Under the pieces are notes generated by a model. That model saw only the letters and a list, made by a program, of their open reading frames with translations. It did no database searches and had not been told where the DNA came from. This document shows, in pieces, positions 1 through 42,873 of a stretch of DNA of 42,873 bases (the stretch's first letter is position 1; each line of letters opens with the position of its first letter). This stretch comes from an uncultured Lachnospiraceae bacterium (GTDB taxonomy: Bacteria > Bacillota > Clostridia > Lachnospirales > Lachnospiraceae), in assembly GCA_946414825.1 (NCBI GenBank), contig CAMKQB010000009.1:1-42873 (forward strand), read 5' to 3'. Both the position numbers and the translations under genes were made by a program.

Positions 1-40
1 AATATACGACGCGTTCGTACTAATGTCAAGATTTGTATAG

Positions 41-1078
41 CTATCTAAGCAAATTAATTATCAGATTCTCAGCCACGTCTCTTGATGTCAGTTCACTCGA
101 CATAAGTGACATTGTTGCCTGCTGGCATAGTTCCACCGATCTAATAAGGTCCTTATGAGTATAGGAATAACAGATTTTGATTAGTCTGGAAGCTGCCCAG
201 TCTGCCACCTTGAGCTTCGAAGATATCTCCTTAGCTGTAGCTTTGTCCTTCAGCATCTGACTAACAATGAGTAGCTGATTGAACTGATAGCTTATACTAC
301 CTATTATGTTATATGGAGTTCGACCTAGTTTCAGGAGATCCATGTACATGCTGATGGCCGCATCCCTATTCTTCTGGGAAATAGCCCTGCACATATCAAA
401 TATCTTGTCCTCGACAGAGCTGGCGCAGACCGCTTCAACATCCGCTTCCGTTATCACTCCTCGCTCCAAGCAATAGTCATGAAGCTTACGAGCCTCATTC
501 CTGAGAAGGTACATATTCTTGTCTGGTCCTGCCGCTGTGATCAGCATTTCAGGAACGGCGAGCTTAACCTTCATTCCATCCTCACCTAGAATCATTCCCA
601 GCCAGGAAATGAGATCGTCCGTGGTTGGTGTATCAAACTCCGCGCAGGTAACTCTCTCATCCTTAGACGCATGAAGATATGCCTTCTTTGACTTGTTGAC
701 CTTTGACTCACAGAACACAAGCACATTTGTATCCGGCATCTGATCCAGAACTTCAAGGAAGGCATCGTCAGACAGATCAAAGAGTCCGCTATCCTCAACA
801 ATAATAACTCTATGCTCCGCAAAAAATGGTATAGTAATAGCGTCTGATATCACCGTATTCAAATCGAAGGTATCAGAGTTATAGGAAACCATATTCATAG
901 TATCATCCGGACTAGACAGCGCCGCTTTCAGCTCATCGCGGTATTGATTCACCAGATATTTCTCCTCGCCAAACAGAAGATACATTCTCGAAAAACTGTT
1001 TGTTTTAATGTGTCCCCTAATGGTTGCAATAGACGCCTTAGTCGGATTTACTTTTTTCTTTTTCTTAAAATCAGCCAT
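41..1078 (-). CDS. holA: DNA polymerase III subunit delta
   Basis: Delta subunit of the clamp loader, which opens the beta sliding clamp during replication. The 345-residue length and the FGEEKYL motif near residues 36-42, followed by an AAA+-like region and an alpha-helical C-terminal region, fit the HolA family. The N-terminus carries an unusual lysine-rich stretch (residues 5-9). It is the last gene of a long minus-strand run; in many Firmicutes holA directly follows comEC, but here an HTH-Uma2 gene lies between. No Shine-Dalgarno is visible before the ATG; instead a good promoter (TTGATG, 17 bp, TATACT at 1085-1113) ends 6 nt before the ATG, so the mRNA may be leaderless. Identification is firm; the start is likely but rests on the promoter argument. 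Confidence 0.92.
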   Translation of the reverse strand: MADFKKKKKVNPTKASIATIRGHIKTNSFSRMYLLFGEEKYLVNQYRDELKAALSSPDDTMNMVSYNSDTFDLNTVISDAITIPFFAEHRVIIVEDSGLFDLSDDAFLEVLDQMPDTNVLVFCESKVNKSKKAYLHASKDERVTCAEFDTPTTDDLISWLGMILGEDGMKVKLAVPEMLITAAGPDKNMYLLRNEARKLHDYCLERGVITEADVEAVCASSVEDKIFDMCRAISQKNRDAAISMYMDLLKLGRTPYNIIGSISYQFNQLLIVSQMLKDKATAKEISSKLKVADWAASRLIKICYSYTHKDLIRSVELCQQATMSLMSSELTSRDVAENLIINLLR

Positions 1079-1084
1079 GGACTC

Positions 1085-1113
1085 AGTATATTCTAATTCC
1101 TTTCCATCATCAA
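1085..1113 (-). promoter_or_regulatory. Candidate SigA promoter of holA (leaderless)
   Basis: Minus strand: -35 TTGATG (1108-1113), 17-bp spacer, -10 TATACT (1085-1090), then only GAGTCC before the holA ATG at 1078. A start site about 7 nt after the -10 falls on the A of the ATG. This is seen in sequence; promoter activity is inferred. Confidence 0.55.
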
Positions 1114-1153
1114 CCTAAATTTCCTTCTCATCAGCAGCTACTAATCTCATCCT

Positions 1154-1933
1154 TTAATCATATAAAAAACTGATTTTTTCATATATAGATTTGAAATCCA
1201 TCTTACATTTATTCTTCCAAATTGCTACAGGAATTTTGTCATCAAACGTGTATTCCTTATAATCAGTTCCTTTTTCAAAAACATACACCAAAACCCTTTT
1301 CTGTTCAGGAAGAACTATCCAATATTCACGAACCCCGGCTCTCTGATACTTGCCCTTCTTCCTAACAATATCCATATACCAGTTACTAGGAGAAAGAACC
1401 TCTACTATTAAATCCGGCGCACCAACAACCCTTGCCTTTATTATTTTATCCCTGTCACAAACCACCAAAACATCAGGTTGAACCATAGTTTTATCATCGC
1501 TGTCTAGTTGAACGTCTGTAGGAGCAACTGACGTAATACAGTTTCCTTTGTTTTTAGATATATAATCATCAAAAGCTATGGCTAACATCAATCCTATTTT
1601 CTGATGGATAAATGTTGGAGCGGCCATATCATAGAATACTCCATCAATCATTTCAATTCTTGTACCCTCAGGAAGAGCAATGTAGTCTTCCATAGTTTTA
1701 CCTCTCATATCATGCGCTGTCACACCAATGTTATAAGCACTCGACTCTCCAACCAGATCAGAATCTTCTGAAAACATTTGTTTCAAAGCTTGCAACGTCT
1801 TGTATCTAGGTGAAGTTGTTTCACCACTAAATATCTTCTGAACAGTACCTAACGGAACCCCCGTCATATCTGATATATACTGATTTGAATAGCCAAATGC
1901 CTTCTTCTTTTCAATCATTTCCTTAATTGTCAT
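1154..1933 (-). CDS. HTH domain - Uma2 (DUF820) family nuclease-like fusion protein
   Basis: A 259-residue two-domain protein. Residues about 1-55 look like an XRE/lambda-repressor-type helix-turn-helix (YISDMTGVPLGTVQKIFSG near 19-37). Residues about 80-255 match the Uma2/DUF820 family, a PD-(D/E)XK nuclease-fold family of unknown physiological role: QPDVLVV near 152-158, GAPDLIVEVLSPS near 171-183, and a Lys-rich stretch followed by EYWIV near 203-207. The nuclease-like residues D154, E178 and K193/K195 appear present, so the fold may be active. It has its own strong promoter (2010-2038) and a good ribosome site (AGGAGTGATAGC before ATG). It sits between comEC and holA, as if inserted into a conserved pair. 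Function unknown; regulator, nuclease or both are possible. Confidence 0.8.
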   Translation of the reverse strand: MTIKEMIEKKKAFGYSNQYISDMTGVPLGTVQKIFSGETTSPRYKTLQALKQMFSEDSDLVGESSAYNIGVTAHDMRGKTMEDYIALPEGTRIEMIDGVFYDMAAPTFIHQKIGLMLAIAFDDYISKNKGNCITSVAPTDVQLDSDDKTMVQPDVLVVCDRDKIIKARVVGAPDLIVEVLSPSNWYMDIVRKKGKYQRAGVREYWIVLPEQKRVLVYVFEKGTDYKEYTFDDKIPVAIWKNKCKMDFKSIYEKISFLYD

Positions 1934-2009
1934 GCTATCACTCCTATTCTCAAAATCCCAACTTTACTTGATTCCTATATAATCTCTTTTTCCGCTTTCA
2001 TCTCCTATC

Positions 2010-2038
2010 ATTATAAAAAACAACGTCCCATTTCTCAA
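2010..2038 (-). promoter_or_regulatory. Strong SigA-type promoter for the HTH-Uma2 gene
   Basis: Minus strand: -35 TTGAGA (2033-2038), 17-bp spacer, -10 TATAAT (2010-2015), about 77 nt before the start codon at 1933. Close to consensus at both boxes, so this gene probably has independent transcription even though it lies in a long same-strand run. Confidence 0.65.
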
Positions 2039-2063
2039 TCGTAATTATCCATTTTACAACCAT

Positions 2064-4757
2064 TTATTTTAAATCAATAATCACCGCTCCCATATGGTCA
2101 GTTCGGTAGATAGTAGCACCTGTTTCATCAAGTCGTTCTAAAGCCTCTCGCGATGGATGTCCATACATATTATGCTCTCCACAAGATATAACGACTACAT
2201 CAGGGGAATACCATCTAAGAAAATCTTCACTACTTGAATACTTTGAGCCATGATGTGGACACTTAAGAATTCTGTTTCTATCTTGTATTAACCTTTGATC
2301 TAATTCATACTCTTGTTTTTCTATATGCTTCCACTCGCCCTCTTTCTTATCCTCACGATTCCGGTAGTTCTCTTGGGCTTCCATTATTTTTGATTCAACC
2401 TCCATTCCAATATCGCCAGTATAAAGAATCTCCGTTGGTTTCTCTGCGTTCAGAACAAATCTTACAACCAAAGAATAATCATTCCCTGAATGTTCTTCGC
2501 CTCCGTCCCATGCCTTCGTGTTTTCTTTCCCACCAGAATCCTCAGGATAATCTGAAGTATCAGGATACAGTACCTCAAAACATTCATCCACTGTATCACC
2601 TTCACTCAGTTCGACAAGCGACATTTCATTTGGATGTTTATTCCGAACCGCCTTAATTCTGCGTATCACTTCATCTTCCTCAGTCCCGGCTGCCATAGCT
2701 ACATTACCAACCTGAATCCCATAAGTATCCATATTTTCAAGAAGATATAGTATCCCACTAACATGATCCATATCCGTATGAGAAATTAATATACAGTCGA
2801 TGTCTGTCATACCGTAGTATTTAAGTGCCGGAATAAGCACATTTTCCCCGACCCTGTCATTACTCGAGGATCCACAGTCCACAATATAGTTTCTTCCACC
2901 TTTAGCGCCAGCCAAGTGTATAAATGCCCCATCGCCCTGTCCCACATCCAGAAACACCGCCTCTGATTGAAGATTGTTGTATATCTTCACGAACCCAATT
3001 GCCACAACACTGACCAGAAAATACATACAAACTACTGAAGCAATTTCCATATATCTCCGTCTCATTTTTTCTTTTGCAAATTCTTCGCCATCTTTTAACT
3101 GAGTTTTCTTCTCCTTATCTCTCGTTTTCCTGATCCACCTATATAGTCCGACAACGGAAGCAATTATAAGTACATATACCACTCCCAGCTGCCACAGCTC
3201 GACATGACCTGTAACAATAACAGAATGTGGTATTTTCAGAAATAACTGGCAAGCCCATTTATAGAAGCTGCATAATTCCTCGCACATCCATCTTGGAACC
3301 GAACTAACAAATTCTAATACAGCACCTAATACTCCAACGCTTCCTGCCGTCAATCCACCAACTGATGTATTAGCCAACGCCCCTAATAGTGTCGCAAGTA
3401 GCCCAGATACAACCACCACAGTCAGCAGTGGAACAAGAAATAGATTCAGAAATATCGCAAGAATCGGCACCTCAAAATAACTAAGCATAACAAGTGGCAT
3501 CATCCACAGAGTCACGCTAAAGGAAGAAATAAGCCCCTTCGAACATTTTCTAAGCCATCCTCTTTTGGACTTATGATACTTAATGAAGCTATCTCTATCC
3601 ACTATCTTCTTCCCTAGAATCTCTCCCGTTATGATTCCAACTACGGCACTGAAGCTCATAAGCATACCGCTCGAGAAAAGAGAATCCGGATTAAGCATCA
3701 CCATGATAAGAAGCGCCTCCACTAGGCTGGTTGGCATATCTGCAGTTCGTTTCAATAGAAAGGCCAGTTTCGATATTGTAATCATTATCACAGCTCTCTG
3801 CGTTGCTTCTGACATTCCTGTCATCACCCCATATAGAAATACCAGAACGATCACAACAAGCACCGCGTCCTTTTTCTTTACATGGAGGAAAGCCAGAAGC
3901 CCCTCGAGCATTCCTGCGATAAGTGCGACGTGAAGGCCTGATATCGCAAGGATATGTGCTATACCGCTTCTCTGAAATAGTAGCTTCGTATCTGAAGAAA
4001 GTTCTGACTTATCCCCCAGCATCATAGTTTTAAGTAGTGTCGCCGTCTCTTCGTTAAATATCCCATCGATTCTTTCACTGAACCTACATCTCGTTTTGTA
4101 TAGTCCATTTACGATTTCTTTTTTCTTTCCTTCCTGCAAATCTATACTCGTATATTTAATCTGGTACTTTATTCCCTTTCCCAGGTAATACCGCTCCATA
4201 TCGAAGCTTCCCGGATTCGAACTCGTCCGCATGTCTTCAAGCCTACCCTTAACCTGGAAATATAGTCCCGGTTCAACCATCTCAAAATATTCAGTATCTT
4301 CATCAGGTACATACATGGATAACCTATTTTTCCCAACCTTAAGATAAACTCGCTTCCCACTTGTCGACTCATCCACCTTCTCCACATACCCCACAAAACC
4401 TAAGCAGCCATTCAAATCCACACTTATCCCATCTACCTCACTTTCACATTTTTCACCCTCTTCAATCCCTTCAAGCTCCCCAGTCCATTCATATAATTTA
4501 TCCAGTTCTCTCCCCTCATCAGAATAGAACCCATAACCCCAAATCATTCCCCCAACAAAACTCACCCCCAAAATCAGAGAAAAATAAAAATGCAACAAAT
4601 CCGAGCATTTAGTTCGCACGAATTTGTTGCATATGATTGTTATTATGATTCCTATTCCCACTGTTATGGCACTGTATCGGAGATTATCCTGCGCCAGTCG
4701 GTATGTTAGTTCCCCTAGAACAAACATGACCCCCATATTCATAAGTGGTCTTTTCAA
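2064..4757 (-). CDS. comEC: ComEC/Rec2 competence DNA channel protein
   Basis: Inner-membrane channel for single-stranded DNA entry during natural transformation. The 897-residue protein has the full ComEC layout: N-terminal membrane segments with a DUF4131-like soluble domain (about residues 60-230), the multi-pass Competence domain (about 240-540, including the ILAISGLHVALIAG signature), and a C-terminal metallo-beta-lactamase domain with FLDVGQGDGAF and the HTDMDH metal motif at 660-665. The start is a TTG preceded by AAGGAGG at 7-nt spacing, 2 nt after the stop of the upstream GerMN gene, indicating translational coupling. An acidic, Glu-rich insertion lies in the beta-lactamase domain near the HIEKQEYEL stretch. 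No comEA or pilin genes lie in the window, so competence itself is not shown. Confidence 0.95.
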   Translation of the reverse strand: MKRPLMNMGVMFVLGELTYRLAQDNLRYSAITVGIGIIITIICNKFVRTKCSDLLHFYFSLILGVSFVGGMIWGYGFYSDEGRELDKLYEWTGELEGIEEGEKCESEVDGISVDLNGCLGFVGYVEKVDESTSGKRVYLKVGKNRLSMYVPDEDTEYFEMVEPGLYFQVKGRLEDMRTSSNPGSFDMERYYLGKGIKYQIKYTSIDLQEGKKKEIVNGLYKTRCRFSERIDGIFNEETATLLKTMMLGDKSELSSDTKLLFQRSGIAHILAISGLHVALIAGMLEGLLAFLHVKKKDAVLVVIVLVFLYGVMTGMSEATQRAVIMITISKLAFLLKRTADMPTSLVEALLIMVMLNPDSLFSSGMLMSFSAVVGIITGEILGKKIVDRDSFIKYHKSKRGWLRKCSKGLISSFSVTLWMMPLVMLSYFEVPILAIFLNLFLVPLLTVVVVSGLLATLLGALANTSVGGLTAGSVGVLGAVLEFVSSVPRWMCEELCSFYKWACQLFLKIPHSVIVTGHVELWQLGVVYVLIIASVVGLYRWIRKTRDKEKKTQLKDGEEFAKEKMRRRYMEIASVVCMYFLVSVVAIGFVKIYNNLQSEAVFLDVGQGDGAFIHLAGAKGGRNYIVDCGSSSNDRVGENVLIPALKYYGMTDIDCILISHTDMDHVSGILYLLENMDTYGIQVGNVAMAAGTEEDEVIRRIKAVRNKHPNEMSLVELSEGDTVDECFEVLYPDTSDYPEDSGGKENTKAWDGGEEHSGNDYSLVVRFVLNAEKPTEILYTGDIGMEVESKIMEAQENYRNREDKKEGEWKHIEKQEYELDQRLIQDRNRILKCPHHGSKYSSSEDFLRWYSPDVVVISCGEHNMYGHPSREALERLDETGATIYRTDHMGAVIIDLK

Positions 4758-4759
4758 AT

Positions 4760-5269
4760 CTAATCCTCCTTGTAATAATAAAACGACGCGTCTGTATATG
4801 TTCCCTGCTGAACTATCTCGCCCTCCTCATCCTGAAGCGTGATAGCAACCTTGCCACCATTCAGTCCTTCGAGACTCTTTACTATAGCTGACTGATTCAG
4901 CAGTATAGCCTCTTCTGTTACGGGTCCATGAACATTTATAATCAGTGATATATTCTTTTCTTCATCCAGCGAGAATCTCTCTACCTCAAGTCCAGGATCA
5001 ATGGTCATATTCTCGATAACCTCTTCAACTGCAGCAGGAAGGTTGTCAGGCTGAACAAGCTGATAACGGTCATCATCAGGAACCACCTCAGTTTCCGTCG
5101 CATGATAAAGTTGGACAGTCCCGGCCTTCTGTATAACTGACTCCGTTGAAGCCTCTTGCCCCGACGTACCTGAGCAGGCAGCCAGTGAAACAACCAGAGC
5201 AGCAGAAGCTACCATGAGCTGAAGAAATGCCATAACACTATGATATTTTCTTTTATCCTTCTTCTTCAT
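4760..5269 (-). CDS. GerMN-domain lipoprotein
   Basis: Small secreted lipoprotein with a single GerMN (sporulation/germination) domain. From the chosen ATG the protein has a Lys-rich N-terminus, one hydrophobic segment and the lipobox LAAC (Cys 32), then a Ser/Thr-rich linker and a beta-rich domain ending in TYTDASFYYYKED. I chose the ATG at 5269 over an upstream in-frame TTG because GAGGT lies 5 nt before it. It follows an orphan sensor kinase by 28 nt; the actinobacterial MtrB-LpqB pair has a comparable kinase and GerMN-lipoprotein pairing, so the lipoprotein may modulate the kinase. That link is inference. Confidence 0.75.
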   Translation of the reverse strand: MKKKDKRKYHSVMAFLQLMVASAALVVSLAACSGTSGQEASTESVIQKAGTVQLYHATETEVVPDDDRYQLVQPDNLPAAVEEVIENMTIDPGLEVERFSLDEEKNISLIINVHGPVTEEAILLNQSAIVKSLEGLNGGKVAITLQDEEGEIVQQGTYTDASFYYYKED

Positions 5270-5297
5270 AACATACCTCAATCAGCTAAGCCCGAAG

Positions 5298-6701
5298 CTA
5301 TTTTGTATCCAGTGGAATCTTAACTGTAAATGTAGTACCCTTACCTGACTCGCTGTACAGCTTAATAGTTCCCTTATGAGCATTTACTATTCCTCTGGTA
5401 ATCGCAAGTCCAAGTCCCGTTCCTCCGGTATCTCTACTTCTTGCTTTATCCACACGGTAGAATCTCTCAAATACTCTTTCCTTTGCATCCTCAGGAATAC
5501 CAACTCCCGAATCAGCAACCTTTATATAGAAATATCTATTGTCCGCATTTAGACTGCACTTAATCCAGCCATTATCAATATTGTACTTAACCGCATTTTC
5601 TATCAGATTCGATATTGCAAGTGAAAGCTTTACCACATCTACCTTTGCCAGAACCTCTTTATAGCTCTCATAGGATAGGTCGATATTCCTCTGTTTTGCA
5701 AGAGGAGTAACTGTCTTGATGATAGTATCCATCATCTCATTGATGTCGACCTCCTCCAGATTCATATCGTTTGTATTCGAATCCGTTTTAACAAGTGTCA
5801 GCAGATCATTTATGATCTTGGTCTCTCTATCTATCTCGTCCACGATGTCAGTCATAAACTCTTTATATTCTTCAGCGGTTGCCGCCTCATTCTGAGTAAG
5901 TGACTCTGCTAGAACCTTCATGGATGTGATAGGTGTCTTCAGCTCATGTGATACGTTCGAAACGAATTCAGATCTTGTCTGATCGATAGTCGCCAGCTTC
6001 TCAAGAACCTCATTATAGTTTTCGGAAAGCACCTGTATCTCTACAAAGCCCTCATTCTCAGGAAGTCTTTCCTGCAGATTACCTAGAGCCGCATGCATGA
6101 TCTTCTCATTTATATCATTGATATCCGAAACCGAATTCTTGGAAATGGCCCTGATTATAATAAAATCTATCACCAGAATAATCAGCAACGCTATTACGCC
6201 AATATCAAGAATCCTATCACTTCTTGTCATTACATCAGCCATCGAAGCCTTGTAGAAAAGAACGCCTATTATCTCATTTTCGCGAACAATAGGGAAAATA
6301 ATCTTCGTATCTGAATCTCCATCAATACTGATGGACTGCTTTTCACCCTTCATGACCTTCATGATATTCTGGTCGATGATGAATGAGCCCTCCTCATCAG
6401 TAGCAGTATCACTAACTATCATGTATTTTCTATCTACTATGATGACTCTTCCCTGCTGAGCATTTACAGAATCCGTTATTTTAAAATTCAGAATAGAATT
6501 GTCTGCTATATTTTCCACACCAGATGAAGAAAGAATATCTGTTATATCTACAGCTCTTCTATTCGCTTCCTTCTCCACGCTGTCATACATATCTTTTCTA
6601 AATGAATATATGAAGACACCGGTAACTATTGCCAGAGACATGGTCAGAACCAGCATTACTGTAATCAATATGTAATTTTTAATTCTAATGTGTCTCCTCA
6701 T
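5298..6701 (-). CDS. Sensor histidine kinase (PhoR/ResE-like), no adjacent response regulator
   Basis: Membrane kinase of 467 residues. Two transmembrane segments (about 10-32 and 166-188) flank an extracytoplasmic sensor region of about 130 residues; a HAMP-like linker leads to the H-box SNVSHELKTP (His 252), N-box NLIENAVKYN, G-boxes DSGVGIP and GGTGLGL. All catalytic motifs are intact. The gene lies 7 nt after ppk1 and 28 nt before a GerMN lipoprotein gene. No response regulator gene is adjacent, so its partner is encoded elsewhere. Linkage to polyphosphate kinase hints at a phosphate or envelope stress role, but PhoR identity cannot be claimed from sequence alone. Confidence 0.88.
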   Translation of the reverse strand: MRRHIRIKNYILITVMLVLTMSLAIVTGVFIYSFRKDMYDSVEKEANRRAVDITDILSSSGVENIADNSILNFKITDSVNAQQGRVIIVDRKYMIVSDTATDEEGSFIIDQNIMKVMKGEKQSISIDGDSDTKIIFPIVRENEIIGVLFYKASMADVMTRSDRILDIGVIALLIILVIDFIIIRAISKNSVSDINDINEKIMHAALGNLQERLPENEGFVEIQVLSENYNEVLEKLATIDQTRSEFVSNVSHELKTPITSMKVLAESLTQNEAATAEEYKEFMTDIVDEIDRETKIINDLLTLVKTDSNTNDMNLEEVDINEMMDTIIKTVTPLAKQRNIDLSYESYKEVLAKVDVVKLSLAISNLIENAVKYNIDNGWIKCSLNADNRYFYIKVADSGVGIPEDAKERVFERFYRVDKARSRDTGGTGLGLAITRGIVNAHKGTIKLYSESGKGTTFTVKIPLDTK

Positions 6702-6708
6702 AACTAAA

Positions 6709-8754
6709 CTATTCCTCTACTGCTTTATAAGCCTCTTCATAAAAGATTTCCTGTGCGTTGATAGCCGGCTTTGTATGACGAACATACTTATAGGTACCAT
6801 CCTCCCGCAGCACTCTCGCCTTAACATTATCTGACATCTGGATGTTGAACATTTCTCTTACCCGGGCCCTTATGTCTGGATCGTAAATAGGAGTTGCAAC
6901 CTCCACACGGCGAACTGTATTTCTTGTCATGAAATCGGCCGAACCGATATACATTTCCTCGCGCTCGCCCTTACCGAAAATGTATATTCTGGAATGCTCC
7001 AGGAACCTTCCGACTATGCTGACAATCTTAATATTATCTGTCATTCCAGCGACACCCGGGTGCAGGCAGCATATACCACGGATTACCATTTCTATCTTAA
7101 CGCCAGCCGCAGAGGCTTCTATCAGCTTATCGATGATCTTCTTATCCGTAAGGGAGTTGATCTTAACACCGATATAGCCCTCACCGCCGTCCTTAGCTAT
7201 CTGAATCTCTCTATCTATCTTGTCAATAACCTTGTTCTGCAGGCACTTTGGCGCAACCAGCATATGCTCGGTTCTCTTCATAACCTCGCCCAGCGAAAGA
7301 GCCTTGAATACTCTCGCCGCCTCAGCTCCGATCTTCTGATCCGCTGTTATAAGGCAAAGGTCTGTATAGAGTCTGGCAGTCTTCTCGTTATAATTTCCAG
7401 TTCCGATCTGGGTTACGTACTTAACATCTCTGCCCTTCTTCATAGTGATAAGACATAGCTTCGAATGAACCTTCAGTCCATCCAGACCATAGATTACATT
7501 ACAGCCTGCCTCCTCAAGAGTTCTGGACCAGCCGATGTTATTCTCCTCGTCGAATCTGGCCTTCAGTTCTACAAGAACATCAACCTCTTTACCATTTTCC
7601 GCCGCCTCCACCAGTGCCTCGACGACCTTACTCTGCTTAGCGAGTCTGTATAATGTCATCTTAATCGATACTACATCAGGGTCATTTGCGGCCTCACTCA
7701 GCATAGAGAGGAAAGGTCTGATTGTCTCATATGGATAGGAAAGCAGCTTATCCTTCTCGATTATCTGAGGAATAAGAGGCTTTGATTCATCCAGTTCAGG
7801 CGACCTCTGAGGAATTCTCTTATCATAGAAGAGTTCCTTCTCATGTCTCAGCTTGTCCTCTATATCAAACAGAAATGACATATCCAGCGGTGCTGTTGTG
7901 TTGAAAATCATTTCCTTATCGATCTTGAAAAATGCTGCTATGGTCTTGATGATCTTCTTATCTATATCTCTTGTATATTCGAGTCTTACAGGTTCAAGCT
8001 TTCTACGCAGTTTAATAACCTCTGCCATATGGTCGCGATAGTTCAGCTCTTCGTCATAAACCTTGTCTGCATCAATATCTGCATTTCTAGTTACTCGCAC
8101 AAGCGATTTGCAGGTAATGTTATAGCCCGCGAAAACCATAGGAAGGAAATGTAATATCAGCTCTTCAGCGAGCATATATCTTCCCTTATTCCCCGGAATT
8201 TCTACAAGCCTTGAAAACATTCCGTTGTTACATGGAACAATACCAAATCTGCTCTTTCCACCCTTTGTTTCGAGAACTGCCGTTGCACAGATCTCCTTAT
8301 TCTTTATAAATGGAAATGGTCTCTTCTTGCTAATTGTAAACGGAGAAAGCAGCGGAAGTATATCTCTTTCGAAGAAGTCTTGAAGATATGCCCCCTCCTC
8401 TACGTCCAGATCAGCAAAGCTGACTATCTTGATTCCTTTTTTCTCTATCTCATGCATCAGCTTCGCATAGGATTCATCCTTCCTAATGCCGAGCTCACGA
8501 ACTCTTTCTCTAATAGCCTCCAGCTGCTCTGATGCAGTCATATGAGTTTTATTCTCTTTAGGATCATCCTCCAGAAGCATCTGATCATGGAGAGACCCTA
8601 CTCTAACCATGAAAAACTCGTCCAGATTTGTCTGATAAATGGACATGAAGGTAAGTCTCTCACATAACGGATTACGCTTATCCTCTGCTTCTTCCAGTAC
8701 CCTCTCATTAAATCTCAGCCATGATAACTCTCGATTCTCATATAGCTCGCTCAA
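6709..8754 (-). CDS. ppk1: Polyphosphate kinase 1
   Basis: Reversibly transfers the gamma phosphate of ATP to inorganic polyphosphate. The 681-residue length and N-terminal motif NRELSWLRFNERVLEEA are typical of PPK1. The two conserved histidines of the phospholipase-D-like catalytic domains are present: His 430 in GLKVHSKLCL (the autophosphorylated residue by family knowledge) and His 587 in FLEHSRIYIF. Start is a TTG with AAGGGGG 7 nt upstream. The gene lies 4 nt after the AIR-synthase-related gene and 7 nt before a histidine kinase, so co-transcription is likely. Confidence 0.96.
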   Translation of the reverse strand: MSELYENRELSWLRFNERVLEEAEDKRNPLCERLTFMSIYQTNLDEFFMVRVGSLHDQMLLEDDPKENKTHMTASEQLEAIRERVRELGIRKDESYAKLMHEIEKKGIKIVSFADLDVEEGAYLQDFFERDILPLLSPFTISKKRPFPFIKNKEICATAVLETKGGKSRFGIVPCNNGMFSRLVEIPGNKGRYMLAEELILHFLPMVFAGYNITCKSLVRVTRNADIDADKVYDEELNYRDHMAEVIKLRRKLEPVRLEYTRDIDKKIIKTIAAFFKIDKEMIFNTTAPLDMSFLFDIEDKLRHEKELFYDKRIPQRSPELDESKPLIPQIIEKDKLLSYPYETIRPFLSMLSEAANDPDVVSIKMTLYRLAKQSKVVEALVEAAENGKEVDVLVELKARFDEENNIGWSRTLEEAGCNVIYGLDGLKVHSKLCLITMKKGRDVKYVTQIGTGNYNEKTARLYTDLCLITADQKIGAEAARVFKALSLGEVMKRTEHMLVAPKCLQNKVIDKIDREIQIAKDGGEGYIGVKINSLTDKKIIDKLIEASAAGVKIEMVIRGICCLHPGVAGMTDNIKIVSIVGRFLEHSRIYIFGKGEREEMYIGSADFMTRNTVRRVEVATPIYDPDIRARVREMFNIQMSDNVKARVLREDGTYKYVRHTKPAINAQEIFYEEAYKAVEE

Positions 8755-8758
8755 ATTA

Positions 8759-9742
8759 TTACCCCCTTAGATTAAATATCTCATCTCCCTCATAATAATT
8801 AAGGGATCGTCTTATTTTGTCATCTCCGGAATGGACCACTCTGGCTCCATCCTTTGTGAGTTTTCCAGCCACACTGTACTCTATACCCCTCTTTTCCAGC
8901 GCAGCTTTTATATCATTTAATTTTTCTTCATGACATACTGCAACTATACCACCAGTTCCAAGAAGCTGGTATGGATTAATGTTCCAGAATTCACATGCCT
9001 CTATAGTATTCTGCTTTATTGGAATATCCTCGTGAAGGATATCTATTCCCAGTCCTGTTCTCTCAGAAACCTCCACCAGAGTTCTATATATACCACCAAA
9101 GGATACGTCGTGAATCATACTGACGCCACCCTCTATTAGTGCCTGACATTTATCATATATATCCAGCTTATCTTCAGAAATATGCATAGAAGCTATATAG
9201 CTTTCAGCGAATCTTGAAAGCATTTCTTCGCCTCTGGTCTCTGCTATTAGTGACGTTCCATAAGCACCTGCGTCACCAATAATAATTATAACATCTCCAT
9301 CCACAGCCTTGTCACTTAGCTGATTTAATATACTCTCATCGGTTTTTCCGTAAGCTGTGATCGTAATGGCAAGGTTTTCACCATCTCCATTAATCGCTGT
9401 ATTTCCTCCGATTATATGAAGGCCTCTCTCCTTTGCCAGTTTACATGCACTATTCATCTTGTCTCTTATAATCTGTTCCGTGCAGTCAGAATTAGCAATG
9501 AGACTAATCATTATCTTCTCGGCTCTGGCTCCCGCAGTGGCAAGATTATTCAGTGCCCTTTGAAGTGCCATCCCTTCTGAAATAGCAGAATATCCATCTG
9601 CCACAATAAGAACAGAAGGCGAGGACGTCTTATCCAGCACGGCGTAGTCCATTCCTACGCCGACGCCGGTAATATCATTCCTCGCTATATGCTTCAATAT
9701 ACTTCTTTTTAGAATTCTTGTATTTATTGTGCCTTTTATCAT
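8759..9742 (-). CDS. AIR synthase-related protein (PurM/HypE/ThiL superfamily)
   Basis: A 327-residue protein of the PurM-like superfamily, whose members (PurM, SelD, ThiL, HypE) bind ATP at a dimer interface. GMDYAVLD near 28-35 and the glycine-rich segments GDAGAYGTSLIAE and HDVSFGGIYRTLVEVSE fit the superfamily and recall HypE-like AIR synthase-related proteins. No hydrogenase maturation genes, selenocysteine genes or purine genes are near, so a HypE or SelD role is not supported. It sits between a VanW-domain protein gene (19-nt gap) and ppk1 (4-nt gap). Substrate unknown. The ribosome site before the ATG is weak. Confidence 0.75.
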   Translation of the reverse strand: MIKGTINTRILKRSILKHIARNDITGVGVGMDYAVLDKTSSPSVLIVADGYSAISEGMALQRALNNLATAGARAEKIMISLIANSDCTEQIIRDKMNSACKLAKERGLHIIGGNTAINGDGENLAITITAYGKTDESILNQLSDKAVDGDVIIIIGDAGAYGTSLIAETRGEEMLSRFAESYIASMHISEDKLDIYDKCQALIEGGVSMIHDVSFGGIYRTLVEVSERTGLGIDILHEDIPIKQNTIEACEFWNINPYQLLGTGGIVAVCHEEKLNDIKAALEKRGIEYSVAGKLTKDGARVVHSGDDKIRRSLNYYEGDEIFNLRG

Positions 9743-9761
9743 CTGATCACTCTTATGGAGT

Positions 9762-11339
9762 TTACTCTGGCTGTGCAGCTGGGTCTGCCGGAGGTGTTGT
9801 TTCTACTGGCGCTGTTGTTGCCGGTTCTACCGGAGCTGCTGGCGCCGCTGGATCTGTCGGTACCGGCTCTGCTGGAGGTGTTTCTGCTGGAGGTGTTTCT
9901 GCCGGAGGTGTTTCCTCTGGAGCCGCCTCTTCCTCAGTAGGCTCATCGCTATTCTTAGAAACCTTTGCTGGAGAACACTGATACCTGCTGGAGTTAATCT
10001 TTACTGACTCAACCTTAACTCCATCCTCGTAAACATATTTCCATAGTTCACCGGTATAACCTACTACCGCTGGAGAAGTAACTTCTTCAGTTCCCGGCTC
10101 GAGGCTCTTATCCTCTGTATATATAGGTTCTTCAGGAGGACTAATAGTTCCTGTCTGAATTGATTCAAATTCAATAGTTCTATTTGATGGTCTATATTCC
10201 TCACCATAGATATTAAAGCTGAGGTTTGCTCCATCTGTCAGACCTTCAATATAAATAGGTGCATCGAGATTATTTCTTACCTTCAGATCAAGCACACCAC
10301 CTGCAAGAGCTGCGTCCGCAGAAATAGGAACATATGAAACTCTCAGACTGTGGCAATCTCTCTGAACTATTTCAAGCTCTGCACGAAGAGCTGCATTATA
10401 AACTGTTGTAGCAACCTGGCAAATACCACCACCAACACTATCAACAACCTCAGTTCCCTGATAAGCATGACCTATCTCATAACCGTTGCTTGTCTCAACG
10501 GGAGCGATACAGCTATAAACGGAAATGGTCTCGCCTGGGAATACAAGATGACCATTTACAAGAGAAGCCGCCCTCTGAACATTTGTCTTACGTCCAGCAC
10601 TACTGCTTGCATAGCTTGTTGTATAAGAACCAAGAAGATTCTTAACTCTTGCTATCTGCTGCATTCTATCACTATCGGAATCATCCTTAAGTGCAATCTC
10701 TGTTGATACCTGGCCACCAGAGTAGCTAGTATCATTTATAATATCATCTATATCCTGCTTAGTTGAAGCAGCGTCTATACTAAGAGCCGCACCCTCAACT
10801 ATAACCTTTACTGTTCCGTCTTCATTCTTAGTGAGACTGTACTGATTTCCAGCGCTCATAGCACTAGCTATGTTACTCTCAATTATCTGATGAAGAACAT
10901 CCTCATCAACGCCCTTCTTAGTCTCGAACTCAACTGGTACTGTCTTCAGACTCTCTAAATCGTGAAATCTCTTAAGAACATTTCCTGCATTTCCATAATT
11001 CAGAGCCTCTCTTACAACATCATCTGTATCATCTGACAGGCCAAGATCGCCGAGAGTTGTAACTACATCGCCGTACTGGCTGGTAAGTGAAACCTCTGCC
11101 TGGCTATAATCTTCATCACCACCAAGAGACTGAACCGCCTGTGCATATGTCATTCCACCAACATCAAGACCATTTATAATAATGTTATTCTTGATAGTTG
11201 CTATTTCCTTTGTTGAGATTAGCGCATCTCCGTCTGTTGCCTCGTCCGCTCTAACAACTGTAGTCGGGGTGTATGCTAACACAAGAGCTATAGATAAAAC
11301 AGCAGCCAGAAGTCTGACTATAATCCTTTTCTCTTTCAT
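9762..11339 (-). CDS. Secreted VanW-domain protein with Pro-rich C-terminal tail
   Basis: Cell-envelope protein of 525 residues from the chosen start. A signal peptide or N-terminal anchor (about 5-30) is followed by putative peptidoglycan-binding modules and then a VanW domain (containing GGGICQVATTVYNAALRA and a conserved HSLRVSYVP stretch). VanW-domain proteins are common in clostridial envelopes, with unclear biochemical role. The C-terminal tail of about 70 residues is rich in Pro, Ala, Thr and Glu and has repeated ETPPA units encoded by three 15-bp tandem repeats (9871-9915). I chose the ATG at 11339 over an upstream in-frame start at 11390 because AGAGGA lies just upstream and the signal peptide then begins at the N-terminus. 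Confidence 0.88.
   Translation of the reverse strand: MKEKRIIVRLLAAVLSIALVLAYTPTTVVRADEATDGDALISTKEIATIKNNIIINGLDVGGMTYAQAVQSLGGDEDYSQAEVSLTSQYGDVVTTLGDLGLSDDTDDVVREALNYGNAGNVLKRFHDLESLKTVPVEFETKKGVDEDVLHQIIESNIASAMSAGNQYSLTKNEDGTVKVIVEGAALSIDAASTKQDIDDIINDTSYSGGQVSTEIALKDDSDSDRMQQIARVKNLLGSYTTSYASSSAGRKTNVQRAASLVNGHLVFPGETISVYSCIAPVETSNGYEIGHAYQGTEVVDSVGGGICQVATTVYNAALRAELEIVQRDCHSLRVSYVPISADAALAGGVLDLKVRNNLDAPIYIEGLTDGANLSFNIYGEEYRPSNRTIEFESIQTGTISPPEEPIYTEDKSLEPGTEEVTSPAVVGYTGELWKYVYEDGVKVESVKINSSRYQCSPAKVSKNSDEPTEEEAAPEETPPAETPPAETPPAEPVPTDPAAPAAPVEPATTAPVETTPPADPAAQPE
9871..9915. repeat. 15-bp tandem repeat, three units, in VanW gene tail
   Basis: Two identical units GCTGGAGGTGTTTCT followed by a third with two substitutions. 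They encode the repeated ETPPA pentapeptide in the Pro-rich tail, probably a flexible wall-spanning spacer that can vary in length by slippage. Confidence 0.85.
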
Positions 11340-11393
11340 TTTTTCCTCTTTTCTCTCGACCAAACGCGGTCGGATTCTTATATCAGACATTTA

Positions 11394-11504
11394 TTAGAAG
11401 TTTACTGCCAACAGTCCTACAATCATTCCAAAAACCATAAGTGCACAAATAATAATAAGCATTATTCTAACGCCTTTTCTTTTCTTCTTGCTAAAATCAA
11501 TCAT
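11394..11504 (-). CDS. 36-residue single-pass membrane peptide
   Basis: Short ORF with an excellent ribosome site (GGAGG 7 nt before ATG). The product begins MIDFSKKKRKGVR, then has one hydrophobic helix (about 14-34) and ends AVNF: an inside-positive, single-pass membrane protein. It lies 16 nt after endonuclease III and 54 nt before the VanW gene. The closest idea I have is a DUF4044-like small membrane protein, but I do not claim a family. It is real by start signal and topology; function unknown. Confidence 0.7.
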   Translation of the reverse strand: MIDFSKKKRKGVRIMLIIICALMVFGMIVGLLAVNF

Positions 11505-11520
11505 TTCCAAACCTCCGTAT

Positions 11521-12165
11521 TCATATTCCTCTATTGTAATGTTTACAAACTTCTTTTAAAACGCAATTTTCGCACTGTGGTCGTCTGGCTATGCAGACCT
11601 TTCTACCATGTGCTATAACTTGAAAATTATACAATATCCACTGGTCTTCTGGCAAGAGTTTCATCAGCTCAAACTCGATTTTCACAGGATCTTCATCCTT
11701 TGTGAGACCAAGAAGAGTGGATACCCTCTTTACATGTGTATCGACCACTATGGAATTAATACCGAAAATGTTACCTCTTATAACATTTGCTGTCTTACGT
11801 CCGACCCCGGGAAGGCTTGTCAGATCGTCTATATCAGAAGGCACCTCTCCACCGAAGTCTTCAAGCAGAGCATTGGCGCAGGAAATGATATTCTTAGCTT
11901 TATTTCTATAGAAGCCTATGGAATATATATCCTTCTCAAATTCTAATACATCTGCCGCCGCAACACTTTCCAGAGTTGGATACTTCTTGAAGAGTTCTCT
12001 TGTTACTATATTCACTCTTTCATCAGTACACTGAGCAGACAGGATGGTTGCAAAGAGCAGCTGCCAGGGGCTATCCGGATCATATTCCAGATAGCATCTG
12101 AGGTCAGTTCCATATTCTTCATTTAATAGTTTGCAGACCTCCTCCGCGCGTTGCTTCTTCGTCAT
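11521..12165 (-). CDS. nth: Endonuclease III (DNA glycosylase/AP lyase)
   Basis: Removes oxidised pyrimidines and cleaves the resulting abasic site in base excision repair. The helix-hairpin-helix LPGVGRKTANVI contains the catalytic Lys, VDTHVKR holds the catalytic Asp, and the C-terminal CX6CX2CX5C motif for the [4Fe-4S] cluster is complete. Length 214 residues is normal. I chose the ATG at 12165, not the in-frame GTG at 12177, because AGGTGGAG sits at proper spacing before the ATG. It directly follows the DUF815 ATPase gene. Confidence 0.97.
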   Translation of the reverse strand: MTKKQRAEEVCKLLNEEYGTDLRCYLEYDPDSPWQLLFATILSAQCTDERVNIVTRELFKKYPTLESVAAADVLEFEKDIYSIGFYRNKAKNIISCANALLEDFGGEVPSDIDDLTSLPGVGRKTANVIRGNIFGINSIVVDTHVKRVSTLLGLTKDEDPVKIEFELMKLLPEDQWILYNFQVIAHGRKVCIARRPQCENCVLKEVCKHYNRGI

Positions 12166-12177
12166 ATATATCTCCAC

Positions 12178-13572
12178 CTATAGTATACTATCCATCAGCT
12201 GCTGAGCAGCACGTCCGGACATTCCGCCGTGGCTTACGCTCCATTTATTTGCAAGCTCAAGGAGTTCTTCCTCGCTAAGATTCAGGTTTTTATTTCTGCC
12301 TGCAAGGCTCTTAACTATTTCCTCATATTCCTTCTTGTTAGGTCTCATATAAGGAATAGTCACACCGAATCTGCTGACAAGTGACAGCTTCTCCTGAAGT
12401 GTATCTGAACGATGCTTATCAAGCTCCACATCATTTGTATCATTCCAGGTTTCCCTTATGAGATTACGTCTGTTCGAGGTTGCATAGATAAGTACATTAT
12501 CTGGTCTTGTCTCAAGACCGCCCTCAATAACTGCCTTCAAGTATTTATATTCTGTCTCATTCTCTTCAAAAGAGAGGTCATCCATGTAAATGATGAATCT
12601 ATAATTACGATTCTTGATGCTGGAAATGACAGGAGCAAGCAGCTTCATCTGATGCTTATAGAGCTCGATCATTCTCAGTCCGTCATCGTAGTATTCATTT
12701 ATAAGAGCCTTAATACTGGTGGACTTACCAGTTCCGGCATCTCCGAAGAGAAGCACGTTGTTCGCCGGATTTCCAGCAAGAAAGCTCTCGGTATTATCTC
12801 TAAGTCTCTTCTTCTGTATCTCGTAACCTACGAGGTCATCCAGAGAAACCTTATCCGTATTCTTAATAGGTGTACACTTAATGCCATTTCCGAGGCAGAA
12901 ATCTATACTCTTCTTATCCTCCGACGCACCAGGAACTATCTCAGCTATTCTAAATGCAGTATTGAGACCAAGCATTCCTACGCCGTAGTTCTTGTAGAAG
13001 TCCGTTACCAGGCGAAGTGTATCCTCGGCGCATTTATCCTCCGCCTCCGCTACGCTCATCTCGCCAGAGATAACCTTAGCACTGATCTCACTCAAATTGG
13101 CATCAATTGCATCACTAAGAGCTCTAACCTTATCGGAAACATTTTTGTTATAAACCTGACGTCTCTTATGAATAGAGCTGTAGTTTGTGATAGTTGAGAA
13201 GCAGTTGATTTCCAGCTTAGTCTCCATCTTCTGGAAATTGTAATTAAAGAGATGATTGAAGATCATCATATCCTGCTTTGCGAATTCATTTACGCTTCCA
13301 TCCTTCATACCTGCTCTTTCAGCAGTAAGCGAAAATGGATTCTCGCTGGTAACCAGCACGTAAGCTATATAGTCATGCCAGAGATTCTTATCAAAGCCGT
13401 AGTCCGTAGAAATCTCAAGTATACGGTGAATCTCAGCATAGATCCTACTGATCAGCTGATCCTTATCATACTCTCCACCATCAAATTCACGAATGATTTC
13501 ACTAAGATTAACCAGAATGCTATCCGGCTCAAATTCACGGTACATAAGTAATTTTGGAAGTTCTTTATACAT
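12178..13572 (-). CDS. DUF815 family AAA+ ATP-binding protein
   Basis: A 464-residue protein with a long helical N-terminal half of unknown role and a C-terminal AAA+-type ATPase. Walker A is LLFGDAGTGKSTS (around residue 275), Walker B is FIIYMDDLSFEE, and the sensor-like segment VLIYATSNRRNL follows. This matches the DUF815 family (COG2607-type ATPases), widespread in clostridia with no assigned function. Strong ribosome site AGGAGGGCGT. It follows murJ by 8 nt and precedes nth by 12 nt to the chosen nth start, suggesting one transcript. Confidence 0.88.
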   Translation of the reverse strand: MYKELPKLLMYREFEPDSILVNLSEIIREFDGGEYDKDQLISRIYAEIHRILEISTDYGFDKNLWHDYIAYVLVTSENPFSLTAERAGMKDGSVNEFAKQDMMIFNHLFNYNFQKMETKLEINCFSTITNYSSIHKRRQVYNKNVSDKVRALSDAIDANLSEISAKVISGEMSVAEAEDKCAEDTLRLVTDFYKNYGVGMLGLNTAFRIAEIVPGASEDKKSIDFCLGNGIKCTPIKNTDKVSLDDLVGYEIQKKRLRDNTESFLAGNPANNVLLFGDAGTGKSTSIKALINEYYDDGLRMIELYKHQMKLLAPVISSIKNRNYRFIIYMDDLSFEENETEYKYLKAVIEGGLETRPDNVLIYATSNRRNLIRETWNDTNDVELDKHRSDTLQEKLSLVSRFGVTIPYMRPNKKEYEEIVKSLAGRNKNLNLSEEELLELANKWSVSHGGMSGRAAQQLMDSIL

Positions 13573-13580
13573 ACGCCCTC

Positions 13581-15170
13581 CTATCTATGCAAAAACTTTC
13601 TCTTAAATACTGCCAGGATAGAGGTCAGTTCCTGCATCTTCAGCACAAGCGCCATCATCACGTAGGTCAGTCCACCGAGGGCCACCAGCGACAAAAGCTC
13701 TATCAGCTGATTTGTCTTGGTTTCAACAGATATATTATGTTCAAATATAATTATTCCGGCGGTTGTTACTATAAACATTACCGCACAGCAAATAGCGCAT
13801 TTTATAACCGAATCACGGATCTCAGTTCCGTTTATTCTTCCGACCCTTCTACGCAGGAAGAAGGTCTGGATCGTCACACTGGCAAGACCTGCCATGGAGT
13901 ATGCGAGGGCAATTCCGTTGGCGCCCCACAGCCTTACGAAAATGACCGTCAGCAAAATGTTTAAACATAGTATGAATACATTTATCGCCACCGGAGTCCT
14001 TGTTTCCTTAACTGCATAGAAGCCCTGAAGTGCCACCTGTCTAGCGGAATAGCCGATCATTCCGATACAATAGAAGGCAAGAAGGGTCGCAAGGATTGGA
14101 ACATTTTCCGGTGAGAAATTACCTTGGAGATAAATAGCTCTTATGAGAGGAACTCTTATCGCAATTATTCCAACCGCACAAGGAAGTATAACGAAGGTTA
14201 CATTTCTAAAGCCCAGCGAAAGGTCGCGTCTATATTCTTCCATATTGTCTGTTGCAAAATGCTCCACCATGGTAGGGAAGATAGACATCGCGATTGCATA
14301 GGCGAAGATATTAATAGGCAGCTGCATAATACGCTGAGCCTGGACCATATTTGACAGGATTCCCTTGTCGAGTCCAGATGCAAAACGTCTATTAACTATA
14401 AGGTTCAGCTGTGTTACCGCAACACCAATAAGCGCCGGCCCAAACAGCTTAAAGAACTGCTTTACTCCATCATGGTCCAGATCAATCACTTTCTGGTATT
14501 TGAAGTTATGCTTATATATAGGGAGTATCTGTACACAGAGATTTACGATAGAACCTGTTACAACGCCGACACAGAAGCCTGCAATTCCAGTTCCAAGAGT
14601 CAGTAGGAATACACCCACACCAATGATTGTGATATTGTAGAGCACCGAACCAATGGAAGGCGGCGTGAAATCCTTATAAGACTGCAGTATTCCCATGCAT
14701 ATTCCTGTGAGACACATGAAGAAGCACTGGAAAAACATGATACGTGTGAGCGTAACTGTCAGCTCTATCATTTCAGGAGTCCAATGGTCTCCACTGAAGT
14801 CTACAAAAACAGGCAGTAGCTGAGGGGCAAATATCTCTCCTATAACACAAAAAACAGCCGCAACTATGGCCACTATATTAAGTATAGTACTAGCCATCCT
14901 GTAGCCGTCTTCGTATTTCTTTTCTGCTATGTATCCACTAAAAACAGGAATAAATGCAGCTGAGAGTCCGCCACCTACAAGAATAGTATAGATGGTATCC
15001 GGAATAGTAAAAGCTGCATTATAAGCGTCCGTAGCCGAACTCATGTCGAATACGGACGATATAATAATGTCTCTAACATAGCCCAGTATGCTGGACAGGA
15101 AGTTCGCTATCACAAGGATACCAGCGGCCTTCATAACTCCAGCTTGGGCATTTTTCGTCTTCTCACTCAT
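13581..15170 (-). CDS. murJ: Lipid II flippase MurJ
   Basis: Multi-pass membrane protein of the MOP/MVF superfamily that flips lipid II for peptidoglycan synthesis. The 529-residue length, about 14 hydrophobic segments and the N-terminal stretch FLSSILGYVRDIIISSVFD are typical of MurJ. It starts 1 nt after the nfnB stop with no clear ribosome site, so translation is probably coupled to the upstream gene. Another MOP-family exporter is a less likely alternative. Confidence 0.92.
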   Translation of the reverse strand: MSEKTKNAQAGVMKAAGILVIANFLSSILGYVRDIIISSVFDMSSATDAYNAAFTIPDTIYTILVGGGLSAAFIPVFSGYIAEKKYEDGYRMASTILNIVAIVAAVFCVIGEIFAPQLLPVFVDFSGDHWTPEMIELTVTLTRIMFFQCFFMCLTGICMGILQSYKDFTPPSIGSVLYNITIIGVGVFLLTLGTGIAGFCVGVVTGSIVNLCVQILPIYKHNFKYQKVIDLDHDGVKQFFKLFGPALIGVAVTQLNLIVNRRFASGLDKGILSNMVQAQRIMQLPINIFAYAIAMSIFPTMVEHFATDNMEEYRRDLSLGFRNVTFVILPCAVGIIAIRVPLIRAIYLQGNFSPENVPILATLLAFYCIGMIGYSARQVALQGFYAVKETRTPVAINVFILCLNILLTVIFVRLWGANGIALAYSMAGLASVTIQTFFLRRRVGRINGTEIRDSVIKCAICCAVMFIVTTAGIIIFEHNISVETKTNQLIELLSLVALGGLTYVMMALVLKMQELTSILAVFKRKFLHR

Positions 15171-15171
15171 A

Positions 15172-16554
15172 TTATTTAGATTGAATATATTCGTCCATTG
15201 CTGCGGCTGCCTTCTTACCAGCTCCCATAGCTAGAATAACGGTTGCAGCACCAGTAACAGCATCACCACCAGCGAAAACGCCAGGTCTTGTAGTTGCACC
15301 AGCTTCATCTGCTACGATACAGCCTCTCTTGTTAGTATCAAGGCCATCTGTAGTACTCTTGATGAGTGGGTTAGGTGATGTTCCAATAGAAACGATGAAG
15401 CAGTCAGCTTCGATTTCATTTATCTTTCCTTCAACAGGAACAGGGCTTCTACGGCCTGACTCATCAGGCTCTGACAGCTCCATTTCCTGACAACGAACGC
15501 TGGTTACATGTCCGTCTTCTCCAACAACCTCAATTGGGTTATTAAGGAGCTTAAATACTATACCCTCTTCCATAGCATGCTCTACTTCTTCCTTACGGGC
15601 AGGAAGCTCTTCCATAGAACGTCTATATACTATAGTAACGTCTGCGCCGAGACGCTTAGCTGAACGAGCAGCATCCATAGCAACGTTACCACCACCTACG
15701 ATTACAGCCTTCTTAGGATGTGCGATAGGTGTATTTGAATCATCCTTAAATGCCTTCATCAGATTAATTCTGGTGAGGAACTCATTTGCAGAATAAACAC
15801 CGTTCAGGTTTTCTCCAGGGATATTCATGAATCTAGGAAGACCAGCACCTGAACCGATAAATACAGCCTCGTATCCGAACTCATCGAAGAGCTCATCTAC
15901 TGTTATAGACTTACCGATAACTACATTTGTCTCAATATCAACGCCGAGAGCCTTAAGTCCATCAACTTCCTTCTGAACGATAGCCTTAGGAAGACGGAAC
16001 TCAGGAATACCATAAGCAAGAACTCCACCTGGTGTATGAAGTGCTTCGTATATAGTTACAGCATAGCCCTTCTTAGCAAGATCAGATGCACAAGCAAGTC
16101 CTGAAGGACCACATCCGATAACTGCACATTTATGACCATTTGGCTCCGGCTTAGCAGGAGCCTCAGTAACATTTTGATTGTGCCAGTCAGCTACGAATCT
16201 CTCGAGACGACCGATAGCTACAGGCTCACCTTTGATACCTCTTACACACTTGGACTCGCACTGTCTCTCCTGTGGGCATACACGACCACAAACAGCTGGA
16301 AGTGAGCTGGAACGGTTGATAACCTGATAAGCTCCCTCGAAGTCCTTCTCTACTATTTTCTGAATAAACTCAGGAATAGATATCTGAACCGGACAACCCT
16401 CCATACATGGATGATGCTTACAGTTTAGACATCTCTCCGCCTCGTCTATAGCCTGCTCTTCTGTATATCCAAGAGCAACCTCCTGGAAATTCTTATTACG
16501 TACATTTGGATCCTGTGATGGCATAGGATTCTTATCTAATCTCATATTAGGCAT
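15172..16554 (-). CDS. nfnB: NfnB-like flavoprotein (GltA/glutamate synthase small-subunit family)
   Basis: A 460-residue NADPH-binding iron-sulfur flavoprotein. Two N-terminal clusters are complete: Cys 42, 45, 50, 54 and Cys 89, 93, 99, 103. Two dinucleotide-binding folds follow: VIGCGPSGLACASD for FAD and VIVGGGNVAMDAARSAKRLG for NAD(P)H. The family includes glutamate synthase small subunits, but there is no glutamate synthase large subunit here; the directly adjacent NfnA gene points instead to the electron-bifurcating NADH-dependent ferredoxin:NADP oxidoreductase. It is often annotated as gltA. Ribosome site AAGGAGGTGTAACATT. Confidence 0.9.
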   Translation of the reverse strand: MPNMRLDKNPMPSQDPNVRNKNFQEVALGYTEEQAIDEAERCLNCKHHPCMEGCPVQISIPEFIQKIVEKDFEGAYQVINRSSSLPAVCGRVCPQERQCESKCVRGIKGEPVAIGRLERFVADWHNQNVTEAPAKPEPNGHKCAVIGCGPSGLACASDLAKKGYAVTIYEALHTPGGVLAYGIPEFRLPKAIVQKEVDGLKALGVDIETNVVIGKSITVDELFDEFGYEAVFIGSGAGLPRFMNIPGENLNGVYSANEFLTRINLMKAFKDDSNTPIAHPKKAVIVGGGNVAMDAARSAKRLGADVTIVYRRSMEELPARKEEVEHAMEEGIVFKLLNNPIEVVGEDGHVTSVRCQEMELSEPDESGRRSPVPVEGKINEIEADCFIVSIGTSPNPLIKSTTDGLDTNKRGCIVADEAGATTRPGVFAGGDAVTGAATVILAMGAGKKAAAAMDEYIQSK

Positions 16555-16558
16555 AATG

Positions 16559-17404
16559 TTACACCTCCTTAGCAGCCTGTATCATATTACAAGCTTCTTC
16601 TCTGGCCTTGAGCTCGAAAGGCTTATAGATACCACCTCTAGCCATAGCCTCATCAAAGTCTACCTCGAAACCATCAAAGTCAGGTCCATCTACACAGGCA
16701 AACTTAGTCTCGCCACCAACTGTCAGTCGGCAGCAACCGCACATTCCTGTACCATCTACCATTATAGGATTCATGCTGACTACTGTCTTAACACCATACT
16801 TCTTGGTTGTCATTACAACGAACTTCATCATGATCAGTGGTCCGATAGCGATAACCTCATCGAACTCTTCACCATTCTTGATAAGCTCCTCGAGAGGTGC
16901 TGTTACAACACCCTTCTCACCAGCAGAACCATCATCTGTCATAAGAATATAATTGCTTGATGCAGCGCGGAATTCATCTTCTAAGATAATAAGGTCCTTG
17001 TTTCTGAAACCAACTATGGATGTAACCTCGCATCCGATATCGTGAAGCTTCTTAGCAACAGGATAAGCTATTGCACAACCAACTCCACCACCTACTACTG
17101 CGACCTTCTTCAGGCCATCAGTTTCAGTTGCATTTCCCAGTGGACCAACAAAATCCTGAACATAGTCGCCTACATTCAGAGAATTAAGAATCTCTGTTCC
17201 TGCTCCAACAATCTGGAAAATGATAGTTACTGTTCCCTTTTCTCTGTCATAACCTGCGATTGTCAGCGGGATTCTCTCTCCGTCCTCGGTAGCTCTGAAG
17301 ATAATGAACTGTCCAGGCTCGGCCTTGCGGGCAACGAGTGGAGCTTCAATCTCCATAAGAGTCACAGTAGGATTTAAAGACTCTTTTTTTACAATCTTGT
17401 ACAT
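16559..17404 (-). CDS. nfnA: NfnA-like ferredoxin-NADP reductase subunit alpha
   Basis: A 281-residue FAD/NAD-binding protein of the ferredoxin reductase family (PyrK/SudB-like). An FAD domain with RIPLTIAGYD, a nucleotide-binding motif VVGGGVGCAIAYPVAKKL (about 103-120) and a C-terminal [2Fe-2S] site with Cys 222, Cys 225 and Cys 237 are visible; Asp 217 stands where NfnA proteins use an Asp ligand. With NfnB it would reversibly couple NADPH to NADH and ferredoxin, typical of fermenting clostridia. It lies 38 nt after tRNA-Ser with no terminator between, so it may share the tRNA transcript. Ribosome site AAAGGAGTGGTAAG. Confidence 0.9.
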   Translation of the reverse strand: MYKIVKKESLNPTVTLMEIEAPLVARKAEPGQFIIFRATEDGERIPLTIAGYDREKGTVTIIFQIVGAGTEILNSLNVGDYVQDFVGPLGNATETDGLKKVAVVGGGVGCAIAYPVAKKLHDIGCEVTSIVGFRNKDLIILEDEFRAASSNYILMTDDGSAGEKGVVTAPLEELIKNGEEFDEVIAIGPLIMMKFVVMTTKKYGVKTVVSMNPIMVDGTGMCGCCRLTVGGETKFACVDGPDFDGFEVDFDEAMARGGIYKPFELKAREEACNMIQAAKEV

Positions 17405-17442
17405 CTTACCACTCCTTTGTTAAATGATGTATTTACAAAAAG

Positions 17443-17530
17443 CGGAGTCGGCGGGATTCGAACCCGCGTGCCGGTTGCCCGGCAAACTGATTTCGAGTCA
17501 GCCCCGTTATGACCACTTCGATACGACTCC
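17443..17530 (-). tRNA. tRNA-Ser (anticodon CGA)
   Basis: 88-nt class II tRNA: 7-bp acceptor GGAGTCG/CGACTCC, discriminator G, anticodon loop CTCGAAA, a long variable arm and T-arm GCGGG/CCCGC. CCA is not encoded. A good promoter lies just upstream (17553-17581). Confidence 0.97.
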
Positions 17531-17552
17531 ATTCGAAAAACGAAACTAATTA

Positions 17553-17581
17553 AGTATAAAATAAACTAAAAACATGTTCAA
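17553..17581 (-). promoter_or_regulatory. Promoter of tRNA-Ser, possibly also nfnAB
   Basis: Minus strand: -35 TTGAAC (17576-17581), 17-bp spacer, -10 TATACT (17553-17558), 22 nt before the mature tRNA 5' end. No hairpin terminator is seen between the tRNA and nfnA, so readthrough into the nfnAB-murJ run is possible. Confidence 0.6.
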
Positions 17582-17619
17582 GCTATTTTTATTATACGTT
17601 TTGCCTTAAGTTTAGCCTA

Positions 17620-18417
17620 TTAGGAACCTGATCTAAGGAAAAGATTAGCAGCAACTATTCCAAGTCCCATCAGCAGTCCGAGACCAATTATAAGCCATTT
17701 AATGCCTACCTCTTTTCTGGTCAGGCCGACGGTCGCTTTATATTCCTTAAAAACAGAGAGACTTCTCATCTTATCAAGTACCCTGATCTGCTCCTCCGTC
17801 ATGACATCAGAGTCTGTTCCAGCAAGATTTCCATCCTTTTTATCAAGACCTTCTACAGCTACTAATTCGTAAAATGTATCATACTCCATTATTTTCTTCT
17901 TCAGGAATCTCTTTTCATCCTGAAAGGATATAATGTTATTATTCTTTCTATAATCCTTTAGGAACTCATCACTAGTAAGGATCCTGTACTGCCCTATATG
18001 ATTCGCCAGATTCTTTGCAAAGATTGGCATAAGTATTACTTCGCAAACAAGAATTACCGGAATATTAAAGATATTTAGAATCGAATAGATGAGAGCCGGC
18101 AGACCATAGTCCATTCCAAAAATAACCAGGATTTGAAGAAGCAAATTGTAAGCAATAGGAAAGAGCCCAACTATAAGCACCAGCTTAAGAGCATGATTTC
18201 TGTCACTCTTCACATCCTCAAGTCTTTTCACAAGGGACTTCAGCTGTTCCTTATACTGTACATAGTTAAAATCTATTTGTTTTTTTAGAGCATTGAAGGT
18301 ATCCAGGTATCCTCCATCACCTTCAGTAGTTTCGTAGGAATACATTCCCACAAAATTTTTTTCATCAACATATTCTGACGGTTGAGTCAGAACCTCTGTT
18401 TCTGTAAGCTTATACAT
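17620..18417 (-). CDS. Membrane protein of unknown function
   Basis: A 265-residue protein from the chosen ATG (18417), which has GAGGTG and GGGGA upstream; an in-frame extension to 18462 lacks this. It has a soluble N-terminal region with a helical, coiled-coil-prone stretch (about 50-80), two adjacent membrane segments near the middle (about 80-135), a second charged soluble region, and a final membrane helix at the C-terminus. I recognise no family. It stands alone between tRNA-Ser and a probable terminator. Confidence 0.7.
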   Translation of the reverse strand: MYKLTETEVLTQPSEYVDEKNFVGMYSYETTEGDGGYLDTFNALKKQIDFNYVQYKEQLKSLVKRLEDVKSDRNHALKLVLIVGLFPIAYNLLLQILVIFGMDYGLPALIYSILNIFNIPVILVCEVILMPIFAKNLANHIGQYRILTSDEFLKDYRKNNNIISFQDEKRFLKKKIMEYDTFYELVAVEGLDKKDGNLAGTDSDVMTEEQIRVLDKMRSLSVFKEYKATVGLTRKEVGIKWLIIGLGLLMGLGIVAANLFLRSGS

Positions 18418-18514
18418 TCCCCACACCTCATTTATATTCGTTCCAAAACACGCGTCCGCCAAACAAATAAAACGCCTTTACTATTTTATCACTTATATTT
18501 TGCAGAAACAACTA

Positions 18515-18548
18515 AAGAGCACCAACAAAAAAACCTGTCAGTGCTCTT
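18515..18548 (-). terminator. Probable terminator after the SDR gene
   Basis: Inverted repeat AAGAGCAC ... GTGCTCTT with an 18-nt loop that itself carries a T-run on the minus strand. It lies about 60 nt after the stop at 18607. The loop is long and the trailing T-run short, so strength is uncertain. Confidence 0.45.
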
Positions 18549-18606
18549 CTATTATTGGTGTAGGATTTAGAAGATCAATTATATGTAAATGCTGTGGACA
18601 AACTCC

Positions 18607-19629
18607 TTAAAAATTCTTCTTGGTTTCCTCTAAAACGTCTATCACCTTATCACACCAAGCATCAAACTCAGGATCTTCAATCTGACATTCAGGATGTGAC
18701 AGAACATAATCAAGAGCTATACGAACCCCCTGATCAAATCTTACTGTAGTTCTCATATCCGGAACAACTCTCTTCAGCTTGCTGTTATCAAATACAACCG
18801 ATACAGACTTGTCACCAGTAAGACTTCCCTCAAAGTCATATCCGAACTTATCGCCAACTGCACTTAAGTATTCAGAAGCAACATGATAAGCCTTAAGTTC
18901 AACTCCCAACGCATCTGCAATAGTCTGATATATCTGATTCCAGGTAAGAGTCTCATCTCCTGTTATCTGAAAGGCCTCGCCTATTGCATGTCTATTGCCC
19001 ATAAGCCCTGTGTAACCAATAGCAAAATCCTTGTTAAAGGTAGCTGTCCAAAGTGAAGTTCCATCGCCCTGAATGATGACTGGCTTACCCTCCATCATAC
19101 GTTTAATAACCTGATAGAAGCCCTTCTTGCCATGAACTCCGAGAGGTACATTTCTCTCATCATAGGTATGACTTGGACGAACTATTGTTACAGGGAAGCC
19201 CTCTTCACGGTACTTCTTCATCAGGAATTCTTCACAAGCTATCTTGTTACGGGAATACTCCCAATGAGGATTAGCAAGAGTAGTTCCTTCTGTAATTATA
19301 TAGTTTGCCGCTGGCTTATTGTAAGCTGAGGCAGAGCTGATATAGATATACTGCTTTGTCTTTCCCTTGAAGAGTCTATAGTCGCGCTCCACCTGGTCCA
19401 CGGTAAATCCGATGAATTCACCGATCACATCAAACTCCATTCCTTCCAGCTCTTTATTTACCTTCTCTTCATCATTTATATCACAGATTATCTGCTTTAC
19501 CCCATCTGGAAGCTCTGAGTTTCTATTACCACGATTAATAAGCCATACTTCCCAACCCAGCTCATTAATCAATCTTTTCACTATCGCCATACTGATAGTA
19601 CCTGTACCACCAACAAATAACGCTTTCAC
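18607..19629 (-). CDS. NAD-dependent epimerase/dehydratase-like SDR protein
   Basis: A 340-residue extended short-chain dehydrogenase. The nucleotide-binding GGTGTIS is at residues 7-13 and the catalytic YSRNK at 125-129, with SSASAYN supplying the Ser region. The start is GTG, preceded by GGAGGAG at good spacing. It lies 51 nt after the iron-containing alcohol dehydrogenase and is probably co-transcribed. The substrate cannot be deduced; sugar-nucleotide epimerase-like proteins and CSP41-like proteins share this layout. Confidence 0.85.
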   Translation of the reverse strand: MKALFVGGTGTISMAIVKRLINELGWEVWLINRGNRNSELPDGVKQIICDINDEEKVNKELEGMEFDVIGEFIGFTVDQVERDYRLFKGKTKQYIYISSASAYNKPAANYIITEGTTLANPHWEYSRNKIACEEFLMKKYREEGFPVTIVRPSHTYDERNVPLGVHGKKGFYQVIKRMMEGKPVIIQGDGTSLWTATFNKDFAIGYTGLMGNRHAIGEAFQITGDETLTWNQIYQTIADALGVELKAYHVASEYLSAVGDKFGYDFEGSLTGDKSVSVVFDNSKLKRVVPDMRTTVRFDQGVRIALDYVLSHPECQIEDPEFDAWCDKVIDVLEETKKNF

Positions 19630-19680
19630 TTTTGTCTCCTCCTTTTTCAGAAAGCTATACCACTATTATTTCTATTATAT

Positions 19681-20856
19681 CTACACCATCATCTGATAAA
19701 TCTTCGTGCAATCCTCTTCATTCAGAGTTACAAAACCAGAAATAGTTCCGTCTCTTCCATCCCCGCGACAAAGCACTTCAACGAGCTTAGGAATATCCTC
19801 TTCCTTTGCGCCCAACTCTTCGAAGTTCTTAGGCATTCCTAGGGAAATGAGGAAGCTTCTGAAGGCTTCGATACCTTCAAGCGCGGTTACCTCTGGATGA
19901 TCGAAGTCCATCTGACAACCCCATACTCTAACTGCAACCTTTGCAAATCTCATAACATCATGATTCATTACATATTTGAAAACCGCTGGCATAGTAACCG
20001 CAAGTCCCGCTCCATGAGCACAGTCATAAAGCGCTGATAGCTCGTGCTCGATATTATGACTGTTCCAGTCCTGGCTTCTTCCAACTCCGCAAGTATTGTT
20101 ATGAGCTACCATTCCTGCCCACATGATATTTGCTCTTGCTTCGTAGTTGTGCGGATCAGCGATTACTCTTGGACCTTCATGCTTCATAGTAAGAAGCAAT
20201 GCCTCTATCAGTCTATCTGTAACCTCAACCTCTTTAGTATTTGTCAGATATCTCTCATAGAGGTGAGCCATGATATCAGTTATTCCAGCTGCTGTCTGAT
20301 GAGGAGGAAGGGTCTCTGTAAGCGCTGGATTCAGGATACTGAATCTTGGGCGAATGGCATTTCCACTTGCTCCACGCTTAAACATTCCCTCTTCTTTTGT
20401 GATAACAGAATCTGGGCTACCTTCACTACCTGCTGCAGCAATTGTGAGAACTGTACCAACAGGAAGTGCCTTCTCTATAGGCTTTCCACTGTAGAAATCC
20501 CAGAAATCTCCATCATAAATAGTACCAGCAGCTATAGCCTTGGAAGAGTCAATAACACTTCCACCACCTACAGCAAGTATGAAATCTACACCCTCTTTTC
20601 TGCAGAGCTCGATACCTTCATATACGAGACCGCTTCTAGGATTTGGCTTAACTCCGCCAAGTGTTACATATTCAATACCTTCTTTCTTAAGGGAATCTTC
20701 AACCCTGTCCAGAAGTCCAGACTTCTTAGCACTCTGTCCGCCATAATGAATAAGAACCTTAGTTCCACCAAATTGCTTAACATATTCCCCTGCCTGTGTC
20801 TCTGTATCTTTTCCAAAAACAAAAAATGTTGGTGAATAAAATGTAAAATTCTCCAT
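19681..20856 (-). CDS. Iron-containing alcohol dehydrogenase (BdhA/YqhD-like)
   Basis: A 391-residue group III alcohol dehydrogenase. The cofactor motif GGGSVID is at 97-103, and metal ligand candidates are Asp 194 and His 198 (GITDIMAH), His 271 and His 281 (CAHGAG). This is the butanol/aldehyde dehydrogenase branch, reducing aldehydes with NAD(P)H. Ribosome site AAAAGGAGTATAGGT. It is divergent from an AraC-type regulator gene with a 145-bp intergenic region that has a 9-bp direct repeat, so the regulator probably controls it. Confidence 0.93.
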   Translation of the reverse strand: MENFTFYSPTFFVFGKDTETQAGEYVKQFGGTKVLIHYGGQSAKKSGLLDRVEDSLKKEGIEYVTLGGVKPNPRSGLVYEGIELCRKEGVDFILAVGGGSVIDSSKAIAAGTIYDGDFWDFYSGKPIEKALPVGTVLTIAAAGSEGSPDSVITKEEGMFKRGASGNAIRPRFSILNPALTETLPPHQTAAGITDIMAHLYERYLTNTKEVEVTDRLIEALLLTMKHEGPRVIADPHNYEARANIMWAGMVAHNNTCGVGRSQDWNSHNIEHELSALYDCAHGAGLAVTMPAVFKYVMNHDVMRFAKVAVRVWGCQMDFDHPEVTALEGIEAFRSFLISLGMPKNFEELGAKEEDIPKLVEVLCRGDGRDGTISGFVTLNEEDCTKIYQMMV

Positions 20857-20880
20857 ACCTATACTCCTTTTCTATATATA

Positions 20881-20906
20881 ATCTAAACGCGTTAAATATC
20901 TAAACG
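20881..20906. promoter_or_regulatory. Candidate operator: direct repeat ATCTAAACG x2
   Basis: ATCTAAACG occurs at 20881-20889 and 20898-20906, with a 17-bp period, between the divergent AraC-type gene and the alcohol dehydrogenase gene. The repeat lies just upstream of a TATATA element on the dehydrogenase side. AraC-family proteins often bind such direct repeats near the -35 region; the link to this regulator is inferred. Confidence 0.45.
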
Positions 20907-20967
20907 TACAAAGGGACGCTTAGTTTAAGAATAAAATAGCGGCTGTTAAAAAAATAGAAGATATTTA

Positions 20968-20995
20968 TTGAGTTTTGCCCATTTTTTGCTATTAT
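20968..20995 (+). promoter_or_regulatory. Candidate promoter of the araC-type gene (leaderless)
   Basis: Plus strand: TTGAGT (20968-20973), 16-bp spacer, TATTAT (20990-20995), then GAAACT and the ATG at 21002. Predicted transcription start coincides with the ATG, and no ribosome site is visible. Confidence 0.45.
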
Positions 20996-21001
20996 GAAAC
21001 T

Positions 21002-21835
21002 ATGGAAAAAGAAATCATAAAATACCCAGATATACATGACGTTATATTTGCCGAACATCCACCTACGAGATTTCCTTCGCATTGGCATAATGCCGCTGAG
21101 TTCACTCTCATACTTAAGGAGGGCTGCAAATATAAGATCGGTGAAACAATTTATAAACCAAAGCCAGGAGATATCATCCTCATCTGGCCTCATGAGTTGC
21201 ACGAAATATTAAATGCCCCTCAGGGCAGTTCAAATTTCGTACAGTTCTCGTCGCGTCTTATCGAGAATAATTCAGATCTCGTATCCGCGTCTGGTTTTCT
21301 AAATAATTGTCACCTTATTTCATCAAAAAAAGAGCCAGAACTAGCAGGCTCGATAACTGAAACAATATATAAGATTCGTGATACTCTAAAGAGCAAACAG
21401 TATTTCACAGAGACGTCTGCCAAGATTCTAATCTATGAAATGCTTCTGAAGATTGGAAGACACGTAATGCAAGAACATAGGGAACAGATTGGTGACAGCA
21501 AGTTTTCAGATAAATCCTGGAATTATATCAAGAACGCTTGTAGCTTCATCGCGGATCATTCTGCAGAGGATATATCGCAGGCAGAGGTCGCATCTATAGT
21601 TGGACTTAGCTCATATTATTTTTCTAAGCTTTTTAATGAATATACCAATATGACATTTCCCACTTATCTATCTATGGTACGAGTGCAAAATGCCATAAAC
21701 CTGCTCGAAGACAGCAGCCTCTCTATAACAGAGTGCGCTTTCGCGGCAGGCTTCCAGTCCACAACTACATTCAATAAACTATTCCGTGAGATGACCGGCT
21801 ACTCTCCTAGGGAGTACAGGAAACGCTTACAATAA
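21002..21835 (+). CDS. AraC-family transcriptional regulator
   Basis: A 277-residue regulator from the ATG at 21002; an upstream in-frame TTG (20975) is less likely. The N-terminal half has a cupin-type ligand domain (PSHWHNAAEFTLILKEG, then PKPGDIILIWPHELHEI). The C-terminal half has two helix-turn-helix motifs: SQAEVASIVGLSSYYFSKLFNEY and SITECAFAAGFQSTTTFNKLFREMTGYSPREYRKR. It is the only clear plus-strand gene in the window, divergent from the alcohol dehydrogenase and convergent with the racemase gene. The divergent dehydrogenase/SDR pair is its likely target. Confidence 0.92.
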   Translation: MEKEIIKYPDIHDVIFAEHPPTRFPSHWHNAAEFTLILKEGCKYKIGETIYKPKPGDIILIWPHELHEILNAPQGSSNFVQFSSRLIENNSDLVSASGFLNNCHLISSKKEPELAGSITETIYKIRDTLKSKQYFTETSAKILIYEMLLKIGRHVMQEHREQIGDSKFSDKSWNYIKNACSFIADHSAEDISQAEVASIVGLSSYYFSKLFNEYTNMTFPTYLSMVRVQNAINLLEDSSLSITECAFAAGFQSTTTFNKLFREMTGYSPREYRKRLQ

Positions 21836-21836
21836 T

Positions 21837-21860
21837 AAAAGGGGCTAAGTCAGCCCCTTT
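21837..21860. terminator. Bidirectional terminator between araC-type gene and racemase gene
   Basis: Perfect stem AAAGGGGCT / AGCCCCTTT with a 5-nt loop, T-rich on both sides, located between two convergent genes ending at 21835 and 21866. Confidence 0.88.
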
Positions 21861-21865
21861 ATCTA

Positions 21866-22627
21866 TTATAAATAACCTAAATATGTTTTCTGAACTACAG
21901 AATGATACACAAGATCAATCATGGTATTGAAGTCGAAAACAGGAAGACCTGTTACCGACTGAATAGCCTTTGCATAAGGTGGCAGGTCACTACACTCCAG
22001 CAGGATGGCACCTATATCAGGATTTTCATCAACTATCTTTTTCGCAAGATTCGTGAGATCCTCCGTCAGCTTCTTATTATCAAAACTGTTGCTTCCGTAC
22101 CTTATTCCTGCAAAGCTATCCATATGTCCAACATCCTGAACCAGAATTCTGCTCTTATCAGTTCCAACCTTATTTAAGATGACCTCATCCAGATTGTCTC
22201 CACTAGCCGCGAAAACCAAAATCTTTTTCTTATATGATATTCCCGTCTTGATTAGTGGAAGCTGGCATAAGCTGGACAAAAATACCGGCACATCAACAGC
22301 CTCTCTTACATCCTCTTGAAAATGTGCGAAATATCCACAAGCACCGATGATAGCTCTTACGCCTTGCTCCTCCAGATACTTAGCAGCATCTATTATCTGA
22401 TTTTTTATAGCATCACTACCATTAAATAGTTCCTCTATTTCAAAGAACACATCCTTATATATAACAGGAAATGGGTATGTAGTTGCATTTGCTACATTTC
22501 CCGGAAGCTTAGGATATACAAGATGTACCGCTATGATACCGATAGCAAAGCCCGCTGTCGCATGCGGAGTCACAGTATGAATATCCAGAAGCTCCTCCCT
22601 GGTTTCTATCGTACTTTTCCAAATCAT
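21866..22627 (-). CDS. Aspartate/glutamate racemase-superfamily protein
   Basis: A 253-residue protein from the chosen ATG (22627), which has GAGGT upstream; an in-frame TTG at 22657 lacks one. The two catalytic Cys regions of the Asp/Glu/hydantoin racemase superfamily are visible: IGACGYFAH (Cys 97) and LLECSDLPPYA (Cys 212), consistent with two-base, cofactor-independent racemisation. Related families include maleate isomerase and hydantoin racemase, so racemase is a family statement, not a proven activity. It is the last gene of the metQ-opine dehydrogenase-aminotransferase-metNI set, 38 nt after metI, suggesting it inverts the stereocentre of the imported compound or of its product. Confidence 0.78.
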   Translation of the reverse strand: MIWKSTIETREELLDIHTVTPHATAGFAIGIIAVHLVYPKLPGNVANATTYPFPVIYKDVFFEIEELFNGSDAIKNQIIDAAKYLEEQGVRAIIGACGYFAHFQEDVREAVDVPVFLSSLCQLPLIKTGISYKKKILVFAASGDNLDEVILNKVGTDKSRILVQDVGHMDSFAGIRYGSNSFDNKKLTEDLTNLAKKIVDENPDIGAILLECSDLPPYAKAIQSVTGLPVFDFNTMIDLVYHSVVQKTYLGYL

Positions 22628-22665
22628 TTTTTCTGAAACCTCAAAATTTAAGTTCAACCGGAAAA

Positions 22666-23325
22666 CTAATTTATCCTTTTATCCAATCTATTTACTATAT
22701 GGATTCCAACCTCCTGAAATACCTGAACGATAACTACGAGAACAGCAACCGTAATAAGCATAACGTCTGTTTTATAACGATAGTATCCATAGTTAACTGC
22801 AATGGCTCCCAGTCCACCACCACCAACGAATCCAGCCATGGCTGAGTATCCCAGGATGGTCGCAAATGCAATCACCCCACCCATCAGTAGAGATGGTCTC
22901 GCCTCAGCAAGAAGTACCTTCCAGATAATCTGCCATGAGGAAGAACCCATTGCTTTTGCGGCTTCTATAACACCTGAGTCAACCTCCTTCAGAGATGACT
23001 CTACGAGTCTTGCTACGAATGGGGCAGCTGCAACAACTAAAGGAACGACTGTAGCAGTCGATCCTATGGTTGTTCCAACTATAAATCTCGTAAATGGGAG
23101 GATAGCCACTAGGAGAATCAGAAATGGTACTGATCTGATAACATTTGTAATAAATCCCACCACAAGATTGATAACTCTGTTTGGTTTGATTCCGGTTGGG
23201 CTGGTAATATTTAGTATTACTCCCATTGGAACACCTATAAGATATGCGAAGGCAGTCGATAGAATAACCATGTAGAAGGTCTCGCCCACTCCGCCTTTTA
23301 TCAGATCAAGTATCTGAGTATTCAT
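22666..23325 (-). CDS. metI: Methionine-type ABC transporter permease
   Basis: A 219-residue inner-membrane permease with five or six hydrophobic segments and the EAA-like loop VDSGVIEAAKAMGSSSWQIIWKVLL that contacts the ATPase. Length and sequence fit MetI/D-methionine permeases. The ATG follows the metN stop with no gap and has AAGGAGG upstream. The family transports L- and D-methionine and in some bacteria related compounds; here the neighbours suggest another amino-acid-like substrate. Confidence 0.93.
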   Translation of the reverse strand: MNTQILDLIKGGVGETFYMVILSTAFAYLIGVPMGVILNITSPTGIKPNRVINLVVGFITNVIRSVPFLILLVAILPFTRFIVGTTIGSTATVVPLVVAAAPFVARLVESSLKEVDSGVIEAAKAMGSSSWQIIWKVLLAEARPSLLMGGVIAFATILGYSAMAGFVGGGGLGAIAVNYGYYRYKTDVMLITVAVLVVIVQVFQEVGIHIVNRLDKRIN

Positions 23326-24342
23326 TTACGCTACCTCCTTATTCTTTCCATCTTCGCCTGAGATTTCCTCATACTTGATGTTATTTTTTTCGAGATACTT
23401 CTTTATTATCTCAACATATTTTTCTTCTGGACGTTCGATAAGAATCTGACCATAAGCGATACCACCAATGTCCTCTGTATTTGCGCCAAGTATATTCAGC
23501 TTCACCTGCGTCTCAAGAATCAGATTCGCAAGAACAGGTTCAAAGGAAGATAGTCCATCGTAAACTATTCTTATAGACTTTCTTTCATTTTTTATATCAT
23601 TTTTATTTCCGCCAGATAGAACCAGCTTCCTGCTAGTTTCAGACTGTGGATTGAGAAATATATCTCTTACTGCACCAAGCTCTTCTACCACACCATGATT
23701 CATGATTGCTACTCTGTCGCAGATCTGCTCCACAACCTTCATCTCATGAGTGATTACAACTATAGTTACTCCAAGTTCCTTATTTATCTTTTTTATGAGT
23801 GAAAGGACACCACTTGTTGTAAGGGGATCAAGAGCACTAGTCGCCTCATCGCAGAGAAGAACCTCCGGGTTTGTTGCAAGCGCTCTTGCTATAGCAACTC
23901 TCTGCTTCTGTCCGCCTGATAGCTGTGATGGATAAGATTTCTCCTTATCTGCAAGATCTACTATTTTAAGGAGTTCACGGGCTCTTTCCTTCGCCTCCTT
24001 TTTATTTACGCCTTCAAGCTCCAGAGGATAGCATACATTAGCGAGTACTGTTCTCTGCTCCAGAAGATTGAACTGCTGGAAGATCATTCCAATCTTTCTT
24101 CGGTAGCCTCTAAGCTCTTTACTCGAAGCTTTAACTAAATCATTTCCATCAAAATATACCGAGCCTTCAGTTGGTACCTCAAGAAGATTCATACAACGAA
24201 CAAGGGTTGATTTACCTGCACCTGAGAAACCGATTATTCCAAATATCTCACCTTTCTCGATTTCAAAGCTGACATTATCAACCGCTGTAACTGTATTTCC
24301 TTTTACTTTGAATGTCTTTGTAACATTTTCCAGTTTTATCAT
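23326..24342 (-). CDS. metN: Methionine-type ABC transporter ATPase
   Basis: A 338-residue ATPase with Walker A GFSGAGKS (38-45), Q-loop FQQFNLL, signature LSGGQ (141-145), Walker B LLCDE (162-166) and switch His in VVITHEMKVV. A C-terminal NIL domain (about 255-325), which in MetN binds substrate and inhibits transport, is present. I chose the ATG at 24342, with AAGGA upstream, over an in-frame TTG at 24369 that overlaps the aminotransferase gene. Confidence 0.93.
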   Translation of the reverse strand: MIKLENVTKTFKVKGNTVTAVDNVSFEIEKGEIFGIIGFSGAGKSTLVRCMNLLEVPTEGSVYFDGNDLVKASSKELRGYRRKIGMIFQQFNLLEQRTVLANVCYPLELEGVNKKEAKERARELLKIVDLADKEKSYPSQLSGGQKQRVAIARALATNPEVLLCDEATSALDPLTTSGVLSLIKKINKELGVTIVVITHEMKVVEQICDRVAIMNHGVVEELGAVRDIFLNPQSETSRKLVLSGGNKNDIKNERKSIRIVYDGLSSFEPVLANLILETQVKLNILGANTEDIGGIAYGQILIERPEEKYVEIIKKYLEKNNIKYEEISGEDGKNKEVA

Positions 24343-24365
24343 TTTTCTATTCCTTTTATGTGAGG

Positions 24366-25550
24366 TCAACTCTTGCCCCAGTTTATACGATTCTCTCTCA
24401 TATCCCTAAGCCGGGATAATCTGTCTATAGCCTCATTAAGAGTAGCATCACTTTTTGCAAAATGAAATCTCACATAGTTCTGTATATTTTCTTTAAAAAA
24501 GCTGGAGCCAGGAACAGGAGCGACGCCGATATGCTCTGCCATCCACTCAGAGAACTTAACATCATCAGTCACTCCAAATTCACTGACATCCACCATTACA
24601 TAGTAGGCCCCCTGCGGCTCTACAAATTTAAGACCTATATCTCGGAGACCCCCAAGAAATAGGTCCTTCATGTGAGTATAATGTTCACGAAGTTCATCGT
24701 AATACTCATCGCCAAACTCCAGTCCAACTACTGCCGCTTCCATAAGAGGCGCCGCCGCTCCCACAGTGAGAAAATCATGTACCTTTTTCACTCGGTCAAT
24801 GACCTCCTCGTTTGCGATAACATATCCCAGACGCCATCCAGTAATCGAATATGTCTTCGACAGTGAATTACAGATAATTGTTCTATCCTTCATTCCGGGA
24901 AGAGTTGACATATATGTATGTTTGTATGGCTCATAAATAATATGTTCATAAACCTCATCTGTGATAACGAACGTATCATAGTGCTTCGCAAGGTCAGCTA
25001 TCTTAGACAGTTCATCATAGGAGAATACTTTTCCAGATGGATTCGATGGATTACATACTATTATTGCCTTAACATCCTGTTTAAATGCATTTTCCAGCTC
25101 AACCGGATCAAATGTGAATTCAGGTGGATTTAGCGGAACATATATCGGTTCTGCTCCAGACAGTATTGCATCTGCTCCATAGTTCTCATAAAAAGGAGAG
25201 AAAACTATTACCTTATCACCAGGATTAGTCACAGCCATCATTGAAGCCATCATTGCTTCTGTGCTTCCGCACGTAACAACTATTTCCTTATCAGGCTCTA
25301 TTGCCTGTCCGGAAAATCTCTCGTGCTTTCTTGCAAGGGCCTCTCTGAAGTTCTGTGCTCCCCAGGTAAGGGCATATTGATGCGGTCCTGCCGAAGCTAC
25401 CTTAGCGAGTCTATCTGTTATCTCTCGGGGCGGATCAAAGTCCGGAAACCCTTGAGATAAATTGATAGCGCCGTACTGGTTTGAAATTCTTGTCATTCGC
25501 CTTATCACTGAATCCGTGAAGGTCGAGCTGCGCAAACTTAGTTTAGGCAT
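24366..25550 (-). CDS. Class I/II PLP-dependent aminotransferase
   Basis: A 394-residue fold-type I aminotransferase. The PLP lysine is Lys 232 in NSLSKTYSITGWR; NPSNPSGK lies at 167-174; the carboxylate-binding Arg is in NYVRFHFAK near the C-terminus. Closest in layout to aspartate/kynurenine-type transaminases, which also act on methionine or aromatic amino acids. The start overlaps the opine dehydrogenase stop by 8 nt and has only a weak ribosome site, so translation is coupled. With the dehydrogenase it could interconvert the 2-oxo acid and the amino acid released from an opine. Confidence 0.92.
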   Translation of the reverse strand: MPKLSLRSSTFTDSVIRRMTRISNQYGAINLSQGFPDFDPPREITDRLAKVASAGPHQYALTWGAQNFREALARKHERFSGQAIEPDKEIVVTCGSTEAMMASMMAVTNPGDKVIVFSPFYENYGADAILSGAEPIYVPLNPPEFTFDPVELENAFKQDVKAIIVCNPSNPSGKVFSYDELSKIADLAKHYDTFVITDEVYEHIIYEPYKHTYMSTLPGMKDRTIICNSLSKTYSITGWRLGYVIANEEVIDRVKKVHDFLTVGAAAPLMEAAVVGLEFGDEYYDELREHYTHMKDLFLGGLRDIGLKFVEPQGAYYVMVDVSEFGVTDDVKFSEWMAEHIGVAPVPGSSFFKENIQNYVRFHFAKSDATLNEAIDRLSRLRDMRENRINWGKS

Positions 25551-26775
25551 TTTCTTTATAAATTCCCTTATTTAAATATTCCAGGAGGGACTCTTTATCA
25601 AGGTGTCCGATTCCGAGATCATCCAGTGTGATTCCAGTTTTATAGAAATCCTTACCGGTCATTACTGATCCGAGGGTTATCATAGAATCAATTACTGGTG
25701 TCTCGACACCGAACTTTTTGCCCAGCTCGTGATACAAGTGACATCCTACTGGTACATCCTCTGTCACGTAGCGGTCTTGTATACTAAATGGTCCTGTTCT
25801 ATATCCTGTTTCCCATTGTTCGTCAAAAGGAACGATACAATCATCACCCATATATTCCGGACCAAGAATACTTGTTCTAGACAGGAAGTTTTTCTTAGGA
25901 TACTTCGCGATACCTACACCGATTGCTTCAGCAAGTGCTACTTCTTCAAGGAAGAAGGCATACTGAACTTCTGCAATAGATTCGCAATATGCATGGCTAT
26001 AAATTGAATAGGTGTACTTATCATTTCCACCATATATTCTGCCCCAGTTCTCCATAACTCCAACACCGAGAATAGTACCCGGACAATGAAGCACAGGATT
26101 TACATTACTAAAACCAATATCAAGAACGGTATTTCCACCGACTGGGCCATCGCCCTCTGTAATGGAATCGAAGCATCCAAGGTACTTAGTACTGTTCAGG
26201 AATACATCCTGATCAGTACTTGGAAGAGCAGCACCACGGAGAGTTTTAGCTCTATATACGAGCCACATATCAGATGTCTGCACTCCACCTTCCTTCTCAA
26301 CTCGTGTTCCATATGGAGCACTGGACCAACCACCTATAATAACCTTCTTAGTATTTCCGGTCTCACGAAGCTTTTTTCTAAGCTTTAGTGAACCATAGTT
26401 ATCAGGTATTATATGTATGATTTGGCCATCTTCGAGAACAGGGACTAATTGGTCGAAAAATATATCATGTGCTACTGATGGAATAGCAACAATAATAAGT
26501 TTCGCATCCTTTACAGCTTCAGAAATGTTTGAAGTGATTAGATTGATAAATGCTTTCCCTGTCCTCTTGAAGCCATATTGGTTTTTCTGTATACCTCCAA
26601 GAGTAATGCCCGTTTTTGCAACGTTTTTAAGGTTCTGATCAAAAAACTCTGGTAATTCAAATAACCTTACATCTTTATTTCCGCCAAGTACACAGTCAGC
26701 TGCACATGTTTTTCCAACAGCACCACCTCCAAGTACGGCGATTGGTGAATCCTTTAAAACATCATCCTCGAACAA
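25543..26775 (-). CDS. Octopine/nopaline-type opine dehydrogenase
   Basis: A 410-residue NAD(P)-dependent dehydrogenase. The Rossmann motif AVLGGGAVGKT is at 13-23, and the C-terminal octopine-dehydrogenase domain contains SNVNPVLHCPGTILG with the catalytic His 230. By family knowledge such enzymes reversibly condense an amino acid with a 2-oxo acid into an N-(carboxyalkyl) amino acid; the group includes CntM of the staphylopine metallophore route. There is no nicotianamine synthase-like or DapF-like gene here, so a staphylopine-type cluster is not supported. Start is TTG with AGGAGG 8 nt upstream, 36 nt after metQ. Whether it makes or cleaves the opine is open. Confidence 0.88.
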   Translation of the reverse strand: MFEDDVLKDSPIAVLGGGAVGKTCAADCVLGGNKDVRLFELPEFFDQNLKNVAKTGITLGGIQKNQYGFKRTGKAFINLITSNISEAVKDAKLIIVAIPSVAHDIFFDQLVPVLEDGQIIHIIPDNYGSLKLRKKLRETGNTKKVIIGGWSSAPYGTRVEKEGGVQTSDMWLVYRAKTLRGAALPSTDQDVFLNSTKYLGCFDSITEGDGPVGGNTVLDIGFSNVNPVLHCPGTILGVGVMENWGRIYGGNDKYTYSIYSHAYCESIAEVQYAFFLEEVALAEAIGVGIAKYPKKNFLSRTSILGPEYMGDDCIVPFDEQWETGYRTGPFSIQDRYVTEDVPVGCHLYHELGKKFGVETPVIDSMITLGSVMTGKDFYKTGITLDDLGIGHLDKESLLEYLNKGIYKENA

Positions 26776-26811
26776 CTTTTTGTCCTCCTAAACTGTAAGT
26801 CTTTTTACTTC

Positions 26812-27711
26812 TTAGAATACTGGTACAACTGCACCTGAATATGTATCGTTAATATAGTTCTTAACTTCTTCTGTAAGGATAGCATTCTTAAGCGCCTGTG
26901 ACTTAGCTGAATCCTCTTCACCTTCTCTAACGCATACATAGTTTGTATATGTCTCAGCGGCAAGTGAATCAGCAGCCTCAACTGCAACTGCATCACCAAG
27001 TCCAGCTTCGATTGCATAGTTACCATTTACAACTGCGAAGTCAACATCCTGAATTGACTTTGGAACCTGAGCTGCCTCGAGTTCCTGGATCTCAACGTTG
27101 TGCTCATTCTCTTCGATATCAAGAACTGTTGCCTGGATACCAACGCCTTCCTTAAGCTTGATAATACCCTGTGCTTCAAGAAGAAGAAGTGCTCTTGCTT
27201 CATTTGTTGAATCATTAGGTACTGCTATCTTAGCTCCATCAGCTATATTAGAAAGGTCTGAGGACTTACCTGCATATACACCCATTGGCTCGAAGTGAAC
27301 ACCAGCAAGTGTTACGATGTGAGTTCCATTTTCCTTGTTGAAATCATCAAGGTAAGGCTTATGCTGGAAGTAGTTTGCATCCAGATCACCATCTTCAAGT
27401 GCTGTGTTTGGAAGTACATAATCGTTGTACTCTACAACCTCAAGTGTCCAACCATCCTCTGCCAGATTATCCTTGATCTGCTCAAGTATCTCAGCGTGTG
27501 GAGTAACACATGCTCCAACCTTGATAACCTTGTCTTCTGAATCCTCTGCATCTGTGCTTGTCTCTTCAGTTTTCTCTTCTGTCTGTGCGGCTGCCTGAGT
27601 TGTCGCCTCAGTTTGTGCTGCCTCTGCATCACCATTTGATGAACCACATCCTGTGATAAGTGATGCTGTAAGTGATAATGCTAATACTAAACCTAAAATT
27701 TTCTTTCTCAT
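26812..27711 (-). CDS. metQ: MetQ/NlpA-type substrate-binding lipoprotein
   Basis: A 299-residue lipoprotein with lipobox LITGC (Cys 22), a Thr/Glu/Ala-rich linker to about residue 60, then the NlpA fold (VGACVTPHAEILEQIKDNL, QHKPYLDDFN, VPNDSTNEARALLLLEAQG). It supplies substrate to MetI and MetN, encoded in the same run but separated from them by opine dehydrogenase and aminotransferase genes. Ribosome site AGGAGGAAAAAATT. The 123-bp upstream gap has a dyad and a weak promoter matching the arrangement before the Cys leader. No S-box or T-box is visible. The exact substrate is unknown. Confidence 0.93.
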   Translation of the reverse strand: MRKKILGLVLALSLTASLITGCGSSNGDAEAAQTEATTQAAAQTEEKTEETSTDAEDSEDKVIKVGACVTPHAEILEQIKDNLAEDGWTLEVVEYNDYVLPNTALEDGDLDANYFQHKPYLDDFNKENGTHIVTLAGVHFEPMGVYAGKSSDLSNIADGAKIAVPNDSTNEARALLLLEAQGIIKLKEGVGIQATVLDIEENEHNVEIQELEAAQVPKSIQDVDFAVVNGNYAIEAGLGDAVAVEAADSLAAETYTNYVCVREGEEDSAKSQALKNAILTEEVKNYINDTYSGAVVPVF

Positions 27712-27776
27712 AATTTTTTCCTCCTAGTGTTTGTGTGTTTCTTACAAGCACGTATATTAGCACCAGTTTTTCACTT

Positions 27777-27806
27777 TGTATAATTCCTTAATTTTATGGT
27801 TCGTTA
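27777..27806 (-). promoter_or_regulatory. Weak candidate promoter of metQ
   Basis: Minus strand: poor -35 TAACGA (27801-27806), 18-bp spacer, -10 TATACA (27777-27782). Its position relative to the adjoining dyad matches the arrangement at the Cys-leader promoter, which fits an activator-dependent promoter. Confidence 0.35.
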
Positions 27807-27822
27807 TAAGTTCTTCCTATAA
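27804..27822. promoter_or_regulatory. Dyad operator candidate, copy B (before metQ)
   Basis: TTATAAGTTCTTCCTATAA. Its core shares 13 of 15 positions, in the same orientation, with copy A at 29063-29079; the joint consensus is ATARGTTYTTCCTAT, of the T-N11-A form favoured by LysR-type regulators. Confidence 0.45.
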
Positions 27823-27834
27823 CTCTAGTTTCCA

Positions 27835-28746
27835 CTACACCGCCATTCTATCAGCCTCAAACCTTTTATTTACGTACGTTGCAGACACTAGACTTACATT
27901 TTCAAAGGCCTTCAGCCCATCACTTCTACCCTCAAAATATGTCTCCTGAATTTGCTTCGGATCCATCTGGACATCCAGTTTAAATCCTAGCGAGCAGAGC
28001 ACACATCTCATCTCATTTGAATCAAAACCACCGCACATAGCTTCGCCCAAGGACTCAGTTATTTCCTCAAGTCTTTTAACCCTAGCAGGAAAATCTCCTG
28101 AGCTTAGTGGATAGTCGAATACCACCTTACTTCCCACCTGAGAAAGCTCTGCGATCTGCCTAAGTGTCTCCGCAAAAACCTCTAGAGTGAGATAATAGGA
28201 AACACCCATAATACTGAAATAAGTCTTCTTCTCTGGATCAAAGCCCGCCTCAAGTAGCTTATCCACTAATCTATCCTTACTGAAATCTACAGGAACATAA
28301 TGAACATTAGGCCTACATATCCATTCTAGTTCACTTATACGTTCTAGCTTATAACGTTGGGTATCCGGATGATCCACCTCGAACACTTCTATATCATCAT
28401 TATCATTTCTAAAAGAAAATGTATCTGCCCCTGCACCACAGATAACATACTGAATCTTTCCATTCTCCTTTGCAAAGTCAGCTAGACCATTTTCATTAAA
28501 ATGCATTCTGGAAAGAGGAATAGGAAGAAAATAGTCCGCTATTAGTTTCTCTGCATTTTCCTTTCCCAGTCCATCAGAATCAATCATTCCTTCTCTTATC
28601 ATTTCAAGCATTTCTTCATACTCTTCCTTGCCCATAAAATCAAAAGCTAGGTAATCATCAAAGATTATTTCCCTGGAATAATAGGAATGCCATGCCCTTG
28701 CAAAAGCACATAACTTAGCTGTTATACTTTCCCTCTCGTCAACCAT
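27835..28746 (-). CDS. SAM-dependent methyltransferase, leucine carboxyl methyltransferase (LCMT/PPM) family
   Basis: A 303-residue class I methyltransferase. The SAM motif VICGAGADTFSFR (GAGADT 104-109) and the acidic EVDHP segment (123-127) are the LCMT/PPM family pattern; these enzymes methylate carboxyl or hydroxyl groups of small molecules or proteins. It is the first gene after the Cys-leader terminator, 66 nt downstream with ribosome site CGGAGGTTATC, and no promoter is evident in that gap. Its expression should therefore depend on antitermination. Its link to the opine dehydrogenase set is positional: same strand, 123-nt gap without a terminator, and matching upstream dyads. Confidence 0.8.
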   Translation of the reverse strand: MVDERESITAKLCAFARAWHSYYSREIIFDDYLAFDFMGKEEYEEMLEMIREGMIDSDGLGKENAEKLIADYFLPIPLSRMHFNENGLADFAKENGKIQYVICGAGADTFSFRNDNDDIEVFEVDHPDTQRYKLERISELEWICRPNVHYVPVDFSKDRLVDKLLEAGFDPEKKTYFSIMGVSYYLTLEVFAETLRQIAELSQVGSKVVFDYPLSSGDFPARVKRLEEITESLGEAMCGGFDSNEMRCVLCSLGFKLDVQMDPKQIQETYFEGRSDGLKAFENVSLVSATYVNKRFEADRMAV

Positions 28747-28811
28747 GATAACCTCCGTTTTTTAGTTGATTTATCTTTTCTTGTTAGTTAGTTTTGTCTC
28801 CCTTAATTAGA

Positions 28812-28848
28812 CAAAAAAAGCCCGAGCGCTTTGATTAGCACTCGGGCA
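28812..28848 (-). terminator. Attenuator terminator of the Cys leader
   Basis: Minus strand: 11-bp stem GCCCGAGTGCT / AGCGCTCGGGC (one G-T pair), loop AATCAA, then seven T. The 5' arm plus one flanking base, TGCCCGAGT, is complementary over 9 nt to ACTCGGGCA inside the upstream leader ORF (28934-28942). Confidence 0.9.
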
Positions 28849-28879
28849 AATGACTTCTTAATATACTTTAATTCGTAAT

Positions 28880-28999
28880 TCAGTGTTTATAGAGGCGCGT
28901 AAAATCGCACGTTAAAACACCAGCCATAGAATATGCCCGAGTTTTTAACATGCAACAGCAGCAAAGACTATTATTAAGATTTGCAGATAATTTAGTCAT
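28880..28999 (-). CDS. Cysteine-codon leader peptide (39 residues)
   Basis: Short ORF with ribosome site AGAAGGAAAAAAG directly before ATG. Residues 13-16 are four consecutive Cys codons (TGC TGC TGT TGC at 28952-28963), and residue 31 is a fifth. The peptide begins MTKLSANLNNSLCCCC and ends LYKH. No membrane helix or other functional signature is evident. It lies about 30 nt after the predicted transcription start and just before a strong intrinsic terminator, the classic layout of a ribosome-mediated attenuator. I interpret it as a sensor of charged tRNA-Cys rather than a functional peptide. Confidence 0.82.
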   Translation of the reverse strand: MTKLSANLNNSLCCCCMLKTRAYSMAGVLTCDFTRLYKH

Positions 29000-29035
29000 T
29001 CTTTTTTCCTTCTATAAATCTTTTAGACGAGGGTT

Positions 29036-29064
29036 ATATTATCATTATTCGCCTACCAAGTCAA
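29036..29064 (-). promoter_or_regulatory. Strong promoter of the Cys leader
   Basis: Minus strand: -35 TTGACT (29059-29064), 17-bp spacer, -10 TAATAT (29036-29041). It is 41 nt past the stop of the zinc-ribbon gene and directs transcription into the leader ORF and attenuator. Confidence 0.75.
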
Positions 29065-29079
29065 TAGGTTTTTCCTATT
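29063..29079. promoter_or_regulatory. Dyad operator candidate, copy A (Cys-leader promoter)
   Basis: AATAGGTTTTTCCTATT, a perfect 6-bp inverted repeat around five T, touching the -35 box of the leader promoter. Similar to copy B before metQ (27804-27822). It could also form a small hairpin after the zinc-ribbon gene, but no T-run follows on the minus strand. Confidence 0.5.
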
Positions 29080-29104
29080 ATCAGTTCAAGGATATTAGAA
29101 TAAA

Positions 29105-29650
29105 TTATTTAAATATCTTAAAGGAACCAAGTAGTGGAAGTGGTTTACATTCACCATTAATAGCATTTATTAGTCCCATTATCAGACAAACTGTCAGGAA
29201 TATAGAGCCCGCCATTATAGCCAGCCAACCAAGTATAGGAATGAATACAAGTATAACTGACGCTACTCCAAATATACATCCTGATATTATTAGAACAAAT
29301 ACATTATTCAAATGAAATCTAAAAAATGGATCTGATCTATCCGCCGAAAGAAGCGCAATTACAAGTCCTATCCAGGTCAGGTAACAAACAATCGCCGCGG
29401 TTTTAGGATCCATAGAGTAGCCTCCCGGCTTATTAGTCGTGGATTGCTGAACGTTCTGGCCATACTGTGTTCCTTGTTGCTGGAAACCTGTACCTTGGCC
29501 ATACTGCGCTCCCTGTTGCTGGTAGGCGCCCTGCGCTTGCTGACCCGTCTGTCCTTGAGGCTGCTGATAACCAGCATAGAGCGGAAATCCACAGAAAGGA
29601 CAATTAGTTCCCTCAGTTGTTACTTCGTTTCCACAATTATTACATCTCAT
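29105..29650 (-). CDS. Zinc-ribbon membrane protein with Gln/Gly-rich linker
   Basis: A 181-residue protein. The N-terminus is a zinc ribbon (CNNC near 3-6 and CPFC near 18-21), followed by a Gln, Gly and Tyr-rich linker (about 28-75) with repeated QGAQYGQ-like units, and then three hydrophobic segments resembling DUF4870-type membrane domains. Such proteins are common in Firmicutes without defined function. Ribosome site AAAGGAG. It is 14 nt after the preceding membrane protein gene and probably in one operon with it. Confidence 0.78.
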   Translation of the reverse strand: MRCNNCGNEVTTEGTNCPFCGFPLYAGYQQPQGQTGQQAQGAYQQQGAQYGQGTGFQQQGTQYGQNVQQSTTNKPGGYSMDPKTAAIVCYLTWIGLVIALLSADRSDPFFRFHLNNVFVLIISGCIFGVASVILVFIPILGWLAIMAGSIFLTVCLIMGLINAINGECKPLPLLGSFKIFK

Positions 29651-29664
29651 AACTATTATCTCCT

Positions 29665-30630
29665 TTAATTTGAGAGGTTATCCCAATATATCTTTCTATC
29701 ATTATCGCCGAGTTTATTTCCAGCTAGACTTACCTCTTCCAGAATAAACTCTTTAGAATCCTGTTCCTTCACAAACTGAAGCTCAGTAGCGATAGTTTTA
29801 TCATCGCCCACTTCCATATTTTCCATGATGATTCTTCCACCACCATTCATAGTAAGGATCTTATTTCCACCTTCCTCAGTCAAGGTAGCATTTTCTATAT
29901 CGAACTTACTATTGATATGGATTCCAATCTCTCCACCCTTTTCATTCTTTTGCTTATAGAGATCGACTATCGCATGACGGCAGGATTCATCCTCGAGCTC
30001 AAGTGCCTTCTCATATGTTCTATCCGCTCTTCCAACATTTACGATCATCATAGAAGATACAAAGATAAGTATAAGGGACACGATAAGTCCCGACATGCTT
30101 CCGAAAGCTACACGGTGTCTATAAAACGGATATAGAACCCCTAGGAAAAGCGCAAATACAAATAGGGCTATTTTCCTAGAACCCAGGAAATAAACTATAG
30201 CAGCATCTATGAGGGACAGTACCGTAATCAAAATAACAGGTGTTATAAGTGTCTTAACATTGAAGAGAATATCAACAGGTTCTGATGTTGTAACCATAAC
30301 GCAAAGAATGATAAGTATCAGATAACCTATACCTAATGCTATCTCTGACGCAAGCATTATCTTGCTATTTTTTATTCTCTTATCCAGTTCCGTGGGAGCA
30401 AGTGCCGCTTCCATCGCTTCTTCTGTTATCTGAAAGGAATTCCTCTCAAGACCTGTATCCCATTCCCTTATGACGTCGCCTTCATATCCGGTATTCGTGC
30501 CACTTCGGGAATAGTCGTTACTGTATTTCTTTTTTAACGCCTCCGGCTCCTCCTCTTTATCAAAGAAGCCCATGTCATTCATTTTTAATTCTTCGGTACC
30601 TGGTGTATCGCCGCTACTCTTAAGCTGCAT
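29665..30630 (-). CDS. Membrane protein of unknown function
   Basis: A 321-residue protein. A charged, Glu-rich cytoplasmic N-terminus (about 1-88) is followed by four hydrophobic segments (about 90-200) and a C-terminal soluble domain of about 120 residues, mostly beta-strand by appearance, with KILTMNGGGRIIMENMEV. I recognise no family. The ATG at 30630 has GGAGG 7 nt upstream. It has its own promoter (30702-30730) and pairs with the zinc-ribbon gene downstream. Confidence 0.75.
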   Translation of the reverse strand: MQLKSSGDTPGTEELKMNDMGFFDKEEEPEALKKKYSNDYSRSGTNTGYEGDVIREWDTGLERNSFQITEEAMEAALAPTELDKRIKNSKIMLASEIALGIGYLILIILCVMVTTSEPVDILFNVKTLITPVILITVLSLIDAAIVYFLGSRKIALFVFALFLGVLYPFYRHRVAFGSMSGLIVSLILIFVSSMMIVNVGRADRTYEKALELEDESCRHAIVDLYKQKNEKGGEIGIHINSKFDIENATLTEEGGNKILTMNGGGRIIMENMEVGDDKTIATELQFVKEQDSKEFILEEVSLAGNKLGDNDRKIYWDNLSN

Positions 30631-30701
30631 TTATCATCCTCCACTTAAGCCTTCTGCTGCTGTTTCTCATAAACATATAGCAGAATATAAAACCATTAGT
30701 T

Positions 30702-30730
30702 ATTGTATCAAATATTAACTATTTCTACAA
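30702..30730 (-). promoter_or_regulatory. Promoter of the two-gene membrane protein operon
   Basis: Minus strand: -35 TTGTAG (30725-30730), 17-bp spacer, -10 TACAAT (30702-30707), between the tRNA terminator and the start at 30630. Confidence 0.5.
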
Positions 30731-30754
30731 TGAATTCAATAATTATAGGAATAA

Positions 30755-30808
30755 CAAAAAAAGGAAAGTCTTTTTGAGTAAAACTCTCAAAATCAGACTT
30801 TCCTTTTA
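30755..30808 (-). terminator. Terminator of the tRNA-Asp/tRNA-Leu operon
   Basis: Outer stem AAAAGGAAAGTC / GACTTTCCTTTT enclosing an inner TTTTGAGAG-ACTCAAAA stem, followed by seven T on the minus strand, 4 nt after tRNA-Leu. Confidence 0.85.
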
Positions 30809-30811
30809 TAG

Positions 30812-30897
30812 TGCCGGCGACCGGGGTCGAACCGGTACGGGTATTACTACCCACGGGATTTTAAGTCCCGGGCGTCTGCCAATTCCGCCACGCCGGC
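30812..30897 (-). tRNA. tRNA-Leu (anticodon TAA)
   Basis: 86-nt class II tRNA: acceptor GCCGGCG/CGCCGGC, discriminator A, anticodon loop CTTAAAA, long variable arm with GGGTAGTAATACCC, T-arm ACCGG/CCGGT. CCA not encoded. Confidence 0.97.
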
Positions 30898-30913
30898 ATA
30901 ATTAATATCAATA

Positions 30914-30993
30914 GGGCAATCCCGTGGCCTAAAGGTGTTTATCATGCTACGCATGATATAAGGCCTTGCTTCGCGCGGGCAATCCCGTGGCCT
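30914..30993. repeat. Duplicated 17-bp element with hairpin in the tRNA spacer
   Basis: GGGCAATCCCGTGGCCT occurs at 30914-30930 and 30977-30993, flanking a hairpin ATCATGC-TAC-GCATGAT (30941-30957). The core CAATCCCGTGG recurs before tRNA-Asn at 42618-42628. Confidence 0.8.
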
Positions 30994-30997
30994 GAAT

Positions 30998-31071
30998 CGA
31001 CCCAGACGAGACTCGAACTCGTGACCTCCGCCGTGACAGGGCGGCGCTCTAACCAACTGAGCCACTGGGCC
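30998..31071 (-). tRNA. tRNA-Asp (anticodon GTC)
   Basis: 74-nt tRNA: acceptor GGCCCAG/CTGGGTC, discriminator G, anticodon loop CTGTCAC, T-arm ACGAG/CTCGT. First gene of a two-tRNA transcript with tRNA-Leu. CCA not encoded. Confidence 0.97.
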
Positions 31072-31095
31072 ATGCATTTCAACACTAGCTCGTCT

Positions 31096-31124
31096 ATTAT
31101 ATAAAATTTACCCAAAATCTGCAA
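31096..31124 (-). promoter_or_regulatory. Promoter of tRNA-Asp/tRNA-Leu
   Basis: Minus strand: -35 TTGCAG (31119-31124), 17-bp spacer, consensus -10 TATAAT (31096-31101), 25 nt before tRNA-Asp. Confidence 0.75.
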
Positions 31125-31141
31125 CTCTTTTTTGATAGCGA

Positions 31142-31170
31142 CAGAGGGGACGGTCGAACCGTCCCCTCTG
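31142..31170. repeat. 13-bp perfect palindrome containing GGGGACGGT
   Basis: Stem CAGAGGGGACGGT, loop CGA, then the exact reverse complement. It lies just after the small membrane protein gene of the sugar transport operon and may end that transcript, but neither side has a good T-run. The GGGACGGT core recurs at 42236-42243 in another palindromic element. Confidence 0.75.
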
Positions 31171-31173
31171 GTA

Positions 31174-31389
31174 TCATTTCAGACTCTTTCTGCTTACTAA
31201 ATAGGTTTTAAGGGAGTACGCAATGAATGCGACACTAGCTGCAAGGAAGATAATACCTATTATAGTAAGCAGCAAGCCTTCACTACTCTTATCTGCATAG
31301 CCAAATAATTTCACAGATAAATAAACAAAGTATAATCCGACGAGGATTCTGGTGATAAATTTCGTCAAAGTATTATTCATTTCTCTCAT
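31174..31389 (-). CDS. Small two-helix membrane protein of the sugar ABC operon
   Basis: A 71-residue protein from the chosen ATG (31389), which has AAGGAAGATAGG upstream; an in-frame start at 31446 overlaps the permease gene and would add a polar extension. Two hydrophobic helices (about 10-27 and 37-60) with a short loop and a basic C-terminus KTYLVSRKSLK. No family recognised. Last gene of the operon, so an accessory role in sugar uptake is possible. Confidence 0.65.
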   Translation of the reverse strand: MREMNNTLTKFITRILVGLYFVYLSVKLFGYADKSSEGLLLTIIGIIFLAASVAFIAYSLKTYLVSRKSLK

Positions 31390-31442
31390 CCTATCTTCCT
31401 TTTTTGGAGGGTTTTTATTGGAAATATCATGATTTGGGAGGA

Positions 31443-32600
31443 TCAAGATTTTCCTGTCTTATGATTAGAAACTACATCAAATACAACCGCTACAAGAAGT
31501 ACGGCGCCTTTTACAACATACTGCCACTGATCTGGCCAACCGCAGATTGACATTCCCTGGTTGATAACACCCAGGAGAATAGCTCCGATCATGATTCCAG
31601 GAACTGTACCTGAACCACCGTAAGCAGATGCTCCACCGATGAAGCAAGAGGCGATAGCATCCATTTCGTAGGAGTTACCCATGTTACCATCAACAGAACC
31701 GATACGTGATGCAACAAGGAGTCCGGAGAAACCTGCGAGTACACTCATAAGGAAGTATGCCCAGAAATATACATTTCTTGGATCAATACCTGAAAGCTTA
31801 GTAGCCTTCTCATTTCCACCTACTGCATAGAAGTAACGACCAAATACAGTAGAGGATGTTATAAATGCAAAGATTAGAACTACTATCAGTATCCAGATAA
31901 GCATTACTGGAATTCCCTTATACTGTGAAAGCTTAATTGCATAAAGTACGATAAGTACATCTATTACAGCTATCTTAGCGATAGAAGAAAATGCTGAAAC
32001 GCCTTCATAACCCTGCTTCTTCTTTTTAGCTATACTAATTAATGTCCATACCATAAGGCCAACTGCAACTACAACACCAACAATGATTGCTGATTTACAG
32101 TTACCCTTTTCATCAAGTCCATTAATCTGAATATATGAAGTGAACAGATTGTTGAACTTTGGATTCATAACAGAGATTGTTCTTGAATCAAGAACTACTC
32201 TTGCAAAACCTCTGAACAGGAACATACCCGCCAGAGTACAGATAAATGGAGGAATATGTACATATCCTACCAACCATCCTTGCCAGATACCGATTACGAT
32301 TGAAACTGACATAGAAACAAATATCGCAACAAGTGGACTGTATCCACTATCCATCAGCTTTGCAGCAAGCGCGGCTGAAAGACAAAGAGTAGAACCAATT
32401 GAAAGGTCTACGTTACCACCTGTCAGAATACATAGAAGCATACCACATGCCATAACCAGAACATACGCGTTCTGAAGCAGAAGGTTAGATATATTCTGAG
32501 GTAGAATAAGTTTTCCACCGGTAAGTACGGTGAAGATAATAAATACAACAACCAGGGCAATGACCATGGTGTATTTTTTTATAAATGTACTAGTACTCAT
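31443..32600 (-). CDS. mmsB: Multiple monosaccharide ABC transporter permease
   Basis: A 385-residue permease of the ribose/xylose/galactose class with about ten membrane segments; NVDLSIGSTLCLSAALAAKLMD and the late ASCFIGGASAYGGSGTVPGIMIGAILLGVI are family signatures. Closest in type to GguB/MmsB and XylH. Ribosome site AAGGAGGAGTAAGT; 3 nt after the ATPase gene. Transports a monosaccharide delivered by the ChvE-like binding protein. Confidence 0.94.
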   Translation of the reverse strand: MSTSTFIKKYTMVIALVVVFIIFTVLTGGKLILPQNISNLLLQNAYVLVMACGMLLCILTGGNVDLSIGSTLCLSAALAAKLMDSGYSPLVAIFVSMSVSIVIGIWQGWLVGYVHIPPFICTLAGMFLFRGFARVVLDSRTISVMNPKFNNLFTSYIQINGLDEKGNCKSAIIVGVVVAVGLMVWTLISIAKKKKQGYEGVSAFSSIAKIAVIDVLIVLYAIKLSQYKGIPVMLIWILIVVLIFAFITSSTVFGRYFYAVGGNEKATKLSGIDPRNVYFWAYFLMSVLAGFSGLLVASRIGSVDGNMGNSYEMDAIASCFIGGASAYGGSGTVPGIMIGAILLGVINQGMSICGWPDQWQYVVKGAVLLVAVVFDVVSNHKTGKS

Positions 32601-32603
32601 TAC

Positions 32604-34157
32604 TTACTCCTCCTTAAGATCGTCTGATTTATGTGACAGGATCGCACTCATGATTTTCTCCTGAGTAGCTTCCTCTGAAGTAAATTCACCGACTACTTCG
32701 CCTTCGTTCATAACATAGATTCGGTCACACATACCAAGCAGTTCTGGAAGCTCAGATGAGATCATAACTACCGCTTTTCCTTGGGCAACCATATCATTCA
32801 TTATTGAATAGATTTCATACTTGGCACCTACGTCAATACCTCTTGTAGGTTCATCTAGTATCAACACATCAGGCTCAGCAAACATCCACTTTGACAGAAG
32901 TACCTTCTGCTGATTTCCACCAGAAAGATTTCCAACTGCTTGTTCAACACTAGGAGTTTTTGTCTTCATAGCATCTACAAATTCCTGTGCGACCTTTGAC
33001 TCCATAACGAAATCGATGATACCTCTTGTCGAAATCTTTTCCAGTTTAGCCATTGTGGTGTTCTTAGCTATAGAATCAGGAAGTACTAAACCATTAGTCT
33101 TTCTATCCTCAGTAACATAGGCCAGACCATGAGCAATTGCATCACGCTCATTCTTTAATTTAACCTCTTCACCCTTAATAAACTCATGGCCAGAAATGTT
33201 CCTGCCATAACTCTTTCCAAAGAGTGACATTGCTAGTTCAGTTCTACCTGCTCCTTGAAGTCCGGAGAATCCGACGATCTCTCCTTTATGAACCTTGAAG
33301 TTAACCTTCTTATCAATACATTTTTCTGTATATACCGGATGGTAAACCGTCCAGTCCTTTGCTTCGAAAACAACCTCATCACTTACTCTATGTTCTCTTG
33401 CAGGATAACGGTCCGTCAGTTCACGGCCAACCATACCCTTGATAATTCTGTCTTCATCGATGTTGTGATCAGCATTATCAATAGTCTCTATGGTAGAACC
33501 ATCTCTAAGAACTGTAATCCTATCAGCAACATACGAAACCTCATTAAGCTTATGAGTGATAATGATTGAAGTTAGTCCTTCTTCTTTAAATCCGAGCAGC
33601 ATATCTAGAAGCATCTTTGAATCTTCCTCATTAAGAGAAGATGTTGGCTCATCAAGAATAAGAAGCTTAACATTCTTTGAAAGGGCCTTAGCTATCTCTA
33701 CAAGCTGCTGTTTACCAGTTCCTATATCTTTGATCAAAACTGAAGGGCTTTCCTTAAGACCAACTCTTTCCATCTGTTCGCTAGCCTGCATAAAGGTCTG
33801 ACCCCAGTTAATTTTTCCAAAATTATTAGCCCGCTCATTACCTAGGAACATATTTTCTGCTATTGTAAGTTCCGGAATCAGCGCAAGTTCTTGATGTATA
33901 ATTACTATTCCGAGTTCTTCACTATCATGAATATTATGAAATTCGCATTCTTTACCATTGTATATGATATTTCCCGTGTACTCTCCATGTGGAATCGTTC
34001 CCGAAAGAACGTTCATAAGTGTTGATTTTCCAGCACCATTTTCTCCGACTAACGCATGTATCTCGCCACGTTCAACCTGAAGGTTAACGTTGTCCAGAGC
34101 TTTTACACCAGGATAAAGTTTGGTAATTTCTTTCATTTCTAATATGTAATCAGACAA
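32604..34157 (-). CDS. mmsA: Multiple monosaccharide ABC transporter ATPase (two cassettes)
   Basis: A 517-residue protein with two fused ATPase cassettes, as in XylG, RbsA and GguA. First cassette: [11 protein letters not shown] and [11 protein letters not shown]. Second: degenerate Walker [11 protein letters not shown], but intact [14 protein letters not shown] and [15 protein letters not shown]. The start is TTG, 7 nt after a GGAGG. A 14-bp hairpin separates it from the binding protein gene upstream, a common way to keep binding protein levels above transporter levels. Confidence 0.94.
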
Positions 34158-34188
34158 GTCATTACCTCCTTTGGGGTTTTAATTTTTA

Positions 34189-34224
34189 GCAGATACAACC
34201 CTGCCATGTGAGGGTTGTATCCGC
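34189..34224 (-). promoter_or_regulatory. Intercistronic hairpin between binding protein and ATPase genes
   Basis: 14-bp stem GCGGATACAACCCT / AGGGTTGTATCTGC (one G-T pair) with an 8-nt loop; no T-run follows. Probably an mRNA 3' stabiliser or partial terminator that raises binding protein expression relative to the membrane components. Confidence 0.65.
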
Positions 34225-34243
34225 AAAATAGTCAGCTTGTTAC

Positions 34244-35467
34244 TTAGTTAGTTGGATGTGGATATCCATCTTCATCCATTGTGTAATATCCTGTATCTAC
34301 TAATTCCTTCTGAATGTTATCCTTTGTTACAACTGTAGGAACAAGGAGGTATGAAGGAATGATTCCTGTACCATTGTCATATGAAGCTGTATCATATGCA
34401 CATTCGAAGTCCCATCCTGAGTTATCGATAAGAGAAGCATCTGGTGTTTCTCCGTTAAGGATTGCAACACCAAGATCAAGTGTAGCAACTGCCTCATTTG
34501 CAACAGCCTTGTAAACTGTCATTGTCTGCTTTCCATCAACAATGTTAGCAAGGTTAGCCTCGTCACCATCCTGACCTGTGATGATAACTGAGTTTGTTCC
34601 AGCATAGTCAGTTTCGATTGCCTGTGTAACACCAAGTGCTGTAGAATCGTTTGAGCAAAGAGCAACATCAAGCTGTGTACCATCTGAATAGTTAGATCCA
34701 AGAATGTTCTGGAATCTTGTCATAGCTGTTGCTGTATCCCAAGCCTTTGTAGCAACCTGATCAAAAGATGTCTGGCCTGATACTACTACAAGCTTTCCAT
34801 CATCGATGTAGCTCTTAAGTGCATCGTATGCACCATCAAAGAAGAATCCAGCATTGTTATCTGCAGGATCACCTGCCGTGAACTCAATATTGTAAGGACC
34901 TTCTGCATTATCAAGGTCGAGCTGATCTCTAACAAATTCTCCCTGAAGCTTACCAACTGTATAGTTATCAAAGGATACATAGTAGCTAACAGCATCTGTG
35001 TTCATGATAAGTCTGTCGTAAGAGATAACTGGAATGTTCTCTTCCTTAGCTTCCGCAAGAACCTGTGTTAATGACTCACCATCGATTGCTGCGATAACGA
35101 GAAGATCAACGTCATCAGCTATAAGACCTTCGATATCCTTAACCTGTTGATCAATCTTGTTGTCTGAGTAAGTAACTGACACTTCAAATCCCTTACTCTT
35201 GAACTGCTCCTCTAGATAAGAACCATCACGATTCCATCTCTCAAGCGACTTAGTTGGCATTGCAATACCGACTTTCTTACCAGCGCCATTTGTAGTAGCT
35301 GCCTCATCTGATGAAGCTTCCTCTGAAGCCTCTGTCTCTACCTGAGCCTCTGTTACTGTTTCCTTACTCTCTGATGTGGCTGTATCAGATGATGCACCAC
35401 ATCCTGTAAGTAAACTTGCTACCATTGCTGTTCCTAAAACAGCTGCTAAAAACTTTTTCTTAAACAT
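34244..35467 (-). CDS. chvE: ChvE-like monosaccharide-binding lipoprotein
   Basis: A 407-residue lipoprotein with lipobox LLTGC (Cys 23), an acidic Ser/Thr/Glu-rich linker, then a type I periplasmic-binding fold (KVGIAMPTKSLERWNRDG, LIAAIDGESL-type hinge region VIAAIDGESLTQVLAEA, ISYDRLI, ITGQDGDEANL). It matches the ChvE/multiple-monosaccharide binding group, for which glucose, galactose, xylose or arabinose are plausible ligands. It is the first gene after a 245-bp intergenic region with a good promoter and a twin palindromic site, so this is the regulated start of the transport operon. Confidence 0.94.
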   Translation of the reverse strand: MFKKKFLAAVLGTAMVASLLTGCGASSDTATSESKETVTEAQVETEASEEASSDEAATTNGAGKKVGIAMPTKSLERWNRDGSYLEEQFKSKGFEVSVTYSDNKIDQQVKDIEGLIADDVDLLVIAAIDGESLTQVLAEAKEENIPVISYDRLIMNTDAVSYYVSFDNYTVGKLQGEFVRDQLDLDNAEGPYNIEFTAGDPADNNAGFFFDGAYDALKSYIDDGKLVVVSGQTSFDQVATKAWDTATAMTRFQNILGSNYSDGTQLDVALCSNDSTALGVTQAIETDYAGTNSVIITGQDGDEANLANIVDGKQTMTVYKAVANEAVATLDLGVAILNGETPDASLIDNSGWDFECAYDTASYDNGTGIIPSYLLVPTVVTKDNIQKELVDTGYYTMDEDGYPHPTN

Positions 35468-35549
35468 AATTTAAAAACCTCCTCTTCGTTTTACATGTGG
35501 GTTGAAAGTTAAAATGTTTTTTAGCTGAGGCAATAGTAACATGAGGTAA

Positions 35550-35578
35550 ATAGCAATGAGTTGCTCTCGTTCTTTCAA
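35550..35578 (-). promoter_or_regulatory. Promoter of the sugar transport operon
   Basis: Minus strand: -35 TTGAAA (35573-35578), 17-bp spacer, -10 TGCTAT (35550-35555), about 83 nt before the ChvE-like gene. The weak -10 fits an activated promoter. Confidence 0.55.
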
Positions 35579-35614
35579 TTTTTATCTTCAATAGAAAATG
35601 TAAAATTAAAAAAT

Positions 35615-35658
35615 AGCACAAATTTGTCAGAGCACATTTTCTGTGACAAATTTGTACT
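35615..35658. promoter_or_regulatory. Twin ACAAATTTGT site: operator or terminator
   Basis: Two copies of the palindrome ACAAATTTGT at 35618-35627 and 35646-35655, 28 bp apart, together forming a 15-bp inverted repeat with one mismatch. It lies about 40 bp upstream of the -35 box, as expected for a YesN/AraC-type activator. On the minus strand a T-rich run follows, so it may also terminate the sensor operon transcript. Confidence 0.55.
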
Positions 35659-35712
35659 ATTCATATTTTGTAACTTATCTTATCGAACTTTCTATAAATA
35701 CTCTGGAACGCC

Positions 35713-36774
35713 CTAATCTACTACATTCATGTAAACTTCATCTCTTACATGGAAGCCAGACTCTATGATAGTCTCATCTATGTTGTCCTTAGTAACCGCA
35801 ATAGGTTCTATATAATAATAAGGAACATCAAAGGATCCATCGTTAATAGTAACATTTACATCCTTAAGTTCTTTTCCTTCTGCAAGCTGTATAGCATAAT
35901 CTGCAGCCACCTGTGCTAGCTTCTCAACAGGCTTATACACCGTCATAACCTGTGTTCCCTCAACTACTCTCTGGCATGCCTCGAGGTCCGCATCCTGTCC
36001 TGTGATTTTAATCTTTCCAGCCAGTCTGGCCTCCGACAAGGTTCTAATAATCGTCGTTGCGATATTGTCATTACCACACATAATCGCATCCACATCCTCC
36101 AGCTCCGTCAGATTCTCACTCAGGTAATTTGCCGCCTCCTCGGCCTTCCAGTTAGGAGTATAGTACTTACTTTTGATGTTCACATTATTATCCTTCATCA
36201 CCTTTTCAAAACCTGAATTTACGAGAGATACGTTATTATCTTCTTCCGGGCCTGCAAGCATCATTACATTTCCATTTTCAAGACCTGAACGAACAAGTTC
36301 TTCGCCCATCAGTTCGCCAACCTTTTCATTATCAAAGGATACATATAGATCAACATCTGAATTTCTAATTAATCTATCATAGGCAACAACCGGAATACCA
36401 GCATTGTGTGCTTCCTCGACGAGATCACTTAACCCCTCTGAATCGATACACACAATAACAAGGACATCCACTCTCTTATCAATCAGGTATCTGATTTGCT
36501 CTCTCTGTGTCTCGGCATCACCATTTGCATTTTGAATATTGACGCTTGCATCCTTGTCATACTCCTGAACTGTAGCCGCAAAGACATCGCAGTCTCTCTG
36601 CCATCTTTCAACTACAAGGGAGTCTATGCTCAGCCCTATAACTATTCCTTTTTTATCTTCCTCTTTGACCTTTTCTGTTGACTTATCTGCACTGCCACAG
36701 CCTGTCATAACAAGAATAAGAAGTGTCATCAACAGGGATAATAACTTTCTATTATTTTTGCAAATATATATCAT
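35713..36774 (-). CDS. Second sugar-binding lipoprotein (XylF/ChvE-like)
   Basis: A 353-residue lipoprotein (lipobox VMTGC, Cys 26) with the same type I binding fold as the transport binding protein: IGLSIDSLVVERWQRDCD, VVAYDRLIRNSDVDLYVSFDNEKVGELMGEEL and ITGQDADLEACQ. It is encoded right after the response regulator (26 nt), in the sensor operon, separate from the ChvE-like gene. It may deliver sugar to the transporter under other conditions or act as a sensor ligand-carrier. Ribosome site AAAGGAAAAACAA. Confidence 0.88.
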   Translation of the reverse strand: MIYICKNNRKLLSLLMTLLILVMTGCGSADKSTEKVKEEDKKGIVIGLSIDSLVVERWQRDCDVFAATVQEYDKDASVNIQNANGDAETQREQIRYLIDKRVDVLVIVCIDSEGLSDLVEEAHNAGIPVVAYDRLIRNSDVDLYVSFDNEKVGELMGEELVRSGLENGNVMMLAGPEEDNNVSLVNSGFEKVMKDNNVNIKSKYYTPNWKAEEAANYLSENLTELEDVDAIMCGNDNIATTIIRTLSEARLAGKIKITGQDADLEACQRVVEGTQVMTVYKPVEKLAQVAADYAIQLAEGKELKDVNVTINDGSFDVPYYYIEPIAVTKDNIDETIIESGFHVRDEVYMNVVD

Positions 36775-36800
36775 TTGTTTTTCCTTTTTTCTAATTGTTT

Positions 36801-38387
36801 TCAGTTTTTATATTCTGTAGGTGACACACCAATTGTCTTCTTAAATATTCTACTGAAGTAGTTTGGATTCGAATATCCAACCTCTGCACAGATTTCCTTC
36901 ATAGACATATCAGTAGTATCAAGGAGTTCCTTCGCCTTACTTATTCTTAGATTCGTGAGGTAATCTATGAAATTCTCGCCCTCGACATCCTTGAACAGTT
37001 TACTAAAGTAATACGGACTTATATCCACACTTCTCGAAACATCATCTAGCGAAATGTCATTTTGATAATGTGTCTGTATATATTCCTTTGCTTTATCAAT
37101 AACTCCTGAGGAACGGTTCTCCTTGCGGCATTTTACATCCTGGCTAGCCTCCGTGATCTTATCAATAAACCATTTACGAAGCTTATCATAGCTCTCAGTT
37201 TTATTGACATATTGCAGATAGTTTTCTCCTGACCTGAAAGAATATTTCTTTCCACCCTTCTCAAGCGCCAGCCTCTCTGCCTGGAGAACAAACTCAAGAG
37301 TCTTCTGCTTGATATCTGTTTCGTAGCTTGCATACTTATCCTGCATCCAATCGAAGAACTGATTAGCAGCGGTGATTGCCTGCTCCGTCTCTCCTCTTCC
37401 AACATGTTCGTAGATAGCATTTTCCTTATCTACAGGATAGTCGTCTTCATACTCTCCGTAGTTAGCAACATCGTCAGAATGAACTACCGAACTACAGGAA
37501 ACAGCCAGTCCATCCAGTGCCTCATTAAAGGATATCATCTGCTTATCGAGAGGCTTGATAGTTCCGATACCTGCCCTAAATACAACCTCCATCTGAGTAT
37601 TCAGTCTTCGGATCATATTTCTGGTATTATCTATTATTTCAATTCTCTCATTATAATCATACTGACTCTTAGCATAAGGAACAAATAGCACTATCTTGTT
37701 TGCCATCACAGAACTAACAATTGTACTGAAATAGCTCTTAACTATTTCTCTCAGATCCCTTATATGATTCTGAACTCTTACAGATGCACCAACCGCATTG
37801 GTAAGCATTCCCTCTTGAAGGTCCTCTCCGAAGACAAGGACTATCATATAACCATAGTCCTCTTCTATCTCAAGAAGTTTTTTGAAGTTCATTATATCTT
37901 CCTGGAAATAGTCCTGGAAAAGAAGATTATAAACGAGGCCATTTTCTATAATAGGAGTTACTGTTTCCATCTTCTCGAGAATCTCCAGCTCCTTGGCTCT
38001 CTTTTCCCTATCCTGGTCAATCTGATCCATAGCACGTCTTATAGTTTTGATAAATTTCTCTCTATCAACAGGTTTATGAAGATATTCTATTACTCCAAGG
38101 CCCATTGCCTCCTGGGCGTACCCGAACTTGTCATAGGCAGAGCTTATGATAAATACTATTCCTGGATTTCTTTTTCTGATTTCCTTAATAGCATCTATTC
38201 CATTTATTCCAGGCATTCTAATATCCATAATGCATATGTCAGGCCTGTATCTCTCCGCAAGCTCTATTACGCTTCGTCCAGTCTTAGCCGTTTCTATGCT
38301 TATGGAATCTCCAAATTCTTCATTTAGCAAATAAGTATATGAATCCAGAACTATACCTTCATCATCTGCTATCATTATGCTATACAT
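36801..38387 (-). CDS. YesN-type response regulator with AraC DNA-binding domain
   Basis: A 528-residue regulator from the ATG at 38387, 7 nt after GGAG; an ATG 6 nt upstream has too short a spacing. The receiver domain has acidic pocket DD near 8-9 and phospho-acceptor Asp 55 in IMDIRMPG. A long middle region (about 130-410) links to a C-terminal AraC-type domain with two helix-turn-helix motifs (SLDDVSRSVDISPYYFSKLFKDV and SMKEICAEVGYSNPNYFSRIFKK). It overlaps the kinase gene by 8 nt. Probable activator of the sugar transport operon, possibly at the twin ACAAATTTGT site. Confidence 0.93.
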   Translation of the reverse strand: MYSIMIADDEGIVLDSYTYLLNEEFGDSISIETAKTGRSVIELAERYRPDICIMDIRMPGINGIDAIKEIRKRNPGIVFIISSAYDKFGYAQEAMGLGVIEYLHKPVDREKFIKTIRRAMDQIDQDREKRAKELEILEKMETVTPIIENGLVYNLLFQDYFQEDIMNFKKLLEIEEDYGYMIVLVFGEDLQEGMLTNAVGASVRVQNHIRDLREIVKSYFSTIVSSVMANKIVLFVPYAKSQYDYNERIEIIDNTRNMIRRLNTQMEVVFRAGIGTIKPLDKQMISFNEALDGLAVSCSSVVHSDDVANYGEYEDDYPVDKENAIYEHVGRGETEQAITAANQFFDWMQDKYASYETDIKQKTLEFVLQAERLALEKGGKKYSFRSGENYLQYVNKTESYDKLRKWFIDKITEASQDVKCRKENRSSGVIDKAKEYIQTHYQNDISLDDVSRSVDISPYYFSKLFKDVEGENFIDYLTNLRISKAKELLDTTDMSMKEICAEVGYSNPNYFSRIFKKTIGVSPTEYKN

Positions 38388-39888
38388 CTTCATTCTCCTT
38401 ATAAGGAATGGTTATCACAACTTCTGTTCCCTGATTTCTTCCTTCACTAATTATCTCAACATTATTCTTTCCATCGAAATAAATCTTGAGGCGCTCTATT
38501 ACATTTTTAAGCCCTACTCCAGTTCCCTTTTTCTCTCCAGTATCCGTCGTGTCCTCGCCCAGACTCACGCCCTTCATTACGTAGTCTATAGTTTCCTGCT
38601 TCATTCCTACGCCATTATCTGCGATACTTATACACAGGTTATCCTCAACCTTGTAAATTGAAAGTGTTATCTTGCCTTCCCACTCTACGTCTCGGATACC
38701 ATAATTAACACTATTTTCAACGATTGGCTGGAGTATCATTCCAGGTATATGCGCATTTAGATATTTCTCATCCTCTATTTCCTTAGTGAAATGTATATCT
38801 CCAGAAAATCGCACATTTAAAATGTATATATAGGTATCAACGAGTTTTACCTCTTCCTCTAGCGTCACCTCATCTCTTTCCGAAACATTATAACGGAAAA
38901 ATGCCGCAACCTGTTGGATGTATTCATAGGTTTTATCTGCATGCTCCAGCATTGCCAGCTGAGTTCCAGCATTAAGGGTATTGAATAGGAAATGTGGATT
39001 GATCTGAGCTTGAAGGTATTTGAGGTGAGCATCCTTAAGATTTGCTTCCATCATCAGCTCCTTCTCCTTGAGGAACTGTTCCTTCTCCATACCTTCCTTC
39101 AGCCTTGTCAGATAGTCTGGAATACTACTAACCATCTGGTTAAAGGCCACCGTTACAACACCTATCTCATCTTCTCCGTGAACCTTAACCTGCTCTACCT
39201 CATCAAGCTTTCCTTCGGAAACCTTATCGGCCGCTATCGCAAGTTCCTGAAGTGGGCTCGTGACACTCCTTGTAACCAGCATTACTAGCATAGCATCAAA
39301 GGCCACCATAACAACAAACATAAGGATACTCAGAATTTCCAGATATCCCACGGTTGATGAGAGCTTCTTGTAGCTCTCTGTATTCGCACGGAATTTATAT
39401 TCATTTAAGCTCGAAATATAAGTATTGATATAACTATAAATGCTATTTGCCTCTTCATAGGATTCCTTATATTTCTCAACATTTCTACCACGCTTATAGT
39501 CTATAGTCTCTTCCGTAAGGGACAAATAACGCTGAGACATATAATATATACAACGTTCCATGAGAAGCAGCTGGTTGTCTGTTATCTCGCCGCCCATTCC
39601 ATCAAGAAGATTCTGATAGCCCTGTGCAGCCCTATAGTATTCATCTAGAGAATCCGTACTCTTTGTATTCAGATAGTCCACCATACTGGCCTGAACAGTA
39701 TCCAGAGAATCCTCAAGCTCGTTCAGTTGAACATTTCCGATATATATCTGATCCATCTGCTTAGTTATTCTATTAAGCGTAAAATACATGAATAAGTTTA
39801 CAACCAGCAGCAGTAACATGGAGCCAATTATCAGAAGGGACAGCTTGCCGCGAAGATTCATATTTGATATTTTTTCCCTTAGCTTCAT
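38380..39888 (-). CDS. LytS/YesM-type sensor histidine kinase
   Basis: A 502-residue membrane kinase. Two membrane segments (about 15-36 and 185-207) enclose an extracytoplasmic helical sensor region of about 150 residues, followed by HAMP and a His_kinase domain with QINPHFLFNTLN (His 299), then a HATPase with NGVGM and GTGVGLKNVIERL. Its ATG shares one base with the stop of the anchored binding protein gene, so the two are made together. By analogy with XylFII-LytS, ligand-bound binding protein would contact the extracytoplasmic helices to control phosphorylation. Confidence 0.93.
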   Translation of the reverse strand: MKLREKISNMNLRGKLSLLIIGSMLLLLVVNLFMYFTLNRITKQMDQIYIGNVQLNELEDSLDTVQASMVDYLNTKSTDSLDEYYRAAQGYQNLLDGMGGEITDNQLLLMERCIYYMSQRYLSLTEETIDYKRGRNVEKYKESYEEANSIYSYINTYISSLNEYKFRANTESYKKLSSTVGYLEILSILMFVVMVAFDAMLVMLVTRSVTSPLQELAIAADKVSEGKLDEVEQVKVHGEDEIGVVTVAFNQMVSSIPDYLTRLKEGMEKEQFLKEKELMMEANLKDAHLKYLQAQINPHFLFNTLNAGTQLAMLEHADKTYEYIQQVAAFFRYNVSERDEVTLEEEVKLVDTYIYILNVRFSGDIHFTKEIEDEKYLNAHIPGMILQPIVENSVNYGIRDVEWEGKITLSIYKVEDNLCISIADNGVGMKQETIDYVMKGVSLGEDTTDTGEKKGTGVGLKNVIERLKIYFDGKNNVEIISEGRNQGTEVVITIPYKENEDV

Positions 39889-41021
39889 CAGTCTTCGTCC
39901 CCTCCTTCCATCGTAGAGGAGTCGAGATTCGTGCTGTCTATAAGCTGCGTGTCTATCATATAAATCTCGCTGGCATATCCACTTTCCTTATATTCATTTA
40001 TTGCTTCCACCGCGTATTTACCCATCTGCTTTGTATCTACAACAATAGAGGACCTGATAATATTTTTCTCTATAGAATTCTTAATAGCAGGGGAAATGTA
40101 ATAACCGAGTATTTCAACCCTTCCAACCATGTTGTAATCAACAACCGTCTGAGATGCACAAACTGTATTCTTCTCACTGAGAGATATGATAACATCCGGG
40201 ATTTCTTCATCTCCCACAAATATATCTCTTATCTCTTCTTCTGCTGCATACTCTTTATCTGTAGAAACAGTTTTACTACTGATAGTAACATTTTCACCCA
40301 TCTCATTTTTATCCAGGGATTCACTTATAGCAGTTATAATAACTGACTGAAAGCTGTTTGCCTGAGTATCATCAAATAGAATCAATACGTTACATTTTTC
40401 GAGGGATTTTTCCTGTATGCATTTAACAAGCTGGTCACCGTACTCCTTACCCATGTTGTAACCACTTGCGCCAACATAGCTTATACGGTTGCTATTAGCT
40501 GAATCATCAGCCACAGTTACAACCGGAATATCTTCAGCCTTCGCCTCTTCTATCATTTTATCAACTTCTTGGGTTCCGTCGCCCTCTAAAATGATTCCGT
40601 CGACATTAGAGTCTATTGCAATTCTGAGCATATCCACTTTAGTCATGTCACCACCGATTGCTTCACCCATTTTCTCTATGTAAGCGCCACTATTTTCACC
40701 CTCTTCGAGAGCTCCTTCATATACATTTTTCCAGAAATCACTATCTCTATTATCGGATATCATCACATAATAGTTATCGTATGTCTCAAAGTTCGATGAA
40801 TCCAGAAGATTTTTTGTATGCCTGACATTCACATAAAAAAAGACAATTGTAAAAATTATGATAGCAACCAGTAATGTACCCGTAATAATTGTTACTATCA
40901 ATAGTTTCTTATTGTCTTCATTCACCGCCTCTTCATATTCTTCCATTTCAGCAGTTTCTTCAGTTGTTTCAGCAGCTTTATCAGCTTCTTCTATTTTATT
41001 TTCTAAATTATCTAATTCCAT
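39888..41021 (-). CDS. Membrane-anchored sugar-binding sensor protein (XylFII-like)
   Basis: A 377-residue protein with a cytoplasmic, strongly acidic N-terminus (about 1-39), one membrane helix (about 40-64), and an extracytoplasmic type I binding domain (YYVMISDNRDSDFWKNVYEGA, IDSNVDGIILEGDGTQEVD, ISYVGASGYNMGKEYGDQ). There is no lipobox; it is tethered by the helix. Co-translation with the LytS-type kinase and its layout match the XylFII sensor component of the clostridial xylose-sensing system, so it is a sensor rather than a transport component. The ligand here is not known to be xylose. Ribosome site TGAGGAAAT. Confidence 0.85.
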   Translation of the reverse strand: MELDNLENKIEEADKAAETTEETAEMEEYEEAVNEDNKKLLIVTIITGTLLVAIIIFTIVFFYVNVRHTKNLLDSSNFETYDNYYVMISDNRDSDFWKNVYEGALEEGENSGAYIEKMGEAIGGDMTKVDMLRIAIDSNVDGIILEGDGTQEVDKMIEEAKAEDIPVVTVADDSANSNRISYVGASGYNMGKEYGDQLVKCIQEKSLEKCNVLILFDDTQANSFQSVIITAISESLDKNEMGENVTISSKTVSTDKEYAAEEEIRDIFVGDEEIPDVIISLSEKNTVCASQTVVDYNMVGRVEILGYYISPAIKNSIEKNIIRSSIVVDTKQMGKYAVEAINEYKESGYASEIYMIDTQLIDSTNLDSSTMEGGDED

Positions 41022-41052
41022 ATTTCCTCATATTACTATGCATAAGTAAGAT

Positions 41053-42123
41053 CTAGTATACCACCTGATTTCTGCCATTTTCCTTACCATGATACAGTTT
41101 ATCATCAGCTTCTTTTATAACATTATCCAAGTCAGATTTGAAACCCCATTCTGTAAGCCCAAATGTCATTGTAGCATTTATCACATTTCCATCCACATTT
41201 ATTTCACTTTTTTGAATAGCCATACGTATCTGTTCAAGTAGCATATATGTATCATCACCATTAACATTTGGAAATACCAGGAGGAATTCCTCCCCACCCC
41301 ATCTTGATGCAATTGAACCATTTTGACATTTCGATTTAAAAATATCTGCGATTGCCTTCAAAACCTCATCGCCTGCATCGTGACCATATGTATCATTAAC
41401 CTTCTTAAAGAAATCAATGTCCGCCATAGCAACACTTACACAATAATATTCAGAGAAATCCTTCAGCCCGCTCAGATACTGCATGACTCCTCTTCTATTC
41501 AGAAGGCCTGTCAACTGATCTGTGTTAGCCGCCTTAAGAAGTCTATCATTATACTTCATAAGCTTTGATTCTGCTTCATTTTCCGTCTTACTAAATATAT
41601 ATGAAATAATAATTATGGACAGAAATACAGCCGTGATGTTCGTTATCTGGAGAAGCTTATCACAAATTACACTTATTTCAAGTGCCGGCTTAATCCCGCC
41701 AAATATTCCAATTGTAATTATTCTAATAAGAAGAACAAATCCCGCACACAAAAACTTTATTGATGTCCTTAAATGCAAAGCAAAAAAACATAGCATAAGA
41801 ATAAGGATGAAGTAATTCTGCATACCTGCACTCCATCCAAAGCATGGAATCATAGTGAGAGTCCATACAAATGTAAATATCATAAATAATAGAAGTGACG
41901 GGGTTGTTCTAGATAAATAAGTATAGATAAACAGAATGATTAGTGCCCCAAACAGAAGAGAAATCCTATATGGATAAACTGTCATTATATCAACGCCAAC
42001 ATAAAGAATATCAAGCAAAAAGGCACAAAAGATAATAATATAAAGAATCCTGAGCGTAACTATTACACGTTTACTCTCATTCTCATATTTGATATCTCGA
42101 TTTATGAAATCACTTATGAACAT
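41053..42123 (-). CDS. Membrane diguanylate cyclase (GGDEF)
   Basis: A 356-residue protein. About six membrane helices in the first 180 residues, then a GGDEF domain: DQLTGLLNRRG, AMADIDFFKKVNDTYGHDAGDEVL and GGEEF at 276-280, so cyclic-di-GMP synthesis is expected. The inhibitory I-site RxxD just upstream is absent (Gln and Ser occupy the positions), so product feedback is unlikely. It is the first gene before the anchored sugar-binding sensor (31-nt gap) and may share its transcript, which would tie c-di-GMP to the sugar-sensing locus. Confidence 0.92.
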   Translation of the reverse strand: MFISDFINRDIKYENESKRVIVTLRILYIIIFCAFLLDILYVGVDIMTVYPYRISLLFGALIILFIYTYLSRTTPSLLLFMIFTFVWTLTMIPCFGWSAGMQNYFILILMLCFFALHLRTSIKFLCAGFVLLIRIITIGIFGGIKPALEISVICDKLLQITNITAVFLSIIIISYIFSKTENEAESKLMKYNDRLLKAANTDQLTGLLNRRGVMQYLSGLKDFSEYYCVSVAMADIDFFKKVNDTYGHDAGDEVLKAIADIFKSKCQNGSIASRWGGEEFLLVFPNVNGDDTYMLLEQIRMAIQKSEINVDGNVINATMTFGLTEWGFKSDLDNVIKEADDKLYHGKENGRNQVVY

Positions 42124-42164
42124 AGCCCTTCACCTGCGCTCATATTAGACTTACTACCTAACAC

Positions 42165-42170
42165 ATTATA
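42165..42170 (-). promoter_or_regulatory. -10 element before the diguanylate cyclase gene
   Basis: Consensus TATAAT on the minus strand, 42 nt before the ATG at 42123. The matching -35 region is poor (TTTATC) and abuts the palindromic element at 42193-42258. Confidence 0.4.
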
Positions 42171-42192
42171 ACCGAAATATAAAAGAAGATAA

Positions 42193-42258
42193 AGTGAGTA
42201 AATAGTGTCGGTTCTTATTTACTCATGAGTATATAGGGACGGTTCTCTTTTACTCACT
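42193..42258. repeat. 66-bp palindromic element with 10-bp terminal inverted repeats
   Basis: Ends AGTGAGTAAA and TTTACTCACT are perfect inverted repeats; internal GAGTAAAT/ATTTACTC pairs and two GGTTCT motifs (GTGTCGGTTCT and GGGACGGTTCT) are present. It codes for nothing and looks like a small dispersed palindromic element (MITE- or REP-like). Confidence 0.65.
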
Positions 42259-42265
42259 CTAGAAA

Positions 42266-42296
42266 TAAAAAAACCCTCGAAATATTTTCGAGGGTA
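42266..42296 (-). terminator. Terminator of the rRNA-tRNA operon
   Basis: Minus strand: CCCTCGAAAATATTTCGAGGG followed by seven T, 2 nt after tRNA-Met; ends the 23S-tRNA transcript. Confidence 0.92.
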
Positions 42297-42297
42297 G

Positions 42298-42371
42298 TGG
42301 ACGCTCGGGGACTCGAACCCAGGACCGATCGGTTATGAGCCGATTGCTCTAACCAACTGAGCTAAGCGTCC
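42298..42371 (-). tRNA. tRNA-Met (anticodon CAT)
   Basis: 74-nt tRNA: acceptor GGACGCT/AGCGTCC, discriminator A, anticodon loop CTCATAA. The T-stem CTGGG/CCCCG has a U-C mismatch at its second pair. Elongator Met is the likely identity; a lysidine-modified Ile tRNA cannot be excluded from the anticodon alone. Confidence 0.92.
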
Positions 42372-42378
42372 ATATAAA

Positions 42379-42450
42379 TGACCCGGACGGGAATTGAACC
42401 CGTGTTACCGCCGTGAAAGGGCGATGTCTTAACCTCTTGACCACCGGGCC
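42379..42450 (-). tRNA. tRNA-Glu (anticodon TTC)
   Basis: 72-nt tRNA: acceptor GGCCCGG/CCGGGTC with one G-T pair, discriminator A, anticodon loop CTTTCAC, T-arm ACGGG/CCCGT. CCA not encoded. Confidence 0.97.
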
Positions 42451-42456
42451 ATAGGT

Positions 42457-42571
42457 ATTGATTTGCGTAGCAAATCAATGCTGCGCCATGGGGCGCATGC
42501 ATTCTGCAAGCGAAGCGCTGCAGAATAAATACTGCACGAAGTGCAGGATTCTTGGTTACGCAGTAACCAAG
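42457..42571. repeat. Array of five consecutive hairpins between tRNA-Glu and tRNA-Asn
   Basis: Back-to-back stems with tiny loops: ATTGATTTGC-GTA-GCAAATCAAT (42457-42479), TGCGCC-ATGG-GGCGCA (42482-42497), ATTCTGC...GCAGAAT (42501-42526), CTGCAC-GAA-GTGCAG (42532-42546), CTTGGTTAC-GCA-GTAACCAAG (42551-42571). The first recurs at 42711-42734 next to 23S. They fill most of the 183-bp spacer and code for nothing; possible RNA-processing elements. Confidence 0.85.
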
Positions 42572-42633
42572 GCACCAAGGTTAAGAATGTAAATCAAAAC
42601 CCCTTGGGGATTACTATCAATCCCGTGGTGTAA

Positions 42634-42705
42634 CTCCCCGAGTTGGGCTCGAACCAACAACCCTTCGGTTAACAGCCGAATGCTCTACCATTGAGCTATC
42701 GAGGA
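42634..42705 (-). tRNA. tRNA-Asn (anticodon GTT)
   Basis: 72-nt tRNA: acceptor TCCTCGA/TCGGGGA with one T-G pair, discriminator G, anticodon loop CTGTTAA, T-arm GTTGG/CCAAC. First tRNA after 23S rRNA. CCA not encoded. Confidence 0.97.
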
Positions 42706-42707
42706 TT

Positions 42708-42742
42708 GGTATTGATTTGCTTTAGCAAATCAATGCTGCGCT
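42708..42742. repeat. Second copy of the ATTGATTTGC hairpin repeat
   Basis: GGTATTGATTTGC, a short loop, then GCAAATCAATGCTGCGC. The same unit, differing only in the loop, is at 42454-42487. Located between tRNA-Asn and the 23S 3' end; the remaining bases up to 42832 show no gene, in particular no 5S rRNA. Confidence 0.85.
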
Positions 42743-42832
42743 ATAGTTAGCAAAGTACATTAATTGTACTTTCAAAACTTCATACAGTTCATATCTATTC
42801 AAGACTACATTACGTATCTACCTAATTCTAGG

Positions 42833-42873
42833 AAAAGCTCACGACCTATTAGTACTCCTCAGCTGAGTGTGTT
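42833..42873 (-). rRNA. 23S rRNA, 3' end (partial)
   Basis: The minus strand reads CTGAGGAGTACTAATAGGTC followed by GTGAGC, the conserved extreme 3' end of bacterial 23S rRNA. Only the last 40 or so nucleotides are in the window; the mature end is approximate. Confidence 0.9.

Follow-up and report, generated by a model that had tools for sequence, protein, structure and literature searches.

Leader and operon in the window

The DNA analysed here, referred to as the window, is a stretch of 42,873 nucleotides (positions 1-42,873 of contig CAMKQB010000009.1, assembly GCA_946414825.1) from an uncultured Lachnospiraceae bacterium. A leader region (28,812-29,064) precedes an operon of seven genes, and the leader, promoter, hairpins and operon all lie on the minus strand. 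The first gene encodes a SAM-dependent methyltransferase (LCM, TIGR00027; 27835..28746) and is followed by genes for a MetQ/NlpA-like lipoprotein (26812..27711), an octopine/opine dehydrogenase family protein (25543..26775), a class I/II aminotransferase (24366..25550), a MetN-like ABC ATPase with a NIL domain (23326..24369), a MetI-like permease (22666..23325) and, as the last gene, an Asp/Glu racemase family protein (21866..22657), after which a terminator-like hairpin is found (21860-21838).

Upstream of the operon lies a promoter (TTGACT-17-TAATAT with an extended -10 TG, 29064-29036), described as strong in the initial annotation. The site CCTATTGAC is present in all nine relatives with a methyltransferase leader, but its score (9/12) is at chance level, such sites being no commoner than in shuffles (19 found versus 18.6 expected), so that its weight lies in its conservation. 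A ribosome-binding site, AGAAGGA (29007..29013), precedes a leader ORF of 39 residues (28880..28999; peptide MTKLSANLNNSLCCCCMLKTRAYSMAGVLTCDFTRLYKH), related to leaders in relatives, with four consecutive Cys codons, TGC TGC TGT TGC (28952..28963), at which TGT and TGC interchange in relatives. Inside the last Cys codon begins the 5' arm of an 11-bp hairpin, P1 (28953-28943, GCATGTTAAAA, with 28917-28907, TTTTAACGTGC), a proposed anti-antiterminator supported by folding and by the consensus of covariance model R2. P1 encloses the 9-nt antiterminator ACTCGGGCA (28942-28934), which the alignment and fold predict to be paired back upon by a conserved segment, ATGGCTGGTGTTTT (28914..28927). The antiterminator is also the perfect 9-nt complement of the terminator 5' arm segment TGCCCGAGT (28848-28840). 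The intrinsic terminator (28813..28847) consists of an 11-bp stem (28847-28820) and a run of seven T, and the first operon gene starts at 28746, 66 nt past that run. In the details checked, from the ORF to the spacing of the gene, the description given by the initial annotation is confirmed.

The leader folds better than 200 of 200 shuffles (z -4.3). The sequence TGYTGYTGYTGY occurs at 22 sites in the genome, three of them in a short frame with an upstream start codon, among which only the window leader has a ribosome-site-like sequence as judged by eye. An ORF on the plus strand (28950-29315) is antisense to the Cys run, reads as polyGln and was taken as no gene.

Methyltransferase relatives were recovered from three members of the genus and from one distant locus (L008, 33% identity) among the 60 relatives searched; no leader was seen in the 420 nt upstream of the distant one. 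A scan of named genomes gave 11 methyltransferase loci in Lachnospiraceae and Ruminococcus/Oscillospiraceae, mostly rumen MAGs and some of them close to the window, and 9 of the 11 have a Cys-rich leader, with two to four Cys codons in a run, between promoter and methyltransferase. At L017 the methyltransferase follows metB-like and cysK genes in a cluster that opens with a five-Cys leader (MRHEFRFFEDCCCCCYPKR...) and its terminator; L018 shows an identical gene order on a contig that begins inside metB, so that the leader cannot be judged. The order in Ruminococcus L020 is leader, methyltransferase, metB-like, cysK-like and LysR-like gene (named by eye). From these three gene orders it follows that the window operon belongs with cysteine synthesis, the link to cysteine being its association with metB-cysK in relatives.

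Two further features of these neighbourhoods were observed. A glutamate-cysteine ligase-like gene, another link to thiol metabolism, follows the methyltransferase/opine operon at L010 (17562-18806, named by eye) and L017 (15957-17255, below the family cut-off). A LysR-family-like regulator lies inside or after the metB-cysK-methyltransferase cluster at L017 (8782-9693), L011 (2876-3787) and L020 (12355-13296), and is absent from the window operon.

Occurrence of Cys-run leaders in the genus and beyond

The same genome carries a second leader on contig C10, with three Cys codons (MTKSFVTKMNNCCCRILSSRTCNMAGVLVCRCCRPL) and its own terminator, before metB-cysK. Across the genus, a Cys-run leader with a terminator was found at 18 of 21 metB-cysK loci (C10 included). 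No leader is present at L099, and at two loci the upstream sequence is too short, so that the proportion is 18 of 19 among those that are readable. The runs vary from CCC to CCCCCC, CCCWCCC and CCSCCC. At four loci (L089-L092) the leader ORF stops at most two codons beyond the Cys run, and the antiterminator is kept there 16-18 nt downstream.

A covariance search for the leader in relatives, suggested by the initial annotation, uncovered a family. Model R2 matched 33 of 61 genus genomes, the source genome included (41 places), and model R1 matched 10 of 61; one R1 match, L141, has no Cys leader. Ten of the 41 places are training rows or identical to them, and each of the 22 others that were read encodes a peptide with adjacent Cys codons. 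Match rates are low outside the genus. In the rest of the order 16 of 391 other genomes were matched (23 places), where 14 places have at least two adjacent Cys codons, eight have a weaker motif (MCMCMCRM, MCGCRM, WCRM, CGRM and MCMMRM among them) and one is false (L154). The rest of the class gave 7 of 390 other genomes (8 places), seven places with adjacent Cys codons and one with MCMRM. These order and class rates are probably underestimates, because the filters were strict and a single model was used. At the gathering threshold no Rfam family matched the leader in the window; a relaxed scan of seven loci placed none on a leader, its six hits, all below family cut-offs, lying elsewhere.

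In the genus the element precedes metY-cysK2, metB-cysK, the methyltransferase operon and polar amino-acid ABC transporters; over all the matches read, most targets are metB-like, cysK, metY, amino-acid transporter and MetQ-like genes. NCBIfam models place cysK and metY above their cut-offs, and the names metB, MetQ, glutamate-cysteine ligase and the transporters are family-level calls, cystine being just one among the below-cut-off matches of the transporter proteins. Other targets, including a few peptidase-like genes and one LysR-like gene, were named by eye.

In most wider matches the Cys codons are followed by a conserved C-C-R-M peptide motif. The leader ORF at L179 (from about 1500 on the reversed locus) stops right after ICCRMR, and both the antiterminator and ATGGCTGG, which belongs to the conserved segment ATGGCTGGTGTTTT, are kept downstream of the stop codon, which identifies the SRA and MAG parts of the longer peptide motif as RNA signals. 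At L163, L165, L147, L150 and L184 the Cys run is replaced by MCMMRM, MWCRM or MCMRM, variants that possibly sense Met or a mixed signal.

A separate feature was seen at L110, L112, L114, L116-L122, L130, L131 and some others, where the leader ribosome site (GGAGGCG...) can pair with a stretch close to the leader end (...CGCCTC). This complementarity reached p < 0.05 in 12 of 22 additional genus leaders, 5 of 21 from the order, 1 of 8 from the class and 4 of 29 of the first set; the same pairing was looked for in the window leader and its group and is absent there. Where present, it may limit the leader to the pioneer ribosome.

Pairing, covariation and folding of the leaders

Pairing of the stretch after the Cys codons with the terminator 5' arm was evaluated in 28 leaders, 22 from Lachnospiraceae and six from Ruminococcus/Oscillospiraceae; the leaders are related, so that the 28 tests are not independent. 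The pairing beats dinucleotide shuffles at p < 0.05 in 20 leaders, the eight that do not reach this level being L084, L087, L088, L019, L021, L022 (0.050), L023 and L025, with p values of 0.73 and 0.75 for L023 and L025. Terminators swapped in from other groups equal the native one in 0-5 of 22-27 cases for 26 of the 28 leaders, and do as well in 15 of 27 cases at L098 and 7 of 26 at L023. In the window the match has p 0.017 (300 shuffles), and none of 25 swapped terminators from other groups equals it. The antiterminator starts 4-25 nt past the Cys run in 26 of the 28 leaders. Among the tests of mechanism, the robust result is that the Cys codons stand about one ribosome footprint ahead of the antiterminator.

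Pairing is kept with different sequences in different leaders, as in CUCGGGCA/UGCCCGAG, CUUGUUUCGU/ACGAAGCAAG and CAUUCUUCGC/GCGAGGAAUG. In an alignment of ten leaders 84% of the cells of the 9-bp helix are paired, and the covariation of 0.257 compares with 0.132 for shuffles, none of the 500 being as high; when the partner is displaced by one column, the pairing falls to 42-48%. Two of the five measures are weak in this alignment, namely the double-changed pairs (four; 22 of 500 shuffles) and the further pair types (five; 406 of 500). A larger alignment of 33 R2 matches (32 distinct rows) was fitted to R2, whose structure omits the antiterminator:terminator helix; ten of its rows had served to train the model, and a further one is identical to a training row. 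Here the helix is 95.1% paired (0 of 500 shuffles), with covariation of 0.156 versus 0.076 (0 of 500 shuffles), five pairs with double changes (0 of 500) and pair types at 74 of 500. The antiterminator:terminator helix is conserved with compensatory changes. Had the Cys run or this complementarity varied freely among relatives, the initial annotation would have regarded its own proposal as refuted; both are conserved.

Equilibrium folding was carried out on transcripts cut before the terminator 3' arm, with the ribosome footprint placed on the first Cys codon, placed at the stop codon, or left out. Median antiterminator pairing over the 28 leaders was 0.96 for the stalled state, against 0.39 when the ribosome was absent and 0.11 when it stood at the stop codon, and the stalled value exceeded the free one in 26 of 28, by more than 0.1 in 15 of 28. 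In group C, textbook switching (0.91-1.00 versus 0.00) is seen in five of the six leaders, the exception being L096 (0.93, 0.90), and in the short-ORF group L089-L091 stalled pairing is just 0.02-0.14. For the window leader the values were 0.98 (stalled), 0.93 (free) and 0.03 (stop codon), and with such a free state P1 would have to act kinetically. An independent fold calculation on the wider set (44 leaders tried, 25 with values) found stalled above free in 15 of 25, with medians alike. As a full model of the switch equilibrium folding was set aside: it fits some groups only, and it distinguishes the stalled from the free state for roughly half of the leaders, the window leader not being among them.

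When the ribosome was stepped one codon at a time through the 22 Lachnospiraceae leaders, the shift toward the antiterminator peaked at the first Cys codon (median -6.3 kcal/mol, favourable in 19 of 22), with an equal shift three codons on in the 17 leaders whose antiterminator is still free there. Positions before the Cys codons also shift toward the antiterminator (median -3.0 to -5.7), and the terminator remains the more stable full-length state in nearly all leaders of this set. Once it has moved a few codons beyond the Cys run, the ribosome lies over the antiterminator. The wider-set scan, which omits 6 of 44 leaders whose terminator or peptide went unrecognised by the script, put the shift with the ribosome on the first Cys codon at -1.8 (24 of 36 favourable, two more covered), and the six Ruminococcus leaders showed no peak at the Cys codons.

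A probable cysteine attenuator and its alternatives

T-boxes are the usual charged-tRNA sensors of Firmicutes. A T-box was considered for the window and rejected, there being no RF00230 match in it. Elsewhere in the genome four RF00230 matches occur, two of them over the cut-off, before thrS-, leuA-, trpE- and pheS-like genes (named by eye), and none of the four precedes a cysteine gene.

Amino-acid leader attenuators are also known from Firmicutes. Attenuators with a His leader are described from Peptostreptococcaceae, Erysipelotrichales and B. cereus (PMC9413887), and His leaders also precede hisS/hisZ in bacilli (PMC2965389); a Leu-rich attenuator of ilv-leu in S. aureus has genetic support (PMC5794164). 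These resemble the present leaders in kind, some of them replacing T-boxes, but they concern histidine or leucine and no sulfur genes. Cys-run leaders have been reported outside Firmicutes. In mycobacteria polycysteine short leaderless ORFs are reported as cysteine attenuators (Canestrari 2020, cited in PMC13236596), and in Actinobacteria Cys-run leaders were predicted before cys operons, with no conserved terminator hairpin (PMC1262725). Both resemble the present leaders in a short Cys-run ORF, a position before cys operons and a response to cysteine, the last presumed here. The window leader differs from the mycobacterial ORFs in having a ribosome site and a 5' leader, so that it is not leaderless, and from the actinobacterial ones in having an antiterminator and an intrinsic terminator. 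Finally, uORFC-8-2 of Rhodobacterales lies before cysS and has tandem Cys codons in a stem, a terminal U run and a proposed Cys-tRNA sensing role (PMC8632094). It is confined to cysS in alphaproteobacteria and has two Cys codons, whereas the present leaders precede operons of sulfur amino-acid synthesis and transport in Clostridia. In the window the first gene is a methyltransferase, and no cysS was recognised among the targets, most of which were named by eye. The initial annotation knew of no described clostridial example, and none was found among the best-ranked matches in the open-access literature; leader attenuators as a kind are already known and, judged by these matches, a Cys type that would act regulon-wide in Clostridia appears to be new.

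The leader is very probably a cysteine-specific, ribosome-mediated transcription attenuator that senses charged tRNA-Cys. We infer the stalling, the readthrough and the cysteine signal from features read directly in the sequence, that is, the parts, their conservation, covariation and spacing, and the gene context. The trp/his logic invoked by the initial annotation gains support from the kept Cys run, the spacing, the pairing with compensatory changes and the sulfur-gene targets. As in the trp/his attenuators of proteobacteria, in which a run of regulatory codons in a leader ORF is coupled to an alternative antiterminator and an intrinsic terminator and stalling gives readthrough, there is an ORF with several codons of the presumed regulated amino acid (CCCC with a ribosome site, conserved and predicted to be translated), an intrinsic terminator with a mutually exclusive antiterminator (pairing, covariation) and a set of genes serving the same amino acid (metB-like, cysK, metY). 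The differences are the cysteine codons, the occurrence in Clostridia and the use of one RNA/peptide motif at several operons. With Cys-tRNA ample, the leading ribosome would pass the four Cys codons and either cover the antiterminator or leave P1 locking it; in both cases the terminator would form and the operon would be off. With Cys-tRNA short, the ribosome would stall on the Cys codons, its footprint blocking the P1 5' arm and ending just short of the antiterminator. The freed antiterminator would then pair with the terminator 5' arm, and the polymerase would read into the methyltransferase/MetNIQ-like/opine dehydrogenase operon.

Other readings of the same features were weighed. That a chance ORF lies next to an ordinary terminator of the upstream gene, with no regulation, agrees with the promoter score taken alone, which is at chance, and is contradicted by the conservation, the covariation and the gene context; this is the least probable of the alternatives and hardly credible. 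Cys-motif copper uORFs of proteobacteria are a model for metal-sensing nascent peptides, and here too a Cys-rich peptide could arrest the ribosome in response to metal, redox or thiol state instead of Cys-tRNA supply. The conserved C-C-R-M of most wider matches would fit such a peptide, as would the few leaders with a single Cys at that position (WCRM, CMMRM). Among the targets read, however, genes for sulfur amino-acid synthesis and amino-acid transporters predominate and none looks metal-related (most being named by eye), run length and neighbours vary (CCCC, CCCCCC, CCCWCCC, CCSCCC), four ORFs stop at most two codons beyond the run, and the SRA and MAG parts, kept past the stop at L179, are RNA signals, all of which leaves this reading unlikely.

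Control could also reside mainly in a DNA-binding regulator, the leader being minor or constitutive. A dyad (ACCTATTGACTTGGTAGG, 29052..29069, minus strand, a motif match) covers the -35 of the window promoter as a candidate operator of a sulfur regulator, and the dyad (ACCTAYTRAYNNRGTAGG; ACCTATTGACNNGGTAGG) lies over the -35 of three sulfur operons, those of the window, metB-cysK and metY-cysK2, the sites elsewhere being L013 15625-15642 and L014 11202-11219 (C10:41201-41218). No further exact match to the motif, which was derived from these sites, occurs in the genome (92% complete), and all three precede sulfur genes; at metY-cysK2 (C51) the dyad stands without any leader, and one operon of the set thus lacks an attenuator. 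Matches with two mismatches number 13 versus 24 for the reversed control and are no commoner, and a looser form occurs in 17 of 31 loci scanned and in none of the six Ruminococcus loci. Against the leader being dispensable stands its retention where the scan did not find the dyad (the six Ruminococcus loci, L085, L089, L093, L096 and L098), and both control layers can coexist; a regulator that leaves the leader only a minor part is improbable. A DNA-binding sulfur regulator, which could be of the Rrf2/CymR kind, may act as well as the attenuator.

Beyond the window, it is reasonably likely that one RNA/leader-peptide family is the main cysteine sensor of the sulfur regulon in many Clostridia lineages, some of which would combine it with an underlying DNA-binding sulfur regulator. 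Part of this family reading, and held with similar, moderate confidence, is the proposed peptide consensus C-C-R-M..S-R-A..M-A-G, in which S-R-A and M-A-G would be by-products of the antiterminator and its lock. The element is matched by no Rfam family in the loci scanned. Through its matches, operons of gut and rumen Clostridia that are probably regulated by cysteine can be listed, and the methyltransferase/opine dehydrogenase/MetNIQ-like operon, so far uncharacterised, gains a connection with cysteine metabolism. The source genome, in which T-box matches precede thr, leu, trp and phe genes, has predicted poly-Cys attenuators before two sulfur operons; if the family reading is true, the family would serve cysteine as T-boxes serve other amino acids.
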